Shown: in pieces, positions 1 to 64,000 of the stretch
Layout of the letters: each line of letters opens with the position of its first letter
Numbering within the stretch: the first letter of the stretch is position 1
NCBI GenBank assembly: GCA_018268675.1
Contig: JAFDWB010000092.1
Span: forward strand, 186,001 to 250,000
Direction: 5' to 3'
DNA: 64,000 nucleotides
Source: Actinomycetota bacterium
GTDB lineage: Bacteria; Actinomycetota; Thermoleophilia; Solirubrobacterales; 70-9
Notes under the pieces: generated by a model
Seen by the model: the letters and a program-made list of their open reading frames with translations, nothing else
Told to the model about the DNA's origin: nothing
The model's database searches: none
Position numbers and translations under genes: made by a program

Positions 1-638
1 AGGGGGTACTCCTTCTCGGCCTGGGCGCGGAGGGCGGCGGGGTCCTCGGCGGCGGCGAAATAGGCCTCGACCATCGGGGTGAGGATGTCTCCGGGACAGA
101 CCGAGTTGCAGCGGATGCCATCGCGCCCGTAGCGGACGGCGATGGTCTTGGTGAGAGCCATCACGCCGCCCTTCGCGGCGCCGTAGGCGGCCAGGACGCC
201 GTCGAAGTTGCCGAGGATGGCGGCGATCGAGGCGATGTTGACGATCGAGCCACTGCCGCTGTCGAGCATGGCGCGGACGGCGTATTTGCAGCCGAAGAAG
301 GGGCCCTTGAGGTTGACCGCCAGGACCCGGTCGAGCTGCTCCTCGGTGGTCTCGGTCAGCTGCTCCTCGACCTGGATCGCGGCGTTGTTGACCATCACGT
401 CGAGGCGGCCGAAACGCTCGACCGCGTCGACGACCAGCGCCTCGACCTCCGCCTCGCGGGAGACGTCGGTGTGGCGGTAGGCGCCGATGTCCTTCATCGT
501 CTCGGCCCCAGCCTCGTCGTTGACGTCGCAGCCGAGGACCTTCGCCCCTTCCGCCGCGAACTCGGTGGCGAGGGCACGGCCGAGGCCGGATCCCACGCCC
601 GTCACCACCACGCCGCGTCCGCTCAGTCGGCCGCTCAT
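1..638 (-). CDS. SDR family oxidoreductase (3' end outside window)
   Basis: This is an NAD(P)-dependent short-chain dehydrogenase whose C-terminus lies beyond the left edge. The N-terminus carries the Rossmann motif TGVGSGLG (about residues 13-20). It is followed by NNAA, then NIASIAA with the catalytic Ser, then YGAAK with the catalytic Tyr and Lys, and a CPGDILTPM segment typical of the family. The ATG at 636-638 overlaps the stop of the SnoaL-like gene upstream (ATGA), so the two are translationally coupled. Its substrate is unknown; the context with an amine oxidase and an SMP-30-like protein suggests an alcohol or hydroxy-acid intermediate in the PucR-linked pathway. Confidence 0.9.
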   Translation of the reverse strand, partial: MSGRLSGRGVVVTGVGSGLGRALATEFAAEGAKVLGCDVNDEAGAETMKDIGAYRHTDVSREAEVEALVVDAVERFGRLDVMVNNAAIQVEEQLTETTEEQLDRVLAVNLKGPFFGCKYAVRAMLDSGSGSIVNIASIAAILGNFDGVLAAYGAAKGGVMALTKTIAVRYGRDGIRCNSVCPGDILTPMVEAYFAAAEDPAALRAQAEKEYP

Positions 639-1009
639 GCTGCCTCGGCGACCGGCACGGGCTGCTCCTCGTAGCCGCGCACCGACTTGAACTTGCCGTC
701 CTTGACCTCGACGAGCTGGACGCCCTGCAACGCGGACACGTTGCCCTCGGGGTCGGTCAGCGTCGCGCGGAACTCGATCGCCGCCGACGTCTCGCCGTCG
801 CCGTACTCGCTCAGGATCTCCGTCTCGCAGCCGGGAAACTCGCGGAGGAACCTCTCGGTCATCGCGCGGATCTCGGCATGTCCGCGATAGACGTCGCCGT
901 TGGACTGGTGGAAGGTCGCATCGGGATGGAAGTACTCGAGCAGGGCGTCCAGGTCGTGCCGGCCCTCGACCTCCCACGCGGATTCTTGAAGTTCGGTGAT
1001 GGTGCTCAT
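635..1009 (-). CDS. SnoaL/NTF2-like protein
   Basis: A 124-residue protein of the NTF2-like fold (SnoaL, ketosteroid isomerase or limonene epoxide hydrolase type). Evidence is its length, an N-terminal helical part, the segment LLEYFHPDATFHQSNGD, then FRGHAEIR-like and strand-rich C-terminal sequence. The ATG is preceded by a strong GAGGAGG ribosome binding site. Members isomerise, cyclise or hydrate small molecules in a cone-shaped pocket, but many have no known activity. It lies between an amine oxidase and an SDR and overlaps the latter by 4 nt, so it probably acts on a pathway intermediate. Confidence 0.8.
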   Translation of the reverse strand: MSTITELQESAWEVEGRHDLDALLEYFHPDATFHQSNGDVYRGHAEIRAMTERFLREFPGCETEILSEYGDGETSAAIEFRATLTDPEGNVSALQGVQLVEVKDGKFKSVRGYEEQPVPVAEAA

Positions 1010-1052
1010 GGGTCCTCCTCGGGAGGGTGTTTGCTTGTCTTGGAAGTCGTGC

Positions 1053-2357
1053 CTAGTCGGCGAGGAGCGCCGTGAGGCGCGCGGCCGCCGCGCCGCCGCT
1101 GTCGACCGCCGCCGTGATCCAGCCGCGGAACGCGTGCGACAGGTCGGACCCGGCGAAGAACAGCCGACCCTCGTCCGCGGCCAGGCCCCCGGCGTGCTTG
1201 GAGAGCAGCCCGGCCGGGGCCGCGCACCAAGTGCCTTTTGCGAACGGGTCGGCGACCCAATCGTGGGTGTCGGATTTCGACACGCGGGCGTCGGGGGCGA
1301 ACTGGCGGAGCGCCGCCTCGACCGCCGCCGGGTCGGTGGCGTCGAGGCCCCGCTCGCGGGTCGAGAAGCCGACCACGAGGTCGCCCTCGGCGACCGCGAA
1401 CTGCGCCGTGAAGGTGTCGAGCGGCGTGGCGCGCTCGCCGACGCCCTGCAGCTTCTCCGGCAGGCCCGTGGCCAGCGCCCAGAGCTTCGTCGTCGTCCCC
1501 GACTGGCCGATCGCGGCGCCGGCCCGCTTCGCCGGTGAGAGCCCGGGCCGGAACTCGATGTCGCCCCAGCAGTTGAGCGGCACGGCGATCACCGCGGCGC
1601 GGCCGCGGAAGCGCGCGCCGCCGCGGGCCAGTACCTCGACCCCCTCGGCCGTCTGCGTCACCGCCTCGACCGGCGTGTCGAAGGCGGTGTCGCAGGCGGC
1701 ATCTGCGAGCAGCGCGTCCGCCAGGCTCACCGTCCCGTCGGCGAACACGTGGGAGGGGAAGTGGGCGATCGTCACCGCGCTGCCGTCGAGGCTCGGCACC
1801 CAGGAGAGGAAATGGAGGGCGGAGATGTCGGCCTCCTCGCAGCCGCCGCTGGTGCGGTTCCAGGCGCCGATCAGTTCGCGCAGCTTCACCGGCAGGTCGA
1901 AGGGCTCGAGGTACCGGTCGAGCGGGACGTCGAGGTCGGCGGTGTCCTGCTGGTCGAGCGGGACCTCCGGATCGATGCGGCGCGCGTCCCTGATGATCGG
2001 CACCAGCGCCCGCTCGAGGCCGATCACGTCGGCGGGGGCGAGCGGACAGATCGAGTCGTAGGTGGCGCCCCCCAGCACGGCCACCTGGCTCTCGCCGTCC
2101 GGGCACTCGGCCAGCGGGATCGCGTACCGCTCGACCTCGCGCATGAGCGCCTTGTTGAAGACCGGGTCGACCCAGCCGCCGCCCATCTCGACGTCGTGGT
2201 CGGTGTCGGCGAACGGGCGGTACCAGGTGCGGCCGCCGATCCGGTCGCGAGCCTCGACGACGAGCACCCGCCTGCCGTCCTTGGCGAGGTCGCGCGCGGC
2301 GGTCAGCCCCGCGAAACCGGCTCCGATCACCAGCGCGTCGTAATCCTCAGTGCTCAA
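1053..2357 (-). CDS. Flavin monoamine oxidase family protein
   Basis: A 434-residue FAD-dependent amine oxidase. The N-terminal dinucleotide motif DALVIGAGFAGLTAARDL is followed by VVEARDRIGGRT, where Glu binds the ribose and the GGRT loop contacts FAD. The C-terminus has FFAGSDLSHAFRGWITAAVDSG, the second FAD-contact segment of the monoamine/polyamine oxidase family. I place the start at a TTG (2355-2357) because GGGAAAGG lies just upstream and the reading begins directly before the FAD motif; a longer reading frame would run back into the SMP-30-like gene. The likely reaction is oxidative deamination of a primary or secondary amine to an aldehyde or ketone. The substrate is unknown. Confidence 0.88.
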   Translation of the reverse strand: MSTEDYDALVIGAGFAGLTAARDLAKDGRRVLVVEARDRIGGRTWYRPFADTDHDVEMGGGWVDPVFNKALMREVERYAIPLAECPDGESQVAVLGGATYDSICPLAPADVIGLERALVPIIRDARRIDPEVPLDQQDTADLDVPLDRYLEPFDLPVKLRELIGAWNRTSGGCEEADISALHFLSWVPSLDGSAVTIAHFPSHVFADGTVSLADALLADAACDTAFDTPVEAVTQTAEGVEVLARGGARFRGRAAVIAVPLNCWGDIEFRPGLSPAKRAGAAIGQSGTTTKLWALATGLPEKLQGVGERATPLDTFTAQFAVAEGDLVVGFSTRERGLDATDPAAVEAALRQFAPDARVSKSDTHDWVADPFAKGTWCAAPAGLLSKHAGGLAADEGRLFFAGSDLSHAFRGWITAAVDSGGAAAARLTALLAD

Positions 2358-2382
2358 AGTGGGCCTTTCCCGGGTCGCTTTG

Positions 2383-3279
2383 TCAAAGTGTCGGGTAGAA
2401 GAGCGGGGCGCCGCGTACGGTCGTGTCGATCGCCGCCACCGCCTGGGTGCTGAGGGAGGCCAGCGCGAGCACGTCGAGGTCGGCACCGGCGAAGGCGATG
2501 TTGGTCGGCGTGGCCGCGTACACCCCCGACCAGTCGTCGACGATCGCCTCCAGCGTCCCCTCCGGTGCCAGGCGGTATACCCGGTTCGGCTGCCAACAGC
2601 CGATCCAGAGGCCGCCCTCGCTGTCGCAGGCGAGGCCGTCGGGGATCACGCGGTCGAGGGCGAGGACCGGCTCCGGCTCGCCGCCCTCGAGCGGCAGCCG
2701 GACGATCCGCGAGGACGAGGACTCGACGACGTAGAGCCACCCGCCGGCGATCGCCAGGCCGTTGGCGAAATTCAGCCCACCGAGGACCCGCTCGGTCGCC
2801 CCGTCGGGGTCGATGCGCACGATCGAGCCGTTCGCGCCGTCCCAGTCGCCGGAGTCCGAGACCCAGAGGCGGCCGTCGCCGTCGAAGACCGGGTAGTTGG
2901 GATAGCCGATCGACCCCCCGTAGCGCTCGACGCGGCGGTCAGGGGAGATCCTCTGTACACCCCCGTTGCCGGTGTCGCAGACGTAAGCGGCACCCGCACC
3001 GTCAAGCGCGAGGCCGAGGGCGGACCCGCCGGGGACCGTCGCCACCAGCTCGGCATCTCCGCCGTCGAGCGGGAACCGGTAGAGCTGGCCGGCCTCGCCG
3101 CCCGCGTAGAGGAGCTGCTCGGTGGGCGACCAGCAGACGCACTCGGGGTGGTCGAGCCCGTCGACCAGCCTGCGAAGCCCGGGCCCGAGGATCGAAGAGG
3201 TCACTTCAGCGTGGGGGCTGCTCGGGGACGACGACTCGCATGCAGCATCAGGATCGCGCCCCTCGATCCACGGCGCCAC
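2383..3279 (-). CDS. SMP-30/gluconolactonase/LRE family protein
   Basis: A six-bladed beta-propeller protein of the SMP-30/gluconolactonase or strictosidine-synthase type, 298 residues from the GTG at 3279. Seen are DHPECVCW, where Glu is a typical metal ligand, blade repeats such as YVCDTGNGGVQRI and RLWVSDSGDWDG, and NFANGLAI plus PDGLACDSEGGLWIGCW, which match the calcium-binding and catalytic blades. An alternative GTG at 3204 would remove 25 poorly conserved residues and begins just before the first blade. Family members hydrolyse sugar lactones to aldonic acids, which would fit the acid-sugar kinase and aldolase encoded in the divergent operon. Confidence 0.82.
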   Translation of the reverse strand: MAPWIEGRDPDAACESSSPSSPHAEVTSSILGPGLRRLVDGLDHPECVCWSPTEQLLYAGGEAGQLYRFPLDGGDAELVATVPGGSALGLALDGAGAAYVCDTGNGGVQRISPDRRVERYGGSIGYPNYPVFDGDGRLWVSDSGDWDGANGSIVRIDPDGATERVLGGLNFANGLAIAGGWLYVVESSSSRIVRLPLEGGEPEPVLALDRVIPDGLACDSEGGLWIGCWQPNRVYRLAPEGTLEAIVDDWSGVYAATPTNIAFAGADLDVLALASLSTQAVAAIDTTVRGAPLFYPTL

Positions 3280-3334
3280 TATGTCTGCCTACAGTGAGCG
3301 GCGAAGCGGTCGTGTCGCGCGACAGCGCCCGGCG

Positions 3335-4867
3335 TCAATCGGATGCCTGGCTGAGCGACAGGGCCCGGAGCGCGAACCAGAGTTCGCTCACGTCGCCGGT
3401 CGAGTGCATCGAGCGGCCCGTCAGCTCCTGGATCCGCGCCAGGCGGTAGTTCACGGTCTGGGCGTGCACGAACAGCACCTTGCTCGCCTGGCTCGGGGAG
3501 CGGTCACATTCGAGATAGGCCTGGAGCGTCTCGACCAGGTTGGCGTCGTGCTCGCGGTCCCAGGCGACGAGCGGGCCGAGGATGCGATCCACGGTGGCCG
3601 CGCACTCGGCCAGGGTTCGGGGCAGGAAGCTCGGGCTCCCGTCGCCGTACATCGACAGTCCTGTCCCGCCGGGGCTCACCGTCTCGAGGGCCCAGCGCGC
3701 CTGGCGGATCGCGTCGCTGATGCCGACCGAGCCGAAGAACGAGTCGCTGACGCCGGCCCGCAGACGCTCGACCCGGGTCCGTTCCGCGAGTCCCTCGAGA
3801 TCCGCCGACCGGATCACGCCGACGCTGACCTGGCCGAGGCCGCCGAGGAGGAACGGGACGTCACGGATCACCCAGCTGCGCGCCAGCCGGTCGATCGCCG
3901 CGGTGCTCCCTTCGACCGCGAACGCCGAGAGGCCGTCCTCGAGATTGCGCGCCTGGAGCAGCGCATCGAGGGCGGAGGTCTCGAGGCGCCCGTCGAGCGC
4001 GTCGTTCAGCAGCGCGGCGCCCGACCGTCGGTCGCGCTCGACGCTCGCGTCCACACGGCCGATCTCAAGCGCACAGGCCGCCGCGACCTGCTGCAGCACC
4101 GTCAGCCGCGGGGGAGGGTCCTCCTCCGGAAAGGCGATGACGCATGCCGGCCGTTCGGTGGGGATCGGCATCGTGAGGGCGGTGCGATCGCCGACGATCA
4201 GGTGCATCACGAACGGCGCCTTGCCGGGCCGTTTGTCGAGCTCGGCCTCGTAGGCGGCCTGCCACTCCCGCTCGGGCGCCTCGCAGCCCGCGATCAGCGC
4301 CTCCCAGGTGTGGGGATCGACGACGTGCAGGGAGCAGCGGATCACCCGGCCCAGGCGGTCGAGCACCTCGGTCCGCGCGCCTTGGTCGAGCAGCCCGGCC
4401 ATCACCTCGCTGTGCACGCGGGTGATCTGGCTCAGGGAGCGGTTCTCGCCGCGCTCGTTGGCGGCGGCCACGACCCGGCCGTACTGCGCGAACGCGACCC
4501 CGAACCCGCCGATCAGCATCGGGAACGCGAGCCGGTCGGCCGCCTTGAGCATGCGATCGGACAGCGGCGGGCAACGCTCGTCCTCGCTGACGACGATGCC
4601 GCTGAGCCCGGCGCTCGCCATCTCTTCGATGAAGGTCTCCTGGGCCTCGGGATCCGTCGGCACGATCAGTCCGCAGGTGAGCACCAGATCGCCTGGCTCG
4701 AGCCAGTTCCACGGATCGAGGGCGTCGCACACGTGCGCCCAGCTGACGCTCCGGTCGAGGCCTGCCTCCCCTGCCAGCACCTTGACCTGAAGGTAGGAAA
4801 GCTCGCTCAGGTCACGGACGCTGATGCTGCCCGTGAGGTCGGCGTCGAGTGCAAGGTCAGTTGACAC
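3335..4867 (-). CDS. PucR family transcriptional regulator
   Basis: A 510-residue cytosolic regulator with the PucR layout. The N-terminal PucR domain begins SISVRDLSELSYLQVKVLAG, a GGDEF-like middle domain follows, and the C-terminal PucR helix-turn-helix reads LVETLQAYLECDRSPSQASK then VHAQTVNYRLARIQELTG. I choose the GTG at 4867 because a good promoter (TTGACT, 17 bp, TAGCCT) ends 10 nt upstream, which would give an almost leaderless message. A longer TTG-started frame to 4906 would begin inside the -35 box. PucR proteins usually activate purine or other nitrogen-compound catabolic genes in response to an intermediate. Its divergent position makes it the likely regulator of both flanking operons. 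Confidence 0.92.
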   Translation of the reverse strand: MSTDLALDADLTGSISVRDLSELSYLQVKVLAGEAGLDRSVSWAHVCDALDPWNWLEPGDLVLTCGLIVPTDPEAQETFIEEMASAGLSGIVVSEDERCPPLSDRMLKAADRLAFPMLIGGFGVAFAQYGRVVAAANERGENRSLSQITRVHSEVMAGLLDQGARTEVLDRLGRVIRCSLHVVDPHTWEALIAGCEAPEREWQAAYEAELDKRPGKAPFVMHLIVGDRTALTMPIPTERPACVIAFPEEDPPPRLTVLQQVAAACALEIGRVDASVERDRRSGAALLNDALDGRLETSALDALLQARNLEDGLSAFAVEGSTAAIDRLARSWVIRDVPFLLGGLGQVSVGVIRSADLEGLAERTRVERLRAGVSDSFFGSVGISDAIRQARWALETVSPGGTGLSMYGDGSPSFLPRTLAECAATVDRILGPLVAWDREHDANLVETLQAYLECDRSPSQASKVLFVHAQTVNYRLARIQELTGRSMHSTGDVSELWFALRALSLSQASD

Positions 4868-4877
4868 TCTGTGTTGA

Positions 4878-4906
4878 AGGCTAAAACAGCACCTAGTTCT
4901 AGTCAA
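4878..4906 (-). promoter_or_regulatory. Promoter of the PucR gene
   Basis: On the minus strand the sequence reads TTGACT, a 17-bp spacer, then TAGCCT, and GTG follows 10 nt later. The implied transcript would start within a few bases of the start codon. Confidence 0.6.
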
Positions 4907-4919
4907 GAAGACAGCCTAG

Positions 4920-4939
4920 GGTCCGGATCTAGTCGGACC
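4920..4939. promoter_or_regulatory. Inverted repeat, candidate regulator operator
   Basis: GGTCCG and CGGACC are separated by 8 bp (GATCTAGT), immediately upstream of the PucR -35 box and in the divergent region shared with the SDR-ABC operon. The position suits a PucR binding site controlling both directions. Binding is inferred from position and symmetry only. Confidence 0.4.
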
Positions 4940-5002
4940 GTGGCAATTAGTACGAGAGCACAGTGGCGAACGTCACACAAGGCGTTCACAGTCGAGCGGG
5001 AC

Positions 5003-5077
5003 GGACAGCAACCGGCTGGCGAACACTGACCGATAAGGAGCAGTTGTACTACATGGACAGCAACCGACTGGCGAACA
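5003..5077 (+). repeat. 23-bp direct repeat spanning the SDR start
   Basis: Positions 5003-5025 and 5055-5077 are identical except for one base (5015 G, 5067 A). They are 52 bp apart. The second copy is the start of the SDR coding sequence (codons 1-8), the first lies upstream of its ribosome binding site in another frame. It looks like a local tandem duplication of the start region. Confidence 0.85.
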
Positions 5078-5826
5078 AATTTGCCCTCGTCACCGGCGCC
5101 TCCCAGGGCATGGGAGCGTCGCACGCCGAGACGCTGGCGCGCGAGGGGGCAAAGGTCCTCGCCACCGACGTGCTCGACGAGTCGGGGTCGGCGCTGGCCG
5201 ACCGTCTCGCTGCCGAGGGCCTCGACATCGTCTACCGGCACATGGACGTCTCCTCCCCTGACGATTGGCAGCAGGTGCTGGCCGAGACCGATCCCTCCTG
5301 GGGTCCGGTCACGGTACTGGTCAACAACGCCGGGATCAGCTCGCACGCGGGTGTGCTGGACCTCTCGCTGGAGGAGTGGAACAAAGTGGTCGCGATCAAC
5401 CAGACCGGGATCTTCCTGGGGATGCAGGCGGTCTTCCCCGGCATGATCGAGAGCGGTGGCGGGTCGGTGGTCAACATCGCCTCATCCTGGGCGCACCGCG
5501 GCGGCACCACCACCGGCTTCATCGCCTACGTGGCGACCAAGGCGGCCGTCCTGGGCATGACCCACAACGCCGCGATGAACGTCGCCAAGCACGGGATCCG
5601 GGTGAACTCGATCTCGCCGGGCTACGTCAAGACCGCCCAGGTCGAACTCTCCGAAGAAACCGACCCCGAGCGGATCGCTGCCGCCCTCGAGAACATCCCG
5701 ATGCTGCGGATGGCGCTGAAGCGCGAGATCTCACAGACGGTCGCCTTCCTCGCCTCGGACGAGTCCTCCTACACCACGGGCGTCGATTTCCTCGTCGACG
5801 GCGGCCTCAACCTGACGTCCGGCTGA
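5053..5826 (+). CDS. SDR family oxidoreductase
   Basis: A 257-residue short-chain dehydrogenase. Motifs are TGASQGMG for cofactor binding, VNNAGIS, NIASSWA with the catalytic Ser, YVATKAAVLG with Tyr and Lys, and the C-terminal DFLVDGGLN. The ATG at 5053 is preceded by AAGGAG at 5035-5040 with a 12-nt gap; an upstream ATG at 4963 would add 30 residues that show no family similarity. It heads the rightward operon, divergent from PucR, and ends 46 nt before the binding-protein gene. It may oxidise a hydroxy acid to the 3-oxo acid that the OtnK-type kinase uses, but this is inference. Confidence 0.9.
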   Translation: MDSNRLANKFALVTGASQGMGASHAETLAREGAKVLATDVLDESGSALADRLAAEGLDIVYRHMDVSSPDDWQQVLAETDPSWGPVTVLVNNAGISSHAGVLDLSLEEWNKVVAINQTGIFLGMQAVFPGMIESGGGSVVNIASSWAHRGGTTTGFIAYVATKAAVLGMTHNAAMNVAKHGIRVNSISPGYVKTAQVELSEETDPERIAAALENIPMLRMALKREISQTVAFLASDESSYTTGVDFLVDGGLNLTSG

Positions 5827-5872
5827 GTCCCGAGCCCCGCACGGAAACGATCAACGAACAAGGAGCCCCCGG

Positions 5873-7495
5873 ATGACGCCTCAAGAGGACAAGCGAACCA
5901 CCAACGGGATCAACGCCGAGATCACCCGTAGACGGCTGCTTCAGGTCGGCGGGACGGGTGCGCTCGCGATCGGGCTGGGGGGCGTGCTCGCCGCCTGCGG
6001 CGGCGGCAGCAGCGGTGGCGGAGCGACCACCGGCGGCGGTGGCGGTGGTGGGGGCACTCCTCGCCGCGGCGGGACGTTGCGGATCGGCGCATCGGGCGGC
6101 GGCACCAGCGACACCCTCGACGCGCAGAACCCGCTCCTGACCACGGACTTCATCCGCGTCGACGCGCTCTCCGAGCAGCTGATGATCATGAACCCGAAGA
6201 CGGGGGCGCCGGAAAACGCGCTCGCCGAACTGGTCGAAGCCAACAAGGACGCGACGGAGTGGACGATCCGGGCGCGCCAGGGCGTCACCTTCCACGACGG
6301 GAAGCCGCTCACCGCCGACGACATCCTCTACTCGCTGACGCGGATCGAAAAGGAAGAATTCCCGGGCCTGGTGAGCCTCGGGCCGATCAACCTGAAGGCG
6401 GCGAAGAAGCTGGACTCACGCACCCTGCGGATCCCGTTCGAAGAACCGTACTCGATCTTCCCGGAAGGCCTGGCGGGAGGGTTCACGATCCGCATCGTGC
6501 CGGTCGGCTACAACCCGAAGAACCCGGTCGGCACCGGCCCCTTCAAATACAAGTCGTTCACCCCCGGCCAACAGTCCACCTTCGTCCGCTTCGACGAATA
6601 CTGGCAGCACGGCAAACCGTACCTGGACAGCCTCGTCGTGATCGACTTCGCCGACGAGACCGCGCAGGTCAACGCGCTGCAGTCGGGTCAGGTCGACCTG
6701 ATCGACCAGCTGTCCTACCCCTCGGTGGCGCCGATCGAAGGCAACGGCGGCAAGCTCGTGATCTCGAAATCGGCGGGCTTCACCAACCTCGCGATGCGGG
6801 TGGACACCGCCCCGTTCAGCGACGTGCGCGTGCGGCAGGCGCTGCGCCTCGCCGTCAACCGAAAACAGCTGAACGAGCAGGTCTTCGGCGGCCTCGGGGC
6901 GATCGGCAAAGACGTCTTCGGATCGATCAGCCCGGCATTCAAGTCGCTGCCACCGCGCGAACAGGACCTCGAACAGGCGAAGTCGCTGTTGAAGCAGGCA
7001 GGCCAGTCGAACCTCCACGTCACGCTCTACGCGGCGCCAATCGCGCCCGGCGCGGAATCGATCCCGAGCGTGTTCGTCACCCAGGCGGCCGAAGCGGGTG
7101 TCACGGTGAAGGTCGTGACCCAGCAGCCGACGCAGTTCTTTGCCCAGTCGTACGGCAAGGTCCCATTCGCGATCAGCTTCTGGACGGTGGCGTCGTACCT
7201 CGTCCAGTCCGCGCAGGGAGTGGCCAAGGGCGCGCCCTTCAACGAAATCCATCAGGAAAACGCGCAGTGGCAGAGCCTGCTCGAAAAGGCATTCCGCACC
7301 CTTGACGTTGCCAAGCGCGAAGAAATCTCCGAAGAACTCATGATGTTCGACTACGAAAAGGGCGGGTACATCATCCCGGTCGAATCGCCGACCATCGAAG
7401 GTATGTCGTCGCGGGTGAACGGGGTCACCGAAAACATCACCGGATATCCCGTCAACGGCAGCGGCGGTATGCAGAACATCTGGCTCGGCGGCTGA
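5873..7495 (+). CDS. ABC transporter substrate-binding lipoprotein (family 5, peptide/opine type)
   Basis: A 540-residue solute-binding protein of the DppA/OppA family. The N-terminus has a twin-arginine signal (T18-R-R-R-L-L-Q) ending in a lipobox VLAAC with the lipidated Cys at 42, so it is probably exported folded by Tat and anchored in the membrane. A Gly/Ser-rich linker follows. Family features include ENALAELVEANKDATEWTIRARQ-like sequence, FHDGKPLTADDILYSL, and KNPVGTGPFKYKSF. AAGGAG precedes the ATG. The coding region uses GAA far more than its neighbours, which use GAG. It is the first gene of a complete importer; the ligand is unknown. Confidence 0.93.
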   Translation: MTPQEDKRTTNGINAEITRRRLLQVGGTGALAIGLGGVLAACGGGSSGGGATTGGGGGGGGTPRRGGTLRIGASGGGTSDTLDAQNPLLTTDFIRVDALSEQLMIMNPKTGAPENALAELVEANKDATEWTIRARQGVTFHDGKPLTADDILYSLTRIEKEEFPGLVSLGPINLKAAKKLDSRTLRIPFEEPYSIFPEGLAGGFTIRIVPVGYNPKNPVGTGPFKYKSFTPGQQSTFVRFDEYWQHGKPYLDSLVVIDFADETAQVNALQSGQVDLIDQLSYPSVAPIEGNGGKLVISKSAGFTNLAMRVDTAPFSDVRVRQALRLAVNRKQLNEQVFGGLGAIGKDVFGSISPAFKSLPPREQDLEQAKSLLKQAGQSNLHVTLYAAPIAPGAESIPSVFVTQAAEAGVTVKVVTQQPTQFFAQSYGKVPFAISFWTVASYLVQSAQGVAKGAPFNEIHQENAQWQSLLEKAFRTLDVAKREEISEELMMFDYEKGGYIIPVESPTIEGMSSRVNGVTENITGYPVNGSGGMQNIWLGG

Positions 7496-7497
7496 CG

Positions 7498-8520
7498 ATG
7501 AGCGTCTCCCCGGTCACCGCGCCCAGCGCCCCGGTCCCGGTGAGGCTGGGCACCGGTCGGGCGCATCCGGTGCGCCGACTGCTGCTCTGGCGCGTGCCGC
7601 TCGGGGTCCTCTCGGTCGCTCTCGTCTCGATGTTCACCTACTTCGCCACCCGGGTGCTGCCCGGGGACGCGGCCTCGGCGATCCTCGGCCAGCACGCGAC
7701 GCCGGCTTCGCTCGCCCGTCTGCGGGCGCAGCTCGGGCTCGACGAATCGGCGATCTCCGGGTACCTGCACTGGGCCGGAGAATTCCTCTCCGGGACCTTC
7801 GGCAAATCGCTGAGCAACGGCCAGTCGGTGACCGCCGAGGTGATGCCGCATCTCGTCAACTCGCTCGTCCTGGTGGTCGTGGTGGCGGTGTTCTCAACCA
7901 TCCTCGGCGTGCTGGCCGGCGTGCTCGCCGCCTATCGGCGCGACGGCCTGTTCGACGACGTCGGCTCGGTCCTTTCCCTCGTCGCCAGTGCGCTGCCGGA
8001 ATTCGTCGTCGGCGTGTTCGTCGTCTACGTGTTCGCGGCGGGGGTGTTCTCCTGGTTCCCGGCGGTGTCGATCCTCCCACCGAACCAGCGGATCTGGGAC
8101 CAGCCGGAAAAGCTCGTGCTGCCCGCGCTGACCTTGCTCATCGTCACCACGCCGTACATGTTCCGCATGGTGCGGGCGGCGACGATCGAGGCGCTGAACA
8201 GCGACTACGCCGAGGTGGCGCGGCTCAAGGGAGCGTCCCCGACGCGCCTGCTGTTCTGCCACGCGCTGCCCAACGCGGTCGCCCCGGCCGTGCAGGTCTC
8301 CGGGTTGAACCTGCTGTACCTGGCCGGCGGCATCGTCCTGGTCGAGACGGTGTTCCAGTTCCCCGGCATCGGGTTGACGCTGGTGGAAGCGGTCCGGACC
8401 CGCGACGTCACCGTGTTGCAGTTCATCGTCGTGCTGCTGGCGATCTTCTACGTGTCGCTCAACATCGTCACCGACCTGATCGTGCTCCTGACCACCCCGC
8501 GCCGGCGGGCGCCGAGGTAG
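7498..8520 (+). CDS. ABC transporter permease (DppB type)
   Basis: A 340-residue inner-membrane permease. The first membrane segment, RVPLGVLSVALVSMFTYFAT, is followed by RVLPGDAA and a soluble loop with LGLDESAISGYLHWAGEFL, typical of DppB. Further membrane segments follow, then the coupling-helix region YAEVARLKGASPTRLLFCHALPNAV, the EAA-like loop that contacts the ATPase. It begins 2 nt after the binding-protein stop and is followed 3 nt later by the second permease, so the genes are co-transcribed. Confidence 0.93.
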   Translation: MSVSPVTAPSAPVPVRLGTGRAHPVRRLLLWRVPLGVLSVALVSMFTYFATRVLPGDAASAILGQHATPASLARLRAQLGLDESAISGYLHWAGEFLSGTFGKSLSNGQSVTAEVMPHLVNSLVLVVVVAVFSTILGVLAGVLAAYRRDGLFDDVGSVLSLVASALPEFVVGVFVVYVFAAGVFSWFPAVSILPPNQRIWDQPEKLVLPALTLLIVTTPYMFRMVRAATIEALNSDYAEVARLKGASPTRLLFCHALPNAVAPAVQVSGLNLLYLAGGIVLVETVFQFPGIGLTLVEAVRTRDVTVLQFIVVLLAIFYVSLNIVTDLIVLLTTPRRRAPR

Positions 8521-8523
8521 ACG

Positions 8524-9474
8524 ATGGCCAACGCCTCCTCCATCGACGACCTGACCCCCGAGGGCGTGAACGTCACGCGGGCGCCGCGCAGTGGTGCCGT
8601 GGGGCGCGTCCTGCTCGCCGCGCTTAAGACCCGCCGGGGCAAGATCGGCGCGACGCTGGCGCTGATCGTACTGGCGATCGCCTTCCTCGGCCCGCTAGTG
8701 CCGGGTCCCTCGCCGACCGCGTTCGCCGCCCCGTCCTTCTCGAAGCCGGGCGTTCCGGGTGCCGGGTTGCTGGGGACGGACGTGCTCGGCCGCAGCGTGC
8801 TCGCCCGGGTGCTGAACGGCGGCCACACCCTGATCCTGCTGGCGCTCGCCTCGACCGCCCTCGCGGTGGGGTTGGGCGCCCTCCTCGGCGTGTTCGCGGC
8901 TTACCGGCGCGGCTTCCTCGAGGGCCTGCTGATGCGCGGCGTCGACGTCGTGCTGGCGATCCCGCAGCTCGTCTTCGTGCTGCTGCTGATGAGCGTGATC
9001 GGCCCGAAGTGGTGGTTGCTCGTCCTTGCCGTCGGGTTGGCGCAGGCGCCGCAGACGGCGCGGGTGATGCACGCCGCCGCGCAGTCCGTCTGCGAGCGGG
9101 ACTTCGTCCAGGCGGTCGCGGTCTGGGGCGAGCCGCCCCGGATGGTCATCCGCCGCCACGTCCTGCCCAACCTGACGACCCCGTTGATGGTCGAGGCCGG
9201 CCTGCGCCTGAGCTACTCGATCATCCTCATCGCCGGCCTCAGCTTCCTCGGGCTCGGCACGCAGCCGCCGGCTCCCGACTGGGGTGTGATGGTGAACGAG
9301 AATCGGCTCGGCCTGACCTCGAACCCGTGGGGGGTGCTCGCCCCGGCCATCGTGCTCGCCGTGCTCGCGGTCGGCACCAACACCTTCGCGGACGCGGTCG
9401 CGCGCGCAAATCTCGGCGAGATGCGCGGCGAGGAGACCGTGATCGCCGCCGCGGTGACCCGGGAAAACGAGTAG
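8524..9474 (+). CDS. ABC transporter permease (DppC type)
   Basis: A 316-residue permease with the DppC layout. A cytoplasmic N-terminus precedes a first membrane helix (IGATLALIVLAIAFLGPLV), then GTDVLGRSVLARVLNGG, which is the hallmark GTDxxGRDxxSR-like motif in degenerate form. The membrane domain contains the EAA loop ERDFVQAVAVWGEPPRMVIRRHVLPN and ends with SFLGLGTQPPAPDWGVMV, also family-typical. It pairs with the preceding permease to form the transmembrane channel of the importer. Confidence 0.93.
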   Translation: MANASSIDDLTPEGVNVTRAPRSGAVGRVLLAALKTRRGKIGATLALIVLAIAFLGPLVPGPSPTAFAAPSFSKPGVPGAGLLGTDVLGRSVLARVLNGGHTLILLALASTALAVGLGALLGVFAAYRRGFLEGLLMRGVDVVLAIPQLVFVLLLMSVIGPKWWLLVLAVGLAQAPQTARVMHAAAQSVCERDFVQAVAVWGEPPRMVIRRHVLPNLTTPLMVEAGLRLSYSIILIAGLSFLGLGTQPPAPDWGVMVNENRLGLTSNPWGVLAPAIVLAVLAVGTNTFADAVARANLGEMRGEETVIAAAVTRENE

Positions 9475-9477
9475 CCG

Positions 9478-11298
9478 GTGATGCGACCTCTCGAACCTCC
9501 CTTGCCGGCCGGCCCGGACCGCCTCCGCGTCGACGGCCTGACGGTCGTCCTGCGCCGCTCGAAGGTGCCTGTGGTCGAGGACGTGAGCTTCTCGGTTCCG
9601 GCCGGACAGATCATGGGCCTGGTGGGGGAGTCGGGCTCGGGCAAGAGCACCGTCGGACTGGCGCTGCTGAACTACGTCCGCCGTGGCCTGAAGATCGCGG
9701 CGGGCTCGGTGCGGATCGACGACACCGGCGTCCTCGAGCTGTCGGGGGCGGCGCTGCGGAGGGCGCGCGGCAGCCTCGTCGCCTACGTTCCCCAGGACCC
9801 GGCGAGCGGACTCAACCCGGCGTTGACCCTGGGCTTCCAGTTGCGCGAGGCGGTCCGCATCCACGCCGACCAGCTGGACCAGGGCGAGACGGTCGACGAT
9901 CGCGTCGGCCTGCTGCTCGACGAGGTGCGCCTGCCGGACGCGAAGACGCTGCTCCGCAGCTACCCGCACCAGGTCTCCGGTGGACAGGCGCAGCGGGTCG
10001 GGATTGCGATGGCCTTCGCCTGCCGGCCGCGCCTGATCGTCCTCGACGAGCCGACGACCGGCCTCGACGTGACCACGCAGCGGCACATCATCGAGACCAT
10101 CAGGCACCTCACCGACACCCACGACGTGAGCGCCGTGTACGTCAGCCACGACCTGCCGGTGGTGGCGGAGATCGCCGACTCCACCGCGGTGATGTACGCC
10201 GGGCGGCTGGTCGAGCACGCCGACGCGGCCGAGCTGTTCACCGCGGCCCGACATCCGTACACGGTGGGCCTGCTCGACGCCGCGCCGACGCCCGACCGGG
10301 CGGGCGCGCTGGTCGGGATCAAGGGTCGACCGCCCCGCCCAGGGGGCTGGCCGTCCGGCTGCGTGTTCGCCGCGCGCTGCCCCTACGTCACCGACGAGTG
10401 CCGCGCCGAGCAGCCGCCGCTCGCGCCGATCGCGCCGGGGCATCTCCTGCGTTGCATCCACCCGGTTCCCGACGAGCGCCGGCGGGAAGCCGCCGCCGCT
10501 CCCGTGGCGGCCCCGCCGACGACCGCCGGGGTCCTCGAAGTGAAGGGGGTCGACGCCGGCTACGGGGGCGCCCCGATCCTGCACGACGTCACCTTCGGGG
10601 TTCCCGCCGGCCGGTGCGTCGCGGTGGTCGGCGAGTCCGGGTCCGGCAAGACCACCCTGGCGCGGTGCCTGGTCGGCCTGCATTCGAATTGGAGCGGCGA
10701 GGTGACCTTCGACGGGGAGCGGCTCGACCCCAAGGTGGACAAGCGGCGCTCGCAGGATCGTCGCGACATCCAGTACGTGTTCCAGAACCCCTACGCCTCG
10801 CTGAATCCGCGGCTGTCGGTGGGCGAGAACGTCGAGGAGCCGCTGCGGTTCTTCGAGCGGGCGTCGCGCAAGGAGCGCCGCCGGAAGGTGCTCGAGGCGC
10901 TCGACCAGGTCGCGCTGGGGTCCGACTTCGCCGACCGCATGCCGGATCAGCTGTCCGGCGGCGAGCGCCAGCGGGCGGCGGTGGCGCGGGCGCTCATCGT
11001 CGACCCGCAGCTGCTGATCTGCGACGAGATCACCTCCGCGCTCGACGTGTCGGTGCAGGCGGTCCTGGTCGAGCAGCTCCGCGAGCTCCAGCACCGGCGG
11101 GGGCTGACGATGGTCTTCATCACCCACAACCTCGCGGTCGTGCGGAGCATCGCGCAGGACGTGATCGTGCTGCAGGGCGGGCGCCTGGTCGAGGCCGGCC
11201 CGGTCGAGCGGGTCCTGACCAGCCCTCAGCACCCGTACACCCGGCAACTGCTGGCCGACCTCCCGCGTCTGGCGGACCCGGTCGCCACATCTTCTTGA
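9478..11298 (+). CDS. ABC transporter ATP-binding protein, two fused ATPase domains (DppD-DppF type)
   Basis: A 606-residue protein joining both nucleotide-binding domains of the importer. Domain 1 has Walker A GESGSGKST, signature VSGGQAQRVGIAMA, and Walker B LIVLDEPTTGLD. It ends with the peptide-importer extension RCPYVTDECRAEQPPL, whose cysteines resemble the family's iron-sulphur or zinc segment. Domain 2 has a second GESGSGKTT, YVFQNPYASLNPR, LSGGERQRAAVARAL and LLICDEITSALD. Start may be GTG 9478 or ATG 9481. It is the energising subunit of the upstream importer and lies 3 nt after the second permease. Confidence 0.93.
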   Translation: MMRPLEPPLPAGPDRLRVDGLTVVLRRSKVPVVEDVSFSVPAGQIMGLVGESGSGKSTVGLALLNYVRRGLKIAAGSVRIDDTGVLELSGAALRRARGSLVAYVPQDPASGLNPALTLGFQLREAVRIHADQLDQGETVDDRVGLLLDEVRLPDAKTLLRSYPHQVSGGQAQRVGIAMAFACRPRLIVLDEPTTGLDVTTQRHIIETIRHLTDTHDVSAVYVSHDLPVVAEIADSTAVMYAGRLVEHADAAELFTAARHPYTVGLLDAAPTPDRAGALVGIKGRPPRPGGWPSGCVFAARCPYVTDECRAEQPPLAPIAPGHLLRCIHPVPDERRREAAAAPVAAPPTTAGVLEVKGVDAGYGGAPILHDVTFGVPAGRCVAVVGESGSGKTTLARCLVGLHSNWSGEVTFDGERLDPKVDKRRSQDRRDIQYVFQNPYASLNPRLSVGENVEEPLRFFERASRKERRRKVLEALDQVALGSDFADRMPDQLSGGERQRAAVARALIVDPQLLICDEITSALDVSVQAVLVEQLRELQHRRGLTMVFITHNLAVVRSIAQDVIVLQGGRLVEAGPVERVLTSPQHPYTRQLLADLPRLADPVATSS

Positions 11299-11348
11299 CC
11301 CACACGGCCCGATCGCGGGCCGACCACCACAGAACGGAGTCCCCTCAG

Positions 11349-12008
11349 ATGGAACAGCTCGGCCTCATCCACACCGTCTCCCGCCTTGCCCCGACCTTCG
11401 CGGATCTCGCCGAGGAGCTGCTGCCGGGGGTGGAGACGACCGTCATCGCCGACGAGCTGCTGCTCAAGCAGACGGTGCGCGACGGCAGCGTCGGCGAGGC
11501 CGCGACCGAGCGCCTCCGCGGGCACATCGCCGCGCTCGCCGCCTACGGCGTCGACGGCGTCCTGGTGACCTGCTCGTCGCTCGGCGTGGTCGTCGACGAG
11601 CTTGCCGCCGGCACCGAGGTGCCGGTCTACCGCGTCGATCGACCGATGGCCGAACGCGCGGTCGCGATCGGCTCGACGGTCGGGGTGCTGGCCACCCTGC
11701 CGACGACCCTGACGCCGACGACCGAGCTGGTCGAGGAGGCGGCGCGAGAACGGGATCGCGACATCGAGGTCGTCTCCCGGCTGTGCTCCGGGGCGTTCGC
11801 GGCGCTCCAGCGCGGCGACGGCGCGCGACACGACGCGATCGTCGCCGAGGAGCTCGACCGCCTGGCGGAGGCCGTCGACGTCGTCGTCCTGGCGCAGGCC
11901 TCGATGGCGCGGATCGCCGCCGGGCGCCCGACCCAGGACACGCCGATCCTGTCCAGCCCGCGGCTCGTGATGGAGCGGCTCGCCGAGGTCTCGGCGGGGG
12001 TGGCGTGA
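11349..12008 (+). CDS. Asp/Glu/hydantoin racemase-fold protein
   Basis: A 219-residue protein with the two-domain fold of the Asp/Glu racemase superfamily. The first catalytic Cys sits in VTCSSLG (C75). The second catalytic position, normally a Cys near the C-terminus, reads AQASMARI (residues 182-190) and has no Cys. Classical racemases need both Cys residues, so a one-Cys reaction such as decarboxylation or isomerisation is possible; this is inferred. The ATG follows GGAGTCCC. It sits between the importer and the acid-sugar kinase, so it probably acts on an imported acid. Confidence 0.8.
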   Translation: MEQLGLIHTVSRLAPTFADLAEELLPGVETTVIADELLLKQTVRDGSVGEAATERLRGHIAALAAYGVDGVLVTCSSLGVVVDELAAGTEVPVYRVDRPMAERAVAIGSTVGVLATLPTTLTPTTELVEEAARERDRDIEVVSRLCSGAFAALQRGDGARHDAIVAEELDRLAEAVDVVVLAQASMARIAAGRPTQDTPILSSPRLVMERLAEVSAGVA

Positions 12009-12039
12009 TGCGCCCGCGCGCCGACACGGGTTCCCGCCG

Positions 12040-13299
12040 GTGACGGCTCACCCGCCGGTCGGGTTCATCGCCGACGACATCACCGGGGCGACCGACCTCG
12101 CCAGTGCGGTGGCGGGCCGGGGATTCGACACCCGCCTGTTCTTCGGCGACACGGCGGTGCACGCCGACGGCGGTGACGCCCTGGTCGTCGCGCTGAAGAT
12201 CCGCAGCGTCCCGGCCGAGGAGGCGCGTCGCGCCGCGGCCGCGGCGGCCGAGGCGCTCCAGGGCGCGGGCGCGGTCCAGCTCTTCTCGAAGTACTGCAGC
12301 ACCTTCGATTCGACGCCGGAGGGGAACATCGGGCCGATCGCGGACGCGTTGATCGACCTGACCGGCGCCCGGCTCGCGGTCCACTGTCCGGCGTACCCCG
12401 CGAACGGGCGCACCGTATACCTCGGCCACCTTTTCGTCGGCGATCAGCTGCTGGGTGAGTCCTCGATGCGCGAGCATCCGCTGAACCCGATGCGAGACTC
12501 GCTGCTGACCCGGGTGCTGGCGGCCCAGACCGCGCGTGAGGTGGCGCTCGTGCCCCTGCCGGTGATCGATGACGGCGTCGCCGCGGTCAGCGAGCGGCTC
12601 GTCGAGATCGCCGCCGACGGAGCCCGCCACGCGATCGCGGATGCCGTCCGCGACGGTGATCTCGAGACCGTCGCCCAGGCGGTGGCGGCGGAGCCGTTGG
12701 CCGCCGGCGGCGCCGCGTTCGGCGCCGCGTTCGCGGCGGCTGCCCGCGGGGGAGCGAACGAGGGCGTTCCCGGGTCGGCGCGGGCGAAGGTGCCGGCCGG
12801 GCCGGCGGCGATCCTCGTCGGGAGCCTCTCGCGGGCGACGCGCGCGCAGGTGGCGACGTTCGACGGGCCGGTCCTCAGGTTGGCGGTGGAGGAGATGGCC
12901 GCCGGCGACGCCGCGCTCGGGCGGATGGCCGCCTTCGTCGGCGAGAAACTGGGGGACGAACCGATGCTGATCACGACCGACTTCGGCGAGAGCCGCACTC
13001 GTGGCGGGGTGGCCGGCGCCGTCCAGGACGGGGTCGCGCGCCGTATCGAGCGCACGATGGGCCGGATGGGGGCAGAGCTCGAGCGGCTCGGCGTGCGGCG
13101 CCTGATCGTCGCCGGGGGAGAGACGTCCGGGGCGGTGGCCGACGCGCTCGGCCTGAAGGCGGCGCGGATCGGCCCCGACATCAGCGTCGGCGTCCCGTGG
13201 ATGGTGGCGGCCGACCGGCCGCTCGCCGTCGCGTTCAAGTCCGGGAATTTCGGCTCGCCGACGTTCTTCGACGACGCGCTCGAGGCGGCGGACGCGTGA
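12040..13299 (+). CDS. Four-carbon acid sugar kinase family protein (OtnK/DUF1537)
   Basis: A 419-residue kinase of the DUF1537 family. The N-terminal substrate domain begins GFIADDITGATDLASAVAGRG, the diagnostic DD-x-TGA motif. The C-terminal nucleotide domain has VGSLSRATRAQV, then LIVAGGETSGAVADAL, matching the family GGxTS motif, and KSGNFGSPTFFDDAL at the end. Members phosphorylate 3-oxo-tetronates or related acids at the 4-position. The GTG start follows a 31-nt gap, and its stop overlaps the GTG of the class II aldolase (GTGA). Kinase plus aldolase is the known OtnK-OtnC arrangement, which gives dihydroxyacetone phosphate after decarboxylation. Confidence 0.9.
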   Translation: MTAHPPVGFIADDITGATDLASAVAGRGFDTRLFFGDTAVHADGGDALVVALKIRSVPAEEARRAAAAAAEALQGAGAVQLFSKYCSTFDSTPEGNIGPIADALIDLTGARLAVHCPAYPANGRTVYLGHLFVGDQLLGESSMREHPLNPMRDSLLTRVLAAQTAREVALVPLPVIDDGVAAVSERLVEIAADGARHAIADAVRDGDLETVAQAVAAEPLAAGGAAFGAAFAAAARGGANEGVPGSARAKVPAGPAAILVGSLSRATRAQVATFDGPVLRLAVEEMAAGDAALGRMAAFVGEKLGDEPMLITTDFGESRTRGGVAGAVQDGVARRIERTMGRMGAELERLGVRRLIVAGGETSGAVADALGLKAARIGPDISVGVPWMVAADRPLAVAFKSGNFGSPTFFDDALEAADA

Positions 13300-13952
13300 G
13301 CTTCGACGCGGCGACGCGCTCCTCGTTGGTCGAGCTTGGGGCGGCGCTCTACGACCGCGGTCTGACGCCCGGCCGGACCGGGAACCTGAGCGTCCGCGTC
13401 GAAGAGGAGATCATGATCACGCCGACCAACGTCAGCCTGGGTCGACTCGATCCCGAGCGGCTGTCGGTGACGTCGGTCGACGGCACGCATATCTCGGGCG
13501 ACCGCCCGTCGAAGGAGCTGGTCCTGCACCAGGCGCTCTACCGGCATCACCCCGACTGCACCGCGGTCGCCCACCTGCACTCCACCTACGCGGTCGCCGT
13601 GTCCTGCCTGGCGGACCTCGACCCGGACGAGCCGCTGCCGACGATCACCCCGTACTTCGCGATGCGGGTCGGCCGCCTGCCGCTGGTCGAGTACGCGCCC
13701 CCCGGCAGCGAGCGTCTCGAAACGGAGGTCGCCGGCGCGTCGGAGTCATCGCGGTGCATCCTGCTGCGCAACCACGGATCGCTCGCCGCGGCGCCGACCC
13801 TCGAGGGCGCGGTCGACGCGGTCGAGGAGATCGAGGAGACCGCGCGGCTCTTCCTACTGCTCGGGGACCGTCCGGGCCGCTATCTGTCGGACGAGGACGT
13901 CGCCGAGCTGCGCGAGCGGTTTCCGTCGTCACCTCCGGGCCCGGCGCGATGA
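13296..13952 (+). CDS. Class II aldolase/adducin family protein (OtnC-like)
   Basis: A 218-residue class II aldolase. GRTGNLSVR is the phosphate-binding loop. PSKELVLHQALY contains the catalytic Glu region, and AVAHLHSTYAVAVSC supplies the HxH zinc ligands, with the third His in LLRNHGSLA. The GTG overlaps the kinase stop by 3 nt, implying tight coupling. In the known D-erythronate/L-threonate pathways the partner of OtnK is OtnC, a 3-oxo-tetronate 4-phosphate decarboxylase of this family; I infer the same role. The ATG of the flavin reductase overlaps its stop. Confidence 0.88.
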   Translation: MSFDAATRSSLVELGAALYDRGLTPGRTGNLSVRVEEEIMITPTNVSLGRLDPERLSVTSVDGTHISGDRPSKELVLHQALYRHHPDCTAVAHLHSTYAVAVSCLADLDPDEPLPTITPYFAMRVGRLPLVEYAPPGSERLETEVAGASESSRCILLRNHGSLAAAPTLEGAVDAVEEIEETARLFLLLGDRPGRYLSDEDVAELRERFPSSPPGPAR

Positions 13953-14455
13953 CCGACTCGAGGGCGATCGACCCGGCGCACTTCCGTCAGGTCCTCGCCC
14001 ACCTGCCGACCGGGGTCGCGGTGATCGCCGCCCACGGTCCGGACGGCCCGATCGGCATGGCCGCCAACTCGGTGACGTCGGTGTCGCTGGATCCGCCGCT
14101 GGTGCTGTTCTGCCCGGCGCGCACCTCGACGACGTGGCCCGAGCTCCGGGCGGTGGGCCGCTTCTGCATCAACGTCATGGCCGGCCACCACGAGGAGGTC
14201 ACGCGCCGCTTCGCCGCCAAGGACACCGATCGCTTCGCCGGCGTCGCCTATGCCGACCGGGCGACCGGTCCGGCGTTGGCCGACGCGCTCGCCTGGATCG
14301 AGTGCGAGATCGAGGACGAGCACGAGGCCGGCGACCACACGATCGTCGTCGCGCGCGTGGTGGCGATGGAGGCGGCCTCGCAGGGGCACGAGCCGTTGGT
14401 GTTCTTTCGCGGGGCCTACGGCTCCTTCCGACCCCCCGACGCCGATCGGGCCTGA
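13949..14455 (+). CDS. Flavin reductase family protein
   Basis: A 168-residue flavin reductase-like protein with the split-barrel FMN-binding fold. Residues PTGVAVIAAHGPDGPIGMAANSVTSVSLDPPLVLF match the conserved FMN-contact region, including the MxxNS segment. CINVMAGHHEEVTRRFA and ECEIEDEHEAGDHTIVVARV follow as in HpaC/RutF-type reductases. It likely supplies reduced flavin to the luciferase-like monooxygenase encoded 132 nt downstream. It overlaps the aldolase by 4 nt. The last codons precede a structured intergenic element. Confidence 0.9.
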   Translation: MTDSRAIDPAHFRQVLAHLPTGVAVIAAHGPDGPIGMAANSVTSVSLDPPLVLFCPARTSTTWPELRAVGRFCINVMAGHHEEVTRRFAAKDTDRFAGVAYADRATGPALADALAWIECEIEDEHEAGDHTIVVARVVAMEAASQGHEPLVFFRGAYGSFRPPDADRA

Positions 14456-14488
14456 AATCGGGGCGCGGGGCGCTGTGCTCGTAGATAG

Positions 14489-14540
14489 CCAGGCCCCCAA
14501 TTTTTGCCGGATGCCTCAATTGCGTGCCCTCGGGGCCTGG
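14489..14540. promoter_or_regulatory. Nested inverted repeats ahead of the LLM monooxygenase gene
   Basis: CCAGGCCCC (14489-14497) pairs with GGGGCCTGG (14532-14540). Inside, CAATT (14498-14502) pairs with AATTG (14518-14522). A T5 run follows the first arm. It lies in the only long gap of the operon, so it could be a leader structure, an internal terminator or an operator. Confidence 0.45.
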
Positions 14541-14587
14541 GCCAACCTTGATCCCACTTAGCGACTAGCCAAAAGGGAACCGAAGTC

Positions 14588-15712
14588 ATGGATATTGGAT
14601 TCTTCAGCCCGCCTTACGCTCATGCATATGTCACCGGGGAGCGCACCGCTCAACAGGTCATCGAGTGGGACCTGCAGCTCGCCAGATGGGCCGACCAGTA
14701 CGGGCTCGCCGAGATCTTCTTCGCCGAGCACCACACCATCGGCCACGAGCCGAGCCCGGCACCGGATCTGATGATCGCGGCGGCGGCGCAGGTCACCGAG
14801 CGCGTCCGGCTCGGGGCGGCGGCGCACCTGCTGCCGTACCACAATCCGATGGCGCTGGCGTCTCGGCTGATGTGGCTCGACCACATGACCGGCGGCCGTT
14901 ACATCGCCGGTTTCGCGCCCGGTTCCTTCCCGACCGACGGACAGTACTTCGGGGTCGGGGCGAGCAACCAGCCGATGATGGACGAGGCGATCGACATCAT
15001 CGACGCGATCTGGACCCGCGAGGGCTCGTTCCGCATCGACGGCGAGTTCTGGACGATGGAAATGCCCGAGTACAACGAGCCGATGAACGGCCCGCACCTG
15101 AAGCCCCTCCAGCGCCCGCACCCGGAGGTCGTGATGACCGGCGTCCAGGCGAATTCGCCGACCTTCGTCGACTGCGGCCGGCGCGGCTATTCGCCGATGA
15201 GCCAGCAGGTCGCGGCGCGCGTCCTTCGCCAACAGTGGGACACCTACGTCGAGGCGGCGACCGAAAGCGGTCACACCGCGGATCGCTCGAACTGGCGGGT
15301 GCTCCGCGACGTTTTCGTCGCCGACACCGACGAGGAGGCACGGCGGCTGGTGGTCGAGGGTACGGCCGGGAAGACCTGGGACGAGCTCGTCCTGCCCACG
15401 TTCCGGAAAATCCGCGACCGCGGCGGCAGCTCCTACGCTCTCGGCGACCTGCTGATCGAGCCCGACATGACGGTGGAGGAACTGACCCTCGACTGGATGG
15501 TCGACAACTTCTTCATCGTCGGCTCGCCGGACACGGTGGTCGAGAAGCTCGCCCAGTTCAACGAGGAGCTCGGCGGCTTCGGCGCCATCCTCTCGTTCGC
15601 GTTCGACTACAGCGCCGACCCGGGCCCGTACCAGCGGAACTTCGAGCTGCTCGGGCAGGAGGTCGCACCCCGGATCGCGACGCTCGGCCCGCGCGCGAAG
15701 ACGGCCGTCTAG
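14588..15712 (+). CDS. LLM class flavin-dependent oxidoreductase
   Basis: A 374-residue luciferase-like TIM-barrel monooxygenase. MDIGFFSPPYAHAY and ADQYGLAEIFFAEHH give the first strands, ERVRLGAAAHLLPYHNPMALA is the typical flavin-binding strand, and DHMTGGRYIAGFAPGSF is the phosphate-contacting loop. It is similar to limonene 1,2-monooxygenase-type enzymes. An AAGGGAACC ribosome site precedes the ATG. These enzymes use reduced FMN from a separate reductase, and the flavin reductase gene lies just upstream, so the two likely form a two-component monooxygenase. The substrate is not evident. Confidence 0.9.
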   Translation: MDIGFFSPPYAHAYVTGERTAQQVIEWDLQLARWADQYGLAEIFFAEHHTIGHEPSPAPDLMIAAAAQVTERVRLGAAAHLLPYHNPMALASRLMWLDHMTGGRYIAGFAPGSFPTDGQYFGVGASNQPMMDEAIDIIDAIWTREGSFRIDGEFWTMEMPEYNEPMNGPHLKPLQRPHPEVVMTGVQANSPTFVDCGRRGYSPMSQQVAARVLRQQWDTYVEAATESGHTADRSNWRVLRDVFVADTDEEARRLVVEGTAGKTWDELVLPTFRKIRDRGGSSYALGDLLIEPDMTVEELTLDWMVDNFFIVGSPDTVVEKLAQFNEELGGFGAILSFAFDYSADPGPYQRNFELLGQEVAPRIATLGPRAKTAV

Positions 15713-15731
15713 GCGGGAAGGCACGCTCGCG

Positions 15732-16112
15732 ATGACCCAGCTTTCCCACCCCGCGATCGTCTACGGAGCCGACCCGCTCTCCATCTCGCTGACCGTGCGC
15801 GGCCCGCGCACCCCGGCGATCTCCGGCGAGCCGGTGGAATCGGTGCACGTCTGGCACGACGACGGCCGCGCCCGCACGGGAGTGTGGGAGTGCACGCCCG
15901 GGAGCTTCGAGTCCGCCCGCCGAGGTGACACCGAGGTGATGCACTTCGTCGCCGGAGCGGGCACGATCACCAGCGCCGACGGGACGACCTACGAGATCCG
16001 ACCCGGCGCGGTGATCGTCGCCCCGGACGGCTGGAGCGGCGTCTGGGACATCCGCGAGACCGCGCGGAAGGTCTACACGATCTGGAGCACGGTCGAGGTC
16101 AGCCAGACCTGA
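15732..16112 (+). CDS. Cupin domain-containing protein
   Basis: A 126-residue single-domain cupin of the DUF861/EutQ-like type. VWECTPGSFESARRGDTEVMHFVAGAGTITSADG corresponds to the first cupin motif, with Glu and His usable as metal ligands, and IRPGAVIVAPDGWSGVWDI to the second motif. It follows the monooxygenase by 19 nt and is the last gene of the operon. Relatives include (S)-ureidoglycine aminohydrolase-type cupins, but this copy is half the usual size and its reaction is unknown. Confidence 0.8.
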   Translation: MTQLSHPAIVYGADPLSISLTVRGPRTPAISGEPVESVHVWHDDGRARTGVWECTPGSFESARRGDTEVMHFVAGAGTITSADGTTYEIRPGAVIVAPDGWSGVWDIRETARKVYTIWSTVEVSQT

Positions 16113-16119
16113 ATGCCAG

Positions 16120-16146
16120 CGTTAGGGTCTGTAACAGTCTCTAACG
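16120..16146. promoter_or_regulatory. 27-bp imperfect palindrome, candidate operator of the fic gene
   Basis: CGTTAG and CTAACG form the outer arms, CTGT and ACAG the inner arms around a central A, with 3 unmatched bases each side. The 10-mer CGTTAGGGTC recurs as a half site at 16161-16170, just before the -10 box. The Fic protein has a C-terminal winged helix, so autoregulation is plausible. Confidence 0.6.
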
Positions 16147-16174
16147 TTTTTAGGTGCATCCGTTAGGGTCGCGC

Positions 16175-16180
16175 TATCCT
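16175..16180 (+). promoter_or_regulatory. -10 box for a leaderless fic transcript
   Basis: TATCCT lies 6 nt before the GTG at 16187, the distance expected if transcription starts at the start codon. No ribosome binding site is present. Confidence 0.5.
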
Positions 16181-16186
16181 GGCGGT

Positions 16187-17344
16187 GTGGACCTCACCCT
16201 GTACCGCTCGACGCAGTTTGGCAGCGCGAGGCGGACTCCGGGCCGACATGGATACGTCGCCTACTTCCCGGAGCCGATACCTCGAGCACTCGATCTGCCC
16301 GTCTCCACCGTGATGGCCCTCGCCGATGCCGAGGCCGCGCTTGGGCAACTCGCTGCCGTCGGCGGGTTGCTGCCCAATCCGGAGCTTCTGGTTCGCCCGT
16401 ACCTGCTCCGGGAGGCCGTCTCCTCGACCCGCATCGAGGGAACGCGGACGACGATCGGGGAGGTGCTGGACGTGGACGCGGCGGGCACGACTCCGGGGGC
16501 GGACGTGGAGGAAGTGGTCAACTACGTCGAGGCGATGCGCTGGGGAGCGGGAAGGCTCGGCGAACTGCCGATCAGCTCGAGGCTTCTGCGGGAGATACAC
16601 GAACGACTGATGGCCGGTGTCCGCGGTCGCGAGCTCGCCCCGGGGGAGTTCCGCACGACGCAGAACTGGATCGGCCCGCCGGGGTCGACGATCGAGTCGG
16701 CGCCGTTCGTCCCTCCACCGCCGCCCGAGTTGCCTGAGCTGCTTTCCGACTGGGAGCGATTCGCCAACGAAGAACCGGAGCTTCCGCTCCTGGTCCAGGA
16801 CGCGCTCCTGCATGCACAGTTCGAGACCATCCACCCCTTTCTTGACGGGAACGGGCGGCTCGGGAGGCTGTTGCTCATTTTCTTCCTCGTCGCGCGCGGT
16901 CGTCTGCCTGCCCCGCTGCTCTACCTGAGTTCACACCTGGAGCGCAATCGGGGGGCCTACTACGGGGCGCTGCAGACGCTCCGTGAGTCGGGCGACGCGC
17001 TCCCCTGGATCGACCTGTTCCTGAGCTCCGTGGGGATCGAGGCGACGGACGCGGTCGGGCGTGCTCGTCGGATCATCGAGCTTCGCGACCGGTATCTCGA
17101 AGTGGCAGCTTCCCTCGGTACCGCCAACGCCCTGGCCCTTGTTGATCTGATCTGCGAGAACCCGGTGGTCACGACTCGCTCGATCGAGAACCACCTCGGT
17201 GTCACTCGCCCGACGGCACTCCGGTTGCTGCGACGGATGGAGGAACGCGGGGTCCTGAGCGAGCGGGAGACGGGGGCGCGTGGTCAGCGCCGATATGTCG
17301 CCGACGATCTGCGGGCGTTGGTGATCGGACGGGAGAAGGCCTGA
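16187..17344 (+). CDS. Fic family protein with C-terminal winged helix
   Basis: A 385-residue Fic protein, predicted to transfer AMP from ATP to a target protein. The catalytic loop is HPFLDGNGRLGR (H216 to R227), a perfect match to HxFx(D/E)GNGRxxR. The N-terminal segment holds S80-T-R-I-E-G85, matching the inhibitory (S/T)xxxE(G/N) motif, so it should be self-inhibited (class II). The C-terminus (about 300-385) has VTTRSIENHLGVTRPTALRLLRRMEERG, a winged helix. The GTG at 16187 fits the -10 box; an earlier in-frame GTG would begin upstream of that box. It stands alone between two operons. Confidence 0.93.
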   Translation: MDLTLYRSTQFGSARRTPGRHGYVAYFPEPIPRALDLPVSTVMALADAEAALGQLAAVGGLLPNPELLVRPYLLREAVSSTRIEGTRTTIGEVLDVDAAGTTPGADVEEVVNYVEAMRWGAGRLGELPISSRLLREIHERLMAGVRGRELAPGEFRTTQNWIGPPGSTIESAPFVPPPPPELPELLSDWERFANEEPELPLLVQDALLHAQFETIHPFLDGNGRLGRLLLIFFLVARGRLPAPLLYLSSHLERNRGAYYGALQTLRESGDALPWIDLFLSSVGIEATDAVGRARRIIELRDRYLEVAASLGTANALALVDLICENPVVTTRSIENHLGVTRPTALRLLRRMEERGVLSERETGARGQRRYVADDLRALVIGREKA

Positions 17345-17394
17345 GAGGCGAGGAGGCAGCTCAGGCCCGTCGCCGCGGCCGCCGCCTGAGGGGC

Positions 17395-17400
17395 TACCTT
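17395..17400 (+). promoter_or_regulatory. -10 box for a leaderless carboxypeptidase transcript
   Basis: TACCTT ends 7 nt before the GTG at 17408. There is no purine-rich ribosome site in between, which suggests a leaderless message. Confidence 0.5.
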
Positions 17401-17407
17401 CGTCGGT

Positions 17408-18607
17408 GTGAGGAGCAAGCTCGGCTCTCTGCTCGCGGCGATCGCGATCGTCGCCCTCGTCGGCGCCGTTCCCGCGGCCGCCGGGCGAGCGAAGACGCTG
17501 CCTTATCTGCGGGTGCACCGGGTCCTGCCGAAGACGGTGACGCTGCCGGGGCCGCGGCCGCGGCTCGCCTGGCCGAGCGAAGGCGAGGCGACCGTGGCGG
17601 TGGAGGGGGTGGGCAGCCTCGGGTCGATCGGCGGCCGGCGGGCGGTGCCGATCGCCAGCGTCGCCAAGATGATGACCGCCTACCTGACCCTGCGGAAGTT
17701 CCCGCTCGAACCGGGGGCCGAAGGCTTCCACGTGACGATCACCGCCGCCGAGGCGGCCGAACAGCAGGCGCGGGCCGCGAGCGGGCAGTCGACCCTCCCG
17801 GTGGTGGCGGGCGAGAGGCTGTCCGAGCGCCAGCTGCTCGAGGCGCTGCTGATCCCCTCGGCCAACAACATCGCCGCCCTGCTCGCCGTCCATGTCGGCC
17901 CCGGCATGGGCGCGTTCCTCGGCAAGATGAATCGGGCGGCGCGGGCGCTGGGCATGTCGCGGACCACCTACACCGACCCCAGCGGCCTGGCGGCGAGCAC
18001 CGTCTCCACGCCCCTCGACCAGCTGAAGCTGGCCCGCGTGGATCTGGAAAACCCGACCTTCGCCCAGATCGTGGCGATGCAGGCGGTGACCCTGCCGGTG
18101 GTCGGCCGGGTCGCCAACCTCAACTACCTGGTCGGCCACCGCGGCTACATCGGGATCAAGACCGGCTCCGACGAAGCGGCGGGCGGCTGCCTGGTGTTCG
18201 CGCGGCAGACGAGCGTCGGCGGACGCACCTTCACCGTGATCGGTGCGGTCTTCGGCCAGCGGGTCGGCGAACCGGTCCACGCCGCCGTCGCCGCGGCCGA
18301 TCGGCTGGCGAGCTCGGTGGTCGCGACGGTGAAGGAACGGGTGGCGATCCCGGCCGGGACCAAGGTGATGACGCTCGAGAACTCGGCGGGCAAGACGGTC
18401 GCCGTGGACACCTCGCGGGCGCTCCGCGCGGTCGGCTGGCCGGGTCTGCATATCGCGACGCAGGTCACCGTCGGGGCTCCCCGCCGCGCCACCGCCCAAG
18501 GCGAACGCTTCGGCGTGGTGACGTTGCGCGGGGTGCCGGTCGCGCGGACGTCCGCTGTCGTCGCCGCACCGCTGAGCGAGCCCTCGCTTACTCCGCGCCT
18601 GCCCTGA
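17408..18607 (+). CDS. D-alanyl-D-alanine carboxypeptidase (peptidase S11)
   Basis: A 399-residue penicillin-binding protein of the DacA type, acting outside the membrane on peptidoglycan. A signal peptide occupies about residues 1-26 (AIAIVALVGAVPAAAG). The three active-site motifs are present: S84-V-A-K (acylated Ser), S151-A-N and K251-T-G. The region after 290 is a beta-rich domain. It probably trims terminal D-Ala from stem peptides. No C-terminal membrane anchor is evident, so it may be secreted or held by the uncleaved signal. It is a single gene. Confidence 0.92.
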   Translation: MRSKLGSLLAAIAIVALVGAVPAAAGRAKTLPYLRVHRVLPKTVTLPGPRPRLAWPSEGEATVAVEGVGSLGSIGGRRAVPIASVAKMMTAYLTLRKFPLEPGAEGFHVTITAAEAAEQQARAASGQSTLPVVAGERLSERQLLEALLIPSANNIAALLAVHVGPGMGAFLGKMNRAARALGMSRTTYTDPSGLAASTVSTPLDQLKLARVDLENPTFAQIVAMQAVTLPVVGRVANLNYLVGHRGYIGIKTGSDEAAGGCLVFARQTSVGGRTFTVIGAVFGQRVGEPVHAAVAAADRLASSVVATVKERVAIPAGTKVMTLENSAGKTVAVDTSRALRAVGWPGLHIATQVTVGAPRRATAQGERFGVVTLRGVPVARTSAVVAAPLSEPSLTPRLP

Positions 18608-18632
18608 GCGCCGCTTTCCCGGACCTCGGGCC

Positions 18633-18646
18633 GACCTGGCCAGGTC
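18633..18646. repeat. 14-bp perfect palindrome
   Basis: GACCTGG is followed directly by CCAGGTC in the gap between the carboxypeptidase and formamidase genes. It could be an operator or part of a terminator. No further evidence. Confidence 0.4.
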
Positions 18647-18772
18647 CCTGGTGTCGGAGTTGCCACCGTCCGGTTTCACCAACCTGTATGTGGCGATCGG
18701 TCCCACTCGGGACTAGAACGGCAGCGGGGCCGTAGGGCTCACACGGCAATCGCGTTCCGAGGGAGGTCTCTG

Positions 18773-20023
18773 ATGGAGAATCTGTACCCACTGGACAACA
18801 CCAAGAAGTTCACCGACCAGAAGTGCGTCGGTCACAACCGGTGGCATCCAGACATCCCGGCGGTCGCCAGTGTGAAGCCAGGGGACGTGTTCCGCGCCGA
18901 CGTGCGCGAGTGGTTCGACGGCGCCATCCACAACGACGACTCGGCCGAGGATGTGCGCAACGCGCCGCTGCCCGGCGTGCACGTGCTCAGCGGCCCGTTC
19001 CATGTGGAGGGGGCCGAGCCCGGTGACCTGCTTGTCGTCGACATCCTCGACATCGACGCCTGCCACGACGAGTCGGAGGGCCCCTACGCGGGCATGGGGT
19101 GGGGCTACACCGGCGTCTTCGCCAAGAACAACGGCGGCGGCTTCCTCACCGAGCGCTTCCCCGACGCCTACAAGGTGATCTGGGACTTCCAGGGCGACGT
19201 CGCGACCTCGCGCCACATCCCGGAATGCTCCTACGTCGGCATCCACCATCCGGGCCTGATGGGGACGGCGCCCTCGGCCGAGCTGCTGGCGAAGTGGAAC
19301 AAGCGCGAAGGCGACCTGATCGCCACCGACCCCGGCCGCGTCCCGCCGCTAGCCCTGCCGCCGCTGCCCGAAGGCGCGATCCTCGGCGAGCTGAGCGGGC
19401 AGGAGTTCGACCGGGTGGCGGGCGAGGCCGCCCGCACCGCGCCGCCGCGCGAGAACGGCGGCAACCAGGACATCAAGAACCTGACGGCCGGGACGCGGGT
19501 GTTCTACCCGGTGTACGTCGAGGGGGCGAAGCTGTCCTTCGGCGACCTGCACTTCTCCCAGGGCGACGGCGAGATCACCTTCTGCGGCGCGATCGAGATG
19601 GGCGGGTACATGGACCTGCACGTCGACCTGATCAAGGGCGGCATGGAGACCTTCGGCGTTGCCGAGAACGCGATCTTCATGCCCGGCATCCGCGACCCGC
19701 AGTACTCGGAGTGGATCGCCTTCTCGGGGGTGTCGGTCGACCTCGACGGCAAGCAGCACTACCTCAACTCGCAGCTGGCCTACGAACGGGCGTGTCACCA
19801 CGCGATCGACTACCTGATGACGTTCGGGTATACCGACATCCAGGCGTACATGATCCTCGGCTCGGCGCCGATCGAGGGTCGCTTCTCGGGTGTGGTCGAC
19901 ATCCCCAACTCCTGCGCGACCGTGTACCTCCCGCGGGCGATCTTCGACTTCGACGTCACCCCGTCGAGCGGCCCGCAACACAAGGTGACGCAGGGCATCC
20001 AGGTGCCCCGGTCGGCGAACTGA
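18773..20023 (+). CDS. Formamidase (FmdA/AmdA family)
   Basis: A 416-residue member of the formamidase/acetamidase family, which hydrolyses formamide to formate and ammonia in the cytoplasm. Evidence: HNRWHPDIPAVASVKPGD at the N-terminus, HVLSGPFHVEGAEPGDLL, the segment HPGLMGTAPS, then GGNQDIKNLTAGTRVFYPV and SFGDLHFSQGDGE, which carry the conserved Asp, His and Glu of the family. Length matches FmdA. GGGAGGT precedes the ATG. The FmdB-like zinc ribbon gene follows after 7 nt, reproducing the fmdA-fmdB pairing. Formamide could come from ring-nitrogen catabolism in the neighbouring clusters; that link is inference. Confidence 0.92.
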   Translation: MENLYPLDNTKKFTDQKCVGHNRWHPDIPAVASVKPGDVFRADVREWFDGAIHNDDSAEDVRNAPLPGVHVLSGPFHVEGAEPGDLLVVDILDIDACHDESEGPYAGMGWGYTGVFAKNNGGGFLTERFPDAYKVIWDFQGDVATSRHIPECSYVGIHHPGLMGTAPSAELLAKWNKREGDLIATDPGRVPPLALPPLPEGAILGELSGQEFDRVAGEAARTAPPRENGGNQDIKNLTAGTRVFYPVYVEGAKLSFGDLHFSQGDGEITFCGAIEMGGYMDLHVDLIKGGMETFGVAENAIFMPGIRDPQYSEWIAFSGVSVDLDGKQHYLNSQLAYERACHHAIDYLMTFGYTDIQAYMILGSAPIEGRFSGVVDIPNSCATVYLPRAIFDFDVTPSSGPQHKVTQGIQVPRSAN

Positions 20024-20030
20024 GGTCACG

Positions 20031-20324
20031 GTGACGACCTACGAGTACCGCTGCGACGGCGACGGGGCGTTGCAGGAGGCGGAGTTCCCGCTGGGCAGCG
20101 CGCCGCAGGCGATCGCGTGCGGGCGGTGCGGGGGAGAGGCGCGGCGGGTCTTCTCCGCGCCGATGGTCGGCTCCTCGCGGCGCGACCTGGCGGCGATGAT
20201 CGGCCGGGCCGAGAAGTCGCGCACCGATCCCGACCTGGCCACCTCCCTGCCGCCCGCGAGCGGGCGCCGGCGCACGCCGACCGCCCCGCTCACGCCGGCC
20301 CTGAAGCGCCTGCCGCGACCGTGA
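20031..20324 (+). CDS. FmdB-like zinc ribbon protein
   Basis: A 97-residue protein with the FmdB N-terminus TYEYRC and a second half-site CGRCGG. The first knuckle has one Cys only (YRCDGDG rather than the usual CxxC), so the zinc site looks incomplete. The C-terminal half is basic and low in complexity. FmdB was proposed as a regulator of formamidase expression; its biochemical role is unclear. The GTG start follows the formamidase stop by 7 nt, so the two are co-transcribed. Confidence 0.8.
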   Translation: MTTYEYRCDGDGALQEAEFPLGSAPQAIACGRCGGEARRVFSAPMVGSSRRDLAAMIGRAEKSRTDPDLATSLPPASGRRRTPTAPLTPALKRLPRP

Positions 20325-20330
20325 CCCGAC

Positions 20331-20903
20331 CTAGTTGAACACCACGTAGAAGGGGTGGTTTTCGTTCGTGCCCGCTCCGTTGCGAATCGACACCCATACC
20401 GGGGTGCCGGCGGGACACGCGAGCGTGAGGGGGTCGCCGTTGGCGATGATGCTTCCCTGCGTGAACGTGCCGGTGTCGCCGCCGACGTGGGGCGTGGTGA
20501 CCTCGATCGACTGCACGGGCACCGATGGGGCGATGCAGTAGACCCCGGTGATGCTCGAGAGGGAGGCAGAGGCGACGTTCTTCGAGGCCGCGACGTCGAG
20601 GGTCCCGTTGGCTTCGATCCGGGCAAAGGCGACCGCGCTGCCCGGCGCACCGGCTTCGCCCCGTTCCCCGCGCGGTCCTTGTGCCCCGGTGTCGCCCTTC
20701 GGTCCCTGCGGACCGGTCAGCGTGGCTTTCGATTTTTTGCTGAGTTTGCTCGGCGTCACGGCTTCTTTCGTCAGCTGCCTGGTGCCGACGCTTTCTTTCC
20801 CCAGCTGGGTGGCGGCGAAGGCGGTGCCACCCGCGAGCGCGACGAAGAGGGCCAGCGAGGCGACGACGTTCGCGTAGGTGAGCTTGCTGCGCAGGTGCTT
20901 CAT
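20331..20903 (-). CDS. Exported collagen-like protein
   Basis: A 190-residue exported protein. Its N-terminus, MKHLRSKLTYANVVASLALF, followed by VALAGGTAFA, is a signal peptide of a kind I associate with Thermoleophilia surface proteins. Next comes QLGKESVGTRQLTKEAVTPSKL, then eight Gly-X-Y triplets (about residues 64-88: GPQGPKGDTGAQ and onward), then a beta-rich C-terminal domain with two Cys (VYCIAP, TLACPAG). A good AGGACTG site precedes the ATG. It is probably a surface or secreted trimer-forming protein. The C-terminal domain is not recognised. Confidence 0.85.
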   Translation of the reverse strand: MKHLRSKLTYANVVASLALFVALAGGTAFAATQLGKESVGTRQLTKEAVTPSKLSKKSKATLTGPQGPKGDTGAQGPRGERGEAGAPGSAVAFARIEANGTLDVAASKNVASASLSSITGVYCIAPSVPVQSIEVTTPHVGGDTGTFTQGSIIANGDPLTLACPAGTPVWVSIRNGAGTNENHPFYVVFN

Positions 20904-21013
20904 TGCAGTCCTTCCGATTGCGAGGTGGACGGGATGAGACGAGCGGGAGCCTCCCATGCGTCGAGCCACCGGACAAGCTCCCTCGACCGATTTCTTTCCA
21001 GGCCGGCGCTCGC

Positions 21014-22723
21014 TCAGCGCCAGAGCTCGCGGCGCAGGAGGGCGTTGCCGCGCTCGAGCTGCTCGATCGTCGCCCCGGCGACCGAGCGCACGCGGGTTTC
21101 GCGGTTGACGCGGGCCTGGATCTCGCGGTGGGACCTGCCGGTGCGGCGGGCCACGTCGGCGACCATGCGGCTGCGCTCGTTGCGCAGGCGCTCGCGGGCG
21201 GCGTAGGCGGACTCGCGCTCGGGCTCGCGATCCTCGGGGGCGACCGCGGGCCGGGCGAGGGCGACCGGCTTCCTCGCCGGCGCGGGATCGTCGGTGGGGA
21301 AGAGCTGGAGCGTGGTCTCGCTCATGATCGCCCCGGCCAGCTCGGCGTCGCCGGAGCTGAGCGCGGCGAAGCCGGCGCCGGGCTCGCGGCGCTCCTGCTC
21401 GGGCTCGTCGAGCTCCTCGTCCTCGGCGGCGGGGGAGAGGTCGAGGGCGTGGCGGCGCTCCGCCTCGATCTCGTGGGCGAGCGCCTTCAGCCGCGGGTCG
21501 GCTGGCATCAGCAGGTAGCTCATCTGGCGGCGCGGGCGCGGGGTCGCGCGGATGAAGCGGCCGACCACCTGGCGGAAGAAGAGCTCGGTCCGCGACGCGG
21601 TCGCGTAGACGCCGACCCGCAGCCGGGGGATGTCGACGCCCTCGGAGACCATCAGGACCGAGACCAGCCAGCGCCGCGCGGAGGAGGCGAAGTCGGCGAT
21701 CCGGCGGCTGGCGTCGGGCTCGTCGCTCATCACGATCTCCGGTTGCTCGCCGGCGATCGAGGCGAGCCGGGCCGCGATCGCCCGCGCGTGCTCCTGGTCG
21801 GCGGCGATCACCAGGCCGCCCGCGTCGGGGTGCCCGTCGGCGCGCACCTCGCTCAGCCTCGCGTCGCCGTCGCGGAGCACCTCGCCCATCCACTCGCCGT
21901 CGGGGCTGAGCGCCGTGCGCAGGCGCCGCGCCGACTCCGCCGCGGGCAGGACGAGGTCGAAGTCGGCGCTCCGCAGCCGGCCGTCGGAGACCCACTCCAT
22001 CTCGCCGTCGTAGGGGAGGAAGGTGATCGGGCGGCAGACCCGGTCGCGCAGCGCCTGCGGGTAGCCGTAGACGTAATCGGCGCGGCTGAGGCCGTCGTCG
22101 TCGTAGGCGACCCAGGGGATCGCCGAGTTGTCGGAGCGGAACGGGGTGCCGGAGAGCAGCAGGCGGAAGCGCGCGCCGTCGAAGGCCTTGCGGGTCTGCA
22201 TGCCCCAGGCGGCCTGGTCGCCCATGTGGTGGGGCTCGTCGGCGATCAGCAGGGTCGTCCGGCGCGCGGCGGCCTGGCGGTGGGTGTCCGGGCCGGCGGC
22301 GATCGTCTGGTAGGTGACCGCGATGCCGTGGAAGTCGGCCGACTCCGGCCCGTCGGAGTTCGGCCGGTTCGGCTCCAGGTCGATCCCGTAGCGAGCCGCG
22401 TCGGCGGCCCACTGCCGGCAGATGTGGGTGGTCGGCCCGGCGACGACCACCCGCGAGACGAACCCCGCGCTCAGCATCCGGTGGGCGATGTGCAGGCCGA
22501 ACGTGGTCTTCCCCGCCGCGGGCGTCGCCGACGCCAGGAAGCTCGCTCCCGAGTGCGCCCGCACCGCTTCCGTCGCCTCCTCCTGCCACGCGCGCAGCGG
22601 CCTCCCCTCGGGCCACGCAGGCAGCGAGCGGGCCCGCGCCCCGCCGCCGATGAGTTGCTGAGGGGCGTCGTACAAGGGCGGGCAACAATAGGGTCGGGCG
22701 CGGCGGAGGCATCCCGTCCGCAT
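21014..22723 (-). CDS. DEAD/DEAH-box superfamily II helicase
   Basis: A 569-residue helicase. Motif I is ATPAAGKTTF, motif II is DEPHH, motif III is LLLSGTPFRS, and the second RecA domain has SVLMVSEGVDIPRLRVGVYAT and FRQVVGRFIRATP (motifs V and VI), resembling type III restriction/UvrB-like and phage helicases. The C-terminal 150 residues are charged and end with a helix-turn-helix-like stretch (RTGRSHREIQARVNRET). No methyltransferase or nuclease partner lies nearby. The start is uncertain; the first 25 residues look non-conserved. It probably unwinds or translocates on DNA or RNA; the role is unknown. Confidence 0.85.
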   Translation of the reverse strand: MRTGCLRRARPYCCPPLYDAPQQLIGGGARARSLPAWPEGRPLRAWQEEATEAVRAHSGASFLASATPAAGKTTFGLHIAHRMLSAGFVSRVVVAGPTTHICRQWAADAARYGIDLEPNRPNSDGPESADFHGIAVTYQTIAAGPDTHRQAAARRTTLLIADEPHHMGDQAAWGMQTRKAFDGARFRLLLSGTPFRSDNSAIPWVAYDDDGLSRADYVYGYPQALRDRVCRPITFLPYDGEMEWVSDGRLRSADFDLVLPAAESARRLRTALSPDGEWMGEVLRDGDARLSEVRADGHPDAGGLVIAADQEHARAIAARLASIAGEQPEIVMSDEPDASRRIADFASSARRWLVSVLMVSEGVDIPRLRVGVYATASRTELFFRQVVGRFIRATPRPRRQMSYLLMPADPRLKALAHEIEAERRHALDLSPAAEDEELDEPEQERREPGAGFAALSSGDAELAGAIMSETTLQLFPTDDPAPARKPVALARPAVAPEDREPERESAYAARERLRNERSRMVADVARRTGRSHREIQARVNRETRVRSVAGATIEQLERGNALLRRELWR

Positions 22724-22799
22724 TGCGCCGCGCTTCCGGCAGGGGCGTGTGCCGGCTGACGCCCGGCGGCGCGCCGGGTCCAGGGAGCCCCGGCCTTCC

Positions 22800-22838
22800 G
22801 GTGTTCCTTACTTGCACATAGGCCAAGTAAGGAACACC
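22800..22838. terminator. Long perfect hairpin (15-bp stem)
   Basis: GGTGTTCCTTACTTG (22800-22814) is exactly complementary to CAAGTAAGGAACACC (22824-22838), with a 9-nt loop. It has no T run, so it is not a textbook intrinsic terminator. The preceding GGCCTTCCG also precedes the hairpin at 45651. Confidence 0.6.
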
Positions 22839-22852
22839 GCGGGGCCGACCCC

Positions 22853-22905
22853 CCGGTGAGTTCGCAGAAACCCGCGCATAGCGCGGTGAATTGCGAACTC
22901 ACCGG
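22853..22905. repeat. Nested long hairpin (14-bp outer stem)
   Basis: CCGGTGAGTTCGCA (22853-22866) pairs with TGCGAACTCACCGG (22892-22905). Inside, CCGCGC (22872-22877) pairs with GCGCGG (22881-22886) around ATA. The core GGTGAGTT/AACTCACC is shared with the hairpin at 40287-40340. It lies between two leftward genes. Confidence 0.65.
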
Positions 22906-22978
22906 CTCGGGCCACACGGCGGTCGTCCTTTCCCACCCTGCGCGCCTTCCGACCGCTGTGCCGGCGGCGCCTGGCCGG

Positions 22979-24115
22979 CTACGCCCCGGCCCGCGTCAGG
23001 CGGTCAGCTGCCAGGGCGAGGACCGTCGCCATCTGGAGGGCCGCCTCGAGGCCGTCGGGGGAGGCGAACTGGGTGGCGCCCGCGTCGGAGTGGAACGCCC
23101 AGCCTTCGGGGCGGCCGACGCCGATCAGGGCGGCGGGGACGCGCTGGGTGACGTTGCCCCAGTCGGTGGCGAAGGGGAGGGTGCCGGGGGCGGGCTCGAA
23201 GTCGCGGCCGCAGGCGGCGAAGGCCGCGGCGACCGCGGCGGCGACCCGGTCGTCGGGGTTGACGCCGGTGACCAGCGGCCCGGGGCGCCACTCGAGCGCC
23301 GGGAGGGCGTCGCGGATGCTCGCGGCCGTGCGCTCGAGGCTCGCCTCGTCGTCGCCGAAGACCAGCAGCGACCCGTTCAGGGCGAGGCCGGTGCCCTCCT
23401 CGACGTCGCCGTCCAGCTCGACCCGCTCGATCATCAGGTCGTCGCGGGAGAACTCGCGGCACGCGTCGAGCAGCGACCCGACCGCCTCGATCGGCGGCTG
23501 GGCGGCATCGTCGCGCAGGCTGCGCTGCCCGTAGAGGCCGAAGAAGAGGCGACGCATCCAGCGCGACCGCGGCCACACGGTGTTCTTGAACTCGGGATGG
23601 ACGTAGAGCGCCGCGTCGACCTCGTCCCAGACGCCCGCCGCGGCGCTCAGCAGCTTGCCGCCACCGCGGGCGACCGTCTGCGGCGCGTGGATCTCGTCGG
23701 CCGGGCAGCCGACCACGACGATCTCCCCGGCGAAGCCGCCGTCGAGCCCGGCCAGCGCCAGCGCGGCGCCGGTCGCCGCCGCGGCGATCGGACCGTGCCC
23801 GCAGGAGTGGACGGGCCGCACGCTGCCGTCGGCCTCGACCGCGGGGACGGCGTCGTACAGCGCCGCGATCCCCACCCGCGCCCCGGGCGACGCGCCCGCC
23901 AGGCGGGCCACGAAGGCCGTCTCCATGCCCGCCACGCCGCGGGTCACCGAGAAGCCGGCGGCGGCGAGCAGGTCGGCGAGGTGCGCGGCGCACTCCCGCT
24001 CCTCGTGGGCCAGCTCCGGGTGGGCGTGGACGAAGTCGATCGTCGCTTCGATCCGCTCGCGGCGGGCGTCGACCGCGCCGATGATCTCCGCGTCGCGTCG
24101 GGTTTGCTCAGGCAT
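22979..24115 (-). CDS. M20 family amidohydrolase (M20D type)
   Basis: A 378-residue metal-dependent amidohydrolase. VHAHPELAHEERECAAHL opens the family, ALYDAVPAVEADGSVRPVHSCGHGPIAAAATGAA holds the first metal ligands (His-Cys-Gly-His), and GCPADEIHAPQ corresponds to the catalytic Glu region, where the usual EE is DE. The ATG at 24115 has GAGGAGAG upstream; an earlier ATG at 24142 would overlap the previous gene. It cleaves an amide bond, for instance an N-acyl amino acid or allantoate-like intermediate. It is the last gene of a four-gene operon with an aminotransferase and a second M20 enzyme. Confidence 0.88.
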   Translation of the reverse strand: MPEQTRRDAEIIGAVDARRERIEATIDFVHAHPELAHEERECAAHLADLLAAAGFSVTRGVAGMETAFVARLAGASPGARVGIAALYDAVPAVEADGSVRPVHSCGHGPIAAAATGAALALAGLDGGFAGEIVVVGCPADEIHAPQTVARGGGKLLSAAAGVWDEVDAALYVHPEFKNTVWPRSRWMRRLFFGLYGQRSLRDDAAQPPIEAVGSLLDACREFSRDDLMIERVELDGDVEEGTGLALNGSLLVFGDDEASLERTAASIRDALPALEWRPGPLVTGVNPDDRVAAAVAAAFAACGRDFEPAPGTLPFATDWGNVTQRVPAALIGVGRPEGWAFHSDAGATQFASPDGLEAALQMATVLALAADRLTRAGA

Positions 24116-24125
24116 CCGGCTCTCC

Positions 24126-25307
24126 TCACTCCTTCTCGACATCGGTGGTCAGCAGCAGTGCGATCAAGGCGGTCCGCTCGACCAGTGAGTCGAGGTCGAC
24201 CCACTCGTCCTCGGCGTGAGCGCCGCCGCCGACCGGGCCGAGGCCGTCGAGGACGGGAGCCCCGCCGAGGGCGGCGAGGTTGGCGTCGCTGACGCCGCCC
24301 GCGTGGCCCTCGCCGAGCTCGCCGAGGCCGAGGGAGCGGGCCAGGCGCCGGGCCCGGGCCGCCGCCGCCGCGCTCGCCTCGGTCCGGACGAGGGGCGGGC
24401 GCGAATGGAGCTCCTCGACCTCCAGGGCGGCGCGGGGATCGCGCCCGCGGAGCGCCGCGAGCGCCGTCCGCACCCGCTCCTCCGCCTCGCCGTCGGCGAC
24501 CCGCACGTCGACCGTCGCCTCGGCCAGGTCGGCGACCACGTTGGCCGGGTTCGGCGCGCGCAGCAGGCCGACGTTGACGGTGGTGCCGCGCTCCGGGTCC
24601 CGCAGCGCCTCGACCGCCGCCAGCGCCGCGAGCAGCTCGTCGACCGCGCTCGCGCCGCGCTCCGGCTCGAGCCCCGCGTGGGCGGCGACGCCGCGCGCGG
24701 TCAGACGCACCAGCAGCCAGCCCTTGCGCGAGGTCTTCAGCCCGCCGCCCGGCAGCGCCGGCTCGGGCACCAGCGCCAGCGCCGCGTCCCCGGCCGCGGC
24801 GGCGATCGCGCCCCGCGATGCCTCGCTGCCGGTCTCCTCGTCAGGCGTCAGCAGCATCCGCACCGGGGCGCGGGCGACCCCGAGCTCGTCAAGCGCCGCG
24901 ACCGCCCCCAGGCAGGCGAGGATCCCGCCGCGCATGTCGAGGACCCCGGGGCCGGTGGCGATCCCCTCGCGCACGGCGAACGGGCGGGCCGACGCCGTAC
25001 CCGTCGGCCAGACGGTGTCGTAGTGACACAGAATCAGAGCGGGGGACTCCACGCCGGCGGCGCCGGGACGTCCCGCGCCGGCGCCGAGCTCCGCGTCGAT
25101 CAGCGGCCCCGCCGTGGTCGCGGCGACGCTCACCCGGGCGCCCAGCTCCTCCAGCCAGGAAACGAGCAGCGCCGCGGGCGCGGCGAGCGCCTCGGCATCC
25201 CCGCTCGGCGCGTCGAGCGCCGTGATCGCACCCAGCCGCTCGATCATCAGCGGCCGCCGTCGCCGCGACCACGCGGCGAGCTCCCCGGGGTCGAGCGCCC
25301 CGCTCAC
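24126..25307 (-). CDS. M20 family metallopeptidase (glutamate carboxypeptidase type)
   Basis: A 393-residue M20A peptidase resembling carboxypeptidase G2 and ArgE/DapE. ILCHYDTVWPTGT holds the first zinc ligand, GVLDMRGGI the bridging Asp, and LTPDEETGSEASR the catalytic Glu pair. The dimerisation domain (SRKGWLLVRLTARGVAAHAG) supplies the His typical of the family. The GTG start is 4 nt after the aminotransferase stop. Such enzymes hydrolyse C-terminal or N-acyl amide bonds. Two different M20 enzymes in one operon suggest successive amide cleavages. Confidence 0.9.
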   Translation of the reverse strand: MSGALDPGELAAWSRRRRPLMIERLGAITALDAPSGDAEALAAPAALLVSWLEELGARVSVAATTAGPLIDAELGAGAGRPGAAGVESPALILCHYDTVWPTGTASARPFAVREGIATGPGVLDMRGGILACLGAVAALDELGVARAPVRMLLTPDEETGSEASRGAIAAAAGDAALALVPEPALPGGGLKTSRKGWLLVRLTARGVAAHAGLEPERGASAVDELLAALAAVEALRDPERGTTVNVGLLRAPNPANVVADLAEATVDVRVADGEAEERVRTALAALRGRDPRAALEVEELHSRPPLVRTEASAAAAARARRLARSLGLGELGEGHAGGVSDANLAALGGAPVLDGLGPVGGGAHAEDEWVDLDSLVERTALIALLLTTDVEKE

Positions 25308-25311
25308 CCGC

Positions 25312-26496
25312 TCAGGCGGTCACCGCGGCGCCGCTCGCGGCGAGCGACTCGAGCGTCGCGGCGGCCGCCGCCCCGACGTCGACCTCGACCCCCAGGTCGG
25401 CCAGCCCCTGGGCCAGGGCCGACACCGAGACGAGCGGGTAGAGCGAGCGCGACCCGGTCCCCATGTGGCCGATCCGGAAGACCTTCTCGGCCAGCTCGCC
25501 GTAGCCGCCGGAGAGCATCACCCCGTAGCGCTCGCGGATGTGGGCGAGGGTCTCGGCCACGCCGACGCCCTCCGGGCAGCGGATCGCGGTGACGCAGTTC
25601 GCCGCGTAGTCGTGGCTCCGCGGCCACAGCTCGAGCCCCATCGCCTCGGCCCCGGCCCGACAGGCCCGCGCCGCCGCCGCGTGCCGCGCGATCACCTCCT
25701 CGAGCCCGTGCTCGAGGCACTCCGAGATCGCCGCGTGCACCCCGTTGACGTCGGAGACGGACGGCGTGTACGGGAACTTGGCGCCGCCGCTCGCCAGCCA
25801 GGTTTCGCGCCAGTCGAGGAGCGAGACGAAGGTGCCGCGCGGGGCGGAGGGGTTCGCGTCGATCGCCGCCCACGCCTCCTCGCTGACCACGCAGAGCGAG
25901 ATCCCGGGAGGACCGCCGAGGCACTTCTGGCAGCCCGCCACGGCGATGTCGACGCCCCACTCGTCGATCTCCACCGCGGTGCCGCCGAGCGCCGAGACCA
26001 CGTCCGCGTACATCAGCGCTCCCGCCTTCTTGGCCAGCGGCGCGATCTCCGCCAACGGGTTCTCGATCCCGCTCGGCGTCTCCGAGTGGACCAGCGCCAC
26101 CAGTTCGACCTCGCCGAGCCGCTCCAGCTCCGCCGCCACCGCGCCGGGGTCGATCGCCTCGTCATAAGGGACCTTCAGCTCGCTCACCTCGGCGCCGTAG
26201 GAGCGCAGCCAGTCCCCGAACCAGGCCGCGTAGACCCCCGACACCAGGTTCAGGCACCGCATGCCCGGCCGGACCACGGCGCGCGCCGTGGCCTCCAGGC
26301 CGAGCACCGCCTCTCCCTGCATCAGGACCACGTCCTTGGTGGTCCTGAAGAGCTCGCCGGTGAGTCGCTGGGTATCGGCGAAGTGGGCGAGGAAGGCGGG
26401 GTCGTAATCGAAGGGGATCGGGCTGCCGAGCGCCTGTTGGACCCGGCTCGAGGAGATCGTCGGGCCCGCGCTCAGGGTGAAGTCGGCTTCGTGCAT
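25312..26496 (-). CDS. Class V aminotransferase (alanine/ureidoglycine-glyoxylate aminotransferase type)
   Basis: A 394-residue PLP enzyme. SAGPTISSSRVQQALG at the start and D165 in YADVVSALGG (pyridine-nitrogen ligand) precede the PLP lysine K191 in GCQKCLGGPPGIS. This matches the alanine-glyoxylate, ureidoglycine-glyoxylate (PucG) and pyridoxamine-pyruvate transaminase group. RIGHMG near the C-terminus is also typical. AGGAAGAGAG precedes the ATG. With M20 hydrolases and a molybdenum hydroxylase in the same regulon, amino transfer from a nitrogen-rich intermediate to a keto acid is likely; the substrate is inferred only loosely. Confidence 0.9.
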   Translation of the reverse strand: MHEADFTLSAGPTISSSRVQQALGSPIPFDYDPAFLAHFADTQRLTGELFRTTKDVVLMQGEAVLGLEATARAVVRPGMRCLNLVSGVYAAWFGDWLRSYGAEVSELKVPYDEAIDPGAVAAELERLGEVELVALVHSETPSGIENPLAEIAPLAKKAGALMYADVVSALGGTAVEIDEWGVDIAVAGCQKCLGGPPGISLCVVSEEAWAAIDANPSAPRGTFVSLLDWRETWLASGGAKFPYTPSVSDVNGVHAAISECLEHGLEEVIARHAAAARACRAGAEAMGLELWPRSHDYAANCVTAIRCPEGVGVAETLAHIRERYGVMLSGGYGELAEKVFRIGHMGTGSRSLYPLVSVSALAQGLADLGVEVDVGAAAAATLESLAASGAAVTA

Positions 26497-26508
26497 TCGC
26501 TCTCTTCC

Positions 26509-26928
26509 TTATCCGTAGGTCTTGACGATCGGGTGCCATCCCCGCAGGTCGGGGCCGCAGGGGATCGCCGCTTCGTCGTGGTTGGTCACCAGCTCGCCGC
26601 CGCGGAGGACCCCGCAGATCGCTTCGATGTGGGGGTCGCCGTAGTTGACGTTGCAGCGGATCACCGCGGCGCCTTCGAAGTCGCGCCCGTTCGCCACGCA
26701 GGCGACCGCGTGGGGGAAGAGCGCGTGTTCGTGGAGCCGCACCACCAGCTGGCGCCTGATCTGCGCTTCGTTGGAGGTGACCGCGCCCGCCGAGCCGGAG
26801 CCGGAGAGGACGAGCACCAGCGCGACACAGACGGCGGCCGCGAGCCCCAGGCCCGCGAGCACGAGCCGGGCGCGGGGCCCACGCCCGCTCCCCGAGACGA
26901 CGCTTTCGCTTGAACCTTGGGTGCTCAT
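26509..26928 (-). CDS. Small membrane-anchored protein of unknown function
   Basis: A 139-residue protein with a basic N-terminus, one membrane helix (RLVLAGLGLAAAVCVALVLVL, about 21-41) and an outside domain of about 95 residues. That domain has four Cys (ACVANGR, IRCNVNYG, ICGVLRGG, IPCGPDL), suitable for two disulphides, and His-rich HEHALFPHAV. I do not recognise the family. It is the first gene of the leftward aminotransferase-M20 operon, with a 12-nt gap, and is divergent from the BMP binding-protein gene, so it may help capture or sense the same ligand. Confidence 0.7.
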   Translation of the reverse strand: MSTQGSSESVVSGSGRGPRARLVLAGLGLAAAVCVALVLVLSGSGSAGAVTSNEAQIRRQLVVRLHEHALFPHAVACVANGRDFEGAAVIRCNVNYGDPHIEAICGVLRGGELVTNHDEAAIPCGPDLRGWHPIVKTYG

Positions 26929-26968
26929 CGCTGTGCCGCCGACCGTACCGCAGAAATTGTCTGGAGTC

Positions 26969-27002
26969 TACTGTTGACAATCGGCAACCTACAGACTAAG
27001 AA
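26969..27002 (+). promoter_or_regulatory. Promoter/operator shared with 41869-41902
   Basis: TACTGTTGACAATCGGCA at 26969-26986 is repeated exactly at 41869-41886. It contains a consensus -35 (TTGACA, 26974-26979), then 17 bp and TAAGAA (26997-27002) as the -10. TTGACAA is itself a short palindrome, and ATTGTC/GACAAT flank it (26956-26961, 26976-26981). The GntR/FCD regulator in this operon is the obvious candidate to bind it. Confidence 0.65.
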
Positions 27003-27100
27003 TGCAGGCCGTTGACGTAACTGAGTTGCCAACGGACTCGGCGCGGCCGCGGGCGGAAGCGCGCGGCCGACGCCTTGGGGGAACGGAGGAGATCGGTCTG

Positions 27101-28228
27101 ATGGACGGTGTGAAGAAGAAACGGCTCTCGCTGCCGCTGGCCACCGCTTTGGTGCTGGCGCTGCTCGCCTTGGCGGGCATCGTCGCCGGTTGTGGCAGCA
27201 GCAGTTCGAGCACGAGCGAAAACAAGGAATCGGAAAGCGCGGCCGCGGGCGGCGAAAAGGAATCGTCGGGCGGTGAATCGACCAGCAGCGTCAAGAAGAT
27301 CGCGATCGCCACGCCGGCCAAGGCGAACGACTACGGCTGGAACGAACAAGGTGTCGCGGCGGCCGAAAAAGTCGCCAACGAAATCGGTGCCGAACTCGAA
27401 AAAACGACGGACATCGGCTACGAACAAACCGAAACCGTCCTCCGCCAGATGGCGGAAAAGGAACCGGGTCTGCTGATCGCCCACGCGAGCGGCTACGACA
27501 CCGCCGCCAAGCGCGTCGCGGAAGAATTCGAAATCCCGACGGTCACCTACGACATCCCCAACGAGGTGAAACCGGGGATCCTCACCAGCATCATCACCTC
27601 GAGCCAGGAAGGTGCCTACCTGGCCGGGATCCTGGCCGCGAAAACCACCAAGACCGGCAAGGTCGGCGTCGTCATCTCGGCCTCCGACACGAACTGGTTC
27701 GAGATGACCGGCGGCTACGCGGCCGGCGTCCACAGCGTCAGCCCGAAGATGCCGATCTCCTTCGCCGAGATCAGTGCCGAAGGCTATGACGACGCGGCCG
27801 GCGGCAAGCGGGTCGTGACCAGCATGATCGCCGAAGGCGCCGACGTGATCTTCGGCATGGGCGACGGGGCCTCGTTCGGCTACCTGCAGGCGATCGAAAC
27901 CGCCAACGTCGGCCACAAGGTGTGGTACATCGGCGACATCGGCAACATGACGCCGATCGACAAGAAGGGCGTCCTGCTCTCCTCGGTCCTCTGGAGCTTC
28001 GACGGCGCCTACAAAACGTTCATCGAACAGATTCAGGAAGGGACCTTCGGCAAAGAAGCGTATGACCTGAACCTCAAGAACGGGGGCATCTCGCTGCTGA
28101 AGTCGAAGTACATCCCGGCGAGCGTCTGGGCCGAAATCGAAAAGGCCGAACAGGAAATCCTCGCGGGCAAGATCAAGGTGCCGGTGGCGACCACGATCGG
28201 CGCGGCGAAAGCGGCCCTAGCGGAATGA
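27101..28228 (+). CDS. BMP family ABC transporter substrate-binding lipoprotein
   Basis: A 375-residue lipoprotein of the BMP/PnrA family, which binds nucleosides and related ligands outside the membrane. Signal peptide and lipobox end at IVAGC (C31), followed by a Ser/Glu-rich linker. Family motifs are NDYGWNEQGVAAAEKVANE, GYEQTETVLRQMAEKEPGLLIAHASGY, and VIFGMGDGASFGYLQAI. The ATG at 27101 has GGAGGA 10 nt upstream; the longer frame to 27002 overlaps the promoter. Glu is encoded almost only by GAA, unlike neighbours. It overlaps the ATPase gene (ATGA) and heads an operon of at least thirteen genes. Confidence 0.93.
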   Translation: MDGVKKKRLSLPLATALVLALLALAGIVAGCGSSSSSTSENKESESAAAGGEKESSGGESTSSVKKIAIATPAKANDYGWNEQGVAAAEKVANEIGAELEKTTDIGYEQTETVLRQMAEKEPGLLIAHASGYDTAAKRVAEEFEIPTVTYDIPNEVKPGILTSIITSSQEGAYLAGILAAKTTKTGKVGVVISASDTNWFEMTGGYAAGVHSVSPKMPISFAEISAEGYDDAAGGKRVVTSMIAEGADVIFGMGDGASFGYLQAIETANVGHKVWYIGDIGNMTPIDKKGVLLSSVLWSFDGAYKTFIEQIQEGTFGKEAYDLNLKNGGISLLKSKYIPASVWAEIEKAEQEILAGKIKVPVATTIGAAKAALAE

Positions 28229-29850
28229 CCCCGGCCGCAGAGACGGGGTCGTCGGTCGTCGACCTCCGGGGGATCAGCAAGTCCTTCCCGGGGGTCAAGG
28301 CCAACGACGACATCAGCTTCGACGTCCGCGCCGGGGAGGTCCACTCGCTGCTCGGCGAGAACGGCGCGGGCAAGTCGACGCTGATGGGGATCCTCTCGGG
28401 GATCCAGACCCCGGACTCGGGCCAGATATCGGTGGACGGGAAGCCGGTCCGGATCGACTCGCCGCGCAAGGCGCTTGATCTCGGGATCGGCACCGTCTAC
28501 CAGCACTCGACGCTGATCCCGGCGCTCAGCGTGCTGGAGAACCTGATGCTCGGGGACTCCGGCAAGCTGCGCCTGGACGCGGCCTCGGCGCGGACGCGGT
28601 TGGAGGAGTTCGGGACCATCCTCGGGGTCGAGGTCGACCCCGAGGCCCGCGCCGCCGACCTCGCGCTCGGTCGCCAACAGCAGGTCGAGATCATCAAGGC
28701 GCTGTGGCGCGGCTCGCGCCTGCTGATCCTCGATGAGCCGACCTCGATGCTGACCCCGCAGGCGGTCGCGGAGCTCTACACGGTGCTCGGCCGGCTGAAG
28801 AGCGAGGGGCTGGCGACGATCTTCATCACCCACAAGCTGCACGAGGCGGTCTCGCTCGGGGACCGGATCTCGGTCCTCCGTCGCGGCCGCATGGTCGGCA
28901 CCCTGGACGCCGAGGCGGTCGCCTCGACGCCGCCCGCCGAGCTCGAGGAGATCGTGATCGAGATGATGTTCGGCGGCGCCGCCGAGAGCCTCACCGACGC
29001 CGCCGAGCTGCGGGTGAAGGTCGAGGAGGCCGAGCCCGCCGAGGTGCGGCAGCGGCCCGACCACGCGGTCGGCGAGCCGCTCCTCGAGCTGATCGGCGCC
29101 TCCGCGCCCGGCGCGGGCACCGACCCCGGGGTCGAGGACGTCGACCTGGTCCTCCACGAGGGCGAGGTGCTGGGCGTCGCCGGCGTCGACGGCAACGGCC
29201 AGCGGGCGCTCGCCGAGGCGATCGGCGGCCAGCGCCGGCTGCGGGCGGGGGAGATTCGCCTGTTCGGCGCCCCGATCGGCCGCCTGAACGTGATGAAGCG
29301 CGAGAAGCTCGGCCTCCACTACCTCACCGACGACCGGATCGGCGAAGGCATCGTCGGCGGCCTCAGCATCTCCCTGAACCTCTTCCTGAAGCGGATCGGC
29401 CAGCCGCCTTACTGGCGCTACGGCAGCGTCCGCAAGCGGGCGATCGACGAGCGCGCCGAAGAGCTCTGCAAGCAGTTCGACGTCCGCGCGCCGGGGGTCG
29501 AGACGCGCGCCGGCACCCTCTCCGGCGGCAACATGCAGAAAGTCCTGCTGGCGCGGGAGCTGTCCTTCGGCGCCAAAGTCGTCGTCTTCCACAAGCCGAC
29601 CTACGGCCTCGACCTGAAAACGACGCTGGCGGTGCGGGAGATGATCCGGCAGCTGCGCGACGGCAAGGCGGCGCTGGTGATCTCAACCGACCTCGACGAG
29701 CTGCTCGAGGTCTCCGACCGGATCCTGGTCCTCTCCCGCGGCCGCATCGTCGGCGAAGCGGAGCCCGGGCCGGGGGCGGCGGAGCGGATCGGCGGGATGA
29801 TGATCGGCGACGTCTCGCTCAGCCTGGCGGGCGCGGAGGAAGCGGCTTGA
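28225..29850 (+). CDS. ABC transporter ATP-binding protein, BMP/sugar type (two ATPase domains)
   Basis: A 541-residue double ATPase of the RbsA/YufO type. Domain 1 is complete: GENGAGKST, LGRQQQVEIIKAL and LLILDEPTSMLTPQ. Domain 2 has a degenerate P loop (GVDGNGQRALAEAI), usual for this family, then LSGGNMQKVLLAREL, but its Walker B reads VVVFHKPTYGLDL, where relatives have an acidic or Gln residue in place of Lys. ATP hydrolysis probably relies on domain 1. It overlaps the binding-protein stop and the first permease start (TTGA). Confidence 0.92.
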   Translation: MTPAAETGSSVVDLRGISKSFPGVKANDDISFDVRAGEVHSLLGENGAGKSTLMGILSGIQTPDSGQISVDGKPVRIDSPRKALDLGIGTVYQHSTLIPALSVLENLMLGDSGKLRLDAASARTRLEEFGTILGVEVDPEARAADLALGRQQQVEIIKALWRGSRLLILDEPTSMLTPQAVAELYTVLGRLKSEGLATIFITHKLHEAVSLGDRISVLRRGRMVGTLDAEAVASTPPAELEEIVIEMMFGGAAESLTDAAELRVKVEEAEPAEVRQRPDHAVGEPLLELIGASAPGAGTDPGVEDVDLVLHEGEVLGVAGVDGNGQRALAEAIGGQRRLRAGEIRLFGAPIGRLNVMKREKLGLHYLTDDRIGEGIVGGLSISLNLFLKRIGQPPYWRYGSVRKRAIDERAEELCKQFDVRAPGVETRAGTLSGGNMQKVLLARELSFGAKVVVFHKPTYGLDLKTTLAVREMIRQLRDGKAALVISTDLDELLEVSDRILVLSRGRIVGEAEPGPGAAERIGGMMIGDVSLSLAGAEEAA

Positions 29851-31019
29851 GCACCGTCCCCGGTAACGAACTGCTGACCGAGGTCGAGGTCCCGAGCCGC
29901 GCCGGCGCCCGCTCGGGCGCGCTCGGCAAGGCCCTCGACACCACGATCCGCTCGCTGGTGCCGGTCCTGCTGGCGCTGGTCGCGGGCGGCCTCCTGCTGG
30001 TGATCCTCGGCCACGACCCCTTCGCCTTCTACTCGTCGGTCTGGGAACACGGCGCCCAGGGCAAAGCCTGGCAGGAAAGCGCCAAACGGATGGCGCCGCT
30101 GCTCTTGATCGCGGTCGGCCTGATCGTCGCCTTCCGCGCCAACATCTGGAACCTCGGCTACAACGGCCAGTTCCTGCTCTCGGCCGCGGTCATCTCCGGT
30201 CTCGCGCCGTCGCTGGTGAACGACCTGCCGCTCGGTCTCGCCTTCCTGATCATGTTCGTCGTCGCGGGTCTGGTCGGGGCGATCTGGACGATCGTCCCGG
30301 CGCTGCTCAAGGCCTTCTACGAAACCAACGAGATCATCACCACGCTGATGATGTCCTTCATCGGCGTCGGGCTGGCGCAGATCCTGATCAAAGGCCCGTT
30401 CCAGGACCCGAGCGTGAACATCGCCCAGACCAAGGTCCTGGAACTGAACAAGATGCTGCCCCACATCCCGGGGACCAAAGTCCACATCGGGGTGCTGGTC
30501 GCGCTGGCGGCGGCGGTCGTCGTCTACCTGGTGATCTCGCGCACCGCCTTCGGCCTGAAGATCGACGTGCTCGGCGCCAACCCGCGCGCCGCCCGCCACG
30601 TCGGCATCCAGGTCAAGCAGCTGGTGATCACGAGCTTCTTCTTCAGCGGCGCCCTGATCGGGCTCGCCGCGGCCGCCGACATCCTCGGCGTCTGGGGCTA
30701 CATCCGCGCCAACTGGAACCCGGCCTACGGCGACACCGTGATCCCCTTCGTCTTCCTCGCCCGGCTGAACCCGCTGGTCGTGATCCCGTTCATCGCCTTC
30801 TTCGCCGTGCTCTCGACCGGCGGCACGTTGGCGACCCAGGAAGTGGGCCTGCCGACCGACTTCCTGCTCGTCCTGGTCGCCCTGATCCTGCTCTTCATGA
30901 CCGTGATCGAGTTCCTCGGCCGGCGTCGCTCGCTCGGCCAGAGCTACCTGCCCAACGGCCTGCGCGCGGCGCTTCGCCTGCCCGGCGCGAAGAAGCGCGA
31001 GCAGGAGGCGGCGGGGTGA
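29847..31019 (+). CDS. ABC transporter permease (BMP/nucleoside type)
   Basis: A 390-residue permease like YufP. It has about ten membrane segments, beginning VPVLLALVAGGLLLVILG, and the family stretch LIVAFRANIWNLGYNGQFL. NEIITTLMMSFIG and GANPRAARHVGIQVK (the coupling loop) follow. It starts with TTG overlapping the ATPase stop and ends overlapping the GTG of the second permease. With the next gene it forms the transmembrane part of the importer. Confidence 0.92.
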   Translation: MSTVPGNELLTEVEVPSRAGARSGALGKALDTTIRSLVPVLLALVAGGLLLVILGHDPFAFYSSVWEHGAQGKAWQESAKRMAPLLLIAVGLIVAFRANIWNLGYNGQFLLSAAVISGLAPSLVNDLPLGLAFLIMFVVAGLVGAIWTIVPALLKAFYETNEIITTLMMSFIGVGLAQILIKGPFQDPSVNIAQTKVLELNKMLPHIPGTKVHIGVLVALAAAVVVYLVISRTAFGLKIDVLGANPRAARHVGIQVKQLVITSFFFSGALIGLAAAADILGVWGYIRANWNPAYGDTVIPFVFLARLNPLVVIPFIAFFAVLSTGGTLATQEVGLPTDFLLVLVALILLFMTVIEFLGRRRSLGQSYLPNGLRAALRLPGAKKREQEAAG

Positions 31020-31951
31020 GCAACCTCTTCCACCAGGACGTCCTCACGGCGCTGATCTCCGGCGGTGTGATCGCCGGCATCCCGCTGCTTCTGGCGGCGC
31101 TCGGGGAGTCGATCTCGGAGCGCTCCGGGGTGCTCAACCTGGGGATCGAAGGGATGATGATCATCGGCGCCTACACCGGGTTCGTCGCCACCTACTACCT
31201 CCACTCGACCGCGCTCGGCTTCCTCGGCGGCGCCGCGGGCGGCGTGCTCGCCTGCCTGGTGATGATCGTCCTCTGCGTCTGGCTCGGCCTCGACCAGATC
31301 GTCGTCGGGATCGCGATCACGCTGGCCGGGGAGGGGATCACCAGCGTGCTTCAAGGCGCCCAGTTCGGCACCACCTACCCGCGCCTCGGGGCGACCCCGA
31401 CGGTCTCGATCCCGCTGCTCGACAAGATCCCGGTCCTCGGCCCGGGGCTGTTCCAGCAGAGCCTCCTCGTCTACCTCGGGATCATCTTCGCCTTCGTCCT
31501 CACCTGGGTCTTCCGGTCGACCAACATCGGCCTCAACCTGCGCGCCGCGGGGGAGAAGCCGGAGGCGCTCGACGCGGCCGGGGTCAGCGTCGTCGCCACC
31601 CGCAGCTACGCGGTACTCTCGACCGGCGCCCTGGCCGGCCTCGGCGGCGGCTTCCTGGCGATCGTCGGGGCCGGCGTCTTCACCCCCTTCATGACCCAGG
31701 GCCAGGGCTACATGGCGATCGTGATCTGCATGCTCGGCCGCGGCAAGCCGATCTGGGTCGCCCTCGCCTCGCTCCTCTTCGGCATCTCGCTCTCGATCAC
31801 GACCGCCCTGCAGCTGGCGGGCATCGAAATTTCGACCGACCTGATCAACATGTTGCCGTTCATCGCGGTGATGGTGGCGTTGGTCATCTTCGGTCGACGC
31901 TCCTATCTGCCGCCTGCCCTGGCCCTTCCCTACGTGAGAGGAGCGCGCTGA
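31016..31951 (+). CDS. ABC transporter permease (BMP/nucleoside type)
   Basis: A 311-residue permease like YufQ. Typical segments are GIPLLLAALGESISERSGVLNLGIEGMMIIGAY, near the N-terminus, and NIGLNLRAAGEKPEALDAAGVSV, the cytoplasmic coupling loop. About eight membrane helices are predicted by eye. GTG start overlaps the first permease; the regulator gene begins 1 nt after its stop, so transporter and regulator are made together. Confidence 0.92.
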   Translation: MSNLFHQDVLTALISGGVIAGIPLLLAALGESISERSGVLNLGIEGMMIIGAYTGFVATYYLHSTALGFLGGAAGGVLACLVMIVLCVWLGLDQIVVGIAITLAGEGITSVLQGAQFGTTYPRLGATPTVSIPLLDKIPVLGPGLFQQSLLVYLGIIFAFVLTWVFRSTNIGLNLRAAGEKPEALDAAGVSVVATRSYAVLSTGALAGLGGGFLAIVGAGVFTPFMTQGQGYMAIVICMLGRGKPIWVALASLLFGISLSITTALQLAGIEISTDLINMLPFIAVMVALVIFGRRSYLPPALALPYVRGAR

Positions 31952-31952
31952 G

Positions 31953-32612
31953 ATGGCTTCCACCGGCGAGCGCAGCACCAAATCGATCGGAGTGCGCAAC
32001 AAGACGTTGCGCGAGCAGGTCTTCGACCACCTTCGAGAGGAGATCCTGTCGAGCAAACTCCGGCCCGGCCAGGAGCTGAACGAGCTCTCGCTCTCGAACG
32101 AGCTGGAGGTGAGCCGCGGACCGATCCGCGAGGCGCTCAGCCGGCTGGCCAGCGAAGGCCTGGTGAAGATCACGCCGCGCCGCGGGGCGATCGTCGCCGA
32201 GCTGACCGACGAGGAATTCGTCGAGGCCTACCAGGTCCGCGACGCGCTCGAGACGCTGGCGATCCGCCTCGCCGTGGCGCGGATCGAGCCCGCCGAGCTC
32301 GACCGCCTGCGCGAGCTGCACGAGGAAATGACCCAGTTCGTCGCCAACGACCAGCTGAAGGAGTTCTTCGACGCCAACGCCGCCTTCCACCAGCAGATCG
32401 TCGACTCCTCCGGCAACGCGAAACTCGGCGAGCACTACCGGCTGCTGATGGCGCAGATGGGCCGCTACCTGGCCCGCTCGCTGACCCTGCGAGGAACGAT
32501 CGACTCCTCGCCCCCCGAACACGCGGCGATCCTCGCCGCGGTCGAAGCAGGCGACGCCGACGAGGCGGCGCGGCTGCTTGCCAACCACATCGAGATACCG
32601 CAACGGATCTAG
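31953..32612 (+). CDS. GntR family transcriptional regulator, FCD domain
   Basis: A 219-residue repressor-type regulator. The winged helix (about 17-80) reads LREQVFDHLREEILSSKL, then LSNELEVSRGPIREALSRLASEGLV, the GntR recognition region. The C-terminal FCD domain is all-helical, with DALETLAIRLAVAR and AFHQQIVDSSGN, whose Asp and His residues usually bind metal and an organic acid. It lies inside the BMP operon, between transporter and catabolic genes. I infer that it controls the 18-bp site repeated at 26969 and 41869 and that a pathway intermediate is the effector. Confidence 0.92.
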   Translation: MASTGERSTKSIGVRNKTLREQVFDHLREEILSSKLRPGQELNELSLSNELEVSRGPIREALSRLASEGLVKITPRRGAIVAELTDEEFVEAYQVRDALETLAIRLAVARIEPAELDRLRELHEEMTQFVANDQLKEFFDANAAFHQQIVDSSGNAKLGEHYRLLMAQMGRYLARSLTLRGTIDSSPPEHAAILAAVEAGDADEAARLLANHIEIPQRI

Positions 32613-32626
32613 GAAAGCGAGGCGCA

Positions 32627-33673
32627 GTGAACCAAGACGGCAACCGCAAGATCGAGTTCGGGGTCAACCTGAACAACCGCGAGCCGCTGATCGCCCCCGA
32701 CTACGACCTGGGCGCGCTGCTCGACCTCTCGGAGCGGGTCGAGGGGCTCGGCTTCGACTCGGTCTGGGTCGGCGACAGCCTCTTCTCGAAGCCGCGCTAC
32801 GAGTCGCTCTCGCTGCTCTCGGCGATCTCCCAGCGCACCGAGCGCGTGCGCCTCGGCACCGCCTGTCTGGTCAGCGCGCTGCGCAACCCGCTGGTGCTCT
32901 CGATGGAGTGGTCGACGCTCGACCAGATCTCCGGCGGCCGCACGATCTTCGGCCCCTGCATGGGGAGCGCCGAAGTGCGGGTGCGCGAGGAGTACAAGGC
33001 GCTCGGCCTGCCGTTCAAGGAGCGGGGGACGATCTTCGAGGAGGGCCTCGCCGTCGTCCGCCAGCTGTGGACCGAGGGCAAGGTCGACTTCCACGGCAAG
33101 TTCTTCGACTACGACGAGATCGCCTTCCACTCCGGCACCGAGATGGCGCCGCTGATGCCGATCCAGAAGCCGCCGCCGATGTGGATCGTCTCCAACCCGC
33201 GGCTGATCGACGAGTCCCACGACGAGCGCATGGTCAACATCATGAAGCGCGCCTGCCGGCGGATCATCGAGTACGGCGACGGCTGGATGACCTGCTGCCG
33301 GGCCCAGCACCCGGAGGAGCTGACCGAGCAGATCGGCTACCTGACCGAGGCCGCGGCGGAGCTGGGGAAGGACTTCGCCGACTACGAGGTCGCTTACCAG
33401 GTGACGATGAACGTCGGCGACTCGGCCGAGGCCGCGACCAAGGCCTTCGACGAATACATCTCGATGTACTACCCGGAGCTGTCCCAGAACATGGACCTCT
33501 CCAACTGGGGCCCGGTCGGGGCCCCCGAGGACATCGCCGCCTGGCTGCGCGAGTTCGCCGAGCGCGGCGTGACCCACTTCATCTGCCGCTTCGGCGACCT
33601 CGACCAGGTCGGCCAGGTGGAGCGATTCGCAAGCGAAGTCCTACCCGCGTTCGAACGCGAGATGGCGAGGTGA
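32627..33673 (+). CDS. LLM class flavin-dependent oxidoreductase
   Basis: A 348-residue luciferase-like oxidoreductase, distinct from the one at 14588. KIEFGVNLNNREPL and GLGFDSVWVGDSLFSKPR are the first strands, ERVRLGTACLVSALRNPLVLSMEW the flavin strand, and DQISGGRTIFGPCMGS the phosphate loop. No flavin reductase lies in this operon, so it may use F420 or borrow reduced flavin. GTG start with GAAAGCGAGG upstream. It follows the GntR regulator by 14 nt and precedes the M29-like gene. Confidence 0.9.
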   Translation: MNQDGNRKIEFGVNLNNREPLIAPDYDLGALLDLSERVEGLGFDSVWVGDSLFSKPRYESLSLLSAISQRTERVRLGTACLVSALRNPLVLSMEWSTLDQISGGRTIFGPCMGSAEVRVREEYKALGLPFKERGTIFEEGLAVVRQLWTEGKVDFHGKFFDYDEIAFHSGTEMAPLMPIQKPPPMWIVSNPRLIDESHDERMVNIMKRACRRIIEYGDGWMTCCRAQHPEELTEQIGYLTEAAAELGKDFADYEVAYQVTMNVGDSAEAATKAFDEYISMYYPELSQNMDLSNWGPVGAPEDIAAWLREFAERGVTHFICRFGDLDQVGQVERFASEVLPAFEREMAR

Positions 33674-33679
33674 CGAGGT

Positions 33680-34684
33680 ATGCCAACTGCCGATGAGATC
33701 CGCAAGGACGCCGAACTGGTGATCGACGTCTGCATGTCGGTCGAGCCCGACGACGTGGTGACGATCATCTGCGACAACGAGCACCGGGTGGAAGCCGACG
33801 CGCTCGCCGCGGTCGCCCTCGACCGCGGCGCCTGGCCGGTGGTGATGGACAACGAAGCCCAGGTCAAGCGCGGCCGCGCCGACACCAGCTTCCCGATGGC
33901 GCCGCCGAAGAACCTGCACCAGGCGATGGTCGCCTCGGACGAGATCATCGTCGTCACCGACCTCGAGTGGGCGAACCGCTTCTGCCACGTGCCGGCGATC
34001 GGCGAGTCGCTGAAGAACCGGGCGAAGATCTGCTCGGTCGAGCCCGGGATGGGCGGTTGGGGGCTGACGAAGGAGAAGATCCTCACCGCGACCAAACGGG
34101 CCGAAGACGCGATCGCCGCGCTCGAAGGCAAGAAGAAGTGCCGGGTCACCTCGCCGGCGGGGACCGACGTCACGGTGACGATCGAGGGTCGGCCGGCGCT
34201 CGAGGTCACCTCGATCAAGGAGCGCGGCCAGATGATGGGGCCGCTGCCGCTCTGGGCGGAGGTCGCCTTCGCCGCGGTCGAGGACGGCACCGACGGGACG
34301 ATCGTGGTCGACGGGGTGATGCTCGGGATCGGCCTCCCCGGCCAGGTCACCGAGCCGATCACCTGGACGATGGAGAAAGGCCACGCGGTGAAGATCGAGG
34401 GCGGCGAGGACGCGCGCCGCCTGCGCGAGGTGATCGAGGGGGTCGAGAACGCCGACATCACCGGCGAGTTCGCCTTCGGCGTCTCCGAGGTGGCGCCGTT
34501 CGGGACGCCGTCGGAGAAGGGCCGGGTGGGGACCGTCCACTTCGCCCTCGGCGACAACCACCTCTCCTACCCCGGCGGGCAGAACGTCTCCTCGCTCCAC
34601 CTAGACGGCGTCATCCTCGACGCCACCCTGCAGATCCTCGACGACGGCACCTACATCGTCAAAGACGGGCAGTGGGCGCTGTGA
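33680..34684 (+). CDS. M29 aminopeptidase/NicX-like metalloprotein
   Basis: A 334-residue protein of the family that includes M29 aminopeptidases and NicX, the iron(II) 2,5-dihydroxypyridine 5,6-dioxygenase. Seen are WTMEKGHAVKIEGGEDA, then TGEFAFGVSE (E263), GTVHFALGDN (H287) and SLHLDGVILD (H307-x-D309), the HxD pair that binds metal in both subfamilies. Sequence reading cannot separate peptidase from ring-cleaving dioxygenase. The company of a molybdenum hydroxylase, an oxidoreductase and an amidase favours a NicX-type role. The cupin GTG overlaps its stop. Confidence 0.78.
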   Translation: MPTADEIRKDAELVIDVCMSVEPDDVVTIICDNEHRVEADALAAVALDRGAWPVVMDNEAQVKRGRADTSFPMAPPKNLHQAMVASDEIIVVTDLEWANRFCHVPAIGESLKNRAKICSVEPGMGGWGLTKEKILTATKRAEDAIAALEGKKKCRVTSPAGTDVTVTIEGRPALEVTSIKERGQMMGPLPLWAEVAFAAVEDGTDGTIVVDGVMLGIGLPGQVTEPITWTMEKGHAVKIEGGEDARRLREVIEGVENADITGEFAFGVSEVAPFGTPSEKGRVGTVHFALGDNHLSYPGGQNVSSLHLDGVILDATLQILDDGTYIVKDGQWAL

Positions 34685-35064
34685 GCGGCGCGGCGGGGAT
34701 CACCGTGGTGCCGCTGGCCGAGGTCGACGTGATCGACCTCCCCGGCGGCAGCTGGAGCCGCATGCTGGTGACGCCGGCGACGGTCGAGGGCAACACCGCC
34801 TCGATCGGGTACTCGGTGTTCAAGCCGGGGACCGCGGTCGCCTCGGTCTCCCACGAGACCGAGGAGGTCGCCTACGTGGTCAGCGGCACGGGGCGCCTCG
34901 ACACCGACGAGGGCGAGGTCCGCTTCGCCACCGGCGACGCGCTCCACATCCCACCGCACACCTGGCACGCGGTCGTCAACGACTCCGAGGAGGAGGTGGT
35001 CATGGTGTTCGGCTTCCCCCATCCCGACTACCCGCCGACCGAGCGGCGCGAGACCGCGGGCTGA
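34681..35064 (+). CDS. Cupin domain-containing protein
   Basis: A 127-residue small cupin. SVSHETEEVAYVVSGTGRLDTDEG is cupin motif 1, with His and Glu metal ligands, and GDALHIPPHTWHAVVNDSEEEVVMVFGF is motif 2, with the closing His. Start GTG overlaps the preceding stop (GTGA) and its own stop overlaps the aldolase ATG (TGATG), so it is translated together with both. It could be a dioxygenase, isomerase or decarboxylase; nothing in the sequence decides. Confidence 0.85.
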   Translation: MSGAAGITVVPLAEVDVIDLPGGSWSRMLVTPATVEGNTASIGYSVFKPGTAVASVSHETEEVAYVVSGTGRLDTDEGEVRFATGDALHIPPHTWHAVVNDSEEEVVMVFGFPHPDYPPTERRETAG

Positions 35065-35792
35065 TGGCGACGACGACGGCAAGCGACGTCGCCGAGCTTC
35101 GCGCCGAAGTCGCCTGGGCCTGCCGGATCCTCGCCGAGCACGGCTACAGCGACCTGACGCTCGGCCACGTCAGCGCCCGCGACCCGGGCGACCCGCGGCG
35201 GATCTGGATCAAGCGCCGCGGGCTGACCCTGGCCGAGGTCGGGCCCGAGGACGTGATCGCCGTCGACCTCGACTCGCACCCCGACGACTCGACCGCCGAC
35301 ATGCACCTGGAGACCGTCCTCCACACCGAGGTCTACCGGCGCCGCGACGACGTCACCGCCGTCGCCCACGGCCACCCGCCCTACTCGACCGCGCTCGGCG
35401 CCACCGACGCGCCGCTGCTCTTCCTCACCCACGACTCGGTCCTCTTCGACGACGGCGTCGCTACCTTCGAGAACCCCGACCTGATCACCGAGGTGGCCCA
35501 GGCCGAGCAGGTGGCCGAGGCGCTCGGCGAGCGCAGCGCGGTGCTGATGCGAAACCACGGCGTGCTGATCGCGGGCGCCGACGTCCGCTGGCTGGTGCTG
35601 ACCGCGGTGACCCTGGAGCGGGCGGTGATGCTGCAGTCGATCGCGGTCACGCTCGGCAGCCCGCGGCCGATCGCCGCCGAGCTGCTCGCCGACCTCAACG
35701 GGCGCAAGTACGACGACTTCCTCGTCAACGAATACTGGGACGCCTGGGTGCGCGAACTGCGCCGCAGCGGCGGCGGGTTCGAGGGGGCGTAG
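35064..35792 (+). CDS. Class II aldolase/adducin family protein
   Basis: A 242-residue class II aldolase-like protein. DLTLGHVSARDPGD is the phosphate-loop region, HLETVLHTEVYRRRDDVTAVAHGHPPYSTALGAT holds the catalytic Glu and the HxH zinc pair, and LMRNHGVLIAG gives the third His. Unlike the OtnC-like copy at 13296 it has longer insertions and no kinase beside it, so a hydroxy-acid decarboxylase or retro-aldol step is more likely than sugar-phosphate cleavage. Its stop overlaps the GTG of the iron-sulphur subunit. Confidence 0.87.
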   Translation: MATTTASDVAELRAEVAWACRILAEHGYSDLTLGHVSARDPGDPRRIWIKRRGLTLAEVGPEDVIAVDLDSHPDDSTADMHLETVLHTEVYRRRDDVTAVAHGHPPYSTALGATDAPLLFLTHDSVLFDDGVATFENPDLITEVAQAEQVAEALGERSAVLMRNHGVLIAGADVRWLVLTAVTLERAVMLQSIAVTLGSPRPIAAELLADLNGRKYDDFLVNEYWDAWVRELRRSGGGFEGA

Positions 35793-36265
35793 TGGCGGAC
35801 GCGAGGCTGGCCTTGACCGTCAACGGGGTGCCGCGCGAGCTGACCGTGCCGGAGCGCGAGCTGCTGCTCGACACCCTGCGCGACCGGCTCGGGCTGAAGG
35901 GCGCCAAGCGCTCCTGCGACGTCCAGGTCTGCGGCGTCTGCACGGTGCTGGTCGACGGCGAGCCGGTCAGCGCCTGCACCTACCTGGCGGTCGATGCCGC
36001 CGGGCGCGAGGTGCTGACGATCGAGGGGTTCGCCGAGAGCGAGGAGTTCGCCGAGTTCGAGCGCGCCTTCGCCGACCGCGCCGCGGTCCAGTGCGGCTTC
36101 TGCACGGCGGGCATCGTGCTGACCCTGAAATCGCTGCGCGACGCCGGCGAGCTCGGCAGCCGCGAGGCGATCGTCGAGGGGCTCGACGGCAACGTCTGCC
36201 GCTGCACCGGCTACAAGTCGATCGTCGAAGCGGCGGAAGCGATCGCCGCGGGCGGCCGCTCGTGA
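35792..36265 (+). CDS. (2Fe-2S)-binding subunit of a molybdenum hydroxylase
   Basis: A 157-residue CoxS/XdhC-like subunit carrying two [2Fe-2S] clusters. The plant-ferredoxin cluster is bound by C42, C47, C50 and C62, the second by C101, C104, C136 and C138 (QCGFC and CRC). It passes electrons from the molybdenum centre to FAD. The GTG start overlaps the aldolase stop, and the large subunit GTG overlaps its own stop. The matching FAD subunit is encoded 4 kb away on the other strand. Confidence 0.94.
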   Translation: MADARLALTVNGVPRELTVPERELLLDTLRDRLGLKGAKRSCDVQVCGVCTVLVDGEPVSACTYLAVDAAGREVLTIEGFAESEEFAEFERAFADRAAVQCGFCTAGIVLTLKSLRDAGELGSREAIVEGLDGNVCRCTGYKSIVEAAEAIAAGGRS

Positions 36266-38571
36266 GCGTCGACGCGGCGACGGCGGCGCCCGGTGCTGCG
36301 ACCGAGCGGGTCGGGCGCTCGGAGGAGCGCAAGGACCTGGCGGAGAAGATCCGCGGCGAGGCGCAGTTCGCCGGCGACCTCGAGGTCCCCCGGATGCTGC
36401 ACGGCAAGGTGCTGCGCTCGGAGGTCCCGCACGCCCGGATCGTCTCGATCGACACCGAGGCGGCGGCGGCCCTGGAGGGCGTCGTCGCGGTCCTGGTCGG
36501 CACCGACCTCGGTGGGTTCAACCCGCTCTGGGGCCACGCGATCAAAGACCGGCCGATCCTGGCGATCGACCGGGTGCGCTTCCAGGGCGAGCCGGTCGCC
36601 GCGGTGGCCGCGGTCGACGAGGCGACCGCCGAGGCTGCGGTGCGCTTGATCGCGGTCGAGTACGAGGAGCTGCCGGTGGTCGACACGGTGATGGCGGCAA
36701 TCGCGCCGGACGCGCCGATCCTCCACGAAGAGGAGGTCGAACGCGGCCTTTTCCACGGCCTCGGCGACCTGCCCGAGGAGGAAGGGAACGTCTGTTATCG
36801 CTACCGGCTCGACGCCGGCTCGGTCGAGCTCGACGAGGCCGAAGCGGAGATCACGGTCGAAGGCGAGTACGAGTTCCCCGCCGTCTTCCAGTACTCGATG
36901 GAGACCCACACCGTGATCGCCGACTTCGGCGACGGCGAGGTGACGCTCTGGGCCTCCTGCCAGCACCCGTTCCTGGTCCGCGCCGAGATCGCCGACCTGT
37001 TCAAGCTGCCGATCGGCCGGGTGCGGGTGATCGTGCCCTACCTCGGCGGCGGCTTCGGCTCGAAGAGCTACACCAAGATGGAGCCGCTGACGACGGCGCT
37101 GGCCTGGAAGGCGGGCCGGCCGGTGCGGATCCAGAACCGGGTCGACGAGTCGATGGTCACCACCCGCCGCCACGGGATGCGCTGCCGGATGCGGACCACC
37201 GCCAAGGCCGACGGCACGCTGGTCTCGCGCAACGTGCGGCTCTGGCTCGACACCGGCGCCTACGCCGACAACGGCCCGCGTGTCTGCGCCACCGCCGGCG
37301 ACGCCGCCCCGGGCCCCTACCGCTGGGACGCGGTCAGCGTCGACGCCAACTGCGTCTACACCAACACCTCGCCGGCGGGCTCCTACCGCGCCTTCGGCGC
37401 CGTCCACACGCACTGGATCGGCGAGATGCAGATCGACGAGATCGCCCGCAAGGCCGGCCTCGACCCGCTCGAGATGCGCCGCCGCAGCCTGCTGCGGAAG
37501 GGGGAACCGGTGCGGCCCGACGGCACCGGCAAGCCGCTCGACGCCGATCTGATCGGCGACGTCGAAAAGGCCGCCGCGGCGGTCGGCTGGGACGACCCGA
37601 AGTCCGCGTGGGTCGGGCGCGGCGTCTCGGTCGGGCTGCTCGCCGCCGGTGCCCACCCGGTCTCCCGGGCGGGGGTGCGGATGGAGGCCGACGGTAGCGT
37701 CGAGGTCAACGTCGGCACCACCGAAATGGGCCAGGGCGCGCGCACGGTGATGGCGCAGATCGCCTGCCAGGAGCTCGACATCGACCTCGGCCGGGTCACC
37801 GTGCAGGGCGCCGACACGCGCTTCACGCCGTACGACCGCTCGACCGGCGCGAGCCGCTCGACCACCTTGGCGGGGCTCGCGGTGCAGCGCGCCGCGGCCG
37901 ACCTGCGCCGCCGCCTGGTCGAGACCGCCGCCTCGCGCTGGGGGGTGGAGCCCGAGTCGCTGGAGGTCCGCGACGGGGCCGTCCACGGGGCCGGCGGGTC
38001 GGCCACCTACGAGGAGCTGATCGCGATGCGCTTCGGGTTCGTCGGCGGCGAGGTGATCGGCGAGGGCGAGGTGCGCCCCGAAGGCGGCACCGGCTCCTAC
38101 GCCGAAGGGCCGGTGTTCTGGGAGGTCTGCATCGCCGCCGCCCGGATCAGGGTCGACCCCGACACCGGCCGGATCGCGGTCGAGCGGACGGCGACGATCG
38201 CCGACGTCGGCAAGGCGATCAACCCGCTCCTGGTCGAGCGCCAGGACGAGGGCGCGGTGTTGCAGGGGATCGGCAACGCGCTCTTCGAGGAGATGGTCTT
38301 CGACGGCGGCTACCTGACCAACGACACGCTGCTCGATTACCGCGTGCCGCGGATCGAGGACATGCCGGAATCGATGCGGGGAATCATCGTCGAGAATGCC
38401 GACGGTCCCGGGCCCTACGGGGCGAAGGGCTGCGGCGAGGGCGCCCAGGCGGCCACCCCGGCAGCGCTGGCGACCGCGCTGGCCGACGCCGGGGTGCCGA
38501 TGACCGAGCTGCCGCTGACGCCCGAACGGGTGTGGCGGCGGATCAACCAACTCAAGGAGGAGCAAGGATGA
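36262..38571 (+). CDS. Xanthine dehydrogenase family molybdopterin-binding subunit
   Basis: A 769-residue catalytic subunit of the xanthine dehydrogenase/CO dehydrogenase family. It hydroxylates a carbon next to a ring nitrogen, or an aldehyde. YLGGGFGSKSY binds the cofactor, SPAGSYRAFGAVHTHW is the active-site loop (AYRGFG-like, not the CoxL AYxCSFR loop, so not CO dehydrogenase), and GAKGCGEGAQAATP has the catalytic Glu of the family. GTG overlaps the small subunit stop; ATG of the next gene overlaps its own stop. The substrate is unknown; an N-heterocycle fits the context. Confidence 0.93.
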   Translation: MSVDAATAAPGAATERVGRSEERKDLAEKIRGEAQFAGDLEVPRMLHGKVLRSEVPHARIVSIDTEAAAALEGVVAVLVGTDLGGFNPLWGHAIKDRPILAIDRVRFQGEPVAAVAAVDEATAEAAVRLIAVEYEELPVVDTVMAAIAPDAPILHEEEVERGLFHGLGDLPEEEGNVCYRYRLDAGSVELDEAEAEITVEGEYEFPAVFQYSMETHTVIADFGDGEVTLWASCQHPFLVRAEIADLFKLPIGRVRVIVPYLGGGFGSKSYTKMEPLTTALAWKAGRPVRIQNRVDESMVTTRRHGMRCRMRTTAKADGTLVSRNVRLWLDTGAYADNGPRVCATAGDAAPGPYRWDAVSVDANCVYTNTSPAGSYRAFGAVHTHWIGEMQIDEIARKAGLDPLEMRRRSLLRKGEPVRPDGTGKPLDADLIGDVEKAAAAVGWDDPKSAWVGRGVSVGLLAAGAHPVSRAGVRMEADGSVEVNVGTTEMGQGARTVMAQIACQELDIDLGRVTVQGADTRFTPYDRSTGASRSTTLAGLAVQRAAADLRRRLVETAASRWGVEPESLEVRDGAVHGAGGSATYEELIAMRFGFVGGEVIGEGEVRPEGGTGSYAEGPVFWEVCIAAARIRVDPDTGRIAVERTATIADVGKAINPLLVERQDEGAVLQGIGNALFEEMVFDGGYLTNDTLLDYRVPRIEDMPESMRGIIVENADGPGPYGAKGCGEGAQAATPAALATALADAGVPMTELPLTPERVWRRINQLKEEQG

Positions 38572-39500
38572 GCGAGACCACGCGTGCCGCCGTGATCGGC
38601 ACCGGGACGATGGGCCCGGGGATGGGAGCGGTGCTGGAGCGCGCCGGGATCGAGGTGCGGCTCTTCGACGTCTCCGCCGAGGCGCTGGCGAAAGCGGAGG
38701 CGATGGTGCCGATCGCGCGCGGCGTGCTCGACCGGCTCGGCACCGAGAAGACCGAGGGCGGCTCGATCACCTTCGGCGACGACCTCGCGGCGGCGCTCGC
38801 CGACGTCGACTTCGTGCTCGAGGCGGCGCCCGAGAAACTGGAGCTGAAGCAGCAGATCTTCGGCGAATTCGAGCAGCACGCGCCGACCACGGCGATCCTC
38901 AGCTCGAACACCTCGGGGATCCCGATCACCAAGATCGCCGCCGACCTGGAGCACCCCGAGCGGGTGATCGGCATGCACTGGTCGAACCCGCCGCAGCTGA
39001 TCCCGATGATCGAGGTGGTGCCCGGGGAGCGCACCGACCAGGCGACGATCGACGCCGCCGAAGACCTGATCGCGAAGATCGGCTACCACCCGAGCCGGCT
39101 CCACAAAGAGGTGCCCGGCTTCGTCGAGAACCGCGTGCTCTACGCGATCATGCGCGAGTGCCTGGCGCTGGTCGACGAGGGCGTGATCGACGCCGAGGGC
39201 CTCGACCTGAACGTCAAGTGGGGGATCGGCTACAAGCTCGCGGTGATCCCGCCGATGCAGCTGTTGGACGTCGCCGGGCTCGACATCTATGAGAATGTCG
39301 CCTCCTACCTGAACGCCGACATCTCGACCGAGTCGGGCGTCTCGGAGACGATCACCAAGCTGACCGGCGAAGGCAAGCTCGGGCTGAAGACCGGCGGTGG
39401 GCTCTTCTCCTACACCGACGAGGAACTCGCCGAGCTGCCGAAAAAGCGCGCCGCGGCCCTGGTCGCCGTGCGCAAGACGCTGAACGAGCAGGAAGTCTGA
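38568..39500 (+). CDS. 3-hydroxyacyl-CoA dehydrogenase family protein
   Basis: A 310-residue NAD-dependent dehydrogenase. AAVIGTGTMGPGMGAVLERAG is the Rossmann motif, EAAPEKLELKQQIF and SSNTSGIPITKIA carry the active-site Ser/Asn, and MHWSNPPQLIPMIEVV has the catalytic His. EVPGFVENRVLYAIMREC starts the helical C-terminal domain. Pro-Pro after the His-Trp differs from the HFFNP of fatty-acid enzymes, suggesting a hydroxy acid rather than an acyl-CoA substrate. It overlaps the molybdenum subunit (ATGA). Confidence 0.9.
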   Translation: MSETTRAAVIGTGTMGPGMGAVLERAGIEVRLFDVSAEALAKAEAMVPIARGVLDRLGTEKTEGGSITFGDDLAAALADVDFVLEAAPEKLELKQQIFGEFEQHAPTTAILSSNTSGIPITKIAADLEHPERVIGMHWSNPPQLIPMIEVVPGERTDQATIDAAEDLIAKIGYHPSRLHKEVPGFVENRVLYAIMRECLALVDEGVIDAEGLDLNVKWGIGYKLAVIPPMQLLDVAGLDIYENVASYLNADISTESGVSETITKLTGEGKLGLKTGGGLFSYTDEELAELPKKRAAALVAVRKTLNEQEV

Positions 39501-39513
39501 GGAGGGCGGGGCG

Positions 39514-40266
39514 ATGGGCGTAGAACGAGTCTGGTTGCTGGACAGCGGCTCGCTGGTCATCGACCAGTCCCACATCACCTGGAACGTCGGCTGCGGGGCG
39601 CCGGTGCGCTTCCCGGTGTACAGCGTGCTGATCGAGCACAGCGACGGCCTCTTCCTCTTCGATTCGGGCTTCGACAAGGGGACGGTGGAAGAGTTCCTGC
39701 CCTTCGAGCTGCCCGAGCAGACCGACGAGCAGACCCTGCCCGCCCAGCTGGAGGCGTGCGGCTTCAAGACCGGTGACGTCACCGCGATCTTCAACTCACA
39801 CCTCCACTTCGACCACTGCGGGGGGCAGCGCCACCTGCCCGACGCGCCGACCTGGGTCGGCAAGGAGGAGCTCCGCCACGCGCTGGTGCCGGAGACCTTC
39901 GAGCGCCTCGGGTACGCCGACAAGGTTTTCCACCGGCCCGACTCGGAGTACCGCTGGCTGGAGGACGACGTGGTCGAGCCGGCCCCGGGCATCAAGCTCC
40001 TCCGCACCCCCGGGCACACGGTCGAGCACTACTCCCTGCTCCTCGACAAAGACGGCACCGCGCCGATCTTCTTCTGCGCCGACGTCACCTACACCCAGGA
40101 AAGCTGGGACAAAGAGATGATCGCCGGCTTCCACAACGACCCGACCGCCAACGTCCGCTCCCTCCGCCGCGTCAAAGCCCTCGCGGCGAAGATCGAAGCC
40201 GACGTCTTCCTCACCCACGACATGGAGGCCTGGAACACCTACAAGCACGCCCCGGACCACTACTGA
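39514..40266 (+). CDS. MBL fold hydrolase (N-acyl-homoserine lactonase type)
   Basis: A 250-residue metallo-beta-lactamase fold enzyme. NSHLHFDHCGGQRHL gives the HxHxDH metal site, TPGHTVEHYSLLL the next His, FFCADVTYT the bridging Asp, and the last His is in LTHDMEAW. The arrangement matches AttM/AiiA-type lactonases. A good GGAGGG site precedes the ATG. It is the last gene of the BMP operon and may open a lactone or cyclic intermediate. A 21-bp hairpin follows the stop. Confidence 0.9.
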   Translation: MGVERVWLLDSGSLVIDQSHITWNVGCGAPVRFPVYSVLIEHSDGLFLFDSGFDKGTVEEFLPFELPEQTDEQTLPAQLEACGFKTGDVTAIFNSHLHFDHCGGQRHLPDAPTWVGKEELRHALVPETFERLGYADKVFHRPDSEYRWLEDDVVEPAPGIKLLRTPGHTVEHYSLLLDKDGTAPIFFCADVTYTQESWDKEMIAGFHNDPTANVRSLRRVKALAAKIEADVFLTHDMEAWNTYKHAPDHY

Positions 40267-40286
40267 GCGCGTAGAGGGGGGCGGTC

Positions 40287-40340
40287 CCGTCGCTTGGTGA
40301 GTTGACCACACCCCGACGGGGTCAACTCACCAAGCGACGG
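40287..40340. terminator. 21-bp perfect inverted repeat between convergent operons
   Basis: The left arm 40287-40307 begins CCGTCGCTTGG and the right arm 40320-40340 ends CCAAGCGACGG. All 21 bases pair and the loop is 12 nt. It lies between convergent genes, so it may stop transcription from both sides, though T runs are absent. It shares GGTGAGTT/AACTCACC with 22853-22905. Confidence 0.65.
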
Positions 40341-40360
40341 AGACGCGAGCCGGCTGGCCG

Positions 40361-41221
40361 CTACCCGGCGACGGCCTCGCGCAGGATGCGGCCGCTGAGC
40401 ACGCCGACGAGGTGGCGCTTGTACTCGACCGAGCCGTTGGCGTCCTCGACCGGGTCGGCGGCGTCGGCGGCGAGGGCTCGGACCTCGGCCAGGGCGCCGT
40501 CGAGCTGATCCACCGCGAGCCCGTCGAGGAGGGCCTCGGCGGCCTCGACCCGGCTCGGGCGGTTGCCCGCCGAGCCGACCGCGAGGCGGACATCGGCGAG
40601 GCGTGAGCCGTCGCTGCGGACGTGGGCGGCGACGGTGATCGCGGGTCGCTCGGTGAGCACGAACTTGCGGTGGACGATCACCGCGCCGGGCGCCAGGTCC
40701 GGCACCAGGACGCCGGTCAACAGCTCGCCCTCGTCGAGCGCGTTTTCGAACGGGCCGGTGGTGAAGGACTCGACCGGGATCTCCCGGCGCTCCGCGCCCT
40801 TGCGGGCTTCGAGCCGCGCCGCGGCGGCCAGCAGGTAGGTGGCGGGGTCGGAATGGGGGTCGCCGAAGCAGAGGTTGCCGCCGATCGAGCCCATCGTCCG
40901 GACCCGCAGGTTGCCGACGCCGCGCTCCATCTCGGCCAGCGAGGGCCACCCTTGGCGGACCAGCGGGTGGCGCTCGATCGAGCGGTGGGTCTCGGCGGCG
41001 CCGATCCGCAGGCCGCCGTCGCGGCGCTCGATCCCGTACAGCTCGCCGATCCCCTTGAGGTCGATCACGTGCGGGTACTCGGCGAAGCCGAGCTTGAAGA
41101 GGAGGAAGAGCTCGGTGCCGCCGACGTAGACGACGGCGTCGTCGCCGTGGGCCGCGAGCAGCTCGGTCGCCTCGGCGAGCTCGGCGGGCCGGTGGCGGTC
41201 GAACTCCGGCAGGGCGGTCAC
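40361..41221 (-). CDS. FAD-binding subunit of a molybdenum hydroxylase (CoxM/XdhB type)
   Basis: A 286-residue FAD subunit. VYVGGTELFLLFKLG is the first pyrophosphate-binding loop and MGSIGGNLCFGDPHSDPATYLLAAAA the second, both diagnostic of the CoxM family. The C-terminal CO_deh_flav_C domain starts near residue 175. It completes the enzyme whose other subunits are encoded at 35792-38571 on the opposite strand; no other candidate subunits are in the window. The GTG overlaps the stop of the CoxG-like gene (GTGA), so these two are coupled. Confidence 0.92.
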   Translation of the reverse strand: MTALPEFDRHRPAELAEATELLAAHGDDAVVYVGGTELFLLFKLGFAEYPHVIDLKGIGELYGIERRDGGLRIGAAETHRSIERHPLVRQGWPSLAEMERGVGNLRVRTMGSIGGNLCFGDPHSDPATYLLAAAARLEARKGAERREIPVESFTTGPFENALDEGELLTGVLVPDLAPGAVIVHRKFVLTERPAITVAAHVRSDGSRLADVRLAVGSAGNRPSRVEAAEALLDGLAVDQLDGALAEVRALAADAADPVEDANGSVEYKRHLVGVLSGRILREAVAG

Positions 41222-41817
41222 GCCGTCTCGCCCCCGCTCGACTTGGCGCCGAAGAGGCGTTTGATCCGCCCCCAGAGGACCGAGAAGAGGAGCCGGGTGC
41301 CGTTGATCGGCTTCGGCTCTCCCCGCGGCGCCGCCGGGGGGTCCCCGTCGGCACTGGTGCCCGCTCTCGCGGCCCCGTCGAACCGGCCCGCCAGGCAGCT
41401 CGCCATGTCGCCGACGATCCGGTCGGCCACTTCGTCGATGACGCCCTTCGCCATCTGCGCCGCGCGGCCGCTGAGGTCGACCTCGGTGACCGTGGCGACC
41501 ATCGAGCCCGCACCGCCCTCGCTGACCGTCATCGTCATCTGGGCGCGCGCGTTGCCCTGGCCGCGCTGCTCGCGCAGGTTGGCGTCGAGGACGGCGCGGC
41601 GACTCGCCTCGTCGGCCTCGGCGATCGTCACCTTGCCGCCGTAGGTCATCCGCATCGGCCCCAGTTTGACCGCGATCTTGGCGGGGTGGGCGCCGTCCTC
41701 GCCGGCCGGCCCGATCTCCCCGCCCGGGACGCAGGCGCCGACTTGCTCGAGGTCGATCAACAGCTTGTAGGCCTCGGCGGGCGGGGCCGGGATCTCGAAT
41801 CCCTTCTCGATCCTCAC
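41218..41817 (-). CDS. SRPBCC family protein (CoxG-like)
   Basis: A 199-residue protein with a START/SRPBCC domain (about 1-150) and a low-complexity linker followed by a C-terminal amphipathic helix (LLFSVLWGRIKRLFG). IPAPPAEAYKLLIDLEQVGACVPG is the CoxG signature, then VKLGPMRMTYGGKVTIAEAD and GVIDEVADRIVGDMASCL. CoxG anchors CO dehydrogenase-like enzymes to the membrane or aids their maturation, which suits its coupling to the FAD subunit. Start taken as GTG 41817; longer in-frame TTG starts are possible. It is divergent from the SDR operon. Confidence 0.87.
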   Translation of the reverse strand: MRIEKGFEIPAPPAEAYKLLIDLEQVGACVPGGEIGPAGEDGAHPAKIAVKLGPMRMTYGGKVTIAEADEASRRAVLDANLREQRGQGNARAQMTMTVSEGGAGSMVATVTEVDLSGRAAQMAKGVIDEVADRIVGDMASCLAGRFDGAARAGTSADGDPPAAPRGEPKPINGTRLLFSVLWGRIKRLFGAKSSGGETA

Positions 41818-41868
41818 GGCAGCGCTTTCGGGCCTGTTGGTGGCATCTCCCGCTCCATATTCAAGGTT

Positions 41869-41902
41869 TACTGTTGACAATCGGCAGCTTACACAATAGA
41901 AA
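41869..41902 (+). promoter_or_regulatory. Promoter/operator shared with 26969-27002
   Basis: TACTGTTGACAATCGGCA at 41869-41886 is identical to 26969-26986. TTGACA (41874-41879), 17 bp, then TAGAAA (41897-41902) gives a promoter pointing to the SDR operon. It lies between that operon and the divergent CoxG-FAD subunit genes, as its twin lies between the BMP and aminotransferase operons. Confidence 0.65.
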
Positions 41903-41970
41903 CGCTGCTGCGCGACCGGGAATTCCGGCGCCGCGCCCACACACCGCTGAACCAGAGGAGAGAGGTGGAG

Positions 41971-42705
41971 ATGAAGCTCGAGGATCGCGTCGCGATCGTC
42001 ACCGGCGGCGCCCAGGGGATCGGCCGCGCGATCGCCAAGAAGCTCGACGCCGAGGGAGCGACGGTCGCGATCGCCGACCTGAACCTCGCCGGGGCGCAGG
42101 AGGCCGCCGCCGGCCTGGAGCGCGGGATGGCGATCGAGGCCGACGTCTCCGACCCCGATGCGGTGACGGCGATGGTGGCCGCGGTGCTGGACGCGCACGG
42201 GAAGGTGGACGTCCTCGTCAACGATGCCGCGATCGTGCCGTTCGTCCCCTGGCCCGACGTCGACCTCGCACACTGGCGCAAGCTGATCGACACCAACCTC
42301 ACCGGCGTCTACCTCTGCACCCGCGCGGTCTGGGGCCCGATGAAGGAGGCCGGCTACGGGCGGATCGTCAACATCGCCTCCAACACCTTCCTCGCCGGGA
42401 CGCCGAACATGGCCGCCTACGTCGCCGCCAAGGGAGGGGTGATCGGCTTCACCCGCGCGCTGGCGACCGAGATCGGCGCCGACGGGATCACCGTCAACGC
42501 CGTCGCCCCGGGGTTGACCGCGAGCGAGGGCGTGCTCGCCGGCCCGCACAAGGAAGCCTTCGACTTCGTCCAGAGTCTGCAGGCGATCCCGCGCCGCGGC
42601 GAGCCCGACGACATCGCGCCGACCGTCGCCTTCCTCTGCTCGGAGGAAGCGGCCTGGGTGACCGGGCAGCTGATCGCCGTGGACGGCGGCCACACGCGCA
42701 ACTGA
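41971..42705 (+). CDS. SDR family oxidoreductase
   Basis: A 244-residue short-chain dehydrogenase. TGGAQGIGRAIA, VNDAAIV (instead of NNAG), NIASNTF, YVAAKGGVIGFTRAL and AVDGGH at the end are the family motifs. AGAGGAGAGAGG precedes both ATG 41971 and GTG 41965; I chose the ATG for spacing. It is the first gene of a tightly coupled rightward operon (SDR, VOC, amidase, alcohol dehydrogenase) under the shared promoter. Confidence 0.92.
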   Translation: MKLEDRVAIVTGGAQGIGRAIAKKLDAEGATVAIADLNLAGAQEAAAGLERGMAIEADVSDPDAVTAMVAAVLDAHGKVDVLVNDAAIVPFVPWPDVDLAHWRKLIDTNLTGVYLCTRAVWGPMKEAGYGRIVNIASNTFLAGTPNMAAYVAAKGGVIGFTRALATEIGADGITVNAVAPGLTASEGVLAGPHKEAFDFVQSLQAIPRRGEPDDIAPTVAFLCSEEAAWVTGQLIAVDGGHTRN

Positions 42706-43109
42706 TGGCGGCGATCGGGGCGACTCGCTGCGGCGTGATCCTCGCCGTCGCCGACGTCGCGGTGGCGAGCGCCTGGTATCGCGACCACCTCGGGTTCGAG
42801 GTCGAGACGACCTTCGAGGACCCCGACTACGCGATCCTCACCCTGGCCGGCACGCGGCTCTCGCTGGCCGAGCAGGGCCACCCGGCGGAGGACCGGCCGG
42901 GAGTCGAACTGGAGGCCCCGGCGGACCCCTCGCGGCTGCAGGCGAACCTCGTGATCGAGGTCGAGGATTGTCGCGGCGCCCACGCCGACCTCCTCGCCGA
43001 GGGCGTCCGCTTCCTCGCCGAGCCCTGCTCGCCGCCGTGGGGCGGAGCCCGTGTCTTCGCGGTCGACCCGGACGGGTACCTGGTCGAGCTCGAGGAGCCG
43101 GCGACGTGA
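42705..43109 (+). CDS. VOC family protein (glyoxalase/dioxygenase fold)
   Basis: A 134-residue vicinal-oxygen-chelate protein made of two beta-alpha-beta modules. ILAVADVAVASAWYRDHLGFEVE opens the first; ARVFAVDPDGYLVELEEP closes the second with the terminal Glu metal ligand. The usual first-strand ligand is Cys or Ala here rather than His or Glu, so metal binding may be partial. The ATG overlaps the SDR stop (TGATG) and its stop overlaps the amidase GTG. Confidence 0.85.
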   Translation: MAAIGATRCGVILAVADVAVASAWYRDHLGFEVETTFEDPDYAILTLAGTRLSLAEQGHPAEDRPGVELEAPADPSRLQANLVIEVEDCRGAHADLLAEGVRFLAEPCSPPWGGARVFAVDPDGYLVELEEPAT

Positions 43110-44560
43110 GCGCCGCGGCGGTGGCCGGGGAGGAGCTCTGCTGGACGCCGGCGACCGAGCTGGCGCCGCTGGTGCGGGCGCGGGAGGTCTCCCCGAGCGA
43201 GATCGCCGAGGCCTCGATCGCCCGGATCGAGCGCGTCAACCCGGCGCTGAACGCGATCATCGAGTACGACCCCGGAGCGATCCGGGCGCGCGCCCGCGCG
43301 CTCACCGAGCGGCTCGGCAGGGGGGAGGAGCTCGGGCCGCTGGCGGGCGTCCCCTTCACCCTGAAGGAGGCATGCCGCGTCGAGGGCACGGCGGAGACAG
43401 GCGGAATGGTGCCGCTGAAAGCGAACGTCTCGACCGAGACCGAGGTCTTCGCGCGGCGGATGTTCGACGCCGGGGGCCTCTTCCTGGGCAAGACGAACAT
43501 GACCGAAGCGGGGTACTCGGGCGCCTCCAACAACCACGTCTACGGGGCGACCCACAACGCCTGGAAGCACGGGGTGAGCGCGGGCGGATCGAGCTCCGGC
43601 GCCGCGGCCGGGGTGGCGGCGGGGCTGGGGCAGCTCGCCGAGGGCTCCGACGGCGCGGGCTCGGTGCGCATTCCGGCGGCGCTGAACGGCGTCGTCGGCC
43701 TCAAACCGGGGGTCGGGCGCATCCCACACACGATCGTCCCGACCCGCCACGAAACCTTTCTCGGCTACGGGACGATCGCCCGCACGGTCGCCGACGCGGC
43801 GCTGATGCTCGGCGTCCTCGCCCACCCCGACGCCTCCGACCCGCTCTCGCTGCCCGACGACGGCACCGACTTCCCGGCCGCCGCGGGGGAGGAGCTCGGG
43901 GTGCTGCGGGTGGCCTGGTCGCCGAACCTTGGCTTCGAGGCGGAGGTGGACCCCGAGATCGCGGCGATCTGCGAGCGGGCGGCGCTGGCGTTCGCCGAGC
44001 TCGGCTGCGAGGTGGTCGAGGCCGACCCGGGCTGGGACAACCCCGAAGAGGCGATGTGGGAGGGAATCTGGAAGCCCGCCTACGCGACGATGGTCGACCT
44101 CTTCGACTGGGACGCGTTGGCCGGGCAGGTCGACGAGCAACTCGTCCAGATCGTCCGCGAAGGCGCCGCCGCGCGGGCGCTCGACGTCGCCCTGGCCGGG
44201 GAAGCGCGGGGGCGGATGTGGGACCGTTTCGCCGCCTTCATGGGCGAGTACGACCTGCTGCTGAGCCCGACCCTGTCGCGCGGGGCCTTCCCGGCGGACG
44301 CCTACTGCCCGCCGGCGCTGGACGGCGAACCGTTGCGGCGCCAGGCGCTCGGCTGGCTGCTCACCTACCCGACCAACATGCTGGGGACGCCGGCGATCTC
44401 GGTCCCCGCCGGCTTCGAATCGCAGGGCGTCCCGGTCGGTCTGCAGATCGCCGGCGGCCTGCACTCGGAGGCGCTCGTGATCCGGGCGGCGGCCGCCTTC
44501 GAAGCGGCGCGCCCCTGGACCGACCGCCGCCCCCCTGACGAGAGAGAGGTGGCTGGATGA
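43106..44560 (+). CDS. Amidase (amidase signature family)
   Basis: A 484-residue amidase, hydrolysing an amide to acid and ammonia. The Ser-Ser-Lys catalytic set is visible: K87 in PFTLKEAC, the cis-Ser in GGSSSGAAAGVAAG (about 160-173) and the nucleophile S186 in SDGAGSVRIPAA. The length is normal. GTG overlaps the VOC gene stop, and the next gene's ATG overlaps its own stop. In nicotinate-type pathways an amidase of different fold releases ammonia after ring cleavage; this enzyme could serve such a step, by inference. Confidence 0.92.
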   Translation: MSAAAVAGEELCWTPATELAPLVRAREVSPSEIAEASIARIERVNPALNAIIEYDPGAIRARARALTERLGRGEELGPLAGVPFTLKEACRVEGTAETGGMVPLKANVSTETEVFARRMFDAGGLFLGKTNMTEAGYSGASNNHVYGATHNAWKHGVSAGGSSSGAAAGVAAGLGQLAEGSDGAGSVRIPAALNGVVGLKPGVGRIPHTIVPTRHETFLGYGTIARTVADAALMLGVLAHPDASDPLSLPDDGTDFPAAAGEELGVLRVAWSPNLGFEAEVDPEIAAICERAALAFAELGCEVVEADPGWDNPEEAMWEGIWKPAYATMVDLFDWDALAGQVDEQLVQIVREGAAARALDVALAGEARGRMWDRFAAFMGEYDLLLSPTLSRGAFPADAYCPPALDGEPLRRQALGWLLTYPTNMLGTPAISVPAGFESQGVPVGLQIAGGLHSEALVIRAAAAFEAARPWTDRRPPDEREVAG

Positions 44561-45600
44561 AGGCGCTGCGGATCAACGGGCCGGAGCGGTTAGAGCTGGA
44601 TGCGAACGCGCCCGAGCCGCGGATCGAGCACCCGGGCGACGCGATCGTCGAGATCACCCGGACGGCGATCTGCGGCGCCGACCTCTTCCCCTATCACGGG
44701 CTGACGCCCGGCTTCGAGGCGGGGACGATCCCCGGCCACGAGTGGGTCGGGGTGGTGCGCGAGGTGGGTCCCGAGGTGCGCGGGATCGTGGTCGGGGACC
44801 GGGTCGTCAACACCAGCATGATCTCCGACGGGACCTGCGAGCAGTGCCGGGCCGGGCGGCCGATGCAGTGCTCCCACCGCGCCCTCTTCGGCTACAGCGG
44901 GGTGTACGAGCGGCTCGAGGGCGGCCAGGCCGAGCTGGTGCGGGCGCCGCTCGCGGTGCGCTCGCTGTGGCCGATCCCCGAGGCGGTCGACGACGACGAC
45001 GCGGTCTTCGTCGCCGACATGCTGCCGACCGGCCTCTCCGCGGTGCGCCGCGCCGGGGTCGGGATCGGCGACACCGTGGTCGTGCTCGGCTGCGGCACGG
45101 TCGGCCTGATGGCGACGATGGTCGCGGTGCCGATCGCGCGCCGGGTGATCGCCGTCGACGGGATCGAGGCGCGCCGCCAGGCCGCCGCGGCGCTCGGGGC
45201 CGAGCCGGTCTCCCCGGAGGAGGCCGCCGACGCGGTCGCCGCCGCCACCGGCGGGCTCGGCGCCGACGCGGTGATCGAGGCGGCGGGGGCGAAGGCGGCC
45301 CTCGATGCGGCCTTCGGTCTGGTCCGCGGCCGCGGCACGATCTGCGTCGTCGGCGCCCACTTCGAGCCCGACTACCCGCTCGAAGCGGGCCGGATGTTCG
45401 AGGCCGAGCTGACCCTCCGCTTCGCGATGGGCGATCCGTTCAACGATCGTGAGGCCCTCCTGGCGATGATCGCCGACGAACGCCTCCGCCCCTCCCAGCT
45501 GATCAGCGACCGCTTCCCCCTCGAGGAGGGCCCCGCGGCCTACGCGAAGTTCGACCGCCGCGAGGCGACCAAGGTCGTCCTGACCAACGACGCCGCCTGA
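44557..45600 (+). CDS. Zinc-dependent alcohol dehydrogenase (MDR family)
   Basis: A 347-residue medium-chain dehydrogenase. AICGADLFPYHG supplies the catalytic zinc Cys, PGHEWVGVVREVG the His-Glu pair, and VVLGCGTVGLMATMVA the NAD-binding motif. The structural zinc loop has three Cys only (TCEQCRAGRPMQC), one fewer than usual. It is the last gene of the operon and overlaps the amidase by 4 nt. An aldehyde or ketone intermediate is the likely substrate. Confidence 0.9.
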   Translation: MKALRINGPERLELDANAPEPRIEHPGDAIVEITRTAICGADLFPYHGLTPGFEAGTIPGHEWVGVVREVGPEVRGIVVGDRVVNTSMISDGTCEQCRAGRPMQCSHRALFGYSGVYERLEGGQAELVRAPLAVRSLWPIPEAVDDDDAVFVADMLPTGLSAVRRAGVGIGDTVVVLGCGTVGLMATMVAVPIARRVIAVDGIEARRQAAAALGAEPVSPEEAADAVAAATGGLGADAVIEAAGAKAALDAAFGLVRGRGTICVVGAHFEPDYPLEAGRMFEAELTLRFAMGDPFNDREALLAMIADERLRPSQLISDRFPLEEGPAAYAKFDRREATKVVLTNDAA

Positions 45601-45650
45601 ATGGTCCCGCTGCCGCGCCTCGGCCCGCGCCGGGGCAGAGGCGCCCGGCC

Positions 45651-45696
45651 TTCCGTGGTCCTTTTCCTCGGATGGCGAGCAGAAGGAACCACGGAA
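45651..45696. terminator. Hairpin downstream of the alcohol dehydrogenase gene
   Basis: TTCCGTGGT (45651-45659) pairs with ACCACGGAA (45688-45696); after a one-base bulge, CCTT pairs with AAGG. It lies in the 184-nt gap between convergent genes and probably ends both operons. The preceding CCCGGCCTTCCG resembles the flank of the hairpin at 22800. The rest of this gap shows nothing else. Confidence 0.5.
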
Positions 45697-45784
45697 CTGG
45701 ACGGGGGCGTCCCGCCGGCCCCGGAGCAGACGCCCGGTGTGCCGCTACCCGGGGCGAGCCGACGAGCCGGAGCCTGAGGGGCGA

Positions 45785-46354
45785 TCAGTCGGTCCTGGCC
45801 GGGGAGCCCGCGTCCTCCCGCATCAGCAGCAGGTCCACCTCCAGCCGGACCTCCCAGCCGAGCGCGTCGCCGCCGCCGGGCAGCTCGGCCTGCCAGTCGA
45901 ACCCGAACTCGCGGCGATCGATCGTCGCCTGGAGGTCGAGCCCGGCGACCTCGCCGAATGCTGCCTGGCGGGGCGGCGAGTAGTGGCCCGCGGCCGCGAC
46001 CGGGCGGGCGATGCCCTTGATCGTCAGCTCGCCGTCGACCTCGAGCCGGCCGCCGTCCAGGAGCCGCACGTCGGTGGAGCGGAAGATGACCTCGGGGTGG
46101 CGCTCGGCGTCGAAGAACTCGGGCCCGAGCAGGTGCCGGCGAAGCTCGGCGGGCGCGACCACGGACATCGAGTCGACCTTCGCCGCCCCCTCGAGCGCGA
46201 GCCCGCCGTCCGCGGGGCGCAGGGCCGCCGTGACCTCCGGCAGCCGACCGCGAAACCAGAAGCTCTCCGAGTGGCGGACTGCGAAGCCGAAGCTCGAGGC
46301 CATCGACTGGGCGCGGTAGACGGCGGCGAACGGCTGGGCCGTGACATCTGACAT
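45785..46354 (-). CDS. YceI family protein
   Basis: A 189-residue lipocalin-like YceI protein that binds long isoprenoid or lipid molecules in its barrel. ARVYRAQ-like start, FGFAVRHSESFWFRGRLPEV, DSMSVVAPAELRRHLLGPEFFDAERHPEVIFRSTDV and ELTIKGIARPV are family hallmarks. There is no signal peptide, unlike E. coli YceI, so it is probably cytoplasmic. It lies 23 nt after the sigma/anti-sigma fusion gene on the same strand and may belong to its regulon. Confidence 0.9.
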   Translation of the reverse strand: MSDVTAQPFAAVYRAQSMASSFGFAVRHSESFWFRGRLPEVTAALRPADGGLALEGAAKVDSMSVVAPAELRRHLLGPEFFDAERHPEVIFRSTDVRLLDGGRLEVDGELTIKGIARPVAAAGHYSPPRQAAFGEVAGLDLQATIDRREFGFDWQAELPGGGDALGWEVRLEVDLLLMREDAGSPARTD

Positions 46355-46377
46355 TGGGTCCTCCTCGTGTTCGGTCT

Positions 46378-47898
46378 CTACCTACCTGACCGTCCGGGAG
46401 GTTCCGGTGTGACGACCGGCGCCGAGGTTTCCGGGGGCTGGACGGGGACCGAGGCGGGTTCGGGTGCCGCGGGGGGAGTTTGGCTCGACGTCGTCTCGGG
46501 CCGCGCCGTCGCTTCCGGGTGTGGCGCCTGGGCCGGGCGTGCCGGCGGTTCGGGGCGCGGGGGCCGTGCGGGCCGGGGTGGATGTGAGGGATGTGAGGGG
46601 TGCGGGTGTCCTGGATGGGCGGAGGACGCCCGGCCCCGGGCGTGTTCGGGATGGGTCGGATGCGTCGGGTGAGCTCGCTGGGTCGCCGGGGCCTCGGCGG
46701 CGGCGCTCGCGCGGGTCGCGCCTGGCGATTCGGTCGGCGCGCCGTGGGCGACTGCGGTCGCATTCTTGGCCGCGACATGGGCGCCCGCGAGCAGTGCCGC
46801 CTCGCGGGCGCCCGTCCCCTTTGCATCGGTATCCCTGGCACGCTTTTCGAGTCTCTGGGCCTTGCCGGCCTGCGGGGCGGCGCTCGCGCCCGATCCGCCG
46901 TCCGCCGGCGTCCTTCGCGCGGCCGGATCGGCGACCGTCGCGGCCCCGGTCGCGACGGTCGCCTGGCCCCGCGCCGCGCCCGCCGACGGCCCGCCGCCCT
47001 GGAACAACTGTGCGTGGTCGACCGCGACGGCACTCACCGCGACCACGGCGACGATCCCCGCCGCCGACTTCAGGATCGCGCCCGTCGTCGCCGCCTTCAC
47101 CGCCGCCCCGCCGGCGAGGCCGGCCGCGCCGGTCGAGGCGCCGCCGCCCGCCGCGCCCGCCGCGCCGGAGCCGCCGACCGCACCCTTCACGATCGCCGCC
47201 GCGGCCAGCGCGGGCAGGGGCGAGATCGAGGCGAGGGTGCGGCTCCGGGTGCGGATCGCCTCGGCGAAGTGGCGGCATTCGGGGCAGTCGCGGAGGTGGG
47301 CGCGGATGTCGCGCCGGCGCCCTGCCCGCCCGTCCTGCTCGGAGAGGAGCGCGGTGACGGCGTCGCACTCCATCTCACGACCTGCCTTCATCTGCTGCAG
47401 ACCGCGCCGCGCCTCGTAGAGGACCTGCCGCGCCGCCTGGGGCGTGGTGTCGAGGGCCGTTGCGATCGCCGCGAAGTCGAGCCCGGCGAGCTCGCGCATC
47501 ACCAGCGCCCCGCGCTGGCGCTCCGGCAGTCGGCCGATGTCGGCGAGCAGTTCGCGGAGCCGCGCGCGGTCCCCGGCGGTCTGCTCGAGGCCCGCGCCGG
47601 GCGCCGGCAGCCCGTCCTCCAACGGCTCCAGCGGCCGCTGCCGCCGGCGCAGCTCGACCGACTCGTTGTGGGCGACCCGGTAGAGCCACGGCCTCAGCTC
47701 GATCTCGCGCCGCTCGCCGGGCAGCGCGGCGAGCGCCTTGACCATCGTGTTCTGCAGCGCGTCCTGGGCGTCCTGGCGGTCGCCGAGGATCGCGACGCAA
47801 TAGCGATAGAGGTCCTGCTCGTAGTGCCGGAAGATCGACGCGAAGGCATCGGGATCGCCGCGCGCCGCCCGCCGGGCGAGCCGCCGTTCATTCCACAC
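46378..47898 (-). CDS. ECF sigma factor fused to an anti-sigma zinc-finger, membrane helix and Pro/His-rich tail
   Basis: A 506-residue fusion. Residues 1-175 are an ECF sigma factor: region 2 has DAFASIFRHYEQDLYRYC and DAQDALQNTMVKAL, region 4 has LPERQRGALVMRELAGLDFAAIATAL. Residues 176-215 are an anti-sigma zinc domain (C178, H201, C205, C208 in HLRDCPEC). A membrane helix (about 276-293) leads to an outside tail of about 210 residues rich in Ala, Pro and His, including HPTHPTHPEH and HPSHPSHPPRP. The sigma would be held at the membrane until a signal reaches the tail. It is preceded on the same strand by the secreted Cys-repeat protein. Confidence 0.9.
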   Translation of the reverse strand: MWNERRLARRAARGDPDAFASIFRHYEQDLYRYCVAILGDRQDAQDALQNTMVKALAALPGERREIELRPWLYRVAHNESVELRRRQRPLEPLEDGLPAPGAGLEQTAGDRARLRELLADIGRLPERQRGALVMRELAGLDFAAIATALDTTPQAARQVLYEARRGLQQMKAGREMECDAVTALLSEQDGRAGRRRDIRAHLRDCPECRHFAEAIRTRSRTLASISPLPALAAAAIVKGAVGGSGAAGAAGGGASTGAAGLAGGAAVKAATTGAILKSAAGIVAVVAVSAVAVDHAQLFQGGGPSAGAARGQATVATGAATVADPAARRTPADGGSGASAAPQAGKAQRLEKRARDTDAKGTGAREAALLAGAHVAAKNATAVAHGAPTESPGATRASAAAEAPATQRAHPTHPTHPEHARGRASSAHPGHPHPSHPSHPPRPARPPRPEPPARPAQAPHPEATARPETTSSQTPPAAPEPASVPVQPPETSAPVVTPEPPGRSGR

Positions 47899-47910
47899 CC
47901 TCTCTTTCTA

Positions 47911-47940
47911 CCCCCTGGACCGCGGTTTCGATCCAGGGGG
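47911..47940. terminator. Hairpin between the Cys-repeat and sigma-fusion genes
   Basis: CCCCCTGGA (47911-47919) pairs with TCCAGGGGG (47932-47940), loop 12 nt. It lies 14 nt after the stop of the upstream (minus-strand) gene and before the next start. There is no T run, so it may only reduce read-through. Confidence 0.5.
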
Positions 47941-47954
47941 CGGCCGGTCGGGGC

Positions 47955-48347
47955 TCAGCTTGCTTCCGCTTGTTCCTTCTGCAGGCGCGCCGCGTTGACG
48001 ATGCAGCGCGAGTACGGGGTGCCCTTCTTGCCCGCTTCGTGCGTCTTCGGTTCGCTCTTGCACGCGGCCTTCGGCGTCGCGCCGTTCGCGGCCTTCGCCA
48101 TCGAAGTCACGCAGCGGCTGAACGCGGTGCCCTTTTCGCCCTTCACGTGCTGCTTCGACGCGCCGCGGCAGTAGACCCCGTAGGCCTTCGCCTTCGCCGG
48201 CAGCGGGGCCTTCGGGCCGGGCGTGGTCGGATGCGTCGGATGCGTGTGTTCCGGCGCATATTCAGGCCCGTTCGCGAGCGCCACAGCCGGGGCCATGAGC
48301 AGCGCCAAGGCCCCGAGAACCGCGGCGGTCTTCATCTTCAGGTCCAT
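47955..48347 (-). CDS. Small secreted protein with duplicated cysteine motif
   Basis: A 130-residue exported protein. The signal peptide (about 1-26, ends VALANG) is followed by a His/Pro/Thr segment (EHTHPTHPTTPG) and two copies of a motif with two Cys 19 apart: C60 to C79 and C96 to C115, each ending KGTxxSRC. The copies are offset by 36 residues. Disulphides or metal binding are possible. The function is unknown. The ATG at 48347 has AGGGAGAG upstream. It is upstream of the sigma/anti-sigma fusion, whose tail contains the same HPTHPT sequence. Confidence 0.8.
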   Translation of the reverse strand: MDLKMKTAAVLGALALLMAPAVALANGPEYAPEHTHPTHPTTPGPKAPLPAKAKAYGVYCRGASKQHVKGEKGTAFSRCVTSMAKAANGATPKAACKSEPKTHEAGKKGTPYSRCIVNAARLQKEQAEAS

Positions 48348-48594
48348 CGTCTCTCCCTCGTGCGGCCCCCGAGCGGGACCGGTCGTGTGGTCTCGATATA
48401 CCAACGCGTGGGGCGGCCGAATGTCAGGGACGAACGTGCCTACAATGATGAGGATTCTTTGACCATCCTCTCGGTTCACCAACTATTGAGATCGCGGTCG
48501 AGGGGGTTGCATCAGGGCCGAGATGTCCTATCTCAAGGGTCAGCGGACAGCGGCCGCTTGGTTGGCCGAGACCTCGACGGACGGAGGTGAGCGG

Positions 48595-49122
48595 ATGATG
48601 ATGACGATGCTGTTGGAGCCCTTCGGCTCGCTCCTCGAGACCCCACGCCCGCGGCAGTCGCGCGCCGTCGGCGCCCGCGACTTCTTCCCTGCCGCGGATC
48701 TCGTCAGGAGCGAGGACGAGGTGACCCTGGTGATGGACGTGCCGGGGCTGAGGAGCGATGACCTCGAGATCGAGCTGAGCGACGGGATGCTCTGGATCCG
48801 GGGCGAGCGGCTCTACCCGTACACCCAGGAGCAGGCCGGTCGCAGCGTCCATCGCCTCGAACGCGGCTACGGCCGCTTCGAGCGGGTGCTGCAGGTGCCG
48901 AGGGATGTCGATCCGGGAGCGCTGACCGCAGCGATCGAGGACGGCGTCTTGACCCTGCGGATCCCAGTGCCGGAGACGCGGAAGCCGCGCCGGATCGAGA
49001 TCGGCGGGGGCGGGACGCAGCGGGTGATCGACGCCGAATGGTCGACCGACGGCGCTGATCAGGTCTCCGAGGAAGGCGAGAAGGACAGCGGCGCGCGGGA
49101 ACTCGCCGGCGCTGGCGGCTGA
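48595..49122 (+). CDS. Hsp20/alpha-crystallin family small heat-shock protein
   Basis: A 175-residue ATP-independent chaperone. The N-terminal arm ends near FFPAADLVRSEDE. The alpha-crystallin domain follows with VTLVMDVPGLRSDDLEIELSDGMLWIRGER, then YGRFERVLQVPRDVDPGALTAAIEDGVLTLRIPVPE, and an IPV anchor with a Glu/Gly-rich tail. GGAGGTGA lies just upstream; starts at 48595 and 48598 are both possible. Half sites TTGAGAT (48486) and ATCTCAA (48531) lie in the 247-nt upstream gap but are too far apart for a standard HspR site. Confidence 0.93.
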   Translation: MMMTMLLEPFGSLLETPRPRQSRAVGARDFFPAADLVRSEDEVTLVMDVPGLRSDDLEIELSDGMLWIRGERLYPYTQEQAGRSVHRLERGYGRFERVLQVPRDVDPGALTAAIEDGVLTLRIPVPETRKPRRIEIGGGGTQRVIDAEWSTDGADQVSEEGEKDSGARELAGAGG

Positions 49123-49294
49123 CGCCGCCACAGATACGACACGAAAGCTGACCGACACAGGAACAGAAGAGGAACGGAAAAGGGCGGAGCGAGGCAGGAG
49201 AGCGCAGACCTGACCGGATCACCGGCGGCTGCCTGCCCCTACGGGCGACGCCCCGCCTCCGCCCAGGACGAACGGACGATCAGAACAAGAAGGG

Positions 49295-49325
49295 ACCGCC
49301 CCCCGGACGACCTCCGGGGGGCGGT
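49295..49325 (+). terminator. 13-bp perfect GC-rich hairpin 13 nt before the sigma gene
   Basis: ACCGCCCCCCGGA (49295-49307) pairs with TCCGGGGGGCGGT (49313-49325), loop CGACC. It may terminate the hsp20 transcript, or act as a leader structure for the sigma gene, whose ribosome site GAGGGG and ATG follow immediately. Confidence 0.6.
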
Positions 49326-49338
49326 TCGATTTGAGGGG

Positions 49339-50301
49339 ATGTCGCCGAGAGACACCACACAGCGGAGCGTCCACGAGCAGGGCGGTGACCTGCTCCAGGG
49401 TGAGGCCGGCGAGAGGCTGGCCGCGGCGGCCGGGGCCCGTCGCGCAGCGGATTCCGACCTCGCCGATGCCCTCGTGCGCCCGCGACCCCGTGGGCCGGGC
49501 GCCAGCGCCGGTTACCTCGCCCGGCTCGGCCGCCGCGCCGCGCTGGAACCCGATGAGGAACGTCGCCTCATCCTTGCCGCCAAGGCTGGCGACGCCGACG
49601 CACGCGGGCAGTTGGTGGAGGCCTCGATGCCGCTGATCGCCTCTGTCGCGCGCCCTTACCGCCAGTCGAGCCGGGTCGAACGACTCGAGTTGCTGCAGGA
49701 GGGCGTGGTGGGTCTGCTGCGGGCATTGGAGCGCTACGACCCGGACCGCGGCGTACCCTTCTGGGCCTACGCGGGCTGGTGGGTTCGGCAGGCCATGCAG
49801 CAACTGGTCTCCGAGCTCAACCGTCCGGTCGTGCTCTCCGATCGCGCCCTCCGGCACCTCTCGCGACTGCGGGACGCCCATGGTGCCGGCCTCCGCGAGA
49901 CCGGCCGCGAGCCTGGCAGCGAGGAGCTCGCCGAGCGCACCGGCCTCATGCGCGAGCACGTCGATGACCTTCTTGCCGTCGATCGGCCGGCCCGCTCGAC
50001 CGAGGAGCCCGTGTTCGGCGGCCAGGACACGGTCGGAACCCTCGGCGACCTGCTCGCGGATCCGCTCGCCGACGGGGAGTACGAGCGGGTGCTGGAAGCA
50101 CTCCAGGCTCGCGAGCTGTTGGCGCTCCTCTCGGGCCTCTCCGAGCGCGAGCGCTCGATCCTCCGGGCACGCTTCGGGCTCGAGGGCGAGCCGGAGCGGA
50201 CCCGGACCGAGATCGCCGAGTCGCTGGGTCTGAGCGCCGAGCGTGTCCGCCAGATCGAGCAGCGGGCGCTCGGCAAGCTGGCCGCCGCCGCGGCAAGCTG
50301 A
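49339..50301 (+). CDS. Sigma-70 family RNA polymerase sigma factor (group 2/3 type)
   Basis: A 320-residue sigma factor with regions 2, 3 and 4 but no long region 1.1. Region 2 reads LLQEGVVGLLRALERYDPDRGVPFWAYAGWWVRQAMQQ, region 3 GREPGSEELAERTGL, and region 4 LSERERSILRARFGLEGEP then TRTEIAESLGLSAERVRQIEQRAL. GFWAY in place of FSTYA is a variant of the core-binding helix. It is flanked by two small heat-shock genes, so a stress-response role is likely. Confidence 0.92.
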   Translation: MSPRDTTQRSVHEQGGDLLQGEAGERLAAAAGARRAADSDLADALVRPRPRGPGASAGYLARLGRRAALEPDEERRLILAAKAGDADARGQLVEASMPLIASVARPYRQSSRVERLELLQEGVVGLLRALERYDPDRGVPFWAYAGWWVRQAMQQLVSELNRPVVLSDRALRHLSRLRDAHGAGLRETGREPGSEELAERTGLMREHVDDLLAVDRPARSTEEPVFGGQDTVGTLGDLLADPLADGEYERVLEALQARELLALLSGLSERERSILRARFGLEGEPERTRTEIAESLGLSAERVRQIEQRALGKLAAAAAS

Positions 50302-50467
50302 GGCGCCGGCCGGCGATCGTGAGCCAGGCGCGTCGACCGCTCCTATCTCCTCCTTCACCGGCGGGGAACGGGCGGCAGAGCCACCCGCTCCCATTGTCCG
50401 GTGCCCCGAGAGCGGCGATCGCAAGGCCGCACCGCGGGCACCTCAACATCGACATGCCCGGCCTCCG

Positions 50468-50920
50468 CTAGTCGCCGTCCCCCTGCGCGATCGCGATCCG
50501 CCGCGGCTGCTCCTGGGGCGGCTTCGGGATCCGTACCTCGAGGACACCACGGTCGAACTCCGCCTTGAGCGCGTCGGGATCGATCCCGGCCGGCAGCTCC
50601 AGGGAGCGCGAGAAGCTGCCGAAGGCGCGCTCGACCCGATGGAAGCCCTCTTGGCTGTCCTCGTGCTCGGCCTCGCGCCGCCCCGATACCGTCAGGACGT
50701 TGTCCTTCAACTCCAGTTCGACGTCGTCTCGCTCCATGCCCGGCAGATCCGCCCGCAGGACATACTCCTCGCCGGACTCGACCAGGTCCATCGCCGGCAC
50801 CCAGCGCTGGGCACCATTCCGACCCTGGTTGCGGCCGGCGAAGAAGCTGTCGAAGAGGCGGTTGAGATCCCCCTGCAGGGCGTCGACCTCGCGCGCCGGG
50901 TCCCATCTGATCAGTGCCAT
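50468..50920 (-). CDS. Hsp20/alpha-crystallin family small heat-shock protein
   Basis: A 150-residue small heat-shock protein. N-terminus MALIRWDPAREVDALQGDLNRLFDSFF is typical. The alpha-crystallin domain spans YVLRADLPGMERDDVELELKDNVLTVSGRR to FGSFSRSLELPAGIDPDALKAEFDRGVLEVRIPKPP. The region around AFGSFSR and the GVL motif are intact. A consensus promoter and an AGGAGGTGAAG ribosome site precede it. It converges with the sigma-factor gene; the 166-nt gap between them holds nothing I can identify. Confidence 0.95.
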   Translation of the reverse strand: MALIRWDPAREVDALQGDLNRLFDSFFAGRNQGRNGAQRWVPAMDLVESGEEYVLRADLPGMERDDVELELKDNVLTVSGRREAEHEDSQEGFHRVERAFGSFSRSLELPAGIDPDALKAEFDRGVLEVRIPKPPQEQPRRIAIAQGDGD

Positions 50921-50959
50921 CGTTCTTCACCTCCTAGGACTCAGATGGCCACTCCCGCC

Positions 50960-50988
50960 ATCATAAAATCTAAGCGTGGCCGTGTCAA
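50960..50988 (-). promoter_or_regulatory. Consensus sigma-70 promoter of the second hsp20 gene
   Basis: On the minus strand TTGACA (50983-50988) is followed by 17 bp and TATGAT (50960-50965). The start codon is at 50920 with a leader of about 30 nt. It is the closest match to the vegetative consensus in the window. Confidence 0.75.
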
Positions 50989-51694
50989 GTCACTGAGCGC
51001 CTCAAAGCGCCGTTTCACCGCCCACGCCAGATCAACGAGAGGCAGGCTCGCCATCCAACCACCTCACGCACTATCAGTAGCTCCGCTACCGATCTGACCG
51101 ACCACCCCGCGCCTCCTGCCGATGCGATCTAGGTGAAGGGGTTTTCTTCGTAGCGATCTTCGGCTCGCGCCATTTTGCGCCGGCCGTATAGGTGGCGGGC
51201 CCACCAGGACTCCGGCCGGGCGAGTTTGAACGCACTAGGCCGACGACATAGGCGATCTGGATCCCGGTCGAGACCGCGAGGGGTGGCGCGTTCGGCAGTA
51301 TGCCCGGATCGCTCCTGCGGAGCGACGGCTCGCGAATCACCTATTTCGAGGACGTCCGTCACCTCGAGGATCTCCCTGGGCTCGTTGCGGCACTCAACAA
51401 AGAGGCGGAACGAGGCGATCGCGATGCACAGCAGCTATTTCGTCTAAGTGAGTCGTTCACCGAAAGCACTGGGGCGATCCAGTGGGCGATTCGAGCCTTT
51501 CGCGGTCGCCATCGCCTTTTGCGGCGTTGCGGCCCTGGACGGTCTTGGTGAAGGCGCGGTCGACGGTGCCGCGATCCTCCTTGAGGAGATCACGGACGGC
51601 CGGATCGACCCGGACAGGCCTGGTTCTGGACGCGCGAGTGCGGACTTGATGTGCCCGTCGGTGTCGGAGCGGGTGAACTTGGCTCTAAACCCGA
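50989..51694. other. Gene-poor stretch between hsp20 and tRNA-Met
   Basis: About 700 nt without a convincing intact gene. Base composition is less GC-biased than the flanks. On the minus strand there is a probable gene remnant (listed separately). Short plus-strand frames exist at 51300-51551 and 51448-51735; the latter reads into the tRNA and is not a gene. Confidence 0.5.
51129..51290 (-). pseudogene. Probable frameshifted C-terminal remnant of a membrane protein
   Basis: Two minus-strand frames join into a plausible C-terminus. One frame gives IQIAYVVGLV, a membrane-like end. The other, after a shift near 51230, gives FKLARPESWWARHLYG and then KMARAEDRYEENPF, then a stop at 51129. Protein ends of the type SWWARxxYGxxKxARAxxRY look familiar from actinobacterial membrane proteins, but I cannot name the family. 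No upstream part of the gene is visible, so it is decayed. Confidence 0.35.
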
Positions 51695-51768
51695 TGCCGG
51701 AGGAGGGACTCGAACCCCCGACACGCGGATTATGATTCCGCTGCTCTAACCAGCTGAGCTACTCCGGC
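51695..51768 (-). tRNA. tRNA-Met (anticodon CAU)
   Basis: A 74-nt cloverleaf on the minus strand: acceptor GCCGGAG/CTCCGGC, D arm with AGCTCAGCTGGTTAGAGC, anticodon stem GCGGA/TCCGC around loop ATCATAA (CAU), and T arm GGGGGTTCGAGTCCC-type with TTCGAGT. CCA is not encoded. CAU could also be tRNA-Ile2 (lysidine-modified); the loop resembles elongator Met. Confidence 0.92.
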
Positions 51769-51803
51769 GGGGGAGGGCATCGTAGCGGTGCGATGCTTGG
51801 GGC

Positions 51804-52031
51804 ATGGCGCGCGGGTCCGGAGGGGTCAGGCCGTTGGGGTTTGCGGCGTTGCGGCCGGTGTTGGTGGGCGCGTTGCTGGCGGCTGATGCCGGGGTGGTGG
51901 TCGCGCTTGGGGTGGGGCGGCACAGAGGGTGGCTGCCGCCGTTCGTGGGATTCGGGATCTTGCTGGTGGGCTTGATGTGGTTGATGGGATGGTCGTTGAA
52001 GCACCGGCACGACGACGACCCGGAGGGTTAG
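51804..52031 (+). CDS. Small membrane protein of unknown function
   Basis: A 75-residue protein with two predicted membrane helices (about VLVGALLAADAGVVVALGV and FVGFGILLVGLMWLMGWSL) and a charged tail (KHRHDDDPEG). It begins just after the tRNA gene and ends 9 nt before the M29-like gene, whose -10 box overlaps its last codons. I do not recognise it; codon use looks like that of a real gene. Confidence 0.6.
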   Translation: MARGSGGVRPLGFAALRPVLVGALLAADAGVVVALGVGRHRGWLPPFVGFGILLVGLMWLMGWSLKHRHDDDPEG

Positions 52032-52034
52032 GGT
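52029..52034 (+). promoter_or_regulatory. -10 box for a leaderless M29-like transcript
   Basis: TAGGGT ends 6 nt before the GTG at 52041, with no ribosome site in between. It overlaps the stop region of the small membrane protein gene. Confidence 0.5.
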
Positions 52035-52040
52035 GAGCCG

Positions 52041-52994
52041 GTGAGCGCGGATCTGGATAGCGCGGTGCGGACGGTGCTGCGGCAGTGCATGGGGCTGAAC
52101 GCGGGCGAGGAGGTGCTCGTGGTCTGCAACCCGGTGACCGAAGAGATCGGGGCGCTGATGCGGATCGAGGCGCAGGGGGACGGGGCGGACGCGACGCTCG
52201 CCGTGATCTCGGAGCGGGAATCCCACGGGGCCGAGCCGCCGCGGGTGGTGGCGGCGGCGATGGCGGCCGCCGACGTCGTGCTGGCGGCGACGATCCAGTC
52301 GCTGTCCCACACCGCGGCGCGGAAGGCGGCGAGCGACATGGGGGTGCGGATCGCGACCCTGCCGGGGGTGACCGAGGAGATGCTGGCGCGGCTGATGAAC
52401 GGCGACCTGGAGGAGATGCGGCGCCGCGGCTGGGCGATCGTCGGCGTGCTGAACGGCGGCTCGGAGGTGCGGATCAGCGACGCCAACGGCAGCGACCTGC
52501 GGTTCTCGATCGCCGGGCGCGAGGGGATCGTCGACGCGGGCGAACTCTCGGCCAAGGGGGCGTTCGGCAACCTGCCCTGCGGCGAGGGGTTCATCGCCCC
52601 GGTGGAAGGGACCGCCGAGGGGACACTGGTGGTCGACGGCTCGATCGCCGGGGTCGGCCTGGTCGAGTCGCCGGTGCAGCTGACCGTCGAGGAGGGGCAC
52701 CTGGTCGGCGCGACCGGCGACGAGGGCGCGCGCCTGATGGAACTGCTGACGCCGCACGGGCCCGACGGGACGAACCTCGCCGAGCTCGGGATCGGCACCA
52801 ACGAGGAGGCGATCCTCACCGGCAACATCCTCGAGGACGAGAAGATCTTCGGCACCGCCCACGTCGCCTTCGGCGCCTCGGCCGGGATCGGCGGCACCGT
52901 CCAGGTCCCGGTCCACCTCGACGTCGTGATCAAGGAACCGACGGTCGAGATCGACGGCGAGGCGATCCTCGGCGGCGGCGAGCTGCTGATCTGA
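52041..52994 (+). CDS. M29 aminopeptidase-like protein (aminopeptidase T family)
   Basis: A 317-residue relative of the M29-like protein at 33680. It has SAKGAFGNLPCGEGFIAP, AELGIGTNEEAILTGNILEDEKIFGTAHVAFGAS and VPVHLDVVI, holding the Glu, His and HxD metal ligands in the order seen in aminopeptidase T proteins. The NLPxGE segment is more complete than in the 33680 copy, so peptidase activity is likelier here. It is followed 8 nt later by the formimidoyltransferase gene. Confidence 0.82.
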   Translation: MSADLDSAVRTVLRQCMGLNAGEEVLVVCNPVTEEIGALMRIEAQGDGADATLAVISERESHGAEPPRVVAAAMAAADVVLAATIQSLSHTAARKAASDMGVRIATLPGVTEEMLARLMNGDLEEMRRRGWAIVGVLNGGSEVRISDANGSDLRFSIAGREGIVDAGELSAKGAFGNLPCGEGFIAPVEGTAEGTLVVDGSIAGVGLVESPVQLTVEEGHLVGATGDEGARLMELLTPHGPDGTNLAELGIGTNEEAILTGNILEDEKIFGTAHVAFGASAGIGGTVQVPVHLDVVIKEPTVEIDGEAILGGGELLI

Positions 52995-53002
52995 GCGGGA
53001 CG

Positions 53003-53893
53003 ATGCCGGACCTGCTCGCCGTCCCCAACGTCTCGACGGCGGGCGACGAGGCGGTGCTGCGGCGCTTCGGCGAGGCCTTCGGGCGGGCGGCGACGATCCT
53101 CGACGTCCACAGCGACGCCGACCACGGCCGCAGCGTCTTCAGCCTCGCGGGCGATCCTGGCGGGCTCGCCGAATCGCTGCTGGCGGGCGCCGAGGCGGCG
53201 CTCGAGGCGCTCGACATGTCGCGCTACGCGGGTGCCCACCCGGCGATCGGCGCGCTCGACGTCTGCCCCGTCGTCTGGCTGCGAGACGGGGACCGCGACG
53301 CCGCCCGCACCGAGGCGCTCGCCGTCGCCGCGCAGATCGGCGGGATCGGCGTGCCGGTGTTCCTCTACGGCGAGCTGGCGCGCGAGCCGGCCCGCGCCGA
53401 GCGCGCCTACTTCCGCGCCGGCGGGCTCCCGGAGCTGTGGCGGCGGATGGAGGGCGGCGAGCTCCAGCCGGACTTCGGCCCGCCGCTGCCGCACCCACGC
53501 GGCGGCGCCACCCTGGTCACCGCGCGGCCGCCGCTCGCCGCCTTCAACGTCGAGCTCGAGGGCGCCGACCTCGCCGCCGCGCGCGCCGTCGCCGCGGAGC
53601 TGCGCGAGGCGGGCGGCGGGACGCCCGGCGTGCGGGCGATCGGCCTGATGCTCTCGAGCGGGCGCGCCCAGGTGTCGACCAACGTCCACGACCCGCTGCG
53701 GACGCCGCTCGGCGCCGTGGTCGAGGAGGTGCGGCGACTGGCGGCGCCGCTCGGCGCCCGCCCGGTGGCGGCGGAGTTGGTCGGCTTGATCCCCGCCGGG
53801 GCCCTGGTCGACTATCCCGCCGACGTGCCGATCCGCGGCTTCGATCCCGATCTCCACGTGATCGAGCGCCGTCTCACAGGCCGCACCGACTAA
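53003..53893 (+). CDS. Glutamate formimidoyltransferase
   Basis: A 296-residue protein matching the FtcD N-terminal (formimidoyltransferase) part. VPNVSTAGDEAVLRRF opens the family, DVHSDADHGRSVFSLAGDP follows, and YAGAHPAIGALDVCPVV contains the catalytic His. FYGELAREPAR-like and GVPVFLYGELA are also typical. It lacks the cyclodeaminase domain. It moves a one-carbon group between glutamate and tetrahydrofolate. No histidine-degradation genes are nearby. It is coupled to the M29-like gene. Confidence 0.9.
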   Translation: MPDLLAVPNVSTAGDEAVLRRFGEAFGRAATILDVHSDADHGRSVFSLAGDPGGLAESLLAGAEAALEALDMSRYAGAHPAIGALDVCPVVWLRDGDRDAARTEALAVAAQIGGIGVPVFLYGELAREPARAERAYFRAGGLPELWRRMEGGELQPDFGPPLPHPRGGATLVTARPPLAAFNVELEGADLAAARAVAAELREAGGGTPGVRAIGLMLSSGRAQVSTNVHDPLRTPLGAVVEEVRRLAAPLGARPVAAELVGLIPAGALVDYPADVPIRGFDPDLHVIERRLTGRTD

Positions 53894-53905
53894 ATTCCTC
53901 GGGGG

Positions 53906-54280
53906 ATGGCCCAGCCGAAGAACAAACGCCGGCGCAAGCGCCGCGGCACCCAGGGCGGGAAGATCGACACCGCCGGCCGTCGCTCGCGCCCGCGCAGCCG
54001 CGAGGAGGCCCGCCAGCGCGCCCGCTCCGGCGGCAGCCGCGCCGCGGCGAACAAGAAGGACCTGCCGCCGACCTGGAAAGGCGCCGCGCTGCGCGGACTC
54101 TTCGCCGCGGTGATCTTCGTCGTCCTCCTGCTCGTGATCTTCAAACGCCCGGTCGGCGTCGCCCTCGCCTTCGGCGCCTTCATGCTCGCCTTCTACATCC
54201 CGACCGGGTACTACATCGACCTGACGATGTGGCGCAAACGCGAGCGCAAGCGCATCCGCGACCGCGAAGGGACGGCGTGA
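53906..54280 (+). CDS. Small basic membrane protein
   Basis: A 124-residue protein. The first 55 residues are strongly basic (KNKRRRKRRGTQGGK, RRSRPRSREEARQR). Two membrane helices follow (AALRGLFAAVIFVVLLLVIF and VGVALAFGAFMLAFYIPTGYYI), then a basic tail RKRERKRIRDREG. It may bind RNA or DNA or phospholipid at the membrane. It overlaps the MBL gene ATG with its stop (TGATG). Unknown function. Confidence 0.8.
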   Translation: MAQPKNKRRRKRRGTQGGKIDTAGRRSRPRSREEARQRARSGGSRAAANKKDLPPTWKGAALRGLFAAVIFVVLLLVIFKRPVGVALAFGAFMLAFYIPTGYYIDLTMWRKRERKRIRDREGTA

Positions 54281-54924
54281 TGGCGCTCGACGTCGAGATG
54301 CTGACCGTCGGCCAGATCGCCGAGAACGCCTACCTGGTGCGGCCGCAGGGCGGCGACAAGCTGCTCGTCGTCGACCCCGGCGAGGAGCCCGAGCGGATCC
54401 TCGCCGCGATCGAGGCGACCGGCGCGGAGGTCGAGGCGATCCTGCTCACCCACACCCACTTCGACCACATCGGCGCGGTCGCGCCCGTCGCCCGCGCCAC
54501 CGGCGCGCCGGTCTACGTCCCCGAGGCGGAGAAGCACGTCCTCGCCGACATCATGGCCTACGTGCCGTGGGAGGGATTCGGGCCGTACGAGAGCTACGAC
54601 GCCGAGGAGACGCTCGTCGGCGGCGAGAAGCTCGACCTGGCGGGCCTCGAGCTCGACGTCATCTTCACCCCCGGCCACAGCCCCGGCCACGTCACCTACT
54701 CGGTCCGTGGCGAGGACGCGATCTTCTCCGGCGACGTCCTCTTCCAGGGCTCGGTCGGCCGCGTCGATCTGCCCGGCGGCGACTGGCCGACGCTGGCCGA
54801 CTCGATCGCCCGCCTGCTCGACTCGCACCCGGACCACACCGTCGTCCACCCCGGCCACATGGGGACGACGACGCTCGGTGCCGAGCGGGCGAGCAATCCG
54901 TTCCTCCAGGCCCCGGCCCGCTAG
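54280..54924 (+). CDS. MBL fold hydrolase (glyoxalase II-like)
   Basis: A 214-residue metallo-beta-lactamase fold protein. LTHTHFDHIGAVAPVA gives HxHxDH, FTPGHSPGHVTYSV the next His, FSGDVLFQGSVGR the bridging Asp, and HPGHMGTTTLGAERASNPFL the last His. The layout matches the short glyoxalase II-like hydrolases that commonly sit near hisS in Gram-positive bacteria. The substrate may be a thioester. Confidence 0.9.
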   Translation: MALDVEMLTVGQIAENAYLVRPQGGDKLLVVDPGEEPERILAAIEATGAEVEAILLTHTHFDHIGAVAPVARATGAPVYVPEAEKHVLADIMAYVPWEGFGPYESYDAEETLVGGEKLDLAGLELDVIFTPGHSPGHVTYSVRGEDAIFSGDVLFQGSVGRVDLPGGDWPTLADSIARLLDSHPDHTVVHPGHMGTTTLGAERASNPFLQAPAR

Positions 54925-54942
54925 CGCCGGCCCGCACCCGAG

Positions 54943-54948
54943 TAAGGT
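54943..54948 (+). promoter_or_regulatory. -10 box for hisS
   Basis: TAAGGT ends 10 nt before the ATG at 54959, implying a leader of only a few bases. No ribosome site is visible in CGCCACCGAG. Confidence 0.4.
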
Positions 54949-54958
54949 CGCCACCGAG

Positions 54959-56203
54959 ATGGCAAGCAAGTTCCAGGCACCGCGCGGGACGTTCGACGTG
55001 CTCCCCGGCCCCGGCCGCGCCCGCGCGCGCCTGCAGGCGATCGCCGCCGGGATCTTCGCCCGCGCCGGCTACGAGACGATCCAGACCCCGACCTTCGAGT
55101 ACACCGACCTCTTCGAACGCGGGGTCGGCAAATCGACCGACATCGTCCGCAAGGAGATGTTCACCTTCGAGGACAAGGGGGAGCGCAGCTTGACCCTGCG
55201 TCCGGAGGGGACGGCGCCGATCTGCCGCGCCTACCTCGAGCACGGCATGCACAAACTGGCGCAGCCGGTGAAGCTCTCCTATGTCGGCCCGTTCTTCCGC
55301 CACGAGCGCCCGCAGGCGGGGCGCTACCGCCAGTTCCACCAGCTCGGGATCGAGGCGATCGGGACCGCCTCGCCGCTCGCCGACGCCGAGGTGATCATGC
55401 TGCTGAGCGATCTGCTCGGGGAGCTCGGCGTGCCCGGCGTGGTGCTGCGGCTGGGCAGCCTCGGCTCGCTCGACGCGCGCGCCGCCTACCTGGAGGAGCT
55501 GAAGGCCCACCTGCACCGCCACGAGGGCGACCTGACCGCGGACGTGCGCGAGCGCATCGACATCAACCCGCTGCGCGCCTTCGACTCCGACGACGCCGGC
55601 GTCCAGGGGGTGATGGCGAGCGCGCCGACGATCCTCGAGGCGCTCTCCGGCGAGGACGCCAATCACTTCTCCGAGGTGCGGGCGCTGCTCGACGCCGCCG
55701 GGATCGACTACGAGCTCGACCCGACGCTCGTGCGCGGCATCGACTACTACACGCGGACGATCTTCTCCTTCGTCGCCGAGTCGCTCGGGGCGCAGTCGGA
55801 GATCGGCGGCGGCGGGCGCTACGACGGCCTGGTCGAGCAGCTCGGCGGGCCGGCGACGCCGGCGGTCGGCTGGGCGGCCGGGATCGAGCGGATCCTGCTG
55901 GCGCTGGACGAGGAGGAGCCGGGGACCGGGCGCGACGCGTTCGTGGCGATCGCCGACCCCGAGCAGCGCGGGCGGGCGATGGCCCTGGTCACCGAACTGC
56001 GGCACGCCGGGCTCTCGGCGGAGATGGACCTCGCCGGGCGCGGTCTCAAGGGGCAGCTGAAACAGGCCGACCGGATCGGCGCGGCGCTGGTGCTGATCCT
56101 CGAGGCCGATGGCTCCGCCCAGCTGCGCGACATGGTGAGCGGCGAGCAGCGCGCCGCCGATACCGGCAATCTTCTCGGCGAGATGACGGGGGGAGCGGCG
56201 TGA
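54959..56203 (+). CDS. hisS: Histidine--tRNA ligase
   Basis: A 414-residue class II synthetase charging tRNA-His. FQAPRGTFDVLPG is the N-terminal signature, SLTLRPEGTAPICRAYLEHG motif 2 region with GPFFRHERPQAGRYRQFHQLG, VRGIDYYTRTIFSF the histidine-binding loop, and GGGGRYDGL a further family motif. GWAAGIERILLAL is motif 3. The anticodon domain fills the last 95 residues. The ATG follows a -10 box and has no ribosome site. The aspS GTG overlaps its stop. Confidence 0.97.
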   Translation: MASKFQAPRGTFDVLPGPGRARARLQAIAAGIFARAGYETIQTPTFEYTDLFERGVGKSTDIVRKEMFTFEDKGERSLTLRPEGTAPICRAYLEHGMHKLAQPVKLSYVGPFFRHERPQAGRYRQFHQLGIEAIGTASPLADAEVIMLLSDLLGELGVPGVVLRLGSLGSLDARAAYLEELKAHLHRHEGDLTADVRERIDINPLRAFDSDDAGVQGVMASAPTILEALSGEDANHFSEVRALLDAAGIDYELDPTLVRGIDYYTRTIFSFVAESLGAQSEIGGGGRYDGLVEQLGGPATPAVGWAAGIERILLALDEEEPGTGRDAFVAIADPEQRGRAMALVTELRHAGLSAEMDLAGRGLKGQLKQADRIGAALVLILEADGSAQLRDMVSGEQRAADTGNLLGEMTGGAA

Positions 56204-58005
56204 GCGGCGTGGGCGAGCTGCCGGAGCCGAGCGCGAACGGCTACCGCGACACCTGGTGCGGGCGGGTGCTCCCGGCGCGGGTGGACGAGGAGGTCCGCGT
56301 CGCGGGCTGGGTCAACCGGCGGCGCGACCACGGCGGCCTGATCTTCATCGACCTGCGCGACCGCACCGGCATCGTCCAGCTCGTCTTCCACCCGGACAGC
56401 TCGGGCGAGGCGTTCGAGCTCGCCCACAAACTGCGGGCGGAGGACGTGCTGAGCGCCCGCGGTCGGGTGGTGCGGCGCGACGCGGAGACCGTCAACCCGG
56501 CGCTGCCGACCGGCGAGGTCGAGGTCGCGGTGGGGAGCGCCGAGCTGCTCGCCGACGCCGAGACGCCGCCCTTCCAGATCGAGGGCTACGCCGACGACGT
56601 CGGCGAGGACACGCGCCTGCGCTACCGCTACCTCGATCTGCGGCGGGCGCCGATGCGCGAGGCGCTTCTACTCCGCCACCGGATGACCGCGGCGATGCGC
56701 GACTTCCTCGGCGCCGAAGGGTTCGTCGACGTCGAGACGCCGGTGCTGACCCGCTCGACCCCGGAGGGCGCGCGGGACTTCCTCGTCCCCAGCCGCCAGC
56801 AGCAGGGCTCCTTCTATGCGCTGCCGCAGTCGCCGCAGCTCTTCAAGCAGCTGCTGATGGTGAGCGGGTTCGAGCGCTACTTCCAGATCGCCCGCTGCTT
56901 CCGCGACGAGGCGACGCGGGCCGATCGCCAGGCCGAGTTCACCCAGCTCGACGTCGAGATGTCCTTCGTCGAGGCCGACGACGTGATCGCGGTGAACGAA
57001 CGGATGCTGGCGCACGTGTTCGAGGCGGTGGGTGGGCCGGAGATCGAGGTGCCGATGCGGCGCATGGCCTACGCCGAGGCGCTCGACCGCTTCGGGACCG
57101 ACCGGCCCGACCTGCGCTTCGGCCTCGAGCTGGTCGACCTCGGCGCGGCGCTCCGCGAGACCGAGTTCAAGGTGTTCCGCTCGGTGCTCGAGGCGGGCGG
57201 CGCGATCCGCGGGATCAACGCGGGCCGGCGCGAGGTTCCCCGCTCGGAGCTCGACGGCTTCATCTCCCGCGCCCAGGAGCTCGGCGCGAAAGGCCTGGTC
57301 TGGGCGTTCCGCGAGGGCGACGGCTGGCGCTCGCCGACGGCGAAGTTCCTCAGCGAAGCGGAGCTCGCCGAGCTGAACCGCCTGCTCGGTGCCGAGGAGG
57401 GCGACCTCCTGCTGCTGGTCGCGGACAAGCGGCCGGTGGTCGACACGGTGCTGGGGCAGATGCGGCTCGACCTCGGCGAGCGCTTCGGGCTGATCGACGA
57501 GTCCGAGAACCGCCTCGTCTGGATCGTCGACTTCCCGCTGCTCGCCTACGACGAGCTGGAGAAGCGCTGGGACGCGATGCACCATCCGTTCACCGCGCCG
57601 GCGGGCGAGTTCGACCCCGCCGACCCCGGTGCGGCGCTGTCCCAGGCCTACGACGTGGTCTGGAACGGCCAGGAGATCGGCGGCGGCTCGATCCGTATCC
57701 ACAGCGCCGAGGTGCAGCAGCAGGTCTTCGCCGCGCTCGGGATCGACGCCGCGACCGCCGAGGCGCGCTTCGGCTTCCTGCTCGAGGCGCTCCGCTACGG
57801 GGCGCCGCCGCACGGCGGCATCGCCTACGGCATCGACCGCCTCGTCCAGCGCCTCGCGGGGGTCGAGACGATCCGCGACGTGATCGCCTTCCCGAAGACC
57901 GCCTCCGGCTTCGACCTGCTCACCGGCGCCCCCGCCCCGGTCGACGAGGTGCAGCTGCGGGAAGTCGGCGTCGCCATCCACCGAAGCGGCAAAGCCGGGC
58001 ACTGA
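56200..58005 (+). CDS. aspS: Aspartate--tRNA ligase
   Basis: A 601-residue bacterial-type synthetase. The OB-fold anticodon domain reads VAGWVNRRRDHGGLIFIDLRDRTGIVQLVF. Motif 2 is FQIARCFRDEATRADRQAEFTQLDVEMSF. The bacterial GAD insertion lies about 280-420. Motif 3 is GAPPHGGIAYGIDRLVQRL. The GTG overlaps the hisS stop (GTGA). It may be discriminating or non-discriminating (Asp/Asn); the sequence does not decide. Confidence 0.97.
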   Translation: MSGVGELPEPSANGYRDTWCGRVLPARVDEEVRVAGWVNRRRDHGGLIFIDLRDRTGIVQLVFHPDSSGEAFELAHKLRAEDVLSARGRVVRRDAETVNPALPTGEVEVAVGSAELLADAETPPFQIEGYADDVGEDTRLRYRYLDLRRAPMREALLLRHRMTAAMRDFLGAEGFVDVETPVLTRSTPEGARDFLVPSRQQQGSFYALPQSPQLFKQLLMVSGFERYFQIARCFRDEATRADRQAEFTQLDVEMSFVEADDVIAVNERMLAHVFEAVGGPEIEVPMRRMAYAEALDRFGTDRPDLRFGLELVDLGAALRETEFKVFRSVLEAGGAIRGINAGRREVPRSELDGFISRAQELGAKGLVWAFREGDGWRSPTAKFLSEAELAELNRLLGAEEGDLLLLVADKRPVVDTVLGQMRLDLGERFGLIDESENRLVWIVDFPLLAYDELEKRWDAMHHPFTAPAGEFDPADPGAALSQAYDVVWNGQEIGGGSIRIHSAEVQQQVFAALGIDAATAEARFGFLLEALRYGAPPHGGIAYGIDRLVQRLAGVETIRDVIAFPKTASGFDLLTGAPAPVDEVQLREVGVAIHRSGKAGH

Positions 58006-58010
58006 GGGCG

Positions 58011-58307
58011 ATGGGGCTGCGGGACTGGATCCCCCGCAGTTGGCGCCCGGAGAAGGGACCGGGACAGACGCCGGTCTACGTCGACGACCCGACCTTCGAA
58101 CGCTGGGAGGTGGTCCGCGACTTCGGCGACGTGCGCACCGCGCGGGCCTGGCACCAGGCGCTGGTGGAGGCCGGGATCGAGGCGGTCCTCACCGCCGACT
58201 GGCCGCTCGACCGCTTCGGCCACGGCGACATCGCGCTCCGCGTCCCCGGCGACCGCTGGAGCGAAGCCGAGATGCATCTCTCGAACCTCGACGTCCCCGA
58301 TTACTGA
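58011..58307 (+). CDS. DUF2007-like small protein
   Basis: A 98-residue soluble protein. FERWEVVRDFGDVRTARAWHQALVEAGIEAVL and DIALRVPGDRWSEAEMHLSNLD resemble the DUF2007 (putative signal-transducing) fold, which has this alternation of a strand, a long helix with LxxxGIxA, and a closing strand. It follows aspS by 5 nt. Function unknown. Confidence 0.65.
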   Translation: MGLRDWIPRSWRPEKGPGQTPVYVDDPTFERWEVVRDFGDVRTARAWHQALVEAGIEAVLTADWPLDRFGHGDIALRVPGDRWSEAEMHLSNLDVPDY

Positions 58308-58315
58308 GTCGCTCT

Positions 58316-58333
58316 GCACCGGTGGGCCGGTGC
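58316..58333 (+). terminator. Short hairpin after the DUF2007-like gene
   Basis: GCACCGG (58316-58322) pairs with CCGGTGC (58327-58333) around TGGG, 8 nt after the stop. No T run. Confidence 0.4.
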
Positions 58334-58363
58334 TACGGTTCCCGCAAGCTCGAGCCCGTGCGA

Positions 58364-58410
58364 GAGCCGTCTCACCGTTTGACCCAACACAAACGGCTCG
58401 GGAGCTTTTG
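58364..58410 (+). terminator. Alternative hairpins followed by a T-rich stretch
   Basis: GAGCCGT (58364-58370) can pair with ACGGCTC (58393-58399). CCGTTTG (58375-58381) can pair with CAAACGG (58390-58396) instead; both use the same right arm. TTTTGTCTTT follows at 58406. It probably ends the hisS-aspS transcript. The rest of this 267-nt gap shows no gene. Confidence 0.5.
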
Positions 58411-58574
58411 TCTTTCGATCTCTAGGGATCGCGAGCAGGGCGCCCACCTTCTTATGAAGGGATCAAAGCTAGAGGCGGTACCGGCGGGCTGGAGCTCCTT
58501 TAGTGCGCCCCGTGTGACGCAAAAGGCACGATGCGCGCGCCACAGGTGCGTAGTCCCTCGGCACCATCGGCGTC

Positions 58575-59567
58575 ATGCCCGACGCGCGTCGACTTTGGGT
58601 CGCTGAGAGACCAAAACCCCACACGGAGATCCTTGACCGGCGGGTCGCTGCCCTCGCCGGGAGGCAACACGGGGTGGTGGGACGGTGGCAGCTCGGGGGG
58701 ATTGGCCTCACCCCACGCATGATGCGTACGCGCGTCGCCCATGGTGCGCTTATTCGTCTGCACCGTGGTGTGTACGCCGTGGGACACCGGGCGCTCACGG
58801 TGGAATCGCGATGGATGGCTGCCGCACTCGCCTACGGGCCGGACGCGGTCCTCAGCCATCGCTCGGCGGGACAGCTCTGGGGCCTCTACCCCCGGAGCGA
58901 AATCGTGCCGGAAGTGACCGCGCCGGGGTCGAAATTGAGCAAGGGCAGGATCGTCGTCCATCGGGCCTCGCTGCCGGCGGACGAGGTCGGGCGGATGTGG
59001 GGGATCCCGGTGACGTCGGTGGCGCGGACGATGCTCGACCTGGCAGGGGTGCTCCGGAAACGAGAGTTGGAGCGGGCCTGGAACCAGATGGAAGTCCGCG
59101 AGTTCAGACTGCGCCTTTCGATCCCGGACCTGATCGAGCGCTATCCCGGGCGCAAGGGGACTCCACTGCTCACCCGGCTGGCCGCCTACAACGTGCCGGT
59201 CGGGATCACCCGCAACGACCTCGAGGAGGCCTTCCTGGCGCTGATCGACCGCTTCGGCCTGCCGCGCCCCCGTATGAACGCCCACCTCGCCATGCGCGAC
59301 CGCTTCTACGAGGTCGACTGCCTCTGGGAGGACCGCAAGGTCGCGATCGAGCTCGACGGGGGAGGGGTCCACCGCACCAAGAAGGCCTTCGAGAAGGACC
59401 GCGAACGGGACCGCGTCCTCGCCGCCCATCGCTACACCACGGCCCGCATCACCTGGGCCCACATCCACGACACGCCGACCGAGGTCGCCGAAGACCTCCG
59501 CGCCATCCTCACTCCGTACCCTTTGTCGGATGGATCGGGAGCTCTTCGACCACTACCTTCGCGCTGA
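58575..59567 (+). CDS. AbiEi-like/DUF559 protein (orphan type IV antitoxin-like)
   Basis: A 330-residue protein. The N-terminus is AbiEi-like: ALAGRQHGVVGRWQLGGIGLTPRMMRTRV is a winged helix, followed by HRGVYAVGHRAL and AALAYGPDAVLSHRSAGQLWGL. The C-terminus is a DUF559 domain of the PD-(D/E)xK nuclease fold: YEVDCLWEDRKVAIELDGGGVH holds Asp, Glu and Lys-type residues, and EKDRERDRVLAAHRYTTARITW follows. No AbiEii toxin gene is beside it. Its last 38 nt overlap the start of mnmA. Function unknown. Confidence 0.85.
   Translation: MPDARRLWVAERPKPHTEILDRRVAALAGRQHGVVGRWQLGGIGLTPRMMRTRVAHGALIRLHRGVYAVGHRALTVESRWMAAALAYGPDAVLSHRSAGQLWGLYPRSEIVPEVTAPGSKLSKGRIVVHRASLPADEVGRMWGIPVTSVARTMLDLAGVLRKRELERAWNQMEVREFRLRLSIPDLIERYPGRKGTPLLTRLAAYNVPVGITRNDLEEAFLALIDRFGLPRPRMNAHLAMRDRFYEVDCLWEDRKVAIELDGGGVHRTKKAFEKDRERDRVLAAHRYTTARITWAHIHDTPTEVAEDLRAILTPYPLSDGSGALRPLPSR
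59517..59522 (+). promoter_or_regulatory. -10 box for a leaderless mnmA transcript
   Basis: TACCCT ends 7 nt before the ATG at 59530 and lies inside the end of the preceding gene. No ribosome site is visible. Confidence 0.5.
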
Positions 59568-60987
59568 CTCGCGCCGAGCCCCGGCGCCCGCCGACGCCTT
59601 CACCGGGGCGGCCGGCGGCGCCGCCTGCGGCGACCTCTCGCGCCTGTCCCTGGTGGTCGAGGGCGGTCGGATCGCGTCAGTTGCCTTCGACACCGAGGGC
59701 TGCGGAGCCACCCGCGCCGCGACCGCCGCCCTCGCCGAGACCCTCGAAGGCGCCACGGTCCTCGAGGCGGCCTCGATCTCCATCGACGACACCGAAGCCC
59801 TCCTCGGCGGCCTGGCCCCCGCCAAGCGCCACGCCGCCCAACTCGCGACCGACGCCCTCCACCGCGCTCTGAGCGCCGCGGCGGCATCAGGCCTCCCGCT
59901 GGACCCGGCGACCGCGTCCCCCGAGCGCGTCGCCGTCGCCATCTCCGGCGGCGTCGACTCAGCGGTTGCGGCGCTCCTCGAAAGAGAGCGAGGGGCCGAG
60001 GTCGTCGCCATCACCGTGAAGCTCTGGGCCGACCCCGAGACCGACGGCACCAAGGCCTGCTGCTCTCCCGAGGCGGTGCTCGGCGCCCGCGCCGTCGCCC
60101 ACTCGCTGGGCATCCCGCACTTCACCCTCGACCTCGAGGCCGACTTCCGCCGCCGAGTCGTCGACCGCTTCGTCAGCGGCTACGCGGCGGGACAGACGCC
60201 GAACCCCTGCATCCTCTGCAACGGCGAGGTGCGGCTCGCCGCGATGCTCGACCTGGCGCAGCGGCTGGGGGCGACGCGGCTCCTCACCGGCCACTACGCG
60301 CGGATCGTCGAGGACGCCGAGGGCCCGCTGCTGGCGGCGGGTGCCGACGCGGCCAAGGACCAGAGCTACATGCTCGCGGCGCTGTCGCCCGACCTGCTGG
60401 GGAGGCTCGGCTTCCCGCTCACCGAGATGACCAAGGAGGAAGTGCGGGCGGTCGCCGCGCGGCACGGCCTGGCGGTGGCGAAGAAGCCGGAGTCCCAGGA
60501 CCTCTGCTTTCTCGCCGGTCAGGGCAAGCGCCGGTTCCTGCGCCGCCACGGCAACCTGGTCGACCGCGAGGGCGCCGTGGTCGACCGCAGCGGACGCACG
60601 GTCGGGCGCCACCGCGGGCACCACAACTTCACCGTCGGGCAGCGGCGCGGCCTCGGCGTCTCGCTGAACGAGCCGGGGTACGTGATCGCCACCGACGCGG
60701 CGGCCAACACGGTCACGGTCGGCACCCGTGAGGAGCTCGAGGCGCGCCGCATCCGGGTCCGCGACGCGGTGCTCCACCGCGACGGCGCCCGCGTCGACAA
60801 CGTCCGCCTCCGCTACCACTCGGCGACCCTGCCCGCGACGATCGGCGCCGCCGCGCCGGGCCGCCACGCCGCGCTCGACCTCCAGCTCGGCGAGCCGTTC
60901 ACCGCCGCATCGCCGGGCCAGACCGCGGTGTTGATGGACGGTGAGACGATCGTCGGCCACGGCACCATCGCCGCCGCCTCCCGGTGA
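59530..60987 (+). CDS. mnmA: tRNA 2-thiouridine synthase MnmA with N-terminal IscU/NifU-like domain
   Basis: A 485-residue fusion. Residues 1-115 look like an IscU/NifU scaffold: C33-G-D, VEGGRIASVAFDTEGCGATRAA (C58), then LAPAKRHAAQLATDAL, where the usual third Cys after His101 is Ala102. Residues 130-485 are MnmA: P loop AISGGVDSAVAA, TKACCSPEAVLGARAVA, catalytic C227 in TPNPCILCN, and C326 in SQDLCFL, then the C-terminal barrel domains. MnmA adds sulphur to U34 of tRNA-Lys, -Glu and -Gln. The added domain may deliver sulphur or bind a cluster, but it lacks one ligand. Confidence 0.9.
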   Translation: MDRELFDHYLRADSRRAPAPADAFTGAAGGAACGDLSRLSLVVEGGRIASVAFDTEGCGATRAATAALAETLEGATVLEAASISIDDTEALLGGLAPAKRHAAQLATDALHRALSAAAASGLPLDPATASPERVAVAISGGVDSAVAALLERERGAEVVAITVKLWADPETDGTKACCSPEAVLGARAVAHSLGIPHFTLDLEADFRRRVVDRFVSGYAAGQTPNPCILCNGEVRLAAMLDLAQRLGATRLLTGHYARIVEDAEGPLLAAGADAAKDQSYMLAALSPDLLGRLGFPLTEMTKEEVRAVAARHGLAVAKKPESQDLCFLAGQGKRRFLRRHGNLVDREGAVVDRSGRTVGRHRGHHNFTVGQRRGLGVSLNEPGYVIATDAAANTVTVGTREELEARRIRVRDAVLHRDGARVDNVRLRYHSATLPATIGAAAPGRHAALDLQLGEPFTAASPGQTAVLMDGETIVGHGTIAAASR

Positions 60988-61025
60988 CCGGCCGCCCGGC
61001 CCACACACGAACTGTCAGCAAACCG

Positions 61026-61031
61026 TAGGCT
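61026..61031 (+). promoter_or_regulatory. -10 box for a leaderless alaS transcript
   Basis: TAGGCT ends 7 nt before the ATG at 61039. CTCACTA in between has no ribosome site. Confidence 0.5.
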
Positions 61032-61038
61032 CTCACTA

Positions 61039-63678
61039 ATGAAGGCCCAACAAATCCGCGACACCTACCTCTCCTTCTTCGCGGAGCGGGGACACAAGAT
61101 CGTCCCCTCGGCCTCGCTCGTGCCCTCCGTGCACGACCCCACGGTGCTGCTCACGACCGCCGGGATGCAGCCCTTCAAGCCCTACTTCCTCGGCCGCGAA
61201 ACCCCGCCCGCGCCGCGCCTCGCCGACGTGCAGAAATGCTTCCGCACCACCGACATCGAGGAGGTCGGCAACACCGCCCGCCACCTCACCTTCTTCGAGA
61301 TGCTCGGCAACTGGAGCTTCGGCGATTACTTCAAGGCCGAGTCGATCCCCTGGGGCTGGCAGCTCGCCACCGAGGGCTTCGGCATGGACCCGGAGAAGAT
61401 CTGGGTGACGGTCTTCGGCGGCGACGAGGAGCTCGGTCTCGGCCCCGACGAGGAGGCGATCGCGATCTGGGAAGCGACCGGGGTCCCCGCCGAGCGCATC
61501 GTGCAGCTCGGTCGCGGCGACAACTTCTGGCAGGGCGGCCCGACCGGGCCGTGCGGCCCGTGCTCGGAGCTCTACCTCGACCGCGGGCTCGACTTCGGCG
61601 GCGAGACCGACCGCCCGGGCGACGACACCGAGCGCTTCCTCGAGTTCTGGAACCACGTCTTCATGTCCTATGACCTCGCCGAGGACGGGGCGCTCGCCGA
61701 GCTGCCGACGAAGAACATCGACACCGGCATGGGCCTCGACCGGATGGCGGCGATCCTCCAGGACGTCCCCTCGGTCTACGAGACCGACCACGTGCGGCCG
61801 CTGATCGATCTCGCCGAGGAGCTCTCCGGCCGCCGCTACGGCGAGGCGGAGGCGGTGACGCGGGCGATGCGGATCGTCGCCGACCACTCGCGTGGGGCCG
61901 CCTTCCTGATCGCCGACGGGGTCGTGCCCTCCAACGAGGACCGCGGCTACATCCTGCGCCGGATCATGCGGCGGGCGATCCAGCAGGGCCGCACGCTCGG
62001 CCTCGAGGCGCCCTGGCTCGGCCGCTTCTCCGAGCGCGTGATCGAGTTGATGGGCGACACCTACCCGGAGCTGGTCGCCGAGCGCGACACGATCGCCCGC
62101 TGGGTCGGCGATGAGGAGGAGAGCTTCGGGCGCACCCTCGAGCGCGGCAGCGAGATGCTCGACCGCCTGGTGGTCGAGGCGCGCGACGCGGGCACCTCCT
62201 GGATCGACGCCGAAGACGCCTTCAAGCTCCACGACACCTACGGCTTCCCCTACGACCTGACCAAGGAGCTGCTCGCCGAGCAGGGGCTGGCGGTCGACGA
62301 CGACGGCTTCGCCGAGCTGATGGAGGAGCAGCGGACGCGCGCCCGCACCGGCGCCGCCACCGCGCACGGCTCCGAGGACACCCACAAGCGGGTCGAGGAG
62401 TTCGTCGGCAACGCGCCGCCGACCGAATTCGTCGGCTACGAGCGGCTCGCGGCGACGACCGGCCTGGCGACGATCGAAGGTGCCGCGGGCGGCAGCGTAG
62501 GGGGCGGCGCGCTGGTGAAGCTCGAGCAGAGCCCCTTCTACGCCGAGGGTGGCGGCCAGGTATCCGACTCCGGCGTCCTCACCTGGGACGGGGGCGAGGC
62601 CGAGATCGCCGACGTCTACCGGGTCGGCTCCGACCAGGTGCTGGAGATCCGCACCGAGGGCGAACTACCCGCGGCCGGGATCACGGTCGAGGCGGTGGTC
62701 GACCGCGAGACCCGCCATGCGACGATGCGCAACCACACCGCGACGCACCTGCTGCACGCGGCGCTGCGCGAGCGGCTCGGCACCCACGTGCGCCAGGCGG
62801 GCTCGGCGGTGCGCCCGGACAAACTGCGCTTCGACTTCACCCACGGCCAGTCGCTCTCCCCGGCGGAGCTGCGCGACGTCGAGGACCGGGTCAACGAGTG
62901 GATCGCGGCCAGCGCGCCGGTCCGCTGGCTGGAGATGGAGCGGCCCGACGCGGAAGCGCTCGGCGCGATGGCCCTCTTCGGCGAGAAATACGGCGAGTGG
63001 GTGCGGGTGGTGGAGATCGAAGGCGTCTCGCGCGAGCTCTGCGGCGGGACGCACGTCGCCAACACCGCCGCGATCGGCATCTTCAAGGTGACCGCCGAGG
63101 GGTCGAGCGCCGCCAACGTGCGCCGGATCGAGGCGATCACCGGCCCCGCCGCGACGGATTACTTCCGCGAGCGCGATGGGGCGCTGCGTGAGGTGGGCGA
63201 GCTGCTCGGCAACCCGCAGGATCCGCTGGCGGGCGCGCGGCGCGCGGCGGAGCGGCTGAAGGAGGCGGGCGCGGGCGCCGAGCAGGCGCAGCGCCAGGCG
63301 CTCGGCGAGGAAGCGAAGCGGCTGGCGGGGGAGGCCCACGAGGCGGGGGGCGTGCGGGTCCTGGTCGCGGGGACGGAGCTGGCCGACCAGCGGGCGCTGC
63401 TCGACGTCGCCAACCGGATCCAGTCCTCGCTCGGCGACCCGGTCGTGCAGGTGCTCGGCGGCGGCGACCGCGAGAAGGTGGCGCTGGTGGCGCTGGCGAG
63501 CCCGGGCGCGGTCGCGAAGGGGCTCTCGGCGGCGGAGCTGGTGCGTGCCGCCGCGGCGGTCGTCGGCGGGGGCGGCGGCGGTCGCGAGGACATGGCGCAG
63601 GCGGGGGGTCGGGACCCGGCGAAGCTCGACGACGCGCTGGCGGCGGCGCGCGCGCTGATCGAGGGGAAGCTGGGGTAG
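61039..63678 (+). CDS. alaS: Alanine--tRNA ligase
   Basis: An 879-residue class II synthetase charging tRNA-Ala. The catalytic domain begins QIRDTYLSFFAERGH and has LLTTAGMQPFKPYFLG and CFRTTDIEEVGNTARHLTFFEMLGNWSFGDYF. The editing domain has RNHTATHLLHAAL (zinc ligands) and CGGTHVANT. The C-terminal oligomerisation domain ends the protein with VVGGGGGGREDMAQAGG, typical of AlaRS. Position ahead of the ruvX gene is the common bacterial order. Confidence 0.97.
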   Translation: MKAQQIRDTYLSFFAERGHKIVPSASLVPSVHDPTVLLTTAGMQPFKPYFLGRETPPAPRLADVQKCFRTTDIEEVGNTARHLTFFEMLGNWSFGDYFKAESIPWGWQLATEGFGMDPEKIWVTVFGGDEELGLGPDEEAIAIWEATGVPAERIVQLGRGDNFWQGGPTGPCGPCSELYLDRGLDFGGETDRPGDDTERFLEFWNHVFMSYDLAEDGALAELPTKNIDTGMGLDRMAAILQDVPSVYETDHVRPLIDLAEELSGRRYGEAEAVTRAMRIVADHSRGAAFLIADGVVPSNEDRGYILRRIMRRAIQQGRTLGLEAPWLGRFSERVIELMGDTYPELVAERDTIARWVGDEEESFGRTLERGSEMLDRLVVEARDAGTSWIDAEDAFKLHDTYGFPYDLTKELLAEQGLAVDDDGFAELMEEQRTRARTGAATAHGSEDTHKRVEEFVGNAPPTEFVGYERLAATTGLATIEGAAGGSVGGGALVKLEQSPFYAEGGGQVSDSGVLTWDGGEAEIADVYRVGSDQVLEIRTEGELPAAGITVEAVVDRETRHATMRNHTATHLLHAALRERLGTHVRQAGSAVRPDKLRFDFTHGQSLSPAELRDVEDRVNEWIAASAPVRWLEMERPDAEALGAMALFGEKYGEWVRVVEIEGVSRELCGGTHVANTAAIGIFKVTAEGSSAANVRRIEAITGPAATDYFRERDGALREVGELLGNPQDPLAGARRAAERLKEAGAGAEQAQRQALGEEAKRLAGEAHEAGGVRVLVAGTELADQRALLDVANRIQSSLGDPVVQVLGGGDREKVALVALASPGAVAKGLSAAELVRAAAAVVGGGGGGREDMAQAGGRDPAKLDDALAAARALIEGKLG

Positions 63679-63683
63679 CTACC

Positions 63684-64000
63684 TTGAGAGTGCTCGCGCT
63701 CGACCACGGCACCGTGCGGATCGGCGCCGCGATCTGCGACCCGACCGGAACCCTCTGCACGCCGCTGCCGGTGATCGAGCCCCCCGAGGCCACCGCGGTG
63801 GCCGAGCTCGTGCGCGAGCGTGAGGTCGAGCGCGTCGTCGTCGGCCTGCCGGTCCACCTGAGCGGGGAGGAGGGCACCCAGGCGGCGCTCGCGCGAGCCT
63901 TCGCCGAGGAACTGGGGGAGCTGCTCGAGGTCCCGGTCGACACCTATGACGAGCGGCTGACCAGCCGGATGGCCGACGCGAGCCGGCGCGCCGGGGCGGG
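63684..64000 (+). CDS. ruvX: RuvX/YqgF Holliday junction resolvase-like protein (3' end outside window)
   Basis: The first 105 residues of a YqgF-type RNase H-fold nuclease. TTG at 63684 gives MRVLALDHGTVRIGAAICDP, with the catalytic Asp in ALDHGTxRIG. VVVGLPVHLSGEEGTQA and VDTYDERLTSRMAD are further hallmarks. A GTG at 63690 is the alternative start. It lies 5 nt after alaS. The family processes pre-16S rRNA or Holliday junctions. Confidence 0.92.
   Translation, partial: MRVLALDHGTVRIGAAICDPTGTLCTPLPVIEPPEATAVAELVREREVERVVVGLPVHLSGEEGTQAALARAFAEELGELLEVPVDTYDERLTSRMADASRRAGA

What the first reader, a model, noticed from the sequence alone, without database searches (positions are those of the whole stretch)
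16120..16187. Composite palindrome and half-site array controlling a leaderless fic gene
Two nested inverted repeats (CGTTAG/CTAACG and CTGT/ACAG) form a 27-bp site, and the first 10 bases recur once more just upstream of TATCCT, 6 nt from the GTG. The Fic protein carries both an inhibitory motif (STRIEG) and its own winged helix. It may therefore be toxin, inhibitor and repressor in one chain.
Basis: partly seen in the sequence, partly recalled or inferred. Interest (0 to 1): 0.55.

Follow-up and report, generated by a model that had tools for sequence, protein, structure and literature searches.

The report
Self-repressing promoter of SoFic-like toxin gene
A probable anti-phage enzyme gene carries, inside its own promoter, three copies of a short DNA site that its own DNA-binding end most likely uses to switch itself off, and many of its relatives carry repeats of this kind, which may explain how such toxic defence genes are kept quiet.

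Summary
The reported repeats are real and conserved. In ten genes of the clade (the window's and nine orthologues, 62-77% identical) the promoter holds three 10-bp half-sites, A-> <-B C->. With gaps left free, 14 bp fits B-C best in nine and ties in one. A TANNNT box lies 6-9 nt before the start codon in all ten, which suggests leaderless transcription. The protein is a SoFic-like class II Fic with intact active-site and inhibitory motifs and a C-terminal winged helix. Of 176 non-redundant homologues, 118 (67%) have a strong inverted repeat just upstream (shuffles 13%, other genes' upstreams 21%); 71% of those 118 have a third half-site (null 21%). In five genomes two such genes carry unrelated repeats, which argues against a shared regulator. 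Autorepression by a Fic-HTH chain is proven for CccR, so the concept is known. New, as far as my searches reach, is the multi-half-site, apparently leaderless operator in SoFic-like genes. Binding and activity were not tested, and helix-operator covariation was inconclusive.

The parts
16120..16129 (+). half-site A, CGTTAGGGTC (probably auxiliary; 7/10 or 8/10 in seven of ten genes)
   Evidence: mean pairwise identity 0.62 over 10 genes
16137..16146 (-). half-site B, GTCTCTAACG (reverse complement CGTTAGAGAC)
   Evidence: identity 0.82; A-B inner gap 7 bp best in 8 of 10, tied in L010, 8 bp in L009
16161..16170 (+). half-site C, CGTTAGGGTC, just upstream of the -10-like box
   Evidence: identity 0.76; with gaps 5-25 allowed, a B-C gap of 14 bp scores best in 9 of 10 genes, ties in L010, and is best in L049 (58% identical)
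16175..16180 (+). -10-like box TATCCT; no clear -35
   Evidence: TANNNT 6-9 nt before the start codon in 10 of 10, picked by eye; the sigma-70 consensus scan found none
16187..17344 (+). fic gene, SoFic-like, GTG start (385 aa)
   Evidence: the in-frame GTG at 16154 is unlikely because L009 and L010 have in-frame stops 9 nt before their starts
16424..16441 (+). class II inhibitory motif, residues 80-85 STRIEG
   Evidence: S80, I83, E84 and G85 invariant in 10 of 10
16832..16867 (+). Fic active-site motif HPFLDGNGRLGR, residues 216-227
   Evidence: invariant in 10 of 10 except L225 (I in one)
17123..17326 (+). C-terminal winged helix, residues 313-380; recognition helix 341-353 (RPTALRLLRRMEE)
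   Evidence: H313-324, E327-329, H330-337, H341-353, E358-360, E369-371; block pLDDT 84-92 except 65 for residues 361-370; RPTALRLL invariant in 10 of 10

Best explanation
The 16120-16170 array is the dedicated operator of the fic gene, bound by the C-terminal winged helix of the Fic protein itself. Shown by sequence: three half-sites in fixed geometry, the last one against the -10-like box of an apparently leaderless promoter, kept with the gene in different neighbourhoods. Inferred: a Fic dimer (SoFic and CccR dimerise through N-terminal helices) grips B and C, whose centres are 24 bp apart, straddling the -35 to -10 region and excluding RNA polymerase; A is an auxiliary site that tightens repression. 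This keeps an auto-inhibited AMPylase at a low level; [quoted passage not shown] The likely role is anti-phage abortive infection, by similarity to SoFic.
For: Conservation confined to the half-sites: A 0.62, B 0.82, C 0.76 against spacers 0.27 and 0.33 and upstream flank 0.34, with a B-C gap of 14 best in 9 and tied in 1 of 10 genes. Of 19 places with CTAACG-N14-CGTTA in 232 genomes of the order, 6 are promoters of this fic clade (9 members there); the own genome has only this one. Neighbours differ. Family-wide: 118 of 176 homologues have an upstream inverted repeat of at least 9/10, 67% against 13% in shuffles, 11-14% in control stretches of the same loci and 21% upstream of 332 other genes. 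A third half-site of at least 8/10 in 71% of 118 against 21%. Two such genes of one genome have unrelated repeats in five genomes. CccR, with the same domain order and a class II motif, is a shown autorepressor with inverted repeats near -35 and -10 (passages).
Against: No binding or expression data for this protein. The helix-operator covariation test was weak: partial r 0.09 (p 0.002) given the Fic domain, while the Fic domain given the helix gave 0.12, and Fic-domain windows scored higher than the helix. 58 of 176 homologues lack such an upstream repeat; of the six clade members among the 176 only L009 reaches 9/10, and the best repeat found for the window's gene (8/10) is not the array. 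Nine of 17 further Fic genes reach 9/10, eight do not. Of 19 readable control Fic genes, 5 also reached 9/10. The promoter scan found no promoter. CbFic2 bound random DNA, and CccR has two half-sites 26 bp apart, not three.
Confidence: 0.76

Rival explanations
1. The array is an operator, but for another host regulator (global, or of restriction or defence genes) that controls fic in trans.
For: 5 of 10 clade members seem to lie just downstream of hsdM or its remnant (by Pfam for L013; by eye, from a shared C-terminal peptide, for L009, L011, L012 and L015). The covariation test does not single out the helix.
Against: The exact B-C site is unique to fic in the own genome. The array persists in the 5 of 10 without a visible hsdM end. 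In five genomes two Fic-HTH genes carry unrelated repeats, e.g. CGTTAGGGTC against TTATCCAAAC in the window's genome. Upstream repeats occur in 118 of 176 homologues from many phyla.
Confidence: 0.13
2. The Fic winged helix binds the array but activates or anchors rather than represses; DNA binding mainly switches the AMPylase on, as in CbFic2.
For: CbFic2 activity is stimulated by DNA (passages). The C-terminal domain of apo EcSofic is twisted outward compared with ATP-bound SoFic, and deleting it abolishes toxicity.
Against: Half-site C lies just upstream of the -10-like box, where binding should block polymerase. CccR is a repressor.
Confidence: 0.08
3. Chance repeats, or an RNA structure or terminator rather than a protein site.
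For: The A-B pattern recurs once elsewhere in the genome inside a hairpin.
Against: Fixed geometry with letters conserved in the half-sites and not in the spacers; no terminator found; a leaderless start would leave the array untranscribed from this promoter.
Confidence: 0.03

Closest known systems
CccR of Yersinia pseudotuberculosis (PMC9755527; PDB 7xux)
   Same: Class II Fic with C-terminal HTH in one chain; inverted-repeat operator over its own promoter; inhibitory motif SARIEG (STRIEG here)
   Different: CccR has two half-sites, AGATAATCAT-N26-ATGATAATCT (36 bp centre to centre), and is a secreted T6SS effector. Here there are three half-sites (17 and 24 bp centre to centre) and a leaderless-type promoter; secretion was not examined. 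Its structure matches less well than SoFic's (Foldseek TM by query 0.51 against 0.71-0.74)
SoFic, single-gene anti-phage Fic (PADLOC PDLC03963; PDB 3eqx, 3zcn; EcSofic in PMC12249575)
   Same: Full-length profile match 2.8e-106 and best structural match by E-value. SoFic relatives of Pantoea and Cedecea (65-67% identical to it) carry a perfect repeat ATCGACATAT-N7-ATATGTCGAT
   Different: 25-26% identity in the structural alignment; below the NCBIfam SoFic equivalog cut-off (144.5 of 550 bits); the 63 bp to the next gene leave no room for an AS1-sized gene without overlap; DNA binding of SoFic called undemonstrated in 2023 (passage)
FIC protein of Mycobacterium marinum (PDB 7cb8)
   Same: Closest PDB chain by sequence (3.2e-34) and about as similar in fold as SoFic (TM 0.73-0.74)
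   Different: No regulatory data seen here; its promoter was not examined
CbFic2 of Coxiella burnetii (PMC10628234; PDB 8cil)
   Same: Class II Fic with C-terminal wHTH, dimer, binds DNA
   Different: Bound random DNA, which stimulates its activity; the passages seen define no operator
CapW repressor of CBASS (PMC9122588)
   Same: A repressor on a palindrome that keeps a lethal defence system quiet
   Different: CapW is a separate protein; here repressor and effector would be one chain (abstract and outline seen)

Membership tests
Class II Fic AMPylase | Fic active-site motif HPFx[D/E]GN[G/K]R | tested here: met
   HPFLDGNGR at residues 216-224, invariant in 10 of 10; Pfam Fic 70.6 bits against cut-off 24
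Class II Fic AMPylase | N-terminal inhibitory motif [S/T]xxxE[G/N] (pattern recalled) | tested here: met
   STRIEG, residues 80-85
Class II Fic AMPylase | AMP transfer, relieved by changing the inhibitory glutamate | not testable with these tools
   needs an assay
SoFic anti-phage family | full-length profile similarity (PADLOC) | tested here: met
   PDLC03963, E 2.8e-106, profile 6-357 of 361; PADLOC's own acceptance threshold was not shown
SoFic equivalog (NCBIfam NF046030) | curated score 550 bits | tested here: not met
   144.5 bits; Pfam SoFic-like_C 18.4 against cut-off 27; hence 'SoFic-like', not SoFic proper
SoFic-AS1 pair (E. coli H397) | 47-aa antitoxin gene downstream | tested here: not met
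   63 bp to the next gene; overlapping small frames were not searched
SoFic anti-phage family | protects against phage | not testable with these tools
   needs phage challenge
CccR-type autorepressor | inverted-repeat operator overlapping its own promoter | tested here: met
   sequence and conservation only; promoter inferred from a TANNNT box
CccR-type autorepressor | direct binding and repression by the HTH domain | not testable with these tools
   EMSA, footprint and reporter needed
Two-gene type II toxin-antitoxin | separate antitoxin gene in the operon | tested here: not met
   neighbours are a cupin and a D-Ala-D-Ala carboxypeptidase

The most novel reading that the evidence does not exclude
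SoFic-like defence proteins are one-component immune switches: the same chain represses its own leaderless promoter through a multi-half-site operator that is widespread in the family, and operator occupancy sets the state of its AMPylase domain. Loss of operator binding during infection (fall in repressor, attack on host DNA, or a nucleotide-driven move of the C-terminal domain) would raise both the amount and the activity of the toxin at once. Each lineage has evolved its own operator code, so several such switches can coexist in one cell without cross-talk.
Probability: 0.18. Interest if true: 0.78.

Novelty: new variant of a known kind. Interest (0 to 1): 0.55.

Why it matters
How a lethal single-gene system such as SoFic is kept silent and then triggered is an open question in the 2025 EcSofic paper (discussion read), and a 2023 paper says that DNA binding by SoFic had not been shown (passage). 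A widespread operator turns this into a direct test with named sites in many organisms, laboratory strains among them. It would extend CccR's autorepression from one secreted effector to a large defence family.

Tried and rejected
Covariation of recognition helix and half-site: weak and not specific to the helix; reported as inconclusive. The sliding-window version was dominated by Fic-domain windows.

Fic proteins without a winged helix as a negative control: 20 regions fetched, 19 gave a frame (L269 did not). At the first start candidate 5 of 19 reached 9/10 (L265, L272, L276, L279, L280). At least two of the 19 (L271, L280) end in an HTH-like stretch, and L276-L279 are frames of 697-761 aa with uncertain starts. 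The six Doc-sized genes (L266, L267, L268, L270, L273, L274) gave 0 of 6. Too small and mixed to lean on.

Genome-wide over-representation of CTAACG-N14-CGTTA: not claimed. The reversed control pattern hits more often over the 232 genomes; the evidence is positional. One of the 13 other places lies about 300 bp beyond the 3' end of another fic (G071).

A first listing of upstream regions left minus-strand loci unturned and was replaced. A restriction-modification controller and a terminator were considered and rejected (see rivals).

Literature: 10 searches in an open-access library only. Searches returned no paper (Fic + adenylyltransferase + DNA-binding domain + autorepress + promoter; Fic + phage defen + autoregulat + winged helix). 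Passages sought in PMC3667792 on DNA binding or transcription: none.

Rows dropped before counts: 226 loci with a match, 224 with a start codon, 222 with 160 nt upstream, 219 with at least 330 aa and a stop, 176 after removing those at 80% identity or more. Left out beforehand: L001-L007 and L074-L101. L064 (premature TAG, read only to the stop) and L105 (aberrant C-terminus) stayed in the 176.

On re-checking I mended: the count (9 of 17), the controls, the distance of the stops in L009 and L010, the pLDDT of the wing, the structural ranking of 7cb8, and the poor score of the window's clade by the family-wide detector.

Full report
WHAT IS THERE. Three 10-bp half-sites lie in 51 bp: A CGTTAGGGTC 16120-16129 (+), B GTCTCTAACG 16137-16146 (-) and C CGTTAGGGTC 16161-16170 (+). 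TATCCT follows at 16175-16180 and the GTG start at 16187. The exact outer palindrome is unique in the window. The genome has one more (contig C95), which is the inner part of a longer hairpin. Clustering of three near-matches within 60 bp occurs once in the window. The consensus scan found no sigma-70-type promoter and no terminator at 16000-16300, so the -10 assignment rests on comparison. The stretch 16110-16186 is 52% GC in a 71% GC window.

CONSERVATION. Mean pairwise identity, with the B-C gap fixed at 14: A 0.62 (L009 counted one base out of register), 7-bp spacer 0.27, B 0.82, 14-bp spacer 0.33, C 0.76, 60-nt upstream flank 0.34. With the gap left free from 5 to 25, 14 scores best in 9 of 10 and ties with 10 in L010. 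For A, an inner gap of 7 scores best in 8, ties in L010 and is 8 in L009. A matches the consensus at 7/10 or 8/10 in seven of ten, 10/10 in L008, L009 and L011. The inner CTGT/ACAG repeat of the finding therefore lies in unconstrained spacer, and B-C, not A-B, is the best-kept pair. In L049 (58% identical, same phylum) B and C remain (16 of 20 letters, gap 14 best) while A is not recognisable (5/10). In all ten a TANNNT box, picked by eye, stands 6, 6, 6, 6, 7, 9, 8, 7, 6 and 8 nt before the start codon (L008-L016, L038), which would put the transcript start at or next to the start codon: leaderless, inferred. C lies just upstream of that box.

SPECIFICITY. CTAACG-N14-CGTTA without mismatch occurs at 19 places in 17 of 232 genomes of the order. 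Six of the 19 are promoters of this fic clade, which has nine members there, and in the window's genome it occurs once, here. The pattern is not over-represented as such (the reversed control hits more often); the evidence is its position. Neighbouring genes differ: a cupin and a D-Ala-D-Ala carboxypeptidase in the window, hsdM and hsdS in L013, other frames in L014, L016 and L038 (not identified by profile). Five of ten seem to lie just after hsdM or a remnant of it (L013 by Pfam; L009, L011, L012 and L015 by a shared C-terminal peptide, by eye).

THE PROTEIN. 385 aa: Pfam Fic_N and Fic over cut-off, several HTH families below cut-off. PADLOC SoFic matches full length at 2.8e-106, but the NCBIfam SoFic equivalog cut-off is not reached (144.5 of 550 bits). 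The AlphaFold model (10-sequence alignment, mean pLDDT 71.6; parts of the Fic core below 50; winged helix 84-92 by block except 65 for residues 361-370) matches SoFic first by E-value (3zcn, 3eqx; TM by query 0.71-0.74), then 7cb8 (0.73-0.74), CccR 7xux (0.51) and CbFic2 8cil (0.48-0.54). The active-site and inhibitory motifs are intact. By sequence it should be an auto-inhibited AMPylase with a DNA-binding domain.

FAMILY-WIDE TEST. From the loci, 176 proteins under 80% identical to one another were kept (filters in Tried and rejected). In the 105 nt around and upstream of the chosen start, 118 (67%) hold an inverted repeat with at least 9 of 10 paired positions (dinucleotide shuffles 12.8%) and 46 (26%) a perfect one (0.8%). 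The stretch 300-405 nt upstream gives 14% against 10% (n=170) and a coding stretch 11% against 10%. Upstreams of 332 other genes in the same loci give 21% and 3.9% (shuffles 9.6% and 0.4%). Gaps between the 10-bp arms cluster at 12-16 bp (42 of 118), like B-C here. Of the 118, 71% have a third half-site of at least 8/10 (null 21%) and 42% of at least 9/10 (null 3%); the null shuffles single letters outside the arms. Limits: start codons were chosen by rule; the window's own clade does poorly by this detector (of six members among the 176 only L009 reaches 9/10, and the best repeat for the window's gene is not the array), so the window rests on the conservation test, not on this one.

WHO BINDS. 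In five genomes two Fic-HTH genes carry unrelated repeats: the window's genome (CGTTAGGGTC; TTATCCAAAC-N12-GCTTGGATAA), G324 (CGTTAGGGTC; CTAAGTCGGC-N17-GCCGACTTAT), G086 (AGGCAAGGAA-N7-TTCCTTGCCT; GACACAAGTT-N10-AACTTGTGCC), G152 (TTCTTATTGG-N17-CCAATAAGGA; TTCGTAAGGA-N10-TCCTTACAAA) and G151 (GCTTTGAAAA-N14-TTTTCAAAGC; AAACGATATG-N2-CTTATCGTTT). Of the 17 further Fic genes examined, 9 had a repeat of at least 9/10 and 8 did not (L290, L293, L294, L295, L297, L300, L301, L304). This favours each protein reading its own site. A direct covariation test was only weakly positive and not specific to the helix, though the five NPTAR-helix proteins with a strong repeat all have TTTGAAAG/CTTTCA-type sites. 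SoFic relatives on plasmids of Pantoea and Cedecea have the perfect repeat ATCGACATAT-N7-ATATGTCGAT at -48 to -21; of eight plasmid records looked at, six reach 9/10 and two (Thermus thermophilus HB8, Sinorhizobium meliloti 1021) do not.

WHAT IS KNOWN. CccR, a class II Fic with C-terminal HTH, represses its own promoter through AGATAATCAT-N26-ATGATAATCT and must be a dimer for it (passages). Its authors note that Fic proteins with HTH domains are widely distributed (passage). CbFic2 binds DNA, which stimulates its activity, and its authors state that DNA binding by SoFic had not been shown (passages). The EcSofic paper (results and discussion read; the terms wHTH, helix-turn-helix, DNA-binding and transcription do not occur in its main text and 'promoter' only for vectors) shows a dimer, a C-terminal domain that is needed for toxicity and is placed differently from that of ATP-bound SoFic, and an antitoxin AS1, and leaves activation open. 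The concept is therefore known; I did not find the array, or its spread through SoFic-like genes, in the papers returned by the ten searches listed in Tried and rejected.

VERDICT. A real, conserved, gene-specific operator array, most likely for autorepression by the encoded protein. New variant of a known kind.

Noticed in passing
L001:1082-1146 (genome contig C25): A second SoFic-like Fic gene in the same genome has three half-sites of another sequence (AAGTTTGG, CCAAACTT, AAGCTTGG), then TAAACT 6 nt before ATG: the same layout with a different code (by eye).
   Followed up: partly
L006:1501-1527, L007:1501-1527 and genome contig C58; similar hairpin at L004:1501-1527 (C95): A palindrome, GTTCGCAGTTAGCCACAACWGTTGTGGCTAACTGCGAAC or close to it, recurs in the genome, apparently between genes; it looks like a REP or terminator family, and the C95 hairpin mimics the A-B site.
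   Followed up: no
L013:1-3826: An orthologous fic sits between type I restriction-modification hsdM and hsdS; in L009 the upstream hsdM looks decayed while fic and its array stay (by eye).
   Followed up: partly
L276-L279: Open frames of 697-761 aa share the SoFic-like N-terminus (seen in L276, L277 and L279) but have a long different C-terminal part.
   Followed up: no
L286, L287 (Thermus plasmids): SoFic-like genes lie between a helicase-related gene and a DUF1156 gene, possibly a defence island.
   Followed up: no
L182-L261: SoFic-like genes lie on IMG/VR viral contigs (80 loci kept), and 77% of 53 non-redundant ones have an operator-like repeat; phages may carry these switches.
   Followed up: partly
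L283:1120-2948 (IncF plasmid): A SoFic relative lies between a VirB4-type gene and another type IV secretion gene on a conjugative plasmid.
   Followed up: no
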